Positions 1 to 64,000 of a stretch of DNA of 64,000 nucleotides are shown here, piece by piece (the stretch's first letter is position 1; every line of letters starts with the position of its first letter). The notes below the pieces were generated by a model. It saw nothing but the letters and a program-made list of their open reading frames with translations. It did not search any database and had not been told where the DNA came from. The DNA is from Branchiostoma floridae (Eukaryota; Chordata; Leptocardii; Amphioxiformes; Branchiostomatidae): contig NC_049993.1 of assembly GCF_000003815.2 (NCBI RefSeq), forward strand, positions 11,813,436 through 11,877,435, given 5' to 3'. The position numbers and the translations under genes are program-made.

Positions 1-3000
1 ACACACTCCCCTCCCTTCCACACTCGGACTGTCCGGTCCTCTCCTGATGTCACAAAGTCCTGACCATTGGGCAGCATGGCCAGAGAGTACACATAGTTGG
101 TGTGTCCATAGTAAACCTGTAATGATCAATGAAATACACATATCATCCACCTACAATTGTTTGAATGTAACAAAAATTCAAATACATTTGTAAAAGCAGG
201 TATTTTTCCCACAAGGCCAAAAGTCCCTAGGAAAATAGTGCCAAACATTCATCAGACTTTCATAGTTTTCCTTTGTTTTACCAACCTGAAGCTAGCAGTC
301 TATTCAGAAGCCAAGTTAGCAGCCAATTCAACACCTGATTCTAAAGAAAAGCTAACATCATGGGAAAAAAAGATGTTACGGACCTGTGAACATTCTCCTG
401 TGGTTAGCCAGCGTCGGATCGACCCATCATTGCTGGCTGACAAGAACTCCACATTGGAAACCACAGCAAGACTCCTAACACAGTCTTCATGCCCTGGAAA
501 ACATTTGTGGGAAAATCGTAAAAACTGATGACATTAAGTGGATATGAAAGATGAACATCCGAATCCAAAGAAATTGCTCAGAACATTTGAAAAAGAAATT
601 AGATAAACAGTTATGAGATACCGACCTGTGAAAGTCAGTTCACACTTCCCTGTGCGCCACATCTTGATGGTTTTGTCGGCGGACCCTGTCAGCATGATTC
701 CGTGTTCCGGCATGATGGCGACGGCCCACACCGCGGCCTCGTGTCCGGACAGCGTCATCATGCACCTGTCCTTCAGCCACACACGCGCAGTCTTATCCCA
801 CGAACCGCTGAGGAGGGTGCCAAACTTTCCTGCTGCTAGAGAACAAACTGCAACAACAACAAGTGTAAGACTCTATAGTTTACCATTACATTAGAAAATC
901 AACTTCATCAGTTCCAACATGAGAGAGGGCTAAGGTCTTAGACTGAATGAACAAAAGATACATATGCTAGATGATTATCTGAATCAGAAAAAAAAGTCAT
1001 GAATCTGGATCCAATTCCAAGGATCCGTGGGCCTGAGTTCAATCCTAGGGTTGGCTCAGCTCGGACATGTTTTAAGGGATTGCATTCGTTTTTCGAAAGG
1101 AACGTGAAATGGGTGTCCCGTGTTAGAGGAGGTGACTCGCGCACGTAAACAGCCTCATTACTCAGACTGGATACCTACTGGCTGCAATGATAAACCAAGG
1201 GTCAAGGGGGATACACACTTAGCCATGTTTGGGACTGCATTCTATCTGCTGAAGGGCCACAAATGTACAGTTATCATTACCTCCAAAGTACAAAACTGCT
1301 TTTATGCCTTAAAGCAGTGAACTGGTGATGTAATACAAAATGTAATACATGTATGATACAAACATAACCACCTGTGTTCTTGTGTCCGGTAAGTTTGAAG
1401 ACTGGTTCCGGGGACTCCAGACTGTAGATATGGATGCTGTGATCGTTGCTACCGGTTACGACCATCCCGTGGGGATAGTCGTCAGAAGGCGGCAGGAGAC
1501 AAACACTGGAGATGAATTTACTGTGTCCTGTCATGACGTGTGCCTCCATAAAGCCATTATCATCACTGAAAAAAACAAACAGATTTTTTCGTTATTATAT
1601 AACGTTAGAATCGCTTGTGATTTAACCTGTGTTTACACAATCTCTCCCTTGCTGGGGATAATGGAGAGCCGGCCGCTAGGAGCACAATTTATATTTGTGT
1701 GTGGTATACACTGAAAATTTCAATATTCAAAAACTCAATGTTTATGTCATTTTAACTAAATCATAACCTTACGTTTATGCAAGTCTACGAAAGCTTCACC
1801 TTCCGCACTGGTATTCCAGTGCTAATTCAATGCTCAAAGCCCCCTCAGCACTGGTTTTCCAGTGCTGAATGGCTCTGTTCCAGTGCTGAAGCTCCGTCAG
1901 GACTGGAATTCCAGTGCTGAATACTGTTCCAGCACTCGTTTTNNNNNNNNNNNNNNNNNNNNNNNNNNNNNNNNNNNNNNNNNNNNNNNNNNNNNNNNNN
2001 NNNNNNNNNNNNNNNNNNNNNNNNNNNNNNNNNNNNNNNNNNAAAACGAGTGCTGACGTCTTTTCAGCACTGGAATGATCTTCAAACCAGTGCTGAAGTC
2101 TTTCCAGAATTGCAGTGTCCTAGTGATGAGAGCGGTACTTGGTGAAGATTCGCATAAAAAAATAAGTAACCTGATGCCAAGAAACCGAAGTTGTGCAGAT
2201 GTGTAATTGAAACTTGACATATGTATAATGTATACGAGTTAGATATAATTTTGTAAAAGTACTGAGAGCAGTACTTGGCAAAAATTCTAATATAGATATG
2301 GTCCAAGTTCATAAAAAGTCCAAATCTGAGTTATTGCATTTGTTGTGTAACGTGTTGGAATTGGATTATATATCTATAAAAGATAGAATAATGTCATTAA
2401 CAATGGATTGCAAAATTTATTGTGTGTGATTTCAAATCATAATTACGGCCCTTCTGGAAATGATTTGAGTTACCAGCACGGAATATCGTCCGAGCACTCG
2501 GATTCCAGTGCTGACGCCGGCTTTTCCAGTGCTGAGAGCGCGTCAGCACAGGAAAACCAGTACTGACGAACAGTCAGCACTGGAAATCCAGTGCTGAAAC
2601 CATCTTCAGCACTGGAACCGAGTGCTGAAAAGGAGGGTGAAGCTTTCGTAGTTTTGCTACATTTATGTTTTTCACGTGAAATCATTAAGTTTAAATTATC
2701 TAATTCAAAACACATACAACGTTACGATGACATGCAAAAGTTTGTCATTGTCTCTTCTAAAGTCACAGCATATGGCAGAGGACTGGAACGGACCAAGAGG
2801 CTTAAGAGGAACTAAAAACAGCTTTAATCAGACCATAATGTAAACGGTACTGATCGCATGTGACGAAAGATAACCAACAAGCATTTCCACTATTTTGCCC
2901 CCCTCCCCCATCCAAATGACAAATGACTTGATGATACCGAAACTCTCACAAAGACTGTGCATTATCTGAATATACGTACCTGTTGGGAGCCCACAACCGC

Positions 3001-3131
3001 GCTGTTTGGTCTCTGGAGGCTGTCACAACAGCGCCGTCGGGATAGACGGCGGCGGCGACCGCCCGCACGTCCATAGAATGTCCGATAAGAGAACATCTCA
3101 GCTTGTACACGCCGGTATCACTGGCAGCCAT
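1..3131 (-). CDS. PLAA: PLAA (phospholipase A2-activating protein / Ufd3-Doa1 family), N-terminal WD40 part, partial
   Basis: Five coding exons are visible on the minus strand: 2980-3131 (start ATG at 3131), 1372-1565, 626-847, 384-493 and 1-116, the last running off the window. Phases join cleanly to give about 264 residues. They form WD40 repeats that follow vertebrate PLAA repeat by repeat: [64 protein letters not shown]. The start [19 protein letters not shown] matches the short PLAA N-terminus. In exon 3 the upstream acceptor (exon base 847) is preferred because it restores [10 protein letters not shown], as in other PLAA proteins. PLAA binds ubiquitin and works with the p97/Cdc48 ATPase in ubiquitin turnover and membrane trafficking. 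The PFU and PUL domains must lie beyond the left edge. The longest intron holds a palindromic repeat array and an assembly gap. Identification is firm. Confidence 0.95.
1005..1215. repeat. Possible SINE-like dispersed element
   Basis: This GC-richer patch in a PLAA intron contains GAGTTCAATCCTAG, a loose match to a tRNA promoter B box, followed by GGTGTCCCGTGTTAGAGG and a stretch like those in marine-invertebrate SINE bodies. No A box, tail or target duplication is clear. The call rests on composition and the B-box-like word only. Confidence 0.25.
1787..2110. repeat. Palindromic short-repeat array, left block, interrupted by the assembly gap
   Basis: Within the long PLAA intron the motif TTCCAGTGCTGA and its reverse complement TCAGCACTGGAA recur many times at irregular spacing. 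Adjacent copies often face each other, making dyads such as CACTGGAATTCCAGTG. The array continues on both sides of the run of N. The sequence just before the gap (CAGCACTCGTTTT) is the reverse complement of the sequence just after it (AAAACGAGTGCTG). No coding potential is seen. Confidence 0.85.
1943..2042. other. Assembly gap, 100 N
   Basis: Exactly 100 consecutive N, the usual placeholder for a gap of unknown size. It lies inside an intronic array of palindromic repeats, so the missing sequence is probably more of the same and the true length may differ from 100. Confidence 0.98.
2475..2635. repeat. Palindromic short-repeat array, right block
   Basis: This is a second block of the same AGTGCTGA/TCAGCACT repeats, about 370 bp from the first and in the same PLAA intron. 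It includes near-perfect dyads such as TCAGCACTGGAAATCCAGTGCTGA and a variant with TCAGCACAGGAAAACCAGTACTGA. The 2111-2474 stretch between the blocks is AT-rich. It carries a diverged internal duplication (GAGAGCGGTACTTGG near 2136 and GAGAGCAGTACTTGG near 2262) and no gene. Confidence 0.8.
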
Positions 3132-5089
3132 TTTGCCAAGAATGCTTTTGTATGGCAAACCGCATACAAACAACATAAAATATGATAAACATCAAATTGA
3201 GCACACCTCAGTCAAAAAACTTTCAATGAATAGAAATAATCATAGAAACGAAGACCGTAATATTTTTGCGTTTTTTTTTTAAATTAACTATCAATCGAAG
3301 CAAATATTTGATTTTGCAGCATGTAGCGTTTAAATGCTTTCTTGGTGCAGGGGATTAAATTTCAAGGAATTCCCTTCATAATAAAACAGGTGCCTGATTA
3401 TTAAATCTAGTTTAAGACTACAAATTTTAGCCCACAAATTTACATCCATGTTAGCAAAAACTTAAGTCATGTGAACTGAAATTTTATGTTTACTGAGGAT
3501 TGTTCCGAGAAAAGAAAACATAGTGGCATTCAAAATTCTATTTTAGCCAGCCTATACTTAGGGTCCCGGCGGGAGTTTTCAAAATGGTGGTAAGGGATGG
3601 TGCATGATGTTTGCAAGTGGGTGGATTCTTCCTTCTCTCTCGGTTTAGGCTGTCATTTCAAACTCCAGATTATCTTGTAATCGTAACAGTTTAATCTGCG
3701 GTTTTGCATTAGGTACAAATACGCCGCAGTACTGCATCAATCAACCTTGATCCCGAATGGCTGTTGGGAACTCAGCAGCTGTAGTGAAAATGCACAGGAA
3801 GTAAAGAGTATAAAACGGGAGTTAATTATTTTTCGATGAAAGTCCAGCTAGGCCTGGGCCAAAATCTTACCCATTGTCAGCTTGAACTGTGGTTTGGATA
3901 CATCTGTTAGTTGGTGATCATCAAGAAAAGTGACCATTTCACATCAAGGATATCTGCCGTTTGTGATCCACTGCACTTCTGTGACAAGTTTCCAAAAATT
4001 ATGCAGTGTACAACAGGTAGGTATGGCTTAAGGGAGCCTAATGACCTTTCCTTCACTGATGATAGTATATTCAATGAGTCACCTGCAATAACAGTATCTT
4101 TAGTCCGAAAAGATCACAACTAAAACTGCAAAATATATATAAAGGTTAACATTTTTACAACAAGATACAAAGGCCTGAGTGATGGCCCGAATAGATATCT
4201 TTGCGCTGTAATAACCAGATTTAGCTGGAAATACCAGTTAATCCCAGCAAACAAAGACTGTCTTACCTTTCATTTTTCCCATGCACAACCAGAGAGTGCC
4301 AGATTTTTGACGGGTTTGATGGTAATGGCGATGTAGCAGCAAGCAATTGTGCATTTGTACAAATGCAATATCAAATCCTATGTGGATTGTAAGTTTTCTT
4401 GTATTGTAGAACAAAGTTACTTACTGGATGAGATCTCAACTGTGCATCAAGTAAACTGTGTCAAGGTTTAATCCTCTCTTCGGTACTACATGTATGTATA
4501 TCCTACCCTACACCATTCCTGGCAATCCTGAACAATATTGGTTTCATGGAAATCAATTTCAATGATTTTTGATCATTAGTACTATTTACCACATTGCAGT
4601 ATGCCATGTAGTCAATATCGTACTTAACCGTTATCTATTCAATGCAACACATATCCGATTTGTCAGTACACCTTCCCTCCTACCAATGAGCTTTTCTTCT
4701 ACCCACTATACTCAATTTTTATATAATATATGCATCCTGTCTTTCCAATTCCTTTTCTATACAAGTGTATTGTCTACTATAATCATCTGGTGCATTTGCT
4801 TCCAATTGATAAAATTATTTGAAGAAAATTCCCAGGTGTATTGTCTTATACTGAGTTCATCAGATACCATCCCCCAATGATAAAGCCAGTCTTGTTTGTT
4901 TGTTTGTTTGTAAAACTAAAACGTATCAAAAATTCCCCCCCTTTTCAATGGAATAGTCGAGTGACCTTTAACCCAATCACGAGGCCCAGCTAATCGGATC
5001 GACTCGCTTGGGGCTTTGTGCAAACCGCATTCCATTTCCAAGCCGCTCCCAAATCTAGTTGTATTTCGTCCGAAAACTGGCCCAAAACG
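3132..5089. other. Divergent intergenic region between PLAA and the Myb/SANT gene
   Basis: About 2 kb separates the two start codons, which point away from each other. It must hold the promoter and 5' leader of both genes. I see no TATA box in a convincing place. The ORFs here (for example 3911-4123 and 4569-4880) have no recognisable motifs and look random. A (GTTT) short repeat lies near 4889-4912. Confidence 0.6.
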
Positions 5090-8000
5090 ATGGAAACCCG
5101 TGTCAAGATAGAACCACAAGCCTCACCGGAAAACTCTGACGTCATTGGCGCGAACTACGAAGACCAGAACGGTGGAAATTTCTTTGAGTCGGAAGCAGAT
5201 TCCGAGTTTGACGGGAAAGGCGCCCGCAATGTTTTTGGGATCGATGAAACCAGAGCACTCCTGCAAATCTGGGGCGAGAAGGACATTCAGGATGTTCTAC
5301 GCACGACCAAGCACAACCGGGCGATCTACGAACGCATACAAGCCCGGATGGTGGCGTTAGGATACAACCGGTGGACCGCACGACAGCTACACGACAAGTG
5401 TAAGAATCTCAGCATGGATTATAGGAGGGTCAAGCGGCAGGGCATAACGTCGGGCGGAAATGGATCCGGACGTCTCGTGTTCAAGTTCTATAACGAGCTG
5501 GACAGGATCTTAGGACAACAGACGGAGACTTGCAGCTCATCAGGGGAAGACTACCAGGGCGAGAGGACGGTGGATTCTGCTACATCGGTAGAGGACAACC
5601 AGATCGAAGGTACTCATTAGTATTCAATCTTGTTATTGTCGATTTAAAGCGAAAAAAATGCACACCCCTTGCACGTGTTTGTAATGGTACAAGCGATCAC
5701 AAGAAGAGACAGGAAAGTACATGGTATTAAAATGACGAAAATGGAATATGATTTTGATTATAACACGCATAAGGTGCTCTTTTGATTTATGAACAAAGTT
5801 GACAAGAGTTTAATATAGTACTAGTAATTGGCAAGACGTGTAAACAATGTAATGTTTTTGTAATTACTGTTTGATGAAGTGGATTACTTGTTGATTAATC
5901 GTTGCACAGTTTAGGGGCAGGATGTTTCAAAGGGTAGTAACCATGGGTCTTTATTTTTTTACAATTGTACTTGTTTTTATTCCTACCTTAACTGACCAGA
6001 TGTTTCATTTTATATCCTCAGAAAATAGTCATGGCTATACTTCGCCAGAGAATGGAAAGCTATCGTACACAGAACCCGAGGTCCCTGCAGCAAGAATTGA
6101 TGATAGTCGATACACGGATTCACCATCATACATGTACATGCAGGATGATGCTAGAAAGTTGCAGAGCAGAGCAAAGTTGCAGATCCGGTGGTCAGATGCT
6201 GAAACGATGGACCTCCTGAACATCTGGGGCAGGGACCACTTTCAGACCCTGCTGAAGGTAACACACCACAATAAACCAATCTACCAGGAGATCGAAGTGA
6301 TGATGAATGCTCTCGGACACACGCGTTCAGCGAAACAGATCCACGAAAAGTGCAAGAATCTCAGCGTGGAGTACAGGAGAGCAAGACGCACCGGGGGCGA
6401 CAACACGAGCCGACGGTTCATGTTCAAATTTTACGACAAACTGGACAAAATATTAGGACACGAGATGGAGAGTTCACCATCAGGACAGGAGTCATCTCAA
6501 GCTTCTGTGTCAGGAATGGAAGATTTGGGAGGTACAAAGTCCTTTTGTGTTCCTTTGTGTGCAATTATTTTGCAGTGTATGAAGTTGATTAAAGTTAGAT
6601 TTCTAAAATGCAGGGCTTGGAATTTATTATTGGAATTGGAGTACCTATTAAAGTAGAATGTCAGCAAAATGCTCAGTGGCTGAATGCCAGTATAGTCTGT
6701 GTACTGTATACAAGTACATTGTACCTTTACATATGTAACAGCAACACTACACTAATACCTATAGCTACTTTTTGTAGCTAGGTGCACCTACAGTCAAAAT
6801 TAGGGACACAGTTCCATTCTTGGGTGCACAAAAGTACCTATGCACCCAATACTTATTGTGTAGTAACCCTGTATCCCTGTATTGTGAAGTAAAGTTGGCT
6901 TTATTGTTTTAGAATTGTGGCTAATGTTATTTCACATGGACATTCTTGTATAGAATGAAGACTTATCAGTGTACTTTTCTCCCCCTCTCTTAAGATGACA
7001 GCTCTGGTTCTCCATACCCCGTCAGTGTTACAACAGTGGTCAGAAATACTGAGGAAGCAGAACAGCCTAATCCACATGAGAGTATTGAAGACTGTAGCCC
7101 CCACGCAATGCCAGCAAACATCAGTACGTCAGCTGACGGCGCACCCACAAGCAGTCCAGTCCCGAGCCATCAGGCCTGGCTTGGTTCTGAGACAATGGCC
7201 CTCCTAGAAGTCTGGGGACGAAAGAGCATCCAAGACTGCATCTACAATGGCAAGCATAACAGGCGCATCTTCCAGAACATTCAAAGGATTATGCAAGAAC
7301 GTGGCTACTGCAGAACTGTGGAACAACTGCAGGACAAGTGCAAGAGTTTGGCGAAGGAATACAGGAAAGTGAAACAGATGTCTACAGATGACAGTGGACG
7401 GCGGGCTATGTGCAGATTTTATGATGAGCTGGACAGCATACTCGGCCGTTTTGCCCCTTCGGAATCAGGCACTAAACAAACTAAAAGGCCGCACAGTGAT
7501 ACAATTTGTGCTGAGAAAGGTACAGAATAATGACTTTGAGTCAGTCATTCCCTGTCTGTCACGGGGGATACTTTACTGTTTACAAGATATTGCAACTATT
7601 TGTAAATATTTCTAAAAGTGGAAGAGTCACATAGGTATTTGAAAATTATTCAAAATGTTTCAAAAGGATAAATTCAAATTTTCATATTCAATTTTTGTAA
7701 AAAGTTATTACCATTATGACTTAGATATTCTTTTATTCAAAATATCTCAAAATATATCATCTAAAAACCCTCTGTGACTTGTAGTGGACTCTAAATTAAC
7801 AGCTAACAGTTTTGTAGCCTTTCCTTATGCATACATTTTCATACCACATGTACTTCCATATCTGTAACCCCTTCTCCTTGCTTTCTGTGTTCCCTTTATC
7901 CATCTCAGACCTGAATGGCAGTCTTTTCTTTTAAAGTTGATTCTAGCTGTAGACAGTATACACTAGACAGAGATTTGCACATTTGTAGAACTTTTTTGTC

Positions 8001-9601
8001 AAAATAAAAACATTTCTTTCTGCAGGAAATAGTCCCTTCCAGCCATCACTGCCCAATGGGAACGTGACCATGATGAACGGGACGGGAGTAAAACGCCGCC
8101 GGATGGAGGACTCGGAGTCTGAATCTGATGGAGGAAACTGTGAGATGATCAGCCCACGCCCGAAAACTTCATCCGTCAGAATAGTGCCAGGTTTACACTT
8201 TGCTCTGTGGAAAGATAAACAATAGAATATTGGCCATGAATTGCAAGTGGGCCATAGATAACCCGTTGGCCTGAGGGCTATAGAAATAACCTAGTATTCA
8301 GTCTACTGTAGGACAGGAGAATCTTTCTTGCTCCAAGAGTTATCTTTTACATCGAGTAGGAGTTTTGCATGGTAGAAGTCACACTGCGCAAAACTCCTAC
8401 TGCATTAAAATCCTACTGGATTATCCAGACAGCAGAGAGCTACATCTGCCTCGTAGAGAGCCTACACTAACTACGTAGGGCAAGCCACAAATAGATTGGA
8501 TACTAGGGTACTATAGAAACAGAGATTGGCTCAACCCTAATTACCAGTAGGAATAGGAAGGATTTAAACTTAACTACTGGGTAATAGGTTTGTCAGTAGC
8601 CTTCCTAAACAAGCTTTGGGGATGAGGAGACATGCTGTGGAAGCTTATAGTTTATACTCACCTTCACCCAAACCTTCACCCTAACCTTGCTGAATCATCA
8701 TTCTTGATTCTCAGAATTATAATTCTGGATTATACAAGCATAATATATGTTCCTGAGTCAAGTGATGCCTTTTTTCCATACAGGGAGGAGGTTCTTTGCT
8801 TTGAAGGCAGCAGGTTGTGTGTTCCAGTCGGAGAGCTGGCAGCCACGTGGGGAAACCCTGTACCAGCCCCTTCAGTTTGAAGTACTGGTCAATGCTACAA
8901 ACATTGAGCAGGTCAGCTTCTCTGAGGGCCTGGCCTTTGTAGGCAATGAGGCTGGAGCCTATGTCAGGACAGAGTCAGGTGTGTATACAAAGCCTGTCTA
9001 GACTTGTTTATGTTTTGTAAATACTACCAGAACTAAGAATATGTACATACCCATGAGTACTTGCCTCAGACTGCATCAAAGTCAAGCAATGTTGTGAAGA
9101 TAATGGCAAATTATGCCAAGATTGCAATTACTTAAGCAACCGGAAATGACTTTCGAAACGGTCAGACATTTCAAGTAGAAACCTGAACTGTTTCCCAATT
9201 CATATCCAGTTGCTTCAGTAATTGCTATTTGCCATATCTTATTACCTGGATGTGTAATAACCTTCATTGATGTACGGTGGCAAATTTTCTCCTTGTGCCC
9301 TCTCCAGGTCACATGATCCATCTATGGCGCCATGACAACGAACAACGTAAACTCTATGTGTCACGATCATTCCTTTTCACAAACTATCAGGTGAGCAAGT
9401 GTTGGTAATGTCTGCATACATTCCAATACATGTACAATCTTACTTTTTATCTTTCTTAGTGATAGTTTGATGTAAAATGAATTTGAATTTGAAAGATCAA
9501 ACATTGCTATGATTTATGCCACCAAAGACATTTGATTTACTGGTTATTCTTTTCCTTTACAGATGTACAGTGAAGTACGAGAGGTGCTAGAGCAGTTGTA
9601 A
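5090..9601 (+). CDS. Protein with three tandem Myb/SANT-like (trihelix-type) DNA-binding domains
   Basis: Seven exons join in frame: 5090-5609, 6022-6531, 6995-7519, 8026-8190, 8784-8978, 9308-9390 and 9563-9601, giving 678 residues. The start is the first in-frame ATG (METRVKIEPQ); the longer open frame upstream begins with GTG and is unlikely to be used. Exons 1, 2 and 3 each encode one Myb_DNA-bind_4-like domain (about residues 51-142, 229-319 and 404-494). Each has the pattern W-G-x(4)-Q, HN+xI[YF], LG[YH]-R, KCK[NS]L-x(2)-[ED]YR and a FY[DN][EK]LD-IL tail. VKIE at residues 5-8 fits a SUMO consensus, and KRRR near residue 540 is a likely nuclear signal. Residues 574-678 form a compact, probably folded region I do not recognise. 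A nuclear DNA-binding regulator is inferred; no target can be named. Confidence 0.88.
8356..8400. repeat. Short perfect inverted repeat in an intron
   Basis: GTAGGAGTTTTGC at 8356-8368 pairs perfectly with GCAAAACTCCTAC at 8388-8400 across a 19-base loop, in intron 4 of the Myb/SANT gene. It may be a small foldback element or a chance hairpin. Confidence 0.6.
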
Positions 9602-10989
9602 AACCATCAACATCACAACATCCTGTGGAATAAACAAGAAAACAACCTAGTCTTGATAGCAGTTGTATGTTGGTAGTCTCATATTTTGACAGTAATGTAA
9701 AAGCGTGTGAATGAGTCACTCATCATTGGATATAGAGTGCACAAAATGGTGCACAATAACATTATTACCAGTAGTTGGGAAAATTTTTGTACAAAGCAAT
9801 CTCACAAAGTTTGGAATGGGAATTTGTTGCACTGAGAAGGAAGCCAACTTTGCCACAGTGATGTGACAGTACTTTTTCTAGCTTTAATACAATGTACTTA
9901 ATACAAATAACCTTAAGTAGCATTTAACCCTCTCCTCCCAAGAGATGGAAAAATCCTTCTGTGCAAGGATTTGGGTTGGAGTGCAATGATAAATGGAAGA
10001 AAGTAATGTTTGACAACTGCTACCCTCCCTTGTAGCCGTAACATATTCTGAAGTTTCAACTCCTGAACAAACAACCCTTGCTGTTTTGTTAGGAGCAAGC
10101 AAGAAATTGTGGCAATATCTGTTACAGCTCTACATGTAGGGTCCAATTTTGTAATGTCATTTGAACATTTATGATAACAGTTACCTTATAGAAACATTTG
10201 TGCCTGTGGTGCAATATCAGATACCAGTTGTGTGGTGTATTTTGCATTAAGAGACAGAGTTGTTCAGTGCAAGAATACTTTATGCAGAATTTACGTCACA
10301 AAAGAACTACAACTCCCAAATACTTACTTAGGATATTTTAGTGTGATCAATGTTGAAAACTTGATGATTTGTAGTATGTAAGCAAATAGTGAGCTAGTTG
10401 AAGAAAGTTGAGAGATTAACACCTCTCAAGACATTGTTCACCATAGGTCACACATATCTTTATGTAACGTTACATGTACATATAACATTTCATTTAGTTT
10501 TTAATGTAAACGCCTTTTGGCTACCAGTGTTATATCTGCGAACATGTTTGTGCTCAATATGATTATGACTTGCCATATAGACTAAAGTGATTTTACAAAA
10601 ACCAGAGTGTCCTTTGTTACTTCCTTGCTTTCATTATGTGTGTGTGTTAGGGGGATTTATATTTATTTATTTTATTTCAATTTCAATGATTTATATATTC
10701 ATAAGACCTTCTTCTTCATTCACTTTGAGTAGCAACAAAGCCTGAACTGGTTTCTACGTTTCTAAGATATATTTTTCAAAGGTCTAACGCCAGATAGTAC
10801 AGAAAGTGTTGGGTTGTCAAGACCTCAAGTCTCAACCTCCCCCTTGTCAGCAAAATGGGGCATATTCCTCCTAACATCTGCTTGGAGATGACGTAATTCA
10901 CTTATGACCTGTGAGGTTTCGTCCACCATCTTGGGGTCATTTATTGGTGGCCTACTTTCTGTTCGTTCTAAGTTTCTCCACGCGTAAAG
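9602..10989. other. 3' UTR of the Myb/SANT gene and EPHX-A promoter region
   Basis: AT-rich sequence follows the stop codon. An AATAAA sits only about 28 bases after the stop (9629), and further AT-rich signals lie near 10650-10700, so the true 3' end is uncertain. The last few hundred bases must contain the EPHX-A promoter. No other gene is seen. Confidence 0.5.
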
Positions 10990-13254
10990 ATGTCTCTCGC
11001 ACGTATCATCAGATCTGCGATGACATGGGGCATCGCAAGTTTCTACGGCTCCGTAATGCTCGTTACCATGACGCTAGGCGCTATCAGGCGCGGGCCACGA
11101 GCGTTCTTCGGCTACAAGGTTCGGCAGGACCGCCCCAAGTGTCTGGACGACCCGGAGCTGGGCACGCACGGGTACGTGCGGCTGAAGAGCAGCGGGCTGA
11201 GGTTCCACTATGTGGCGGCAGGGGAGAGGGGCAAGCCGCTCATGCTGTGTCTGCACGGCTTCCCGGAGTGTTGGTACTCCTGGAGACACCAACTCAAGGA
11301 GTTCAGGTATGCGGTAGTCACCGTACACCCGTGAGAGAGGAAACCAAATTATGCTTGGTAATTTTACCTCAGAGAGTTGATTAATAAATAAGTAGCTCAT
11401 GGCTGTGTACAAATTCTTTTTGTGTTGATACGCCTTCAAGTTGGGGATAACTTTAGTTGCATTCAAAGTGCAATGCTTAAACATTTCTGGTGATGGTATT
11501 TTGTTTTTGTGATTGTTTTTAGTATAATTATCCCCTGAGAATTGTTTTAGCCTAGGGATGGATTTTTGTTACTAGTATTGCAACCAACCTGGGAAAAAGT
11601 CAATTAGGATAAGCTAGAGGCAGTATATTTAGCCAATGAGATTCCCTTGGCCCATGTACTACATGCATGTACCTTGAAAACCTAATAATACATTGTACAT
11701 GTGTATGATCAAAAAGTGTCAATGGGTATAGCTATAACGTTATGAAAATGATAACGGAAAAAAAAAAACATCGGTCACGGGTATCTACTCCATACAAAAT
11801 CTCGAAATATATTTGGCCCAAATGTTGAATCCTTTCCATGCAAATGCAAGGAGAATTGGAAATACAGTAGACAAGCCAGTTAATTGCACAACCCTTCCTA
11901 TAATTGCACGGAATCCCAAGAAATCCGAACGGGTGCAGTCTAGCTGGATAGCTAGCATTACCACCTGGATGATTGCTGGCAAATGAGGTGTGCCATTAAT
12001 TTGATTAAACAGATTATACTGTTTTAGGAAAAATAGTTACATTTCTTTCCCTTTGGTAAAATAAGTGAACTATTATAAATGTCACACCTTTCAGGAACTC
12101 CTACCGTGTTGTCGCCCCCGACCTTCGCGGTTACGGTGAGACGGAATCCCCACAACCATTCGGTTATTGGGGATGGCCCAACTTCAGTGTGTCCCACCTG
12201 ACCAATGACGTGCGAGAGTTGATCGAGGCTTTAGGCTACAGTTCCTGTACCCTGGTGGCACATGACTGGGGCGGTGTGGTTGCCTGGCAGTTCGCTATTG
12301 ACCATCCTGATCTCGTGGACAAGTTGATCGTGATGAACATCCCACATCCTGGCATCTTTGCGAAGTACATGAGCACCCATTTCTCCCAGTTCCGCCGCTC
12401 CTGGTACATGTTTCTCTTCCAGTTGCCATGGCTACCAGAGATCTTAGTGAAATCCTTCGACTTTGAGGTAAGTGTACAGGAAGAAACTGTTTTTCATTTA
12501 AAGCTACAGGTGCCACATTGGTTCTTTCATAGTTTTACTGCAGGACAAAAATGTTCAAAGATGACCACATTGTTCCAAACAATTGTGTATGATTTGTTTG
12601 TCCAGATGATCAGTGATTGCTTCAAAGGCAAAGGGATGGGCTGCAGGCGCCGTGATGCCATAACAGACGAGGACTTAGAAGCCTTCAAGTACACCTTTGC
12701 CAGACCTGAGGCCAACATGTCTGGAGGTAGTGCATCCTATTCTTAGTGGATCCAATCTCCTCTGGGATTGGTGGAGTAGGAAATTTCCAGAGCAATGCTT
12801 CTCCTATTGGGTGACTGTTAGTGCGGTAACTCTAAGTGAGTTCAGCTTACTTTAAGTACAATTTTTGAGTACAATTAGGGAGTTGCTGTCCCAATCATGA
12901 GTGAGTTCAGTCTCTTAAAAAGTTTGCACTGAGCAAACTCGTTATTATAAGAAACATCATGTGATATGACATATGTGAAATGATTTATGCTTTCCTTCCA
13001 CTCACTTAGCCATCAACTACTACCGTGCTGCCTTCAAGGCACCCCCACCCCGCAGCTACAAGGGCACAAAGGTGACGTGCCCCACCCTGATGATCTGGGG
13101 GGACCAGGACGCGGCCTTAGAGGTGGGGCTGACTGAGGGGACGGACAAGTTTGTACCTGACTTTACTCTGAAGATGGTGCCGGGAGCCAGCCACTGGGTA
13201 CAGCAGGACCAGCCTGAGGTGGTCATTGGGATCATGAGGGATTGGCTGAAGTAG
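10990..13254 (+). CDS. EPHX4: EPHX4-like membrane-anchored epoxide hydrolase, copy A
   Basis: Four exons join in frame: 10990-11306, 12095-12467, 12606-12726 and 13010-13254, giving 351 residues. Residues about 12-31 form an N-terminal membrane anchor. An alpha/beta-hydrolase fold follows, with the oxyanion-hole motif HGFP (89-92), nucleophile Asp163 in HDWGG, a lid region, the lid tyrosine motif INYYR (272-276), acid Asp304 in WGDQD and catalytic His332 in [10 protein letters not shown]. The stretch [16 protein letters not shown] is almost the same as in vertebrate EPHX4, and all catalytic residues are present. The family opens epoxides (fatty-acid epoxides for EPHX3) to diols at the ER membrane; the substrate here is unknown. 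It may be co-orthologous to EPHX3 and EPHX4. A second copy lies 2 kb downstream. A poly(A) signal AATAAA lies at 13673. Confidence 0.95.
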
Positions 13255-13986
13255 ATCAATAGCAGGCATCTTAGCCTGGATGCCAGGCCATTTCTAGGTT
13301 GTACACAAGCAAGCTCTTCAGCTCCTAGGGAATATTACCACAGACACCCTCAGACCCTAAGATATGGAACTGGGGAATGTCTGTGGTAAAATTTCCTTGG
13401 GGGTATGTTGGCCCTCAAACTTCCTTGTGTAGGCTGTGGGCCTATCTCTAATAATGGTACAAAATGCATTCCAGCACTACCCATTGTCCTGACATACCTG
13501 AAGGCTTGGATCAATAGATCCTATTCAAGTTGCTGAAGAATTGAAATTACTAGAGTACAGAAGTGATATCATGTTTGCAGTGAGAACTTTAAAGATCATA
13601 ATCTCCTTTCTTGATAAATGGTTTTCTGGACCAAGAAATAGATTCTATAAATTTGAAGACAAATTGCTCAAGAATAAAACCTTCTAGAGTTCAGTAGTAA
13701 TTACATATTGGTGCAGTGTATGATGTTTGCTGTGTGAACTAGGATTATATTCTCCTTTCTTGGCAAATTGTTTTCTAGACAAAGAAATTAATTCTAATAT
13801 GAAGACAAAGTCTTGGGTTATTTTTTCAAATGAATGTGCAGTTCCAGAATTTCTAACAGTGACATATGAATTGATTTGTATCAATTTTGAAATTGATATG
13901 AAATCTATTGATTTGTATGAGTAGTAGTGTGTAAAAATATATTAAGATGATCACAAAAGTGGCAAACGAGTACTTCATATTCTGGA

Positions 13987-14023
13987 CAAGGAGGTTGAAT
14001 AGCTAGGGGATTCAACCTCCTTG
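13987..14023. repeat. Perfect 14-bp inverted repeat (hairpin)
   Basis: CAAGGAGGTTGAAT at 13987-14000 and its exact reverse complement at 14010-14023 are separated by 9 bases. The arms are T-poor after the stem, so this is not a typical terminator-like structure, and animals do not use those. It could be a small foldback element. Confidence 0.8.
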
Positions 14024-14499
14024 TTCTGGGCAAGTCAACCATCATCAAGGTACTTTTGTTACTGTAATCAAGGATCTATGAAATGGAACCTGTTTGTGAT
14101 TTAATATGGTGTATTGTAACTTGCATTGTAAATGCCAGCAGGCAAAGAATTATGAGACAAGTAATAGTTACCCCATGGGCGGGGCGAGTTTTCTGTGTAT
14201 ATCACCAGGCCCGCCTACCGAAAGTCCACAATCTTTCTTGTTATTGCTTGAAAAGCTGTGACAGACAGTGTCAGGCTGTAACAACACAAGGTCATTAATC
14301 TTGTCAAGACCTTCCAGGGCAAGGTGCCTGGAGAGACAGAAAGTCTGGTCATATTCCTCTGGGGAATTAGAAGTCTAGAGTAGGATTGGTCAGTTATCAC
14401 ATGACACAATTCTAGTCCCAGAAGATGGGCTCAAAGGTAAGCGAGGATTGGTCAGAACAGGTCACATGCGTAGATTTCTTGATATTACTAGTAGTAGTA

Positions 14500-14595
14500 C
14501 CACACTTTTCTTCTGAAATCACCACACTTTTCTCCTGATATCACCACACTTTTCTCCTCATTTGCATGAAATAGCAACACACTTTTTTCATAGCG
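14500..14595. repeat. Short direct repeats, CACCACACTTTTCTYCTG type
   Basis: Three imperfect copies of a unit around ATCACCACACTTTTCTCCTG occur in a row, followed by a fourth diverged copy (GCAACACACTTTTTTC). It is a minisatellite-like patch with no coding potential. Confidence 0.75.
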
Positions 14596-15209
14596 ACATA
14601 CTATGTGGATATAGCAACAGAAAATGGGGGCTTCTCATTGGCTGAGGGGAAGTAGCCATGGGCTAATAAAGGTTTTTTGAATTATAAAATCCGTTCTTTA
14701 TTCTCATGCAATTGTCTTGAGCTAAGCATCACTTAACGTTTACTGTGTCTGTAAGTTAGTAAACTAGTTGTTGTTGATGGAACCTCCTTGGTAATAATTA
14801 TGGTACACAGCCTGGAGGTAAATTAATTGGCGACAAATGTTATCTGAACGCGAACCCTAAATGATTTGGCCAACCAACTTGCCGAAGAGGTGGATTTGAT
14901 AAACGACCTGTTACCTTTGGGGTCAATGCCCTCAAGGGCGTTGGTCTGGTCGATTTGAATGTGGGGGCTACAACCGGATGAGATTAAAGTGAATATGATC
15001 CATTGTAGATTTTTTAATGCTAATTCTATTTAAAAATATGGTGTCAATTTTATTTTTAGAGTTTGCCTTCGATTAGAAATTTTGTATACATTGCACTTGT
15101 CAATGATATCTATAAACAGATATCACCACTCTAATGGTATGGTCTCACCAAGAATATTTACAACTGACCCGCAAGTTAACGTTAAGGAACTCTGAACTCG
15201 TGAGAAGAC

Positions 15210-18007
15210 ATGGGTTTCCTCAGTAATATCGTCCAAGTAGTTACAACTTGGGTCATCGCAAGTTTCTATGGTTCCTTGGTTCTCTTTTACGTGGTGCTCA
15301 GAATTATCAGGCGCGGACCCCGGGCGTTCTTTGGCTACAAGGTTCGGCAGGGCCGCCCCAAGTGTCTGGACGACCCGGAGCAGGGCACGCACGGGTACGT
15401 GCGGCTGAAGAGCAGCGGGCTGAGGTTCCACTATGTGGCGGCAGGGGAGAGGGACAAGCCGCTCATGCTGTGTCTGCACGGCTTCCCGGAGTGTTGGTAC
15501 TCCTGGAGACACCAACTCAAGGAGTTCAGGTATGCGGTATCGGGGTTTTCGGAAAACCCTGTCCAGTCCAGACAGGGAAATGGGGCGGAAAACCCTGTCC
15601 AGTCTGAAAAGAGGGTCTGCATAGGGGTTCCTGGCAATACTTAAAACTATTTAAGACAGCAGACAGCACTTTAATACACTAAATTGATACACATAACTAA
15701 CGTTTTTTTAGGTGGCGGTATAATGGCACATGGTGGAATTATGATAGTCGATGTTAACCTATTAAAGTTGCATTCAAAGTGCAATGAAAGGTTTCTGACA
15801 GAGATGGCTCATGTTGTACAGTGATCCATGGTCATGTCAGGAAATGCAAGTATGATTTCTTCCTTGAAGTATGGCATAATTTGCATAATTGATGAGGATA
15901 TTCTGTCAAAGCAGTTTTTTTTTCAATGTATCATTTGTCCCGGACAGGATATGGTCTTTACATTTAGGGGGTGATAGCATTTCATGTGAGGACAAGGTGG
16001 GGCAGCCAGGTTTGAGCCCCCTAACATTAACTTTTGGAACTGCAGAGGGATTTTTGTACCAAAAATTCCAAAGGGGATAACTGAAGAAAGGAATGATGGA
16101 ATTCCATCATTTTAGACATGCAGGTACTGTAGTGAAGGCAAAGATGCACACAGTGACATGCACATTATGCAAATGAAGACCTAACTTGCATAATCGATGA
16201 GGAAATTGTACAAATACTACAATTCCATTACTTTCCATCACAGGACTTTAGTAAACTTAACAAAATGTAATTCATGACAGGTGGAACATAGCATATATCA
16301 AACATGCAAATCAGGAACTGATTTGCATAATTCATTGATACAAAAAGTCTCAATGATAAATGATATGAAATTTGTACTTGTGATGTGTTAGTTGATGGTG
16401 AACATGGCCATGCATTGATCATGCAAATCAATGTCTGAAATTATTACATCGATTATAAAAACAGCTACAGTGAAAAGAAAAAAAAACGTGCATCACCGCG
16501 CAGGCCCATGCAGAGGACATGCTAAACTACATATGAATGTGGCAAAGGGAACATAAAGATACAGATGCGAATGTGCGTTACATGGACATAAACAATAGTC
16601 TGTTGCTGGAGGTTACCATCCGGTCACAGACTAACTAATTACTCTCTATTATAATGTATTACACCCTGTGTTCTTTCAGGAACTCCTACCGTGTTGTCGC
16701 CCCCGACCTACGCGGTTATGGTGAGACGGAATCCCCACAACCATTCGGTTATTGGGGCTGGCCCAACTTCAGTGTGTCCCACCTGACCAATGACGTGCAA
16801 GAGTTGATCGAGGCTTTAGGCTACAGTTCCTGTACCCTGGTGGCACATGACTGGGGCGGTATCATTGCCTGGCTGTTCGCTGTTGATCATCCTGATCTCG
16901 TGGACAAGCTGATCGTGATGAACGCCCCCCATCCTGGCACCTTTATGAAGTACATGAGAACCCATTTCTCCCAGTTCCGCCGCTCCTGGTACGTTTTCTT
17001 CTACCAGTTGCCATGGCTACCAGAGAACATGGTTAAAGCCTTTGACTTTCAGGTAGGTTGGGGAGATTCAGAGACAGTTTGCTCTTTTAATGGCTCTTTT
17101 TAATGACTAATGCAATGTACTGCTATAAACTGTTGAGCTATACACACTACTAAGAGAATTTGAAAGAAAGGTGCTTTTTTCAGACCCTCTAATCGAATGT
17201 CTTCTTATTTAGCAATGCAATCTGACTACTAAGATGTATATTATAAGTTTATTTGGTTGCTAGAATATGATACTACCCTACACGAGAACACATTGCAATT
17301 CCATAATCTGTAATTTCTGTCTCTGTATTCTTCAGTTAATCTACGGTGCCTTCAAAGGTAAAGGCATGGGCTGCAAACGTCGTGATGCCGTAACTGAAGA
17401 AGACTTAGAAGCTTTCAAGTACACCTTTGCCAGACCTGGAGTTAACATTTCTGCAGGTATCGGTGCTGTCTTCATTTTGTTGAAACTTCAATGGGCCTAA
17501 TCTGTATCTGTAAATTGTAAAAGGTCTCTTTTTCTTTGTCATCCAATTGGACATGTACTACTGGTACTACTATTGTTGTCAGGGCAATTTTTTACCTCCA
17601 CTCCCAAATATGAATAGATGATGTAGCATGAACAAGATAGACTCACTATTCCACAAATATGTCTTGTCTGCCCACCCTGTACTTCCTTTTTATAGCATTC
17701 TGTCTTTCTAAACTAAGGTTATATGATATAACATCCAACAATGTTTCTTCTGTTACTTTAAGCCATCAACTACTACCGTGCTATGTTGAAGCAGCCACCA
17801 CGCAGCTACAAGGGTACAAAGGTGACGTGCCCCACCCTGATGATCTGGGGAGACCAGGACGCAGCCTTAGAGGTGGGGCTGACTGAGGGGACGGACAAGT
17901 TTGTACCTGACTTTACTCTGAAGATGGTGCCGGGAGCCAGCCACTGGGTACAGCAGGACCAGCCTGAGGTGGTCAATGGGATCATGAGGGACTGGCTGAA
18001 GGCATAG
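15210..18007 (+). CDS. EPHX4: EPHX4-like membrane-anchored epoxide hydrolase, copy B
   Basis: Four exons at 15210-15529, 16680-17052, 17336-17456 and 17763-18007 join in the same phases as copy A and give 352 residues. The last three exons have identical lengths in both copies (373, 121 and 245 bases). The N-terminal anchor (about residues 10-33) differs from copy A, but HGFP, nucleophile Asp164 in HDWGG, INYYR, Asp304 and His332 are all kept, so it should be active. The 3' part of exon 1 and most of exon 4 are nearly identical to copy A, whereas the introns and the 5' part of exon 1 have diverged. Copy B ends in KA rather than K. Function is inferred to be epoxide hydrolysis at the ER membrane. 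Confidence 0.95.
15551..15604. repeat. Direct repeat just inside EPHX-B intron 1
   Basis: GGAAAACCCTGTCCAGTC occurs at 15551-15568 and again at 15587-15604. The first copy overlaps a small palindrome, CCCTGTC...GACAGGG (15557-15577). It starts about 20 bases after the splice donor, directly after the point where the two EPHX copies stop matching. Confidence 0.85.
15870..16435. repeat. AT-rich dispersed repeat patch with TTGCATAAT words
   Basis: EPHX-B intron 1 contains two related segments around TTGCATAATTGATGAGGA (about 15882) and TTGCATAATCGATGAGGA (about 16189), plus a looser third copy near 16322. They look like remnants of a repeated element. No coding potential is seen. Confidence 0.5.
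16436..16590 (-). repeat. Dispersed repeat shared with GIPC intron 1
   Basis: Read on the minus strand this segment runs from a word like CGCATCTGTATCTTTATG, through CCCTTTGCCACAT and GCATGTCCTCTGCA, to ATCGATGTAATAATTTCAGA. The same order of words occurs on the plus strand near 30451-30600 inside the GIPC gene. It is a copy of an interspersed element of unknown class. Confidence 0.8.
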
Positions 18008-21000
18008 AAGAGGGGACAGAAAGAACAGCATAGTATATTGAGGAGGATTTTGCTTTTGCACAACATTTCCAAACCGGGGCCTGGTTGCATTAATGCAACA
18101 TTCGGAAATTTATCAAGGAATGCAAGTTCTGCTCATTACTGATTTTGTTAATTTTCTGTGCATTTTCTTGTACTTTATATGACATTTTTGTTCCAGGCCC
18201 CAGTTTGGAAATCTGACCATAGCTTTACCGTGCTTGCTGGCATAGCCTGGCGTCCATCCGTTTTGAGCTTGTGTCTGCTTTGTAATGGGCATTTCTATAA
18301 ATCCAACTGCACATACACAGGTCAAAGGTGGAGGGCCCTGACTTGTAAACAAATCTCGTCTCTAAAATGGTTTGTACATATCCAGATATGTATGGTTTTG
18401 TTTATGTCTCTTGGGGACTTTCACCTTTGACCTGCACATGCCCAGATGGATCTGTGAACAACCTTTTAGTTGCTGCTAGCCCTCAAGGTACAGCATAGGT
18501 ATATAAATTAAAAGTGATTTGCATTTGCATAGATTTGCATACAATATTTACTTTACCAGGGGCATCTTGTCACGAATCAGGACTTCATTAATATGTTTTC
18601 ATATTTTGAGAAGAAATGATACATTAGACAAAGTGTGATGAGACATTAGAGACCAGTTTGATGTTTTAGGAGATTATGTTTGAAATTGCTTGGTGATGAC
18701 AGGCTTTTGCGATTTGGCAGGTTTGACATTGTATGAGCCAGGTTGTCATTTTAAAGACAATCCAGCTTTCAATCTAATCTTGTCAAAGGAAAAATTTGCA
18801 TGGGTAAACATTTAAGCTCATAATTGTTGGTAATCGTGTACTCTTCATGAGCACTCGTGGTCTCTATACCAGTACTAGTATCCTTTGTGCAGCCAAAACT
18901 ATACTGCAAAAATAATAACACAATAAATTGCAATTTGCACATTGACTTGGGAAAATTTATTGTGGTAAAACACTTGAATTGACCAGTCCTTCCAGTTCAG
19001 TGTGTTTCAGGTACACAGGCTCTACTGGCTACAACACAGTCCAACATTATTTCTAATATATAGTCATTGCAAAAAATTTCCTCAATATTCTTCCCATTAG
19101 TTTGCAATTATTGCAAATCAGAATGTCTCACATACCAGGCTACACATTCACAATATATTCAAACATTAAATAATGATTACTTTAATAATAATTACAACAT
19201 ATTTCTTATGTTACAAGTACTACATATTACTCCTTGGTACCAACCAAAAATCAAAGACTTGACAAAGGATCTTCTCTTGTACCACAATAGATAATACAAA
19301 ACACTAGGAGATGAAATTGTCAGTGTAGAGTTGAAAGAAGGTTACAGTTGATATTTGTTCATTGTGGCTTGTTGTATTAACCCTTCTCCATACAGGCGAA
19401 CATCTTAACCAATGTAAACATGGTACCAAATAATAATCTTTGCATGAAAAAGATAAAGCATCCTGGTGTGTACTAGGTAAACTTGACTGCCCAGATGTTT
19501 TTCACTAACATTCACGTCAGAGAATGAATCTTGCAACAACTTTTTTTACCTTGTTCTTGAATCTGAACAGCACTTCAATGACATTTCTTACCGTTAGATT
19601 GTACTGAAAATGACTGCTATGTTTAAGGTTAACATGTCACAAGGCACGTGCTATTACATTTGATATGTGAAAAGACTATAAGAATTGTGTCCTCTGGCTG
19701 GTAGCAATTACAAACTTGTAAAAACTTGTTAAAGACAGCAGTGATTTTGTCTTGGATAGCTGGTACTTCTTTTTGACACGCAAAATAGTTATTATACTAA
19801 GATATTCAAACATTCATTACATAATATATTAGTCCCAGCATAGTAGATTTGGATTAGAGAAAAGACTTTTTCAAACCCAATAGGACATTGTGGATATTTG
19901 GGTAATTTTGGGTAATTTAACACAATTAATGGTCCACACAGTGGTTACAGAGCAGTCTAGAAAAAGAAAGCCAAACAGGAAAGAAGGTATGCATCCAAAA
20001 ATCCAAAATTTATGTACGAGGTTGTTGGTGGGCTAAATGACATTTGAGTTACATTACACCCTCAAAAATGCCTCTTTTGTCATAACACATTCTGTAAGCA
20101 AACTAGAAGGTTACTAGATTACTAAAAAGGCACTTTTTACAACAGGTTCTGACCAGTTGAATAATAAGCAATTGCCATTGGACAGTTCTGCTTCAAACAA
20201 CAAAAGGAACCTCCTTGGTCAAAACCATATCTTTAAGCCGTATCTTTAAGTAGTATAAGGCAACAAATTTCTTGATCTTTCTTGGTCAAAAATTGGCCAA
20301 CATCATTTTCAACTTGGTTCTAACTTGATTTCCATTTCCACACATCGGGACAATTTAGAAACATGGTCAGTGATAAGAGTAAGTTACCTTTCATGTGATG
20401 GGCAGAGCTTAGAACTAAAGCCACAATATTATTCCCTTTTCAGTCATCTCAAATCTGCCACCCCCCTCCTCAAGCTGCCAAGAACACTTCCCCCTACTCA
20501 TTCCCTTCTTCACACTTGGCATCATTCACGCTTGATTTATAATCATATTCAAGATTGCTACTTTCAAACTAACACCTATCATTACACAACACTCACAGTT
20601 ACATTATACATGTATACCAAGATTAATTTTCATCAGGCTGGATTAATAAGGCACAGATTGATTAAACTTTGATTGTCAAAGATTCTAAGATTTAAAAACT
20701 TTGTACATCCAGATCCCACTTTGATTTGCTGTAAATAACCTTTACAGACCTTTCCAGAAATTGATGTTAAAATTAATTAAAATCTTCTGAAATAATTACA
20801 TACTGTCAATTCATATATTAGAGCTTCATTGTAGGATAAATATGATCATAGTCTATTTCATTTAGTCATATTAAATGAATAGAAAAATATTGTGTTCCAA
20901 AATGGTAATTCAGTGATTGATATAAAAATGTTCCTCTTATTTCAATAAGAATAGATCTGAAACACGGATATGTTGTATGCAACTTTTAGAAAATTTAATA

Positions 21001-21360
21001 CATTCTTATGAATTATGCATTTAGATTTATCAACTCATTGTCACAAACTTGTTTGTGGAGAAAAGTGAAGCTGTTTTTTGAAATATTTCTATCAAACTTT
21101 GCTTCTGGCCAATTTTGATGAGTTTCATCCTCTCTTGACTTGAGCATCATTTAGGTCACTTTTGAATGGATTCCATCTAAAAACAGGTAGATGTTAATGT
21201 TGCCATTATGAAGAAACCATCTTTCACTTACATTATTACAAAACAGATTACTTTTCATACTTTCTACCAAAACGACTTCATTGTACAATTCTGTGTCCTG
21301 CATTAACCAAGGAGGCGGAGGTTTCTTGGTACCCTTTGTAGGGTTATAACGACCTTGTCG
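18008..21360. other. Convergent intergenic region between EPHX-B and GIPC
   Basis: This holds the 3' UTRs of EPHX-B (plus) and GIPC (minus). It is AT-rich. The ORFs at 18113-18430, 19067-19294 and 20325-20672 show no domains or splice-compatible conservation. Apart from the small inverted-repeat element at 18065-18211, I see nothing further to name. Confidence 0.55.
18065..18211. repeat. Small element with about 20-bp terminal inverted repeats
   Basis: ATTTCCAAACCGGGGCCTGG at 18065-18084 pairs, with one mismatch, with CCAGGCCCCAGTTTGGAAAT at about 18192-18211. The interior is about 107 bases and contains the palindrome TTGCATTAATGCAA. It lies 60 bases after the EPHX-B stop, so it is probably in its 3' UTR. 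It is MITE-like. Confidence 0.7.
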
Positions 21361-24300
21361 TCAAATCCTGCCCATCTTGGCGTCTGAGATCGCTCCCCAT
21401 ACATCAAAGATGAACTCATCTGGGAAGGCAAACTCTCCCAGCCTGTCGTCTAGTGCCTGCGCAAACTCATCTGGGTTGTTTTTCGTCTTACATATGTCCA
21501 CCATTGTCTCAGCTGCAGGGATACAAGGAACAGATTTAAATAGGTATGCAGTAACTTTATTTCCTTATTTCAGGTACTCAAAGCCATAGCAGAGAAATAA
21601 CAAAGAGTACTATACAAGTTTAAAACTGCTCTTCCTCTTATTTCTGTTGCAAGAAATGAATATAGACTAAAACACATGACATCTTAACCTAGACTTAACC
21701 TGTACAATGTGTTTTGTTTTATACATACATTTGCATTTATCAATTTCATTTGGTTTTGCCAAGGGTTCCTTACCCAGTTCCATGTCTCTGATGCCCATGA
21801 ATGACTCCAACAGGTCGTCTATCTTCCTAGCTGCCCGCTCTTCAAATTCTGTAGGCTGTTAGAAACAAAAAACACAACTATTATTTCTTCTGTACTTTAT
21901 TTGTTTGTCATTATTCTGTCCTTCAAGTAGTATGAATATTATTGCAAACTTTAAAACATCTTTTTGATGACAGCCACCTGTATATTGTCGACTGCTGCCT
22001 ACCCATGTCAGGGATCCCAGCAGCAGTATAGTCAAATACTGGGTACTAAATGTACTAACCAGTTTAGTTTTTGTATCTGTTCAAATGTTAGTAAAACACA
22101 GTTACATAGAACCATATTCCATATTGGATTTCAGTGAAATTTTTACAGAATTATAACTGTTACCAAGGATCTATGACCTGGTGACCTCTCCCTCACAAGT
22201 TAGCTGACATTTGTACTACATCACATGTACAGGATTGTTCTAGAAATGTGTACAATGTGCTGTGGTATGATGTATGTGGGAGGCTTTACTTACAGCATCC
22301 TCCACAGTAGCCGGTCCCTTGGACCTCATCCTGAGGGTCTGCTTGCCTGTTCCCACCTTCTGTGGGGCAGCTTCCGTCTGGGCACCCTGCTTACTGGATC
22401 TGGGAGCAATATCAGCTGTAGGGGAGGGGGAAATACAATGTAGGTATTTGTTTACTACTCAGTAATACATGTTAGTTTAGGTCATTCCCACATCAGTACA
22501 CCAGTGCCCAGCCCCATTGCAATAGCCCGTGGGTCACACCTTTTTTGTGCAGTAGGGGGCTTAAGTGCACTTGAAGTGGTGTGTATTTGACTATCATATT
22601 TTCCCAAATGCTGAGTACTTAGTCTGAAGTAGAGGAAGTGAACCGTTTTTGAAAGTCAAGGGTATGATGCTGCCAGGGTCAACTAAGAACCTGTACCAAG
22701 TGCATCAATTTGGTGAATGCTCTAGTCACTTGTCCATTGAGTAATACTATACATGTACTACTTACATGTTATGAATATTAATTGTATTACACTCTCACAC
22801 AAGGATCAACTTGAAAAAGTACATTGAATGCGTTGAAATAGATACAGCAGTAACTTTGTGCTTTTACTTTGGACAAGAGGTTTAAAAAGTTGTCAACAAG
22901 GACAAGTTGCATTTGCATTATCCATTCTCCTGGTAGCAGGAAAATGCCCTGACAAGAATCAATGCCCTGTGTTCTTACCGAATGCCTTTCTGGGCTCCAC
23001 CAGCCTGATGGTGAAGGTGGTTCCCTCCTGCAGATCCTTTAACCTTTTGGCCACCTCATAATGCCGAGCACCCACCTGTTGGAATATAGCAAACACGGGT
23101 TAACACATTGGCAATATCTGTATTAAAAGTAAGCCACTATATTAGTATTCAAACTCAAAGGATAGTCAGAAGTATGATGGCAGTTGTCTTCAGATCTTGA
23201 TGTAAAAAAAAAATTACCAGTTTCAACTTTTTATCAGAGAGCCTTCATCTAGTGAGGAAGAGCAAAGCCACACTTTTATGTTGTCTAAAACAGGGTAGCT
23301 ATATTCTTTCCATAAGTCATTATACTAGGATCTAAGCCAGGCAGGGCATTTTTGTAAGAATACCAATCAGAATTTGACATCTCAGTTTGCACTGACTAGA
23401 TTAGCCAATAAGCATAAAGAATGTCATATTGAAAGTAATAATTATCATAAAACACTGGACCTAAAATGTAGCTGTACAGGACAATTAGCACATAAATATC
23501 CAGTTTACAAATCTTTGTTATCAGTATGATAACAAAGGTTTGATATAATAAAACAACCTTAATGGTTCAGACGTGACACTGTGTCACCCTACACTGTGTC
23601 TCACCAAGTTGGTCCCCTGGATAGCTTCAATGTGATCTCCCACGCACACAGTCTTGACGTTGTCCATGATGGAGTCTTCCTTGATACGTTTGATAAAGGC
23701 GTAGCCGGCTCCATTATCTGTTATCGTCAGACCAAGGGCTGGTGCTGATTTTGTTACCTACATAATTATAGAAAGGCAATTAGTCTGATGTTATTGTTCT
23801 GTCATTTCCTTTTCATTTCATTTTAGTAAATATTGTAAAACAGAATCGAGTACCAACTTTGCATCTAAGAATAAACTTTACTACATGAGCTACACCAAAG
23901 GGCAGTTTTACCAGATATACATAGTAAAATACTATGCAGATATTATCAATTTGTGGATGAGAAAGAAAATTAAAGTCATAATTTTCTGGATTCGATGTTC
24001 ACTTTTTTCACTCAACACCTTCTTTCAATTCTCCTAAACAGAGCTTAAGTAAACAAAAAGAAAATAATAGTTATTCTCTTCAATGTCCGTCAACATCTAC
24101 ACAGTTTTAAAATTTGTATCATCATCAGACTACAATCAATCTGCATTTTCATCGACTTGATTCTAGGGTTTCCGGAATTGATGGGGTGGGTTAGCGGCCC
24201 AGCCTGCTAGTGCACCCCATCAATTCCGGAAACCTCTTGATTCTTTAAGTATTTCACCTCTATGTCCTTGGTCTGTCCTCTGCAGTGTGCAAAGATGAAG

Positions 24301-27300
24301 TCTTCCAGTCCAATCTGTCCCCCCAGCAGCCTGGACATGTCCAACTTGTGAGTGTTCAGGGTGCAGAATAAGATCTGCAGGGACAGAAAGATGACAGCTG
24401 TCAATCTATTTGTTTAATACGAACAAGAAATATAATCTGTACAAGTTTAGTACAACATTTTTCTTCAACAGTGTACAAAATACTTTTCTGAGTCGGGTTG
24501 CACACTGTGCAACCTGGGGTAAACACTAGGTTGCACAACTGAATTTCAAGTTGCACCACCTACAATTCACTAATTTCTGAAAAAAGGGTACAATACATGC
24601 ATGCTTGACTGATATGAAACAGAGCTACCATGGTCCATTTATTTCCTCCTGACAACAAAATTGAGTTCTGAGGCTCAAAATCTGAGTTGCACCCTGTGCA
24701 ACCTGAGTTTAGAAACAAGTTGCACCAAGCAAAAAGTGGTTGCAATGTGCAAGTGTGGAAATGGGTATTTTGCACGCTGATAACAGCCCAAATTTTAAAC
24801 AAATTTATCAATATGAAAATAAATTCTATGCCCTCTCTTTATGTCAAATAAATAAAAATAAAAAAAAAATCCCCGAAAAATATCACAGAACCTTGACATT
24901 TAGATGGGCCCCTGTATACACAAGCTGTTGAGTATAATGTACATGGTACACTCTACATGGTTTACAAGTCCTGCCTATGTTTGTTTGCTGTCCTTAAGCA
25001 GCTGTTTGTACTCTCTTAAGGCTGGAGTCTTAGTGTGACGTCTGTTCAACAGGTTCATCTTGGGTTCAAACAAGGTTAGCAGCCCTTCCCTGAGTTGTTC
25101 TGTTGTCTGCTACAAGCTTGGGCCACCAGATGGTGCTAGAGAACAGCTTATGTGGGATTTAAACTTTAACAGCCCAAGCTGGCTGCAAATACTTGACAGG
25201 GATTACCATGTAACACATGTGTCTGAAGAGGGATTGATAGAACCTTCAAAACTGTCTCTGGTATTTACAGATTTTGCCAACCACTCAGGCAGACGAGGTA
25301 TTTTTTTTCACCCAACACCAGCAGAGGAACAATTTTCTACATACACAGAGTTCTTTAAATTTGTTTTTGGGAGTATATGTACCATCAGGCACCTAACCTG
25401 AAAGTTTAGAACATTGGTGCACAAGTGGAATGTCAGAAAACTGAAGTAAAGAGTTACTGCCCCTCTCAGAATTTGAACCTAAAATTTTATACCTAACTTC
25501 AAACAATAGGTTGTAAGTGTTAAGAATATGCAGTCAATTCTACAATCAAATAATACAGCACCTTAAGAAGGTGCACCAGTACACCCTCAGTCAAAATTAG
25601 GACTGGTGTACAAAAGTGCAAATTATACACCCGGTATTTTGAGTCGTAGCCATGATGCAAACTAACATTATCCCCATATTCATATGACACCATCAATCTT
25701 AGAGTAGTCTACAAGGATTTAATATCACAGTACATGTAACTTATCCAGGTGTAAATTAATGGTTACCAGTAATCAGCACAACCGGAGCAAAAACTCCTGG
25801 CAGAAAACATTTTACCATTGACAGCCAGACAAATCATGATTACAAATTATTCATAATCAACTGAATATTCATCATATACATACTTATAACGATAGGAAAA
25901 AACAGGTCTAGGCTGGCAATAACGATATACCATAGACAAGTCATGCAGAAGTTATTTCCAGCCACACCCATGTATAGTAAACAAACTGACTAAAAGCCTC
26001 GTGCTCTACGTGAAACCTCAAAAGTTCCTTATGCTTCAGTGACCATAACATGACATTGTAAAGATATTGTGCATGAATTACCCTGTTGTAATTGCACATT
26101 TCGTTATGTGGCTCTTGAATGTATTTAATTTTCAAGTCAGGTGGATAAAATAGTGTACATGATCGTACAGTAATTACATCTTTTTTAACGAGGGGGAGGT
26201 GCTCATTATCAGTAACCCCTAATTATACCATCTGCATGTATCAACATTTAATCTGTACAATCGCTTCCCAACAGAAAATTGTGCAAAAAGTATGATTCCA
26301 AATATAGACGAAAATAGAATCGTGCAGACCAATTATTTTCAGACCGACGTATCATTTTCCAGCAACCGCCAGCTGTGCTATTTTTTTCTGAACTTTGTAG
26401 TCCAGTACTGAATAATTTCACCAACATACAGGTTTTTTAGCTCCACAAACACATTTTTTCCTGACAAACATGTTGATGACAATTGCTCATTTTTTGTTTC
26501 CACAGCCATTTGCTCTGTCATGTCTGTTATCTTTGTAGTGCAAATAAAAACTACAAAGACATGTATAAGTTTTTATTGATCAGAATTTGGTCAGTATCAA
26601 CATTATCTAGACAATGTAATGTTCAGCACTAAAATCAATACTAGTATGTCTCGGCAACCTATCATTCATTTACTAGTGTGCAGTGGTACCAAACATTTAC
26701 TGGAACAAGGACTCTGTGTGACTACAGAATAAATTTTAAATTCATAGTAACATAACGTAGAGCTCATTTAATACATTCCAGCTAGTTTTCTATACCCTCC
26801 AATCATATGTATTAAGGGCTGGCTCTGTGTTTAATAGTGTTCTTAAAGGCTTTTTATTGTCTTCCTAGAGGTCTGTGTTTTTTTTCTCTTTTCCTCCCCC
26901 TATGGAAAACACCACAAGAAGGACATATAAAAAGCCACCTTTAAAGTTACTGGGCCAGACCCTTTGTCTGCTTGGAAATTACATTTTCGAATGCTCCAAT
27001 GCAACCTACTCAACTGGCGAAAACAATCATTCCTTCCAATCAACTGATTTCTAGTACAAAAATATTATCTCAATGATATCTCTCACTGTCCTTTTGATTA
27101 ATTTTTCTGAATCCAGGTCTTATGTATGAAAAAAGTCAACATTAAATTGTAGGACAGCTGTTAAATCCACAAAAATGTCACAGGTTTTCATTTCTTAAAC
27201 ATCCCCTGAGGTCATGGCCACTTTTCCGATCAGTGCTTTCCGTGGGAACTTTACACGACACCAAATAGTCATATACCGGTAACCAACATTTAACTGTGAG

Positions 27301-30300
27301 ATACTGTAATTATTGTACAGCAAAAGACCAATTCACATACTTTATTAGAATAATATGTTAGACTTCGTTCACACCAATGTAATTTGTTGGTTCTTGACAT
27401 TACCTAGAAATAATTCTGCAAGACGTTGAGATGAAAACCAAAGACTGACCCAAACTGTTTTCATATGTACTTCTATAGTTCAACATTATCTTCTAAAATT
27501 GTGTGACTGCCAACAAATTACATGTGCATGGCTCAAGAAAATATTAACAGCAAACTGAAAGTGGTCAGTCTGTAGCAAGGAATTAGGGTGACCTTAAAGT
27601 AACTGATATTCCATCTTTCAAAAATTTCCAAATTTAACATTACCAGAATTACCTTTTAGTTGTGTTTTGCTACCTCAATAATTGTTAATACCAAGTTAGT
27701 TCAGGATAACTTGAATACTTACCTCATCTGCTGGTATATTGAAGGCTTTGGCTATTTCAGTGTAGAGTTCCTTTACATTGGTGAAACCTTCTATCCTCGC
27801 AGTTGGACTGCCATGTGCAAGCTAAATAAGAAAAAAAGAAAAGAAAAAAAGTGTAATTAATCATACTGAATTAATATATGGATACTTTAGGGCTTAGACT
27901 TGCCCAATGATGGCTGAAAGTAAGATGATATGAACGATCCTCTCGAAACGGATGTGAGGTAGTCAGGAGAATTAATTGTTTTATATTGCCATGGCGACGG
28001 GCTACCCACCCCCATCCATTTTCTTGATTGTCTGCATCTTAGGTCAACAGACAAAACAGAAAACATGATTTTCACTATTTGTAGGTTGTCAGATTTGCAC
28101 AAATCATTACATATATTTTCTTGTTTTTTTTTTAAGTATCAGGAGGATGTGAAAATATCAGGCGGACTGAAAAGACATTACATATTTAAGACACTGCTCT
28201 GTCATAATCATACTCTATGTACATTGTATACAACACTTTCTTTATTGAAGAAATTACAATACCATTGTTGATGCAAACACAAAATAAAACCTGAATTATA
28301 TTGTAGTGATTTTTTTTCAATTTTTGTGCACTATAGGTAGGCATTCGTCAGTCTCGTTAGGATAATGAATAGTACAGATTCTACACAAAATACGTTTGTT
28401 GTATGTTTTTAAGCTTTGAACGTGCAGATCTATACATTTTTTTCGTGCTAAAAAGTATTTATTGATTTATTACAAGTTATGACAATATTGTAACAAAGCT
28501 CTACCCGATATGTTAAAGTTCAATCATATGCTACAAAACCATTGATTGTCTGCCAGGTAGGAATTCACTAGCAACATCTACAAAATGTAAGATCCAGATC
28601 TCATAAATATGAAAACAACTTAATACAAGACGTTTGAATAGAAGAAAAAAAACACTTTTGAGTATCATAGAATGAATAGGATTACAAGGGGATACCATAT
28701 GACAGTGAAAATTATGTAGCCAAATAGGCTGCACGTGCCAACAAATAAGAAAAACAAAAACAGTACAGTACTATAGAAGTCAATCAAAGACAGAAAAAAA
28801 ATGTCTAGACTTATTACGATCGACACATGTCTTTGTTCTATTTTTGTAGATACATGTATTAGAAGAAATGCAATGATGATCAAAACACCACACAACAAAA
28901 GATGAGAAAAACATAGAAGTTACTCCAAACATTACCTGTGTGTGGAACACCAGTTTTGGCCTAACGTTGGGCTGCATGGGCGCGGGAACAGACGGACCGG
29001 ACATTTTGTTCTGAGCGGAGGGAGAGTTGACGGAGTTCTCTGTCCGTGCAGCCTCGGCTTCTGCTGCATTCTGCTGCTGCTGTGTGCCAGGATGAGATTA
29101 CATGTATAAATTCAGACACAGATAAGCATAAATATGTATTATGTTCGAGGGGGCTGGGACAAGAATGTATGACACATAAAGAAAAAAAAAACAATTATAT
29201 TACACAGAGTCTGAATTCGTAGAAGCATTACCATAATCATAAGATTTGCAAAATTAAAATTGATGTTGAAAGCTAGCACATGTAAGAAGCAATATCAAGA
29301 AATCTTAAGAAGCTTGTTTTTCAATCATGAAATGTTCTCATTTAAGACGAAGTACCACAGCCAATTACTGTATTCTCTGCTTAAATCGTCTCATGTTAAA
29401 ATATTGTCTTTACTGTAAACTAGTAAAGTTTACATTCTATTGTACCTACTGGTAAAAGATATGCCATTGAAAATCTACTAACTCTTCGAAATGCTAACCA
29501 CAACTGGGTCAAAATGATAACTATTGTTTGAATTCATTTTCCCACACATATATAGTATTACATGTTTCAATATCAATTTGTGGGAGGGGGGTCTTAAGAC
29601 AGATCCTTATCACCCCCGTTAAACTCCACCTCCGGTTACGCTGGGACACCTCCAGTTATGCCGCATCCACCTCCGGTTTTGCCGGGACACCTCCGGTTTT
29701 GCCGGGACACCTCTGGTGATGCCGCATCCACCTCCGGTTATGCCGGGACACCTCCGGTTATGGCATCAGCAGTTTGGTACGACAAAAGTCAGAAAATCGC
29801 CCATACCAACAAAACAGAGAAACCTGATGTCATCCTTTGCCTCCATTTCGTTGGCTAGCACCTTTTTCCGAGTTTTTGCCAAGTTTGGCGGTCCAAGACC
29901 CGGTAGTTCTCGCTAACACCCCTGACCTCCCGTCACGATACTGACCCGGAAGTAGTGTTGGAGCGCGCGCTTATTTCGAAATTCTCGGCACCGGGGGCCA
30001 TGTGGTTATAATTTGTGACTGAACAGCGGTCCCAAGTACTCGCTAGGATTCCTGACAGAATTTGGAATTAGCCATGGATATTCAGGTAACTGCTATAATG
30101 TTGTAAGACGACGTCGCTGAGAAGAGATACAGACAAGCCTTGTCACAGGAGAAACCGGAGGTGTCCCTGCCTTAGACAAGGGTATACATTAACGCCGGTG
30201 TGATAATATAGTTTTGCCTGTATTGAGTTTGCGTTCTTATAGCTAGGTGTACAAAGGCTATTTTAACTTCTGAATTCATCTATGCCACACTTTACAGCAG

Positions 30301-33300
30301 GCTCTTCCTAGCCCATTCTTTTTTTAGCGTGCATTCCCACTTGCGAAAGAGATTCTAAACTTTTCTCTGTTTGTAGAGACGATTTATCTAATCATTTTTT
30401 ACTCTGTGACAGGAGGGTAACGTCCGGCGACAGAGTATTGTTTCTGACGATGTAACGCGCGTTCGCATCTGTATCTGTATGTTCCCTTTGCCACATGAGT
30501 AGTTTGGCATGTCCTCTGCACGAAGTTGCGCCATGATGCACTTTTTTCGCAGCAGCTGTTTTTATTATCGATGTAATAATTTCAGAAATCACCCCTATTT
30601 CCTTAGTATTGTGGAACAGCTAACCAATAGGCCATGTGGTTTGGTAATTGGCTTGATGCATGTATGGGGTTATGTGTTCTCTAACGTAGGACATCTGTCG
30701 GTGCAGAGGAATCCCTAACAGGTAGGCTTTGTGTCCTGGTAAGCAATCAGTGATATAAGGGCTTCAGTTTCTTTTTTGCGTGATAATGCACTATATCTTC
30801 GCGGTAGCTTTTCTTCTAATCGATGTAATAATTTCAGAAATCACCCCTACGTCCTTAGAAGTCGAGATTTGCATTATTTCCGCGGGTTAGGCCTTGTGGT
30901 ACACATGTAGTAGATAATGCCAAGCAGATGTTACAGGATTCTCGAAATTCTCTAATCGTTTTGTGGCAAATTGTGCACGTCGTCACAGGCAACGTTTTAC
31001 AATGGTGTGCGTCTCAGGCATCCATATGTGAAACTGTGTGATTGTTTTCATTTTGTGTCGTTCTTTTGAGACGCTGATTTTGCTGCTGATGCATACAGGA
31101 TTGTGCTTTGAATTTGGCAGCTTTCAAGTACGTTTTTTTGGTATAAGTCAATGCGATATCGATATTATCTGTATGCGGTATAAACGCCACACCACAGAAA
31201 ACAACACAATCGACATAAACCATAATTACGTCAAAGAGTATGTTACCCACGATTACTTGTTTTTCATGTGATGTTATGCAAGTATTGTGACTATAGTCTC
31301 TGCATGTTGCAGTTGTGCCTTTAATATCATTCCTTCTACATGATAAAGCTGATATGCCCCTTACAACTTTCTGTTGCTCTCAGTGTGCTACAGTGTGTCA
31401 ATAGACATAGAACCATTTGAGAGCAGGCTATTGACAGCCGGCAGCCCGTCATGCCAGCCAATAAGAGCTTGTCACAAGACTTTCCCGCCATTATTCGCCA
31501 GTTTCTGGTCCGTCTCTCGTCCAAGCCAACATAGCGCTGAATATGGGCGCTGAATTTTCTACTTGGGCCAAGTTCAGTGCAGCGCTTGAAGCGTTCCAGG
31601 AAGCCAACCATGTTGAGTGAGCATAGTGACTTCTTAGACGGTGGTAAATGAGAATGGCAAGCTGCAGAAAACGTTGACAAGTCTATAGGGCAGAGGAACA
31701 TGTCTACAGCGCAGCAAAATTTGGATGTGTCAATCATTGCAAACCACGATGTTTATTATTGCTAAAGCCAATGGATTAACATCACATGCAGCTATATATT
31801 GTTGTTAAGTTCAGGATGATAGTGAGCCAATATCAATAGACATATGATTTTTAGACTTACTTGAAGCCTTTGTTGTAGTAAAAATGATTTATCACCAAAT
31901 ATGTGGAATAGTGGAAGCCAGTCAATTGCACGTCGGATCGGTCAATTCGGTCAATTGCACGGAAGCACAAAATCCCAAACCGGCTCCTATCACTCAATTT
32001 TAAGTGACTTCGCTTATCTGCACGACGAAAAGTCACCAATGACGGAATATTGCATGAAAATTTGTAAATAAATTTGTAAATAAATAAAATTTGTCAAACA
32101 TCGTCGACAAATTGACTGAAAATGCGTGCTAAATATCGTCAAACACGGTACAAATAAGCCGATAACTGTTAATATGCTACGTGAGATGAAACTATCTCAG
32201 TAACTTTGAATGCAGATGTTATAGCCTCTCTGAGGCCTTTTTAGTCTTTTTTTTCGGCTCGTAATACACTTTTGCTGGCCATTTCTTTTTGTACTTTTTG
32301 TTAAGAATTGCTTAATAACTAGGAAAAATATATATGGATATGCAAAACCATTTTAGTAGAAAATATATAGAGGGGCCAATGTGGTGCTGTCCGTGTTTTA
32401 AGAAGTTTTTTGTTGTCATATCAATTGTGGGAAAGATATTATGATATATGTAGAAATGACATTCTTTGCAAAATACTGTCCAGTTGTAATCAGGTAGACA
32501 GGATGTCTTAAGATGTCCACTTCCAGCCATTAACTGTTCTATGAACTATCTCATTGTATGTTAGGCACCTCTTTAATACGCACCCGGTGCCTCTGAAACC
32601 GCACCATCAGTGAGCTGTCTGAACAATAGAAAGGCACCAGGACAGTTCGGCACATGGACACTTCGGTCCGGACATTTCGGTCCCAAGTTCAGGACACTTC
32701 GACCTCAGGTTCAGGACTGATTTCGGGCCCGGGTCCAGGCCTCGATAGTTATCTACCACGTGGCCCGAGTCGACTGAATAACGAATAGTCTTAGGGCGTA
32801 TAATTTTACAGTATCATATACTGTTCTCCTGTCTACTCGAGGAATTCGCAATTAGTTTGGCCCTGTTACTTATGTGTACATACATGCTATACAATGTACA
32901 AATTAATCATAAAATTTTGTGGAATAATGATAAAATGTTAAACATTAAGTCTTGAACCATAGCAAACACACTGACCTACCACATTTACATCTGACACAGC
33001 AAAGAAGCTCGCCCGTAAAATCAAACCAATTTTTTCGTTGTCGGTCATGGTCGGTAACGATCAGCCATAGACGGGACGCTCGGAACTAATGCCGGCAGGT
33101 ACCTGGCATCTCCGAACGCTTTCCAATATAGCAACCCGGTAGTTGAACATTAAAAAGAATATTTGTAACAAGTCGCGTTGTGGTGTACTTTAAAATCATC
33201 ATCATGACAACATTACTTGACGCTTGGACTAGCTATTTCTTCATTTTTGTTTTTTTGTTTAATTTGAACAAGGCAGTACATTGAATTTGAGTTGACTCTG

Positions 33301-34479
33301 AGTTTTGTTGTCAATTTGACAATCATCCACACCATGGCAAAATGCAATGATTACTATCACAAGGACACCCCCGTTAATGTCCACCTCCGGTTATGCCGGG
33401 ACACCCCCTGTGACAAGGCTTGTCTGTATCTCTTCTCAGCGACGTCGTCTTACAACATTATAGCAGTTACCTGAATATTCATGGCTAATTCCAAATTCTG
33501 TCAGGAATCCTAGCGAGTACTTGGGACCGCTGTTCAGTCACAAATTATAACCACATGGCCCCCGGTGCCGAGAATTTCGAAATATATAAGCGCGCGCTCC
33601 AACACTATTTCCGGGTCAGCATCGTGATGGGAGGTCAGGGGTGTTAGCGAGAACTACCGGGTCTTGGACCGCCAAACTTGGCAAAAACTCGGAAAAAGGT
33701 GCTAGCCAACGAAATGGAGGCAAAGGATGACATCAGGTTTCTCTGTTTTGTTGGTATGGGCGATTTTCTGACTTTTGTCGTACCAAACTGCTGATGCCAT
33801 AACCGGAGGTGTCCCGGCATAACCGGAGGTGGATGCGGCATCACCAGAGGTGTCCCGGCAAAACCTGCTTATTGGCACATGACAAAAGTCACAAAACGTC
33901 ATTTTATACACATTTAAAGGAATTATACAACGAAGATTTATGTTATAAAAACATAAACACAATTTATTGACTGATCGTACCATCTTTAATGATTTTGCAG
34001 AAACAATGGTGAACTTTGAACCCGTGTAGATTTCACAAACCTTGGACCAAAACTACAGAGTACAGGAAGTGGCCTTAATCCGCTTTAGAGAAAGGCTCCA
34101 GACCTGTGTATTTACGACATTTCTTAGTCCTTTAATGGAAATCTAACACAACAGGTAGGGTATTTTTCGGAAGGTATTGTGCTATGGATAATGCTTTTAC
34201 TAGAAGAATGTTGTCTGCTCCGAAATGCGCTATTCTTAGACTAGTGTTTCCTTGGTAACATTATAAGTTGAGAAGGGAACAGTTCATCAAGAAATACGAT
34301 ATCGGGCGAAATCCTTACGTCTATGATTTGTCCAATCCCCACATTTGAATTCATATTTATTTAATGCTTGTTGAATTTTCAACAGCCTAAGGAAAAAAAC
34401 AGGCATATACCGTTAACGTTATAAACCATTCACAAACCTTCATCTTCTTCTTGGACTTTTTCCCGAACAGACCGGACAT
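21361..34479 (-). CDS. GIPC1: GIPC family PDZ adaptor (GAIP/RGS19-interacting protein)
   Basis: Nine minus-strand exons join perfectly in frame to 335 residues: 34438-34479 (start), 28936-29079, 27723-27821, 24258-24374, 23605-23757, 22979-23075, 22294-22415, 21774-21855 and 21361-21512 (stop). The order is a basic N-terminus [14 protein letters not shown], a polar linker, the GH1 region ([28 protein letters not shown]), the stretch [20 protein letters not shown], the PDZ domain ([20 protein letters not shown] to RLVEPRKAF), and the C-terminal GH2 region ([19 protein letters not shown]). Length is close to human GIPC1 (333). GIPC links receptor C-terminal PDZ ligands to myosin VI on endocytic vesicles, through PDZ and GH2 respectively. 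A single gene could be pro-orthologous to GIPC1-3. Intron 1 (about 5.4 kb) is rich in transposon remnants. Confidence 0.97.
24156..24244. mobile_element. 71-bp foldback MITE with 9-bp target-site duplication
   Basis: The element occupies 24165-24235. Its arms GGTTTCCGGAATTGATGGGG (continuing TG) and the exact reverse complement (22 bp) surround a 24-base GC-rich centre. It is flanked on both sides by CTTGATTCT (24156-24164 and 24236-24244), a perfect 9-bp duplication. A 9-bp duplication suggests a Mutator-like or similar source; an 8-bp hAT reading is also possible. It lies in a GIPC intron, 22 bases from the splice donor of exon 24258-24374. Confidence 0.88.
24490..24730. repeat. TTGCAC palindromic repeat pair
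   Basis: Two related blocks, GGTTGCACACTGTGCAACCT (about 24498) and AGTTGCACCCTGTGCAACCT (about 24684), are each followed by a stretch ending in GGTTGCAC or AGTTGCACC. Each block is itself an inverted repeat (GTTGCAC...GTGCAAC). They could be the two ends of one small element of about 240 bp in a GIPC intron. Confidence 0.65.
25555..25645. repeat. Dispersed repeat related to 6795-6855
   Basis: GGTGCACC, AGTCAAAATTAGGAC and GTACAAAAGTGC-type words occur here in the same order as GGTGCACC, AGTCAAAATTAGGGAC and GTGCACAAAAGTACC at 6791-6850, in a Myb/SANT gene intron. The shared order suggests two diverged copies of one small element. Confidence 0.55.
29606..30215 (+). mobile_element. Non-autonomous element with subterminal CACCTCCGGTTATGCCGGGA repeats, left copy
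   Basis: This starts near TATCACCCCCGTTAA and ends near TTAACGCCGGTGTGATA, which are imperfect inverted repeats. Inside the left end, units of the type CACCTCCGGTTTTGCCGGGA recur five or more times. The central unique part contains GGCGGTCCAAGACCCGG and GAGCGCGCGCTTATTTCG. The ORFs in it lack any transposase motif. A second copy lies inverted at 33361-33870. It is inferred to be a MITE-like element in GIPC intron 1. Confidence 0.75.
30451..30605 (+). repeat. Dispersed repeat, plus-strand copy
   Basis: This matches the minus strand of 16436-16590 in word order: CGCATCTGTATCTGTATG, CCCTTTGCCACAT, GCATGTCCTCTGCA, GTTTTTATTATCGATG and TAATAATTTCAGAAATCACC. A partial third copy (ATCGATGTAATAATTTCAGA, followed by AATCACCCCTA) lies at about 30818-30850. 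Confidence 0.8.
33361..33870 (-). mobile_element. Non-autonomous element, right copy, inverted relative to 29606-30215
   Basis: On the minus strand this reproduces most of the left copy nearly base for base, including a shared 66-residue chance ORF. Its left end reads GGACACCCCCGTTAATGTCC and keeps the CACCTCCGGTTATGCCGGGA repeats. The other end stops at GGTTTTGCCGGGAC without the CACCCCCGTTAA terminus, so it is truncated or recombined. Between the two copies lie about 3.1 kb (30216-33360) with no recognisable transposase. Confidence 0.78.
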
Positions 34480-35610
34480 CTTTACGGCTTGTTTTGTCGG
34501 CTTACAGTCGGGAAATGAAGTCCGTTAAACTTGAAATTTCAAATGATGATGTAGAGCGATGAGGGAAGGGATAAAATACACAGGATTTACGCAGATCGGA
34601 TGAGGTCTTTCGCTCCGAATGCAATGGCGGCCATGAGCTCTTGGTACCTATTCAATCAACCCTACAGGGCGCAAAGCAGCTCCTCCCGGATCCTGTTCCC
34701 CCTGGGCGCTTTATTTGCATACAGAAATTAGGCTGCAGTGCAAACCAGCGGCACGTGTTCTAAACCACCTGTGAATGGCAGCTTGTTACGCGCACTCTGA
34801 TTGGATAAGCGGCGTATACCGGTGCACCTTTTGATGACAAACTTTTTCCAGACGTTGAACATGTTACAAATTCCCGGTCACTTTTAGCTGTTGTTGAGAG
34901 TGTGATTTTTCTAGACATTCATAAGAAATAAACGAACGGCGACACACTTTTGTTTTCTCCTCCAATTCATACACAAAAATCAACCAATGCGATGTGCCGT
35001 ACCATACATGTCAACTGAGGTGTGGCTGTTTCAGGTGAGTTTTACCTGTGACCCACCTGCGGCATCACGTGACCATGTTTACCTATGGGGTTAAAGGGTA
35101 AACATACATGTACATGGAAGTTAGACAAACGCGTGGCAAAACATGATTGAAGCGAAGTATACCGTCTGAGTCGGAGTGTTCATGTTGTTCACAGGCTTGT
35201 ACCGGACTCTTACACTCATGGAAAGACGATTTTAAATCTCAGAAGCGAGAGCAGTTGCTACTAGTCTTATTATCATAGGTGAGACATCTATCACAGTTCA
35301 CTCTATACAGGTAAAAGTTGTTACACCTGTTTTTCTTTCGTACATATATATCGTTACGAGTAGGTGGGTTGTCTTGTGTTAACGAGGACTTTTCATTACT
35401 TTAGGAGTTGGAAATGGTGATCTGAAGATAGGTTTTTAAGGAAGAAAGAGGCCGCGCTGTAAGTGTATCTCAATACATGACGGAAGAGGGCACGTGTACT
35501 GTATATAGCCTCTCTGACAGATACCCCCAGTTCAGAAATGGAATAACCCTAGAAGCCATGTGGCTCATTTCTTGCGTTTTCTTTCCTGTACAGAATTTTG
35601 TATCCGTACC
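34480..35610. promoter_or_regulatory. Divergent promoter region between GIPC and P4HTM
   Basis: About 1.1 kb separates the two start codons. The GIPC-proximal part is GC-richer and contains ATGGCGGCCATGAG (34624), a reasonable YY1-type core common in TATA-less promoters. On the P4HTM side GTTTTCTTTCCTGTACAG (about 35576-35593) is a good splice acceptor 17 bases before the P4HTM start, so a non-coding first exon is likely. Shared regulation is inferred from geometry only. Confidence 0.45.
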
Positions 35611-38600
35611 ATGACGAAAAGAGGAATGGACACATTCCACTTGATCGTCCTTCCGATCGTCCTGTTGTGTTGTGTTGTGGGGATATGTGGTGAGACGGAG
35701 GTACACGGCACATGCACGAAGGATGATGGGGTGGACTGTGGTTCAACAAGCTCGAGTTTGGAAGTTTCACCGATTATCACAAAGCTTGATGGTGTAGAGG
35801 TATGCCGTATGGGTATACATGCACATGAACTACGTTCGGTCTTTTGTGGCAAGATTTAGGCCTGCGTCACATTTACAGACTGTGGCCCGGCCGGACAGCT
35901 TTCGTGAACGAAAGTATGATATAAAAGACACACAATTACATAAGACGTAAAGAGAACAGCACGGCCGGCCCCGGTTTGGAGTGTATTGGGGGAAAACAGA
36001 CAGACAAACATCAGACAGACAGAGGGAGGGAGCCAGTGTTCGTATTTTGGGGAAATCTGATCCACTGGAAAGTTAACTACAGCCACTTTCTGTCTTAGGT
36101 CGGACATGTGCAAGATGTAATTCTTGGCGGGAAAACACATCAGATGACGACATTATCGATGAAGCCGCAAGTTCTAGGTAAGTACTAGTACTCATGTCGA
36201 CTTTCCAGATTTCAATACATGTATTTCCATTGATTATAGATTTCTTACGAGACTGTCACTTAAAGCTTCTTTGAATAGAATCTTCAAGCAGGCTGCAACA
36301 GAAGGAACCACCGACAAAAATTAAGGCCTTTTCCGGAATAAAACAATCGGCACTTGCAGCAAAATCACAAGAAAGCTCAGTTTGCCATAACAGTTAATTG
36401 CATCATGCATGCAACCATCGCACGTCGGTACGTGCCCGGGCCCTTAGTCTTAAAGTACATTTAATATAGCGCTAGCTTTTCATCAGCCTGTCTTTATCGT
36501 TTCTGGTATTCCTTACAGAGATCAAGCATTTTTTGACGGATGAGGAGTGTGATCACGTGGTCCGGCTAGCTAAGAAGGACGGGATGTTCGACAGTGTGAC
36601 CAACACTCCCACCAAGTCTGGCAGCGTCAAAGTCATGGACATGAACCAGGACACGGCTCTCAGTCTCAGGGAGGTGAGCGGCTGACGAAACTTCCTTAAC
36701 CAGCAAAAACTGAAATGAAATCGATTTATTTGAATGTTGATTTGATTATATGCATGACCAAACAGAACATATTGTGGATCTGAATAAAGTCAAGTCAATC
36801 CTCTGGGAACCCCCAAACTGATGTGAGCGTGCGAATAAAAAATAAGTTTGGCAAAACAAGTTGCTTTCAGTATGAAATCTAAGTGGTCAGAAGGGTTGAA
36901 CAAATGACTTGACACACTGAGTGAGGTATACAAAACACTAGATTTTCAATTTTGCTCTTTCACGTTTTCTATGACATTGGAATCTACTTTGGCATTTATT
37001 TAATGACATAAGTATCCGCTTCGGCATATAACTGCTCATTTTACAGCTGTTTGCAATTGGTACGATTTACAGTGTGTTTGAATTTTTTTTTCTATTTTTC
37101 GAAACGGCCGAAAATTGATGCGCGCGCGGATGTCATCCATATGATACTATCAACATGGCCTTAACAGTCGTTGCCTATTGTATGAGAATATGTGGACCAA
37201 ATATCGTTCATATGCTTACTAATAAAAGATGTCATTTTCTTTTCAATTCAGTTTATTCTGACGATCGAGAACTCATTTGACATCTATTTGGATGAGGACG
37301 ACATGCTGAAGATGTGAGTTGTTTACACATTCTGAAAGTTCCGGGAAAGTGCATTCAATCGAATGGTGTTCAGCACCAAGGACAGGTCCACTTACTCCAC
37401 TACACACTAGTGTGTGGACGTCACTGATTACGTTAACAACATTGGACCGGCCCGGACGCGCAACTAGTAGAGAGAAACAAAACTCGTGTATTTGAATTTT
37501 TGCTATATCTTTATGCATTATGATTCTCCTCTTTTACCGACATGCACCAAAGCAATATCTAAAGTCTACCACGGTTTTCTGTTGCAGGTATTCCGAATTA
37601 GGCATGGATCGCAATGGTGACAGTGAGTCAAAGGCATTCCTTATCACTTAAACAAAGTTGTTTCCAAATCTTTGAAATTTCAACTTCCGCCGTTTTTTTC
37701 AGGACTTTCCGTTCTTGTTGTAGGTCATATGGTAACTCTTTATCTTTGCTATTTCCATCGTCCATATCTCAGCGGAGATATCAAGGGAAGAGCTTCATGG
37801 GCAAGATCCAAAGTCCGTCATTGATTGGTTGACGGACTACGTTGACAAACGGCCGTACAAAAAGTCCCGGATGAGCCGACAGGCCTGGTTGTACCCCAGC
37901 AAAATTCACGACAAGATTCTGGACGAGATACAAGAGAGGTGGATTTACACGGCTTTATCATAGCATACATCGCATATTTTTTCATTTGTGTTGGTAGTAA
38001 TCATAGTACAATGCTGAACTTTCTTCACAAGATCAATACGGATGACTAAGGACGTTAAAAAAGGAATATTTTTTCAACCTCCTTGGGATGGCCAATCACT
38101 TCAGTCTTCAGAACGTAAACTCACTCGTAACACGCTTATGGGTCTGTAACTCTCGCGTTCTGAAGTGACTGGTCATCAGTATTGATCCTGAAGAATGCTA
38201 CAGTGGTCGATTAAATTTTGATCCGTGTATACCTTTGTGTCGGAAGAAAGTTTAGCACTATAGCATCTGTCTTTCCTTCAAGTGATTGAAATGGACGTAC
38301 ATGTATGTCGGGGGATAATGCAATTGTACTAAAATTTTAGTACACCTTGATGGCTAGTTTGCCTCCATACGGAATCTTAAAGATCATGTACTGAGACATA
38401 TCTTTTATCGTATAAATTTTTCCTCATCTAAATTGTTTGGATTTGCTTTCCCAGGGTGGTTAGCCTTGTGGGTTTGCCTCGCATTCTAATAGACAAGAAC
38501 GACGAGTTCCAGGTGGTACAGTACGGGCCGAAGGGGCACTACCACGCGCACTGGGACTCCGGCAGCTGGGCCGAGAAGTACCCGTGCTGTCATCACGTCA

Positions 38601-40423
38601 AGAGCGGGGCGCGATGTAAGTCCTGCAGGTAAGGATAGAACATGCGCCGCGACATTTTGCGCGATAGTCTCTACCAGGCTGACTACGCTAGCTATTGTAG
38701 GGAGAATAATTTGCCAGGAGAGTTTTGCTACCCGGAGCTGTCGGCCAACCGCGCAACGGAGGGGAAACTTGAACCTTAGTGTGGACTGACTCCCCTGGCC
38801 AATTTCCAGACTTTTTGCCGAATTCTACGATCCCCGCACCCCCATAGGAATGCCTGGTGGAGGCTAGCGCCGAGGTAAGATTACATCTGCAAAACCCTTT
38901 TCAAAGGAGGGGGAAAGGAGGAATACTTATTTGGGTATGTATTTGATCGAATGGTGTTCAGCACCAAGGACAGGTCCAGCTTACTCCACTACCGTACTGT
39001 ACTGTACTGCACTAGTATGTGGACGTCACTGATATACGTTAGCAACACCGGACCGGACGCGCGACTTGGATTTGTTCAGCTCACTTCTTCAGATTATCTA
39101 ACATTGTCTCCATAAGTACAAATTGATATTGACAGAAGATTGCGACACCTCAATTTTCTCTATCTCTTCCTCCCTCTGTTTCTCTGGTCATATTACAGAG
39201 GCCGGTGAACCGTTAACCAAATGTCTGAAAGTGCTACTTATCGATTTTTTGTATAAAAAAATTCATTCATGCCTTTCCTTTCCTTTTCTCCTACCGTAGG
39301 TTCATGACCGTGCTCCTGTACCTGAATGAAGTGGAGGGAGGCGGCGCTACTGCCTTTCCTATCGCGAACAACGAGACATTCAACGAAAATGTGAGAACCT
39401 TCTTTTAATTCACATTAGGGATTAGACCATCCTAGTATCTCACTGAAGCTGCGGTACGTTAGCGGCGTCGCTGTGGCCGAACGATTTGACAGATCTCTCA
39501 ACGATTTTTATCGATGAAAACGAACCATTTCATGAAGTTTGTTGTCTTCCAGTTATGATTTTCCATTGTAAAGTCAAGGGTAACACAAATCCATTTTAGG
39601 TGTACGGCTGCCAACGTTCAGTGAGATGCCCGGCCCGCTTTAGTAGCAAGAATATCTAAAAGGTCTTGCCCAAAGTCGTTATGCTTTGACTCTCCTCTGT
39701 CCATGATGTTGATCTTATGATCTATATATTAATCCTTATTCATCTCTGATGTGTTTTCGTCATATTTTGCTCTAGTCATTCCGGATGAGCGGTAAGATTA
39801 ACCTCCATCGGCACTGTGAAGACGCCAACTTAGTCGTCCCGGCGGAGAAGGGGAAGGCTATCATCTGGTACAACCACCACCTGGATCCTACAACGGGTAA
39901 GAACTAATAAACTATTCCTACAATATTGATATCATATTTATACCATATTCAGCATCTCTCTGTCTTAGATTTCTGCGTACAGTGCTGAAATGATACTGCA
40001 CTCGTACCCAATGCGTATAAGTGAGGGTGACACCAAAATGATGTTATGGAGAGATTCTAAATTTATATACAGGTCAATATGGCCATATCCATGATAATCA
40101 AGTTTGGTAATCTTTTGAGTGACTGTTATGTCGATTGGGACTTTCGTAAAGGCTCATAGTTTATAAAACACCATTGTCAATGAGTTTTCTTGCTGTTCGA
40201 CATACATGTATGCCATTGATAGGGTAGCATACGTGTAAATTAAAGAAATGCCAACGTCACAATTCCTGTCCTTACAGGGTGGGTGGGAGAAATGGACAGT
40301 TTCACTCTGCACGGGGGGTGTGGCGTCACCAGTGGACACAAGTGGATCGCTAACAAGTGGATACTGGTCAGCGACAAGCGAGACAAGGACCTGGACCCTA
40401 ACTTCAAACCCAACAGAGCATAA
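35611..40423 (+). CDS. P4HTM: P4HTM-like transmembrane prolyl 4-hydroxylase
   Basis: Ten exons join in frame to 405 residues: 35611-35799, 36099-36177, 36519-36673, 37252-37313, 37588-37622, 37773-37938, 38455-38628, 39300-39390, 39776-39896 and 40278-40423. An N-terminal hydrophobic stretch (about 10-26) is a signal anchor or signal peptide. MKPQVLEIKHFLTDEEC matches the start of the P4HTM lumenal region. Two EF-hand loops fit the 12-residue pattern: DMNQDTALSLRE (130-141) and DRNGDTEISREE (169-180). The catalytic double-stranded beta-helix has H261 and D263 in HAHWD, distal H369 in LHGGC and the 2-oxoglutarate lysine K379 in HKWIANKW. It should be an Fe(II)/2-oxoglutarate dioxygenase of the ER, with calcium binding likely. 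In vertebrates P4HTM is linked to HIF regulation. It is somewhat shorter than human P4HTM and lacks its long N-terminal segment. Confidence 0.94.
37345..37460 (+). repeat. Dispersed repeat in P4HTM intron 4, copy 1
   Basis: The segment from TCGAATGGTGTTCAGCACCA through AAGGACAGGTCC, TTACTCCACTAC, GTGTGGACGTCACTGAT and ACGTTAACAACA to GGACGCGCAACT is repeated in the same direction at 38944-39068, in intron 7. Its class is unknown. Confidence 0.8.
38941..39072 (+). repeat. Dispersed repeat in P4HTM intron 7, copy 2
   Basis: This is the second copy of the 37345-37460 repeat, in the same orientation. It differs by a GTACT microsatellite-like expansion (CGTACTGTACTGTACTGCAC) and a few substitutions. 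It is intronic and non-coding. Confidence 0.8.
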
Positions 40424-43266
40424 GCTGTACGGTCAAAGATGTCCTACGTACAGTGTACACCATCTAAAACATTTCTGGAAGTGTCCTCATGACTTTTTCC
40501 TAAAACACGGACATTGTGTAGATGTATCGAACTTTCAAAGCAAAAGGGTTTGTCATTACTGGAGAGCAACAAAATAGAAATATTTTGTCAACAGCTATTG
40601 TTTAGTTGTAAGCTAAGTTTAAATGTATTTTTGTATGAAAAGAACATTGTTATGACGTACGCCTTTCTGCTTCTTCCCGTGGTTACCTTTGAAAGTACTT
40701 TCAGTCAGCACAAATTCAGCCTGTGTATGAAACTATGAATTATCAAGTTACGGCTGCAGTAGCTCTATGTACTTTTATATACAATGCAGATTTGTTACAC
40801 CCTTACAAATCTTGCAACGTTTTTTTTTTACACATTGAATGTTTTTTTTTGCAAATTTGATGTAGTGATGGTAACTGGTTAAATGTGTGCAATACTTCTG
40901 TGGTGCGGAGCTGGTGTGATGTTAACATGCATTTATGGTTGGGAGAAATACCGAAAGATTAGAACTTTAATCACTGATTTGTATGATGTCATGTGCTTCC
41001 TTAATGTTGATTGTTATCATTGTGATACAGCATCAATGGCTGACTAGGCTGGATGAAGAGTTCACAAGTTTGATATCTGGCAATGGCATTCTTGGCTAGA
41101 TGTTGTGTCCATGGGAATGGCACAAACCTATTAAAGATAGTCATCACGGCTAGATTTTCAGGCTCCAAAGTCTTTGGTTCCTTTATTCAATTCTTCTATC
41201 AAAGATACTGAAAAAGGCAGTATGTAGCCTGGAAATGGCACTTTTTCTGAGAGACTTTAAAGTCATTTAATACCTCAGTAGGGTTTGTACAACTCAGTCC
41301 ACATATTTTCAATTGTACAATTATACAAACAAATTCTAGAAAATATAATTCTACTGTTTAAAGCAAGTTGAAACATTCAACCTTTTGTTTTTCATCGTGG
41401 TTGACTCTAATAAAGCAACAAGTTTTCAAGTGTTCATCATAGTGTAATCTTTATGTATCTACATATTAATTTGTTTTATTTTGTCAAGAGCACATGACAT
41501 CAAAGTTGGCCAACTAGGACAAAATATATATAACAGCATAATATAGAAATTGTTGAGAAAATACACACAGAAAACAATGTGAAATGACATAAAAGAAGCT
41601 CCAAATATCAAACTGAAATGCTCTATTTAAAGTACTCTTGAATATAATAGCTATTCATCTGAATATTACATACACCTCCAGAAAACAAAAACTACAAAAT
41701 ATATACACATTTCCACATGCAACACAAGGGACTTACAGGAAAATACTGACAAAAAAGTACATCATTGAGTTTCTTAAAAGCCTCTAGGCTGAGCTTATGA
41801 TATCAGAGGTGAAATTTGATAGAAACACACCTCTTGGTTTGATGAGCCTATAGACCAATTTTCATTACTATATATGCGCAGCATTTTTGATTATTCTGAA
41901 CAGAAGAACATCAGGATTTCTGCAGTTCCAGGAGAAATTTGGAACAGTTTTGATATTTTTATCCAAGACTAGCATTGCATACTGAAATTTTGGCCCATCA
42001 GCAATCTGCAAATTAGTTCAAACTAAAAAATGTCAGTATCAATTACAAAGAATCACAGTAGTTGTATGTCCTGATATTCGGGTTGTGGGGACTGTTTCAT
42101 CATCCAAACATCTGCCAGAAAACATTCTGCAGCATTGTGTTATCAAAATGATTTTCTCTGTACTTATAAGGGTACAGTAAAGATTCTATACATGTGTACA
42201 GAAACCCTACCAACCTTCCTATTTTAACCTCCTTGACCAAATAAGTCAACATGATGTTTGCCTGGGCTTTTAGATCATTCTGAGATGGATCATTTCTGAA
42301 AACAAAATCGCCCTTTTTCTCATTCCTACAAAATCTCTATATAATGTGTTTATCTCCCACAAGAACTACATATACTATCAATAATGAAATTTAAACAATT
42401 GAATATGAGTGGCATTTCAGGCACTTTTCAACCTCTCCACATTGTAGCTGAATATGGCACAATGTTTTATACACATTAGAAAAGTCCTTTATATTTGCTT
42501 TTGAATGGGAAGCAAGAATTCACAAGAAGACACCAGTTGATATTACAGTACATTCAAATTGTGCATTTCCAACTAGTGTTTCCTTCACATACTTACAAAA
42601 CTATTGGCACATGGTTGACACCATCTTGTCATCATCAATGGCACTTCAATACTAGTACACTTAGTCTAGTAATCTAGTAATCTAATCTGTACAAATATAC
42701 ATGAACAATAGAATTGCTTTGTAACAAATAAACCTACCAGCAGTACTGGCACTTACTGTGTGCTTTTAAAAGTGGCATGTTTCTGTCTTGCACATTATGA
42801 CGGATGCAGAATTTCATAATGTTATGTGCTTGTGCTCTGTTTGTAGCAGATGGAATGTTGGAATGTTTTTCAACCCTAATTTTCAACCCTAATTTGATAA
42901 AAATAATTTTCAAGACAAAGGCGATGCCAGGATCTTCACTACAGGTGTAGCAGGGTATAAAACAGCCCTGGAAAGAATGCACTTGGCCAATTAATGCCAG
43001 GGGTGTTGTTTAGCCTGCTACACCTGTAACTATGTTGATCAGGATAGCATGTTAACTTAGCATTTCCTACTGTGGTAAAAACTTGCCAGAAAGTTGCAAA
43101 TTGCACGGAAAACAGGCACTGATATCCAGCATTTTGTCCATCATCGGTATCATTGCAACATGCAAGCTGGTTAACCTCGGGCATCCCAAGTTCCCAGGAG
43201 TCCAGCAGAAATCCAGTGCTGTATGGTATCCATGGAATACTGAGGGTTACTACAGTCTAATGTATT
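40424..43266. other. Convergent 3' region of P4HTM and the ZIP transporter
   Basis: AATAAA at 41409-41414 is a candidate poly(A) signal for P4HTM. The rest is AT-rich 3' UTR or spacer up to the ZIP stop codon. The ORFs here show no motifs. I see no further gene. Confidence 0.55.
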
Positions 43267-46200
43267 CTACCTCTGCAGTACAAATGACAGTGTAGCCAGG
43301 ATACTGAACCCTACAGTCAGACACAGCACCTTGAGAAGTCTGTCCCCGTCCTTTTCCAGCTCACGCCCGAGGATCTCGAAGAACGTGACATGGATGAACG
43401 TGCCCGCGGCGAGCCCCTGGAGGATTGCACTGATCACTGCTGTCACAAACCCTGGCTGGGTCTGCGGAAACACAGTTCAATTGGTTAAAAACATGACAAC
43501 CACATCAGCTATCAAAGGCACATAGCTTAAAAGTTGATATATAGAAATGTATCAGTGGAAGAAACCATCCCAATAGTGTGCAAAAGAAACAAGGAAACCA
43601 GTCTACTTCTTTCTTCCTTATGTTCTTAATTCACTTTCCTACGTGCTAGCATTTATGCTTATTACACTTTATACTACATACGTCTGCTGATGATGTACAT
43701 AGATGTACCTTGTTGGTCTGTTTATCATCACTTTGTCTGTCACTTTTATATCATCACATGTAACTTTTTGCAAACATCTATGGCCATACTAAACTGTGAT
43801 GTCTTTCACCCACACATGCAGTTAGACACTTATGTCATTGTAGTATGTAACAAAAGGCATCCACAGTATGTGTACAGCACAATGTATGCCTCTTTTTTTT
43901 AACAACCCACCTGGATGCCCATCCCAGCGCCCATGCCGGCCGGTACCATGACACAGAACAGTAGTGCCAGTTTCACCACGGTGGGCGTCTTCATGTTAGC
44001 GGAGACCAGGTTCACGCCCAGCGCGAAGGCTGCCAGACACTCGTGGATCATCACTCCTATGTACAGGTTCACAAATACTCCCATGTCCTCCTGGAGGCCT
44101 AGACAGAAGAGAAAAATACATTTAGTACCTTGCTTTTTTAAACATAACCTAGCCTTTTCACAATATTAATGCTACAGAAAGATGAATGAACTATGATTCA
44201 AATTATACATATCATATTCAAAATTTACATAATGTCATAGGCATGCATGAACCAGAAAGAAGACATGTAAGACTGATAAAATTGTTAATTTTATGGCACA
44301 GTTACATGGACTCCAAAATAAATGATTCAGTTCTAATGTTAATGTATTATCTATTGTGAAAGTAAACTGTATGAAAAATTGAGTGCCACTGCCTCTGAGT
44401 TACAAAAACACAAAAAATTTCCTCTTTACTAATAAATAAGATACTATATCTTTTTACATGGACTAGGACTAGGTTATACAAACTACCTACTCTCTTAGCA
44501 GAGATTGTTAGGAAATGGTGCTAGCAGAAAAAAACAGGGCATATAAAAAGACAGTCACTATCTTCCCCGCCAATTGCTCAGAGACTACTCACCCATGGCC
44601 AGCCCCTCGAACACAGAGTGCACAGACAGCGCCAAAAGCAGCACATAGGAGCGGAACGAACTCAGCTCTCCCACACCCTCAAAATGGTCGTGGTGCAGGT
44701 GGCCGTTGTGCGTGCTGTAACGTAAACTCTGCTGTTCTGCATCTGATGAGGATTCGCTGTCCGAGTCCGACTCGCTACTTCTGCCCAGCCGACTGGTTTG
44801 TTTACTGACAGGAAAGAAAAACAGCATGTCAGGTGTGGCATCTGGATTGTTCCTTTCAAACAAGATATGATGGCAACAAACATTCTGCACTTTGTATAGT
44901 TTCTTCTTTGACAATTCACAATGTGCGTCTATCAGACTGAATACCTCTAGCTAAAATTTTGTAATCATATCAACAGGGCAAAGTGGTATTGTTCGACATA
45001 CATTCCTAACATTTGGTCTTGTATGAAGAATAATTTGATCAAGTACTAGAAGCTTAGATTTCTCCCCACTGCCTAACCTACATATTTGGTACCAATAGGC
45101 TAAATGTACTTTAGAAGGAGAAGGGTTAAAACTGTTGACCTGCTGAGATTTTTTTTAGCCAATTTAACCCCCCCCCCCCCCCCCCCTGAGCTGTGTGATT
45201 GATCAGATCAGTAAAATTGGACCTATTCTGTGCTGCTGCTGCAGATATACAGTACCTCCCGAATAGATGTGGTTTGCTGCGGTATGCCGCATTTAAGTGA
45301 GAAATGCCCCAAACCCAAGATACTCGACCAACATACAGGCATTATATACGTTCATATATACTTGGGTATAGCAGGACAAGGGTTAACTTAGAAATAAACC
45401 AACCACTGCAGTAGTGTAGTTAGGAAAAGCCTTACCTGCTGCCTAGTGTCTCCATCTTCAGTAAGCCTGTTCTCTGGGGTTTCTTCTGACAGGAGTGAAC
45501 CACCTGTTCTACAAACACTGACAGGAGCAGACCAACCTGGACAGGGGGAGGGGGGTGATGGGCATAGGTTACAGGAAATTAGCCTGGTATCTAAATACTA
45601 TCTATTTATATTAGCTTCACTTCAATGTTCACTTCAACCTTCACTTCAACTGAGGTAGCTGCATAGTCTTTGTAATGTACACATCACAGGGCTGTAACTA
45701 TCCCCTCGCGGCAATGTGGCATGGGCTGCTATAAGCACAATTTAATCAGGCTACTGTGCAGGGAAGTGACCATTGAATGGAATTAGAGTTAAGATGGGGA
45801 TGGATACTATGGACTTCAGGAAAATCAGACTACTACTAAAGATCAAGGTACTGAAATTTAATTGATATATGAGCTGGCTTTGCTTACCTCCCAATGCAGG
45901 CAAGCAAATTTCCTTCACTGCCTGGGAAGACTAATGTTTTGAATTTTGGAGATTTAGAATTACATTTTTAAGCATGTACGATGTAGGTTGGGATTATCTG
46001 TAATCATTATGTGGAGGCAAATAACATCAACTTACAATAGTGACTGTCTCGGCTAGCGGGTAGTTAACTTTAATGTCCTTCATGGTCAGGGCATTCTCCA
46101 CTTTCTCCCTGACCGTTGGCAACAGGCCCAGAAAACACGTGGCCAGGAATACTCCGCCAGCGAAACACGACATCAGGCCCAGCGCACGCGACGTCCGCCG

Positions 46201-46320
46201 CTGTCTCTGTCCGAAGTCTGTCTGTGGCCGAGCGACACACTTGAGTGGAATGATAGTCATAATGAAGAGGCCGATGAACGTGCCTCCCAGGCACAGGCCC
46301 TTTACTACCAACAGCTCCAT
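43267..46320 (-). CDS. SLC39A1: ZIP-family zinc transporter, ZIP1/2/3 (SLC39A1-3) subfamily
   Basis: Five minus-strand exons join in frame to 326 residues: 46036-46320 (start), 45436-45536, 44593-44804, 43911-44098 and 43267-43461 (stop). Eight membrane segments are visible. SCFAGGVFLATCFLGLLP in TM2 is the ZIP1-3 signature. The TM3-TM4 loop is acidic/serine-rich (SESDSDSESSSDAEQQ, 139-154) and then histidine-rich (HNGHLHHDH). TM4 carries the metal site HSVFEG (H191, E195). TM5 has H218-E219 where mammalian ZIP1-3 have HK. TM7 has LQGLAAGTFIHVTFFEIL. It should import zinc, and perhaps other divalent metals, across the plasma membrane. An acceptor-like CAG lies about 32 bases upstream of the ATG, so a 5' non-coding exon is likely further upstream. 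It is co-orthologous to SLC39A1-3 rather than a specific one. Confidence 0.95.
45169..45187. repeat. Poly-C homopolymer run
   Basis: A run of about 18 cytosines lies in ZIP intron 2. It is a length-unstable simple repeat, and the exact length in the assembly may be unreliable. Confidence 0.9.
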
Positions 46321-47192
46321 GGTTTTAGTCTTCCTCCAGTTACACAGATCCTGTGAAAAAGAAATTGAGTGTTGTCAGAATGTTTGGTAACAGATAAGTA
46401 AGTAACAGATTCAAATTATGTCATGTAGTGTTTGCATATTCCTTTCACATTCTAGATGTTCAGTATCATTATCATTATTACATACATCCTCAGTACTGGC
46501 AAGGATCCTTTACAATGTAATAATGGGGGAGAATTTGCACTGGGGTGTACTTAATGATATTTTCTGTGTACTCAGCTTGTGAAAACACCAGATAATACCA
46601 TGATAAGGGTACTGTGATGGAAAAATTTTGAATGGAAAAATTGTGTAATTGCTAGTAATGGGAGAGTCAATGTTTATGATACAGTGTGGTCCGTCTGCCT
46701 TGCTTCTATATATATCATATATTGATTTCTCATTAGTACATGTACGTGTACATGATGATATCTTTTGATAAATGAGAGTAAATCTAACACATTGACTCTA
46801 AATACTAATGGCTGATAAATACTAAATACTTGTAGCAACAAAGAAATATCTTCCATAACGATAAAATTTCCATTACTACAAAGGAGTATCTCTGATTCCA
46901 CTGAAAACTGCGCATGTATGCTGTAATGTCATGTTAACAGTGGACGTTATCACCACCATGTAAGTGTTGTATCAATAAACACCTTGACTACACACTAAAC
47001 AACACGGCATGTGATTTAATCTCAACGTTTGACGTCAACTTCAACAGTCAAACTTCTGCACCAAATGCGAGATAATCTCACCAGCAAATGATGTGAAAGA
47101 CCACAAATGTTAGCATAGGAAAACAAAAAACAAATTGAGATTTTATTGCAGAAGGAGATATGAATGACTTCCCTGGTATCCAGACCTATATA

Positions 47193-47409
47193 ACGCTAGT
47201 TCACCTTTATCCATGGGGTGACCTTTATCCGTTGTTTTTAAAAACAGTACATTTAGGGGTATTAAGTCTAAGGACTGTGATTTCAAATTTGCAATATTTT
47301 AAAAATGTTCCAATTTGAAACGACCGTCCATCCACTTCATATCCCTAAATATGCTTTTTTTTTACAAACAACGGATATAGGTTACCCTTGGATAAAGGTG
47401 AACCAGCGT
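47193..47409. mobile_element. MITE with about 45-bp imperfect terminal inverted repeats and TA target duplication
   Basis: The left end ACGCTAGTTCACCTTTATCC is matched, inverted, by GGATAAAGGTGAACCAGCGT at the right end, with one mismatch. The match continues through GGGGTGACCTTTATCCGTTG against CAACGGATATAGGTTACCC. TA flanks both ends. Each arm contains the sub-repeat CCTTTATCC twice, the second time degenerate. The 217-bp element has no ORF. The TA duplication suggests a Tc1/mariner-like source. Confidence 0.85.
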
Positions 47410-49106
47410 TACTGATTATATTTGCTTCCTAACTACTTTTTCTACAGTTGAGAAATGTACGTGAGCTGTACATGACTGGAGACCAGGTAAATACATGACT
47501 GCTGACTGTGCTATAAGTGTAACTTCCATATAGTAACTGCTTTGTGCTATCAGCCACCTGGCTATTGTGCTGTGGTTGCTAGAAATTATCAGCTCTCAAT
47601 AATTGGGATTTGTCAAAAACCACAAAGTATAGAGGCTATAATCATGTGATAACCATGATTACAATGCTCATAATGAGTACCTACCAGTATATAGTGGTAC
47701 TACCTGGCCATATGATGTTAATTATACCAAGAACTTCTATGTAATGTTCTTGATTCTACATGTACCTGTTGCACAATACTCTCTCTCTAGTATTGCACAA
47801 ATATCCTGTTCCATTGACAGCCCTGTATGACTTTGAGTCTATTTGGACTGCAACAACACAATGCACAATGGACTTCCAGGCATGAAAAAGGGATCTTAAA
47901 CAATGAACATATTCAGCAGTATGTGACACATAATTTTGACACCTTTAGCCTACTAGGGACTTGATCTGTTTGGTTTTTAATAGTACATGTACCAGGGCTG
48001 TTTCAAGCTTAAGTTTCTTTCCATCTCACTCACTATTTGGGAGCCCATGTTGTTCAATTTGTTATCAAATCTCCAATTTTAATTTATGTCATTCCATGTC
48101 ATAGAAGTTCAGATATTTAAATGGTAGGGAGAAATTTATGTCAATCCCAGGACGGAGGGACGGATCCTCTGGAATCAGCTTCTGATTGGTTCCCATGTTT
48201 GGTAGCGGAGTCAGAGAGATGGTTAGGAGTTGAACTGGCCATTTACATGTGACGTCACTGCTGTCACACCTGTCACTTGAAGCTGAGTCAATTTGAACAC
48301 TTGTGTATAATGTGTTTACTACGTGACTGTTATTACAAATCCAATCCAAATTTACCTGGCAACTTCCACGTTCAATCATCAAGCATGGCATGGTACTAAA
48401 ATCCCCATTGTAACAGTTATAAACAGGTATGCTATATACTCAGTGTTTTCAGTGAAACAGGCAGGTGGTTACTAACATGTTGATGTCCTTGGTTTAGTTT
48501 ACACACCAGTGAATTGCAGCTTAAGCATTCAAAACTTTTTGTGTTTTAATGGCAAGTTTTCTTCTGACAATAGTTGCTTCACTGCGCGATTATCAATATC
48601 ATGCACTTAATAACAGTTCTTTGTGGGGGTCAGAAGATGATACTGTAGATGTCCAAAAATGCTTGATCCACTCAAGGAGCTTTCATCACAAATAAACCTT
48701 GATTCAATGCAATGCAAGCAGCTGCGTCCATCTCCATTTTAATTTGGTGTCCCTATGATGTCACCAGAAAATCTTTGCCATGTACAAACATGTCCCAAAC
48801 AACTCTGCTAGTAACATTTTTATCATGGCTCCTTCCCTGTAGTCGAGGATGTGAGGGAAGTTCTGGAAGATTTACAATGTAAGACTTTTATAATGTTAGA
48901 TGGTTTGATGATGACTGTGTTGGAAAGTGACATAGGCAAGTTGCTATTAAACCTGGATGAACATGAAATTGACACCTTTGCAGTGTTTATTTAGTCTGCT
49001 ACTGTGGCTCTTTTGTTGTAATATGACTCTGGTTGTTGAAAATCACCTTGATTGAATCAATGTCTAATCACAGTCATAACATACCGTTTGGGCAATTTCA
49101 CAATCT

Positions 49107-49617
49107 GCCGTGAGATCGTCTGGCGCAGCGGCGGGATTTGTGCCTCGTGACCGAGAGGTGGCGAGTTCGAATCCCGCTGCGTGTCACCGATCTTGTGCCC
49201 TTGGGAAAGGCACTTTACACGTATTTCCTCACTATACTCAGGTGAAAAATGAGTACCTAGCTTCGGCTAGGGCCGTCCCTCGGATAGGACGTTAAATGGA
49301 GGTCCCGTGTATGGGGAGAGTCACACCCTATGCACGTTAAAGAACCCCCACACGTGCGATGGTGCGGTGTGAGATGGAACAAACCCCTCTGTCTGGAGTT
49401 GGTGATTCACTTCAAATCACCCGGTTGGAGGCCTGGCGAACCTCCATACCGTATCAGCCAGCGAAAGGGTATATCACCCCGTAAGGGGCGGTGTAACCCC
49501 GCCGCGTGTAGACATGTGCGAACATGTGCACATGTGTGTATGGCGGCTTTGAAAAGGTGTTCTTAACACCTGTTTCGCCATACCCTCCAAATGGAGAATC
49601 CTAATAAATAAATAAAA
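49107..49617 (+). mobile_element. tRNA-derived SINE
   Basis: The head carries a box A-like TGGCGCAGCGGC (49121) and a box B-like GAGTTCGAATCCC (49162) at tRNA spacing. A conserved-looking body follows (CTTGGGAAAGGCACTTTACA, then GGTGAAAAATGAGTACCT). The element ends in AATAAATAAATAAAAA. ACAATC occurs just before and just after, a possible short target duplication. The tRNA part lacks a proper cloverleaf, so it is not a functional tRNA gene. The 3' half may derive from a partner LINE tail. Confidence 0.8.
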
Positions 49618-50806
49618 ACAATCAACATCTTATGGCTATATTAAACATGTACACCCTTGTGTACACAAACACTTTCTACATGGAGTCGATGGACATAATC
49701 TGCATGAAACACAACAAAGAAGGTAAAGACAAACACCTTGCTGATGGGCTCCGCTGTCTGCCTGGCTGCGCCTGAAAACTCCTGCTCTCAGAACCACACG
49801 CCGGAAAATCATCAACCACAACAAAAGCTTTTATACAGTTCAGCTGGAGCCTGCTGAGTGCTGTGGTACACCTGAAAAGAAAATGGCCGTCTAAAACTCC
49901 TGAAATACCAGGTCTTTCCTTTCCTTTGTAACGTTGTCGTTTTCCTCAGTAGCTAGGTTTCCGACATAGGTCCGGGTTCTCTAAATAAGTCTTTGCACTT
50001 CGCACTCAAGTGCTCCATCTGTTGGCGCAAGTCCTCGTGCTAGAACCGCGGTCAATTTGTCCATATGTACGTGTCCCAATAATCCACACTACTACATCGA
50101 CCTGCAGCCGGATTTCACTGACGTAACCCGGAAGTTTACGGTGATGTTGGAGACCGAGCAGAAGCGCCGCCTAGTGATGCAATGATGTAACACAGTATGT
50201 AAGTTCTGAGCGGTGTATGAGTGTGTTCTGTCCATTTGATACGTCGATTTAACTTGCTTTCACATGACAAGCAAGTTAATTAAGTCCCCGTAAAAGGAAA
50301 TTGTAGACAATGAAAAAAACGGAATGCAAAAGTGATATTAAGTAGAAAACAATAATATTTTGTGGAAATATTGCCTCTTGTTGCTGCTTGCCATGCTCTG
50401 TACGTGTATTACACATTACTGATAATTTTGCAAGGTTGCCTGTTACTGATCTAGATGTTATTTTCCTTGTTATTATTGTTTTCCTTGTTTTAAAAGAATT
50501 ATTGTGTTAGATTTTGTCACTGTGCAAAAGCGACATCTAGGCGGAATTTATGAAAAGTGCAGTACCAAACTCGCGCGAGACTCCACGAGATCCGTAACCA
50601 AGACGAGGCTGGGCGGCATTCCTCACCAGGTAACAAACCAGCCACAGGTAGAAAATGTGCTTCTCACAAACTGCGGCGTTTCTAGGATAACAGCAACGAT
50701 TAGAGTGAAGTAAATCAGCCAGACAGCGGACTGAAAAACCAGGGAAGAACTAGAAGCGAAAGAAATTTTCTACGTGCAATAGAACGGCAGAAAACCACCT
50801 GCCAAG

Positions 50807-53800
50807 ATGGTGAGTATAAGATCTGTTTCTTGTGGCTCTAGTTTAGAACTGCAAGTTTGATAATTTTGCTTCTTGTTCTCGATTTTCAGGTTGTTAGTAG
50901 CTTATTTACAAGGTTTCTTGATATACCACAATATCACAGTTTTCACCAGAACTTGTAGAAATAGAAAATGGCACTTTTAATCAATCAGTAAAGTTGTATC
51001 AATCTATAGCTCTGTAGGCTGTTATACAGCAAGAAAACGACTGTACTGGTCAAATCAGTTGCAGTGTAAGAAATCCGCCCAATCGGATCCACAAGCCACG
51101 GTGTAGAAAATGAAGATGCATTTCTGATGATGAGAGAGGACTTGATTTTACAAAGAAATGACGGGCGAGATCTGAAGCTTTATTGGGGAATACATTGCAT
51201 ATTAAGCTGTTATCAATAATATTAGTGATTTAATTTCTAAAGTCTCTCCCCTTTTCAAATTTTGAAGAAAAAAAAAAACTCCTTTGCCTGTTCTAGATGC
51301 TCTCACGAGCCAAGCCGGCCACTGGACCAGCGGCCTCCAGTCCTGCTAAGGAGTCCAGCAAGAAGAAGAAGAAACTGCCCAAACTGGAGGACTACCTGAC
51401 CAACAGGGACTACACTGGGGCCATCACACTTCTCGAGGTAGAGGACAAAATGTCATTTGAAGAGCATGATTTAATTCTCTCATTTCCAAATACCTTCGAA
51501 TTCGTACACTGTAAGACTGTAGCTATATTGATTTTGTATGTCGATATTGTTTTATGTTATTTTTTATTTATGTTTGATAATCAAACCGAGTAATGTTGTT
51601 TCTCTTGCCCCACCAGTTTAACAGATCGAGTGGTAAGGGAAGTGAAGAGGTGGACATGTGGATAGCCTACTGTGCCTTTCACCTGGGAGAGTACAAAAGA
51701 GCCATGGAAGTAAGTTACCCTTATTTCTCCAACCCAATTTGGCAAATGATCCTGTTTATCAGTACAACAAAATCTGCAAGCTTAACAGTTTTTAAGGGGA
51801 TTTTCAAGAATTAGATTTGTTGATTTGGATTGGTCCACAGTAGTTATAAGGCTAAACCTTGGGATCTTTTTCTTTTACACTACCAGTTAATCTCACCTGC
51901 TGATGTTTCGATGCCTCTCAGACATCTTCCTCAAAGCTTCTTATTGGAGTTCAACTCTATATATAGCAAACATAGGTAGCACTTCATTGGTTGTGTAAAA
52001 GAAAACCCTACTATCCTATGACCTACTAGTACCAACGTTAACCTGATGAAATTATTTTCGTATGGTTAAACCATGTTGCTAAAACTGATACCCGTCCATC
52101 CCCAGGAGTACCAGTCCATGACGAAGCGAGACGGGTGCCACCCTGACGTCTGGGTGAACCTGGCCTGCTGTGACTTCTTCCTGGGCATGTACAAGGAGGC
52201 AGACGAGGCCGCGCAGAAATGTGAGTCCTGAGGGCTGGGTGGGCGTGGGTTTCCATGGCAACGGGAAAAGTCCTTACATAGAGGATGACTCATTAGAAAA
52301 TAACATTGGACAATATTCATGCATGATGTCTTTGATTTATAGAATTATATTTCTCAGCTAAACTGTAGCAAACTTGTGAAATTTTGTTTTGAACAGTACT
52401 AACATAGCATCAATGATTGTTTGCAGTCACTTTTCCGCTATGTCTTAGATTGTTTAATCACAAACCCATAGAAAAATCTGACATTAACTTCTTTGAGAGA
52501 AAAGATTGCAGTATCTGAAATCATTGCATGACCTTATTTTGTTATAATATTTCAATTTCAAACAATGGACAGTCAAAATGGAATTATACAAAGCCTGATA
52601 GTTTAATTTGCACATGGTCATAAGACTATCTGCTATCCATTGTTAACCAACTACTAACCAGTGTTAACCACCCGCTAACCAATGTTTACCAAATGTTACC
52701 ACCTGTTGGCCATTGTTAACCACCTGCTAATGATTGTTAACCAGTTACTAACCATTGTTAACCACCCGCTAACCATAATTGTTAATCAAATGTAACTGCT
52801 AACCATTAACTTACTGATAATAGTAACTAGCTGCTCATTATTGTTAACCACCTGCTAATGATTGTAAACCAGTTACTAACCATTGTTAACCACCTGCTAA
52901 CCAGTGTTAACTACCAGTAACCATTATTTACCACATGTAACAACCTGCTTACCACTAACCACCTGCTAACCATTGTTACCAAGTGTTAATTATTGTTAAA
53001 CAAACGTTAACCACCTGCTAACCAGTGTTAACTACCAGTAACCATTATTTACCAAATGTAACCACCTGCTAACCACCTGTTTCCACATCTAGCCCCCAAA
53101 AGCCGCCTGCAGAACCGCCTGCTCTTCCATCTCTCACACAAGGTGAGCCAGAATTCCGACGTAAGCCAAACATTTGTTTTTGCCAGTTCCCTCTCACAAC
53201 TGGCTTGTACCTCATGCACCTCTGCATGGCTGACATAAAGGCTGGGACTACAAGGTCTCCCTCCCTCTGCAAGCATGCATCTACATGTATAAGCATGAGG
53301 CAATGTCTGGTACTTTTTAGGAACTGCCTGTTACAGAAGATCTTGCATGGTGCTTGAATTTTGTGACACCAAAATACGATATTTTCTTGTTATCTATACC
53401 AAGAATAGTATCATTCAATTAGCATACCGTCAAATGTTTACACCAAATACAAGCCCTACTAATGTTATTGAACCTTGCGACAATATCTTCAAGTCTGAAG
53501 AACAATTTTTTTGATGGCGCAATTTTCAATAACTCAAGGGTTTATGTATGTATTTGGTGCACACACATACGTGTATGTTGAATGAATAATACTATAATTA
53601 TAATTGTTGTGGAATATAAAAAGAAAATGGTTTCATGCCGTCCTTAAGTGAAGCTTTCATTAATTTTTGGGACAGAAACAGATGTCCTATATGTAGTGGA
53701 GGGTTTCATATCCAAACAGAATTGTTAAAAACTGAAGCCCTGCTGAAATGCTAGGAAGGAAGAAGTTACTATAAACAAAGAGAGGAATCTATATAAAGCC

Positions 53801-56800
53801 TTTGACAATGATAGTAAAACTTGCCATGTTGTGCATCATGAAGCCACACTGTGTTCATGTGTGCAGCTATCCTGTCATCACCCAACTTTTCAGTCTTTGC
53901 AACAAGCATGTGACAGCTGTGTAAAGCTCACCGCTCAAAGAAGCATGGCATTCTTCATTGTGCACTGTGATGTTTTGTGTGGTTGCACGTGAAAGCCCCA
54001 TGTCATCAAACTGCATGGATCATTCGAGCTGTGCTGTAGTATACTAGTAGTAGAATTGTGTTATTTTGTAGAAGTTGTATGGGACATCACAAGAAAAAGT
54101 AGTGAATCAAGAGCTAAGAGTTTTGCATTTTTTTTAAACGTTGGTCTTTTTTAGTATCTTAGTATCTTTTAGTATTGATTTGATGACTTTTAATGAGATA
54201 CTAAGAAAGATCCCACATCAAATATAAATGTGGAGTTTCAAAATAACTGAATATTTTTTTATCATACATTGTATGTGTGCAGATTGTACCAGCATACTAA
54301 ACACTGATATGCAATACGCATTTTGGACTCATGATATCATTTTCATAATGGAGTGCATGTTGCGTAAACTGGGAATACAAAAGTGCCCATACAAATTGTA
54401 TATGTACGAGTATATGCACTTAGTAATGTGTGGCTTGTTCAAATTTGCTTGATTTGTCTCTTCTGCATGTTTTGCTGCTTGATATCTTGTCTGTACTGTG
54501 ACTATTGTGAAACGTGTCCATGTTTTATGTGTCTATACGTGTGGCTTGTGTTCCAGTTTAATGATGAGAAGAGACTGATGCAGTACCACCAGAACCTGCA
54601 GGATATCATCGAGGACCAGCTCAGTCTGGCCTCCATCCACTACCTCCGCTCACACTACCAGGAGGCGATAGACATCTACAAGAGGATTCTCCTAGATAAC
54701 AGGTCACTTAAGATTATCACACATCTACCCAGAAATGTGATTTTCTACTGATTGAAATCTTTTCACTTGTAGCAAAAGAGATACATGATTTTGATATGGC
54801 AGTGGGAGTCAGATACTAGAAAATTGGACTATTGTTTTGAGTATCCCCCATTCACAAGTTTTCGCAAAGAAAGAGAGAGTCTGGATTGTGGCCTGATCAT
54901 CTGGACTTGAACCAGATCCTCCTTGATAACAAGTCGCTATCAATTACTAGACATTTACATACAAATGTGAGGGGAAATCTTCTCACTAGTTTACATTTAT
55001 CTATCGACAAAAAACTTTTCAGTTGTAGCAAAAGAGTTACGGGGTATCATATAGGAGCTGCATTTTTTTACTACCCTGACTCAATGTACAAAGTGTATTT
55101 TGATGAATCTAAAGCTGTAGAGAGGGATGTTGCAGTTTTGTTTCAAAGGTTATGATAAAACTCCTTCTAGGATGGGTGTAGCCGTATGTTGTACAGGGAG
55201 CTCAGCTATAAAAACATGACAACATGAGCACATATTAGATGATATCTAGGATTTCATTGTACAAAATCTATTTCTATTTGCAGTGATTTGTGAACATACC
55301 GTAATATGTTTTTTTGTTTAAGTCTAGTATTAGGTTGAAGTCAGAACATACAATGTACTTTGTTTAAAGAGTCACTGCTGATCTTTTCTGTTGTCTAATG
55401 CTACCATTATCTGCCCTACCTAACAGAGACTACCTGGCCCTGAATGTGTATGTGGCCCTGTGTTACTACAAGCTGAACATACAATGTACTTTGTTTTAAG
55501 AGTCACTGCAGATCTTTTCTGTTGTCTAATGCTACCATTATCTGCCCTACCTAACAGGGACTACCTGGCCCTGAATGTGTATGTGGCCCTGTGTTACTAC
55601 AAGTTGGACTACTATGACGTATCCCAGGAGGTGTTAGCTGTGTACCTACAGCACTACCCTGACAGCGCCATCGCTATCAACCTCAAGGCCTGCAACCACT
55701 TCAGACTCTACAACGGCAAGGCTGCTGAGGTCAAACATTTCTCTTCAACTTGTTGTCGCAAGTTTTTCTGGAAAAGCTAAAATGAGCATGTACAATGTGT
55801 AAGGTAGAGGGAAGTCATAATGACTGTGTTTTAGTGAATGCTCTATTTACCTAGTTAAAGATGGCTAAACTCTTAGGGATTTTCTCTTTCAAAAAACGGA
55901 AAAAGTAGAAGGAATGTTTAAAACTCTTCCCCCAGCCTTTCAAATGTAGTACAGTCAAACCTGTACAGGTAGCCACCATTTTATAACAATACTAACAAAG
56001 TTCTGCTAACTGTGTATTCTCTGTTGAGCATCACATCAGTTACCTCTTTACCAGGTAGACCAGTTTCAGATTCAACAAGTTTCATATGGACATTTTGGCA
56101 CAAGCATTAAGAATCCTTTCTATAGTGACCGCCGCCTGTCCACACAGACCAGATTTTATCTGTCCCATGAGTGGTCTTCTTGCACAGTTTTGACTGAAGA
56201 TTTTCCTGTATCCCACAGCAAGAGCTGAAGACCCTCTAGGAGATGGCCTCCCCCTCCTTCACCTTTGTTGCCCTTTCTGGTCTTCTTGCGCAGTTTGACT
56301 ATGGCTTTAAGATTTTCCTGTATCCCACAGCAAGAGCTGAAGACCCTGCAGGAGATGGCCTCCCCCTCCTTCACCTTTGCTAAGGAGTTGATCAAGCACA
56401 ACCTGGTGGTGTTCCGGGGCGGGGAGGGGGCCCTGCAGGTCCTCCCGCCCCTGATAGATGTCATCCCTGAGGCACGACTCAACCTCGTCATCTACTATCT
56501 CAGACAAGGTGAGATTTTGATATTTACGACTGAAGTTGTACCAGAACTAAACTTAAAGTTGTACCAGAACAGCACTTGAAGAACTCACAGTGTTCCAGTT
56601 TTCTGCAATAGGTAAGAATTCATATCTCCACATTTTTTGGTGGTCTAAAAATAGTTGCTTGATCAATTTACTTAACAAACTTGCAGAAAAAACACAAAAA
56701 TGCTATAGTGTAAGATTGAGCTATGACCATTGAAATGCAAATAGAGACACCAATATGGCACCTGCCTGCTTCATTGACATGGAATGTAAGGGAAGTAGTT

Positions 56801-59800
56801 GTTTGTTATGTACAATGCTTTTAAGCAGTGTCTTATTTCTGTCATCTCTCCCTCCCCAGATGACGTATCTGAAGCCTATAACCTGATCAAGGACCTGGAG
56901 CCAACCACGCCGCAGGAGTACATCCTGAAGGGCGTGGTTAACGCCGCCCTCGGACAGGAGACGGGATCGCGGGAACACCTGAAGATCGCCCAGCAGTACT
57001 TCCAGCTGGTGGGAGGGTCTGCCAGCGAGTGTGGTGAGTCTTACAGAGATGTTTAGGTTGATGCTGTTTTTCTGATATGGAAGTTCTTGTGTAATGGTAC
57101 AAAATGGTATGTTTTATTGACATTTACCTTTAAGTTTATAAGTACCAATGTAGCAGGCTGAACTATACTCCCAGCCAGAATATATACCCAGGTATATTTT
57201 GGCCAGGGGTGTATTATGACATGCTGCACTGGTAACAGACCAGTGCAAAGAAAGTACCATAAGAAATTAAGAATGATATAAACTTATAAAAGAACAAAAG
57301 AGACTGTGATGAAAGCTTGCTTTAAAGGGTTTTATGTTTTTGCTGATTTTTGAGATGTTGCTTATTAAAAGATCTTATTGGTCCTTAGTGTTCTTTGTTG
57401 CATGTTAAAATCACCTAGGAGAAAAGATGGTTTGCTAAGAGTGAGAAAGATAAAGAACAGTGTACCATTGACTGTATGTGTACCTTAATGCCTGTTCCTG
57501 TTCTTGCAGACACCATCCCTGGCAGGCAGTGCATGGCGTCATGTTTCTTCCTACTCAAACAGTTTGAGGATGTGCTGATCTATTTTAACTCAATCAAGGT
57601 AGATGGTAATTTCTGTCTTGTTCCTAATAGTATGGTCTTTTTGATTCTAACAAAAATCAGTTTTGGTTGCTCCTAGAATCTTAGGTTGAATGCTTGGAAT
57701 GTTTGCCATAGACCCCGCATTTGTAATTATCATATTTTTCTTACATATATTTCTCTACATATATGTCTGAAGAATCCTGAGAGTTTATTTAATTCTTCTG
57801 ATTGTGACAGATCTTAGGAAATGTTGAGGAAGAGAGGAAAAACTTCTTGGCCTTTAAGGGTAATGTCTTTTCAGTGCCATGTTTCATTGAAGTTGTGTTG
57901 TGCCTTTTGCAGAGCTACTTCTACAACGACGACACGTTCAACTTCAACTACACGCAGGCGAAGGCCGCCGTGGGAAACTTCAAGGAGGCAGAAGAGGTGG
58001 CCCTGCTTGTGCAGAACGAGAAGCTGAAGAATGACTACACCTATCTCAGCTGGCTGGCTCGCATCTGTAAGTTACACTGAAGTGTCTGTAGGGATTTTCT
58101 ACTGGGGCTCTGTTAGAATTAATTCAGAATCCTTTGTAAACAAAAGATAGCAGTTCTTTGGATCTTAGCAGGTTAAAGAAAAGAGCACTTTAGAGAGGAA
58201 TAGTACTTTAAGTATGATGTTCTTCCCCCACAGACATCATGAACAACAAGGCCCGGCTTGCCTGGGAGTTGTACCTGAAGATGGAGACTTCAGGAGAATC
58301 CTTCAGTCTCCTGCAGCTGATAGCTAATGACTGTTACAAGGTATGGAGTCTTATGGAGAGGAATAAGAATCAGATATGTAAGAACTTACAAGCACTGGAT
58401 ACATTTTCCATGATGAAAACAGAAGTTGTCTTAAAGAGATGTATTGACCATGGAAACGTAATGGAGAAGTACCTTGTCATTTTTTTGTGTGGATATAGAA
58501 AGTAATAAACAGGTTGACACTTTGTCTTGTACTGTTGTAGATGGGTTAGGTGCAAAAATTTAATGTATTACCATGCTTGCCACAGATGGGACAGTTCTAC
58601 TACGCAGCAAAGGCGTTTGATGTACTGGAGCGACTGGACCCGAACCCTGAGTACTGGGAAGGCAAGCGTGGCGCCTGTGTTGGTGTCTTTCAGCAAATCA
58701 TCGCCGGGCGGGAACCAAGGTGAGTCAGAGTTCCCACCAGAGCTTCCACGCTTCATGTAAATTCTACAATCAGCTTGTATAGAGCTTTCTGTAAGTTACA
58801 AATGGCTAGAAGTAGGGGTGGGTACCGGTACAGAAAATACAGGTATGGTCCAGACCTGAATCTGGGCCTAATTATCTGTCAAAACTTGTGAATGGGCGAT
58901 ACTCTAAACAACGGTCCATTTTGCTACAAAAGATTCTGTTTGGTGCAGCATCCAACATCCACTGGCATTTTAAAATCTTATCTTATGTAAACTTAATGTT
59001 TTAGACCAAGTTTGAGTGTAAAACTTGAGTAAACGACTATCAACTCTCCTCTACTTCCCTCGTTATTTATTTTGATCTGTAAGCCCCCAAACACCTGAAC
59101 GCCTACCAGTATAATCTGTTCAGTTTTGAATTGGTCCAAAACCAGGTCCACTGATATTTCTAGAAAAACTGGACCGTTCTCTCTCTCTCTGTTTGACCGG
59201 TTTAGCGTCCGTTCTTCCCTGTAGCAGGGGTTGGACGTAGAAAAACTGGTATTGTACCGGTACATCTTACCAGTACCCACCCCTAGCTAGAGGCCCTTTC
59301 TTTAAGACATGTGCAATGTTAAGACATGTGCAATGGCCAGAGACACTGCTGATGGCTGGCGTGTGTTTACTGCTTCACTTCAGCACCAGAAGAAACACCC
59401 TGCAGCTGGTGGAGTAATGTTAACATATCGTTTCTCAGTCTTCAAAGACAGACATGTGCAATAAAGTTTCCCTTGCGTTTTTAGGGAAACGTTGCGGGAC
59501 ATCATCCAATTGCTCCACAATACGTCTAATATGCAAGTGGAGTATATAGTGCGGACCATGAAGAAGTGGGCAAAGGACAACAGGCTGGGCATTCCATGAT
59601 GGTTAGCACAACACGTTTCCACACAAGTCGTCCTGTCACGTTGTAGGGCTATAGTCTGAGTGGTTTGTACTACAGTGTGCTTTACCAGGTCACTGATGTT
59701 TGTGGACCCAGAGCTGTGGTGTGTGGCCTACTGTATTTACCCCAATAATTGCACTCTCTCCATATAAATAATACTGTACTACTTACTATTACTACAGTAA

Positions 59801-60919
59801 CACAAATGATAATTTATTCTAACTTCAGCATGCACAGAACAGAGCTAGAAAAGATCATATCGGGTGCATAGTTTTTTTTAACAATGATTTGATGTGTGCA
59901 TTATTGGAGTAGGTATGGTAGATGTAACACAAAAGAGTCTAACTCTGTCTTCTGGTTCTAAAAGACCTGTCCAAATGAGTAGTCCTGTCCAGTTTTTCAA
60001 CATTTCTGCAGCAATTGTCAGGTAAAAGGTGGCAGCTGATCAGCCAGTGCAGCCCTGAGCACAAAGAAGGCAGCTGGTTTGAATCCTCTTTTTTCCGCAG
60101 AACCTCACGAGTCTTCCTGACTTCTCCTGTTGTAGTGTGGTGTCCTGGTCCCCCTGTGTCATCCTGATCCTCAGGTTCAGCACAGCATGGCACACTGGGA
60201 TCACCAGCACTCAGAGTCACTTCTCTCACTGCCATCTTTTCTTCTTCATTTGTTCTTTTAAAATTGGCAGTGCCTATGACTTCATGTACATTACATAGAG
60301 GAACATAAATGCCTTTGGGAGCATTCTCCTGCACAAAACCTACTTAACCAGGTGGAGGTTTCTACTTTAGTGGGCATGGCCTCTGACCAGGTAAAATTGA
60401 TTCTCTGACAGCTGACAGCCACACCCACAAAAGTGGAAATCTCAGCCCAGTTTATCAAAATCTCCCCAAGGTAGATTGTATAGGCTGTGGGCAAGGCTTT
60501 GCATGGGAGAATGCTCTTATGTGTGTTCCTTTACACATGGCAGAATGTATAGGAGCCACGCTGTCTTTTCTGTTGATGTGTGCTTGCATTTGCATTGGCA
60601 ACAAAAGTACATGTAATAGCCTGGTATGCAGCCTTGTTCAGCTAAGACCTACTTCCCAATGGTTGTTACTGTTGGGAAGCAGATGAAAGCTGGCCTGCAT
60701 ACCTAGGCTATGATATGGTCCTAGTGGTAAAGGTGTTGCAGAATCTATTTGATTGACAGAGCCCAGTTTAACCTGCAGCATATGTTGTTCTCTCCATGCT
60801 GCAGGGACAGTGTGCGAGAGATAGTCCAGCTGCTGAGGAACACCAGTAACCCACAAGTAGAGTACATCACCAGAACCATCAAGAAATGGGCAAAGGACAA
60901 CAGAGTCTCACTCAGCTAG
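50807..60919 (+). CDS. TTC26: Intraflagellar transport protein IFT56 (TTC26/DYF-13)
   Basis: Fourteen coding exons join in frame: 50807-50809, 51297-51437, 51617-51709, 52106-52220, 53093-53142, 54557-54702, 55558-55729, 56331-56508, 56860-57033, 57510-57598, 57913-58066, 58234-58340, 58586-58719, then one of two last exons, 59485-59599 or 60805-60919. Either gives 556 residues; human TTC26 has 554. The first coding exon supplies only the ATG, giving MMLSRAKP as in vertebrates. The protein is a TPR/alpha-solenoid; [48 protein letters not shown] and [14 protein letters not shown] follow IFT56 throughout. IFT56 is a peripheral IFT-B subunit needed to carry motility cargo into cilia. Candidate poly(A) signals follow the distal last exon (61512, 61548). 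Several internal exon duplications are described separately. Confidence 0.97.
52640..53085 (+). repeat. Minisatellite, TTAACCACCTGCTAACCA type
   Basis: Imperfect tandem units built from TTAACCA, CCTGCTAACCA and TTACCAAATG words fill most of IFT56 intron 4, directly before the acceptor at 53092. Many units contain CACCTG. The period varies (about 11 to 24 bases), so the array is degenerate. It is non-coding. Confidence 0.88.
54685..55050 (+). repeat. Diverged tandem duplication covering the end of IFT56 exon 6
   Basis: The exon 6 end and following intron (GATTCTCCTAGATAACAGGT onward, about 54685-54783) are echoed at about 54915-55040 (GATCCTCCTTGATAACAAGT, then ACATTTACATACAAATGTGA and AGTTGTAGCAAAAGAGTTAC). 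The second copy lacks a usable donor (AAG followed by TCG) and has an insertion. It is an old, non-coding duplicate. Confidence 0.65.
55344..55605 (+). repeat. 131-bp tandem duplication spanning the IFT56 exon 7 acceptor
   Basis: Copy 1 is 55344-55474 and copy 2 is 55475-55605. I count about four substitutions, so it is recent. Each unit contains the polypyrimidine tract, the acceptor and the first 48 or so bases of exon 7. Only copy 2 continues into the rest of the exon. Copy 1 keeps an AG acceptor (AACAG/A) but has no donor. Confidence 0.93.
56172..56379 (+). repeat. Tandem duplication of the IFT56 exon 8 start; first copy carries a stop
   Basis: Copy 1 (56172-56267) and copy 2 (56278-56379) both contain TCCTGTATCCCACAG followed by CAAGAGCTGAAGACCCT. 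Copy 2 is the true exon 8 start. In copy 1 the reading frame hits TAG at the seventh codon (CTC TAG instead of CTG CAG), and it has no donor. It is a decoy acceptor or pseudo-exon. Confidence 0.92.
58805..59293. mobile_element. Non-autonomous hAT-like MITE with 8-bp target duplication
   Basis: The element occupies 58813-59285 (473 bp). It starts TAGGGGTGGGTACCGGTACA and ends TACCGGTACATCTTACCAGT followed by ACCCACCCCTA, an inverted match. It is flanked by GCTAGAAG (58805-58812) and GCTAGAGG (59286-59293), an 8-bp duplication with one mismatch. These ends and the 8-bp duplication are typical of hAT elements. There is no transposase ORF. It sits between IFT56 exon 13 and the proximal last exon. 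Confidence 0.88.
59485..59599 (+). CDS. TTC26: IFT56 alternative last coding exon, proximal (14a)
   Basis: After a TTTTTAG acceptor the exon reads [15 protein letters not shown], then [22 protein letters not shown] and stop. It is 115 bases, the same length and phase as the distal exon. It is closer to vertebrate IFT56 at its start (ETLR). No AATAAA is seen in the next few hundred bases, so its 3' end is unclear. Confidence 0.85.
60617..60710. repeat. 94-bp foldback element
   Basis: The arms TAGCCTGGTATGCAGCC and GGCCTGCATACCTAGGCTA pair, and pairing resumes inside (CTTCCCAA with TTGGGAAG). It lies about 95 bases upstream of the distal IFT56 last exon. It is MITE-like or a snapback repeat. 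Confidence 0.72.
60805..60919 (+). CDS. TTC26: IFT56 alternative last coding exon, distal (14b)
   Basis: After a CTCCATGCTGCAG acceptor the exon reads [15 protein letters not shown], then [22 protein letters not shown] and stop. It is 115 bases, in the same phase as 14a. Its end (NRVS) is closer to vertebrate IFT56. Two AATAAA signals follow at 61512 and 61548. An intact frame and conservative differences from 14a imply both are under selection. Confidence 0.88.
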
Positions 60920-61952
60920 AACATACACCAATCTGCTGACCAGCTTCTACTATGTTTCAATTATATTATAGAAAGAAAGGAAATACATTTTTATCATAGG
61001 GTATCAAGACATTGGGACTTTCTGTTCATTTTAGAAAAGAAAATTTATTAGAATCTGATATCCAAGTAAATTTTGTAACTTCTATGGCTCATTCCCTGAC
61101 ATATTGGAGAACAATATGAGCATTGTACATGTATATATTTGCATATAAAATATTGTATATGATGTAGGTTGTCATCATCTCTTCTTCTCATAACTATTAT
61201 TGGCAATCTAGAAACTATTTGGGGATTGATATTCTCATAACTTAAAAAAGTGGACAGTCTACCTGAAGGTATCAAAATTGTGTGTTTTTTATTTCTTTCT
61301 TGGTCAGATTGACAAATAGGAGTTTTTGTGGGGTGAATTCACAACATTTTCAACAGTTGTAGTTGAATCCACAATGTATAAAGCATTGTATTGCAGATAT
61401 AAGAACAAATTAATTGATGTAAGGTACAATGTATGGATGTTCCCTTCCATAGATTTGTTGAATGTTCTGTATAATTTACTTCAAGGATTTGATGCTATCA
61501 GTCATGCTGTAAATAAAATGTTCTGTACAGCAGTTTGAAACTTTGTAATAAAGATAGAACACATTTTTCTTCAACAGTTGTCTTGAGCAAATGAATCTCG
61601 TTATGTTGCTAATTGAAATTAGAGCAGCAGTCTACACATAGAAATTTAAAAGTTTAAAAACATCACATTAAAGATCAAGTCAAAATAATCTCTTCATTGA
61701 TAATTTATCTCTTCATTTTATGAAAATATACATGTACATTCTATTTGTAAAAAGATCTGGCCTTACAGTTCATTTGTAATCTGAGGTAGGAACTACCAAC
61801 ATATGACGGGATAATTAGTTCCTTCCCCACTGTTGGTAGCCTCTTTGGCACAATCCCTTTCTGCCGGGGGCTTATCGGGTCCTTCTAGAGGCCTGATCGG
61901 TCAAAGGGCTGCTAGAAGCTTGATTTAGTCAGGCTACAATGTCGGTGACCAA
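60920..61952. other. Convergent 3' region of IFT56 and IDO
   Basis: The IFT56 3' UTR probably runs to shortly after AATAAA at 61512 or 61548. The remainder to 61952 holds the IDO 3' UTR on the minus strand. No other gene is seen. Confidence 0.6.
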
Positions 61953-64000
61953 TCAGGTGCCAGACACATCCGGCAGGAGAGCAGCAGTTGTGGTGTCTCG
62001 TACACTCTTCAGGAACGTCATGATACCTGTTTGGTACAGATAAACAGCTCAGTCATTTCCACAAACACAGTACTAGTCTATGTAATTCTTCATCCTGTTC
62101 AGTTAATCTGTAAATTTCTTGACAATTTGTATCTGTATAAGGTTTGAGGCATAGTACCTGTTCCACCCGTGCCAACATTTGCTAATCCTTCAACCTTGTG
62201 CCCCTTGGCTCTCTTGGAAGGGATGACAATGTAGCTGTAGGCCAACACATTTAATTGTTAAGAATTAATGGAAAGAAATTTTCAAAGAAGCGTCTATAGA
62301 GACACAACAGAGAAAGGTAACATTTGCAAGCAAATACTTGCAACTTTCCTTTAACCTTCACTTGGTCTAGCCTAACAAACTACAGCTATGTTTATTCTTA
62401 CTCAAACACATTGATCATATATATGGTGACCAGCCACTCTGGCTCCATCCTGCCACTTGCTACATACCAGTAATGTATTGAACACCACAGTGTGCCGCTA
62501 CTTTACAACTAACCATTTGCATGGTCATTGACCTTATTTGTTTGAAGAAGAAGAAACATAAGCTATGCAAATTAAATAACATACATGTAGCAACAACTAT
62601 GAAAACTCATAAATATGATAAGATACCTTGCAATGATACTAATATGCAGTGAGCGGAAGTCTCTGAGTGTGGACACGCAGGTATTATATGCAGTCCTCAA
62701 CTCCTGATCATCAGTGTTTGACACAAAGTTGCGTACGGACGGACCCTTGCCCACATCAGCTATGAAGTTCCTGTGAGCCGGTAGCATGTGGTCCCTCATC
62801 CTCATCAGGAAGGCACCTACAGGTGGAGGTTAATTGTTAGTCATTGGCCACATTCTTGGCTAGGAGAAACCTGTAAAATGTCATTTGTGGCAGCAGTACA
62901 TGTATTTGTACTACTTACCTTCTCTGCCATTATGTTTGATTCCGAGAAACTCATCCAGGCATTGTATTGTTGCGACTTGGGCAGCACTTCCCCCAGAAAG
63001 CTGGAACGGTTCGTCCCTAACACCCTCGTAGATCAACCCACGGGGGAGGGCGGGGTTGTCCTTCCAGCCTGACAGGAAGTACCGCAGCTGGTTGTAGAAC
63101 ACTTCCGTGTCACACTGCTCCTTCATTCTACCTAACGTCTGCTTCATTTTCTTCAGTACAGGTATAATGGCAGTGAGAGCATCTCTGGTTGACTTGGAAT
63201 TGCCTTCAAGTACCCCTTTCTGTGCCTGATCAGGTATAAACACAGAAGACTATTCAAGTTACAATGTAGTAGAATGGGGTAAATAGATAAACTCCAAGCA
63301 GATCTTGTGATGGCATAAGATAGTATCATAAGCTGGGGATGGAGTTTAGCCAGCAAAGGAGTTCTTTAGCAACTGCTTAACTCCTTCCACAGCTTATGAT
63401 ACTATCTTATGCCATCGCAAGATCTGCTTGGAGACTAGTCAATAGATCTACTACATAGCAGAATATAGAAATAAATGAGATGAACTCATAATACTTAGAA
63501 ATGTACCACCACATGATACACTGTTTATAAATTTGCTGTAAAGATGAAATGCCCTTTTTTTCAAAAGAAACATAGTCTTGTGAATGACTGTCTATATATT
63601 TGCATTTGTCACAAGTAAGACCATTGCAAAGGGCAAACAAACCTACCTCTAAAACCAGAGGTAAAGCTGCGATAAAGTCAATCTCTATTTGAAGGGGTAT
63701 CAAGGCAAACCAGGAGAAGTCTCGAGGACAGGTGATGCAGAAGAGTAATTGAAGATTGTCCAGCTCTAGCGGCCCCTTGGGATCCTTCTTCTTCCAATTG
63801 GCCAGGCTGACACAATGGTGAGAGATGATTGGTGGAACCCCGAGGTGCTCCGACACATGGTACCAGGGAACAGCGACGCTGCGGGGCAGGAAGTCTGGTA
63901 CACCTGCCTCCCCCGCCTGCCACACGTAGGCGTGGCCGATGGTGCTGAGCAACAGGTGGGCCAGGTGCCACTCCAGGGGACCCTGTAGCCGGGTGTGGTC
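61953..64000 (-). CDS. IDO1: Indoleamine 2,3-dioxygenase, C-terminal part, partial
   Basis: Five minus-strand exons are visible: 63647-64000 (runs off the window), 62919-63225, 62627-62816, 62158-62234 and 61953-62026 (stop). They give 333 in-frame residues. Family landmarks in order are AYVWQAG, SLANWKKKDPKGPL, FYNQLRYFLSGWKDNPALPR (matching the human F226/R231 active-site strand), GGSAAQVATIQCLDEFLGI, the proximal haem histidine in LPAHRNF (human H346) and VGTGGTGIMTFLKSVR. IDO oxidises L-tryptophan to N-formylkynurenine, the first step of the kynurenine pathway, in the cytosol. About 70-100 N-terminal residues lie beyond the right edge. It could be called IDO1, IDO2 or proto-IDO; invertebrate IDOs are known to differ widely in tryptophan affinity. 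Confidence 0.95.
63292..63434. repeat. 143-bp foldback with about 55-bp arms
   Basis: Arms at about 63292-63346 and 63379-63434 are near-perfect reverse complements (CTCCAAGCAGATCTTGTGAT against ATCGCAAGATCTGCTTGGAG), with a loop of about 32 bases. It lies in an IDO intron, some 65 bases upstream of the exon 63225 acceptor on the coding strand. It is most likely a snapback MITE. Confidence 0.85.

Follow-up and report, generated by a model that had tools for sequence, protein, structure and literature searches.

Genes with homologous alternative last exons have been described before. In KRAS, as in the IFT56 gene described here, two homologous alternative last coding exons, 4A and 4B, provide differing C-termini (PMC9882654). 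Exon 4A is described as lying between exon 3 and exon 4B and as having been kept for >400 My (PMC9882654). The two cases differ in that KRAS 4A is described as captured from NRAS exon 4, whereas the IFT56 exons would have been duplicated in place, and in that the KRAS ends carry membrane-targeting motifs, whereas those of IFT56 form the C-terminus of a TPR protein (PMC9882654). The 3′ variable regions of Drosophila pip and PGRP-LC are tandemly duplicated, mutually exclusive terminal exons and likewise offer alternative 3′ terminal units within a single gene (PMC9013439). Those of pip, unlike the IFT56 pair, are reported as eight clusters located in the 3′ UTR (PMC9013439). For PGRP-LC, competing RNA structures acting on splice sites have been reported (PMC9013439); the counterparts at IFT56 are predicted hairpins, which are equalled by 23 (proximal exon) and 8 (distal exon) of 200 shuffles. 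A human survey of mutually exclusive exons is described as handling terminal exons separately (PMC5740500).

The IFT56 family belongs to IFT-B and moves in cilia (PMC3936282, PMC10191852). IFT56 is described as a peripheral IFT-B1 subunit to which inner dynein arms are linked via an adapter (PMC10191852). Flagella of the dyf13 mutant are reported to be depleted of motility-related proteins, and IFT56 to be required for the entry of a group of motility proteins into flagella (PMC3936282). Among the matches listed from the open-licence literature, titles and abstract beginnings held no report of alternative C-termini for IFT56/TTC26/DYF13. The amphioxus pair looks new as an instance of this arrangement in a core IFT-B subunit, and existing gene models may already contain both isoforms. 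In the 64-kb stretch of amphioxus DNA analysed here (the window), IFT56 has two homologous last coding exons, proximal exon A and distal exon B, behind one upstream exon, and both copies have been under long-term constraint.

Two homologous last coding exons in IFT56

From position 51297 on the + strand, the joined exons resemble nearly the whole of Chlamydomonas IFT56 (PDB 8bd7_E, E=1.9e-212). The query for this match consisted of 11 shared exon peptides joined to B, and its residues 5-536 aligned with residues 6-555 of 8bd7_E; by this full-length similarity the gene in the window is IFT56. A further internal exon, at about 53093-53142, was added by eye, and an exon-by-exon reading makes the exon at 58586-58719 the twelfth. 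Five of the IFT56 exon peptides had no Pfam match above the cut-off. The features discussed below are collected in Table 1.

Table 1. Features of the IFT56 gene and its two 3′ ends, in window coordinates
Feature	Position	Strand	Remarks
IFT56 shared coding part, ATG exon to last constitutive exon	51297..58719	+	exon peptides located; 8bd7_E match
IFT56 ATG exon	51297-51437	+	
Last constitutive exon	58586..58719	+	donor AAG/GTGAGT (bar = junction after AAG); one match in genome search
Terminal-inverted-repeat element, intron before exon A	58813..59285	.	arms 58813-58830 and 59268-59285, 94% complementary
Possible hairpin around exon A 3′ splice site	59466..59490	+	8-bp stem GUUUCCCU/AGGGAAAC; predicted fold, not significant
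Alternative last coding exon A, proximal	59485..59599	+	37 codons + TGA
TATAAA, speculative signal for exon A	59763..59768	+	weak variant hexamer
Alternative last coding exon B, distal	60805..60919	+	37 codons + TAG
Two AATAAA poly(A) signals	61512..61552	+	at 61512 and 61547; only AATAAA in 59600-61700

Each of the two exons is 115 nt long, follows an AG acceptor, encodes 37 residues that align throughout and stops at the same codon position. They also share an entry phase, since the upstream exon donates two bases of an Arg codon and is read AG/G at both joins. The first-pass annotation had placed two 115-base exons at 59485-59599 and 60805-60919, and its coordinates, acceptors, phase, stop position and quoted peptides were all borne out. 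A and B agree at 70 of 115 bases (61%) and 24 of 37 residues. The 60 bases on each side of them agree at 36 of 120 positions (19/60 upstream, 17/60 downstream); thus, their similarity is confined to coding sequence. Inverted repeats resembling those of mobile elements flank A, before and after.

A chance resemblance between A and B is rejected by tblastn: within the 64-kb window they match each other at an E value of about 9e-15, and the next best matches of the two peptides had E values of 0.17 and 0.80. It is also rejected by a search of the genome (513 Mb, 431 contigs) in which the preceding exon and A formed one joined query: matches with E of at most 1 fell at three places, namely the preceding exon, A and B. 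This search scored best candidates only, here three of three. Because it found one copy of the preceding exon, both ends must share that upstream exon, as far as the search shows, and the same single match speaks against a second IFT56 gene as the source of either end. No third copy of the last exon was found in the window with the A, B or Chlamydomonas C-terminal peptides as queries. A and B are thus a duplicated terminal exon in their anatomy: adjacent, homologous, equal in length and phase, each with its own acceptor and stop, and with a single upstream part in common, as the one genome match of 58586-58719 indicates.

Both exons also resemble the conserved IFT56 C-terminus, as had been proposed. 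The C-terminus of Chlamydomonas IFT56 (8bd7) is matched by A at E 1e-5 and by B at 2e-6, and over the 38 columns of a manual alignment A has 18 identities to it and B has 17. This segment is conserved to its end in A as well as in B. Since A and B are about equally similar to Chlamydomonas IFT56, neither looks degenerate, and the comparison does not tell the ancestral copy apart. The acceptors are equally balanced, with pyrimidines at 13 of 17 positions before A and 13 of 17 before B. However, 12 AGs in 58740-60805, those of A and B included, have a comparable pyrimidine context, so acceptor quality alone is weak evidence for either exon.

The proteins ending in A and B would be equal in length and would differ at 13 of the last 37 residues. 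By our own reading, about 9 of these 13 changes are conservative (D/E, I/V, L/V and R/H among them), and a 22-residue core is common to both. The last four residues all differ, being LGIP in A and VSLS in B. From its sequence, the gene could probably produce two equal-length IFT56 isoforms that are unlike only within these last 37 residues.

Protein-level constraint on both copies

Over the 37 codons, differences between A and B fall at first, second and third positions in the ratio 12/7/24. In a codon model comparing the copies, synonymous change was saturated and dN was about 0.26. Holding omega fixed cost 2dlnL of 3.5 at 0.05, 6.6 at 0.1, 24.4 at 0.5 and 38.2 at 1; with 37 codons and a branch length lying at a bound that we had set, these values are not exact probabilities. 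Because the free fit lay at this boundary and the codons were few, a simulation was added.

In the simulation, copies were evolved from A or from B. One copy was constrained throughout, at an omega of 0.02, 0.05, 0.1 or 0.2, while the other was constrained and then left free for the last 0, 10, 25, 50 or 100% of its branch. With four branch lengths, the grid comprised 80 settings of 150 runs each. A run was counted as matching if it kept at least 24 identical residues, showed at least 22 third-position differences and contained no stop. The highest proportion of matching runs was 44.7% with no free period; it was 18.0% when the last 10% of the branch was free, 4.0% for 25% and 0.7% for 50%, and no run matched when the whole branch was free. 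Many settings gave values near zero, some fully constrained ones included, owing to a misfit of branch length or omega; a few of those constrained throughout yielded no match at all.

Taken together, codon pattern and simulation indicate strong constraint, acting at the protein level on both copies over most of the time that they have existed, and they rule out A or B as a pseudo-exon that has been neutral since the duplication. Judged in this way, between two copies within one genome, selection has acted on both A and B as coding sequence for most of the time since they arose. Loss of use of one copy within roughly the last tenth of that time is compatible with the simulation, in which up to 18.0% of runs then match. 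Base composition may be set beside these results. GC3 is 0.70 in A and 0.68 in B, where six other IFT56 exons range from 0.61 to 0.86, and both values are higher than the GC of 0.44 for 58720-60804, an interval that includes A.

In light of this evidence, A and B probably arose long ago by tandem duplication of the final IFT56 coding exon and were both retained as alternative last coding exons. This agrees with the first-pass proposal of two intact, homologous last exons that would yield isoforms of equal length.

A probable choice between two terminal acceptors

If both ends are used, the single exon at 58586-58719 would be spliced in the pre-mRNA to either A or B. With a separate 3′ splice site and stop in each of them, every mRNA would carry one C-terminus. 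The B form would result from skipping A, with its 3′ end set by the poly(A) signals at 61512 and 61547. For the A form there are three conceivable routes. Cleavage could occur at a weak proximal poly(A) site. Alternatively, a long terminal exon could begin at 59485, continue across B and end at the distal poly(A) site, leaving B as 3′ untranslated sequence; this run-on would need no extra signal, since the distal site would serve A. Finally, GTTAGC, a weak-looking donor at 59602, two bases past the A stop, could be spliced to B as untranslated sequence. In KRAS, transcripts with 4A are spliced onward in this way.

The distribution of poly(A) signals bears on these routes. A scan for 12 hexamers found neither AATAAA nor ATTAAA between A and B, where the weak variants TATAAA (59763) and CATAAA (60304) were the only ones present; the single ATTAAA in 59600-61700 lies beyond B, at 61667. 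The earlier statement that the distal exon alone has clear AATAAA signals is thus correct. As there is no strong signal after A, a shared distal poly(A) site, with the choice lying between the two acceptors, is no less likely than the use of a weak proximal site. The same annotation had called the exons mutually exclusive. This description is apt for the C-terminus, because each exon contains a stop, but it does not imply two poly(A) sites. From the DNA itself we infer that both ends are probably expressed, that the likely mechanism is the selection of one of the two terminal 3′ splice sites, and that the ends may differ in function.

Local RNA structure was considered as a possible regulator of that choice. 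Among the nine of 13 IFT56 acceptors that were folded, those of A and B, both within predicted hairpins, ranked lowest by z-score (−1.19 and −2.15, against −0.97 to 1.37 for the seven others), and 23 of 200 shuffles for A and 8 of 200 for B folded equally well. With shuffles folding as well at these frequencies, splice-site hairpins as a regulatory switch were set aside and kept as a lead only.

Alternative readings and the wider gene

Three other readings of the pair deserve consideration. Exon A might be a relic, long used but recently dropped, with B alone making the C-terminus today. The position of the canonical poly(A) signals, all of them beyond B, would fit this, as would the mobile-element-like inverted repeats on both sides of A and the tolerance of the simulation for a loss confined to roughly the final tenth of the branch. 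A, however, has an open reading frame, a normal acceptor and stop and coding-like GC3; it resembles Chlamydomonas IFT56 no less than B does, and even with no signal of its own it could rely on the distal poly(A) site. We therefore regard a recent loss of A as improbable. A far less credible reading is that A and B are alleles of one exon, placed in tandem through misassembly or a haplotype duplication. Heterozygosity is high in amphioxus genomes, and recent tandem copies of 97% identity do occur elsewhere in the IFT56 gene, but alleles would be expected to be far closer than 61%, and the unalike flanks and one upstream exon also speak against it. On the grounds of that identity and those flanks, this reading was rejected as having next to no chance of being right.

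It is also possible, although we would not favor it, that the two ends are both produced and can replace one another. Which of them is used would then affect the 3′ UTR, the stability of the RNA or the amount of protein, with the 13 differences reflecting near-neutral drift in a constrained helix. The predominance of conservative changes and the shared core are in keeping with this. In contrast, a lack of redundancy would more readily account for the long retention of two copies, and their final four residues differ throughout. Interchangeable ends would be a version of the main reading, in which A and B are retained alternative last exons, and would be compatible with it; the locus would then add a further clean example of a duplicated terminal exon.

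If the ends do differ in function, they could specify two kinds of IFT-B train, with different cargo or in different cilia, for example motile and sensory ones. Amphioxus would then tune by splicing a core IFT subunit that other animals have in one fixed form. We consider this specific proposal rather unlikely, and the suggestion that the ends are tuned to different ciliated cells is put forward as a hypothesis only. An old pair of C-termini, both under selection, would allow the make-up of IFT trains to be adjusted by splicing within one gene, and would offer a direct test of whether the IFT56 C-terminus contributes to cargo choice.

Exon starts elsewhere in the IFT56 gene have been copied in tandem twice, partially and recently, at 55344-55605 and at 56197-56379; identity is 97% in each case, intron bases included. 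Tandem duplication has thus also occurred recently in this gene. The copy at 56197-56379 has an upstream fragment with an in-frame stop, so that one of the two recent fragments is already broken, in contrast to the intact and saturated A/B pair.

Repeated sequence within IFT56

The upstream copy of a 71-base repeat at 56197-56379 of IFT56 carries an in-frame stop. The two copies, 97% identical and spaced by 112 bases, each comprise the acceptor and the start of an exon. The exon preceding this one in the series is associated with a tandem repeat of its own (55344-55605; 131-base unit, 97%), in which the end of the intron and the first ~47 bases of the exon have been copied. This tandem repeat is recent, and it creates a decoy acceptor. 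Elsewhere in the gene, an intron holds an array of degenerate repeats of the GTTAACCA type (52601-53076).

Inverted repeats around the alternative last exons

The intron preceding exon A, the proximal alternative last coding exon, contains an element with 18-base terminal inverted repeats (58813-59285). Part of this element, 58872-58926, recurs in inverted orientation and at 82% identity in an upstream intron of IFT56 (54817-54871). Two further inverted-repeat pairs lie between exon A and exon B, the distal alternative (see table), and are perhaps small mobile elements.

Neighboring genes

IFT56 and an indoleamine 2,3-dioxygenase (IDO)-like gene are arranged tail-to-tail. A 59-base inverted repeat at 63292-63433, whose arms are 93% complementary and separated by 24 bases, apparently sits in an intron of the IDO-like gene. 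On the + strand, two stretches (38432-38632 and 39229-39408) resembled segments of a prolyl 4-hydroxylase-like gene when judged by eye, but neither matched a Pfam family. A ZIP zinc transporter gene also lies in the window.

Genes and inverted-repeat pairs in the window
Feature	Position	Strand	Arms	Pfam (stretches tested)	Location
ZIP zinc transporter gene, exons	43267-43476, 46027-46374	-		Zip (2/2)	
Inverted-repeat pair	59728-59921		22 bases, 77% complementary		Between exons A and B
Inverted-repeat pair	60319-60516		23 bases, 78% complementary		Between exons A and B
IDO-like gene, two exons	62572-63249	-		IDO (2/2)
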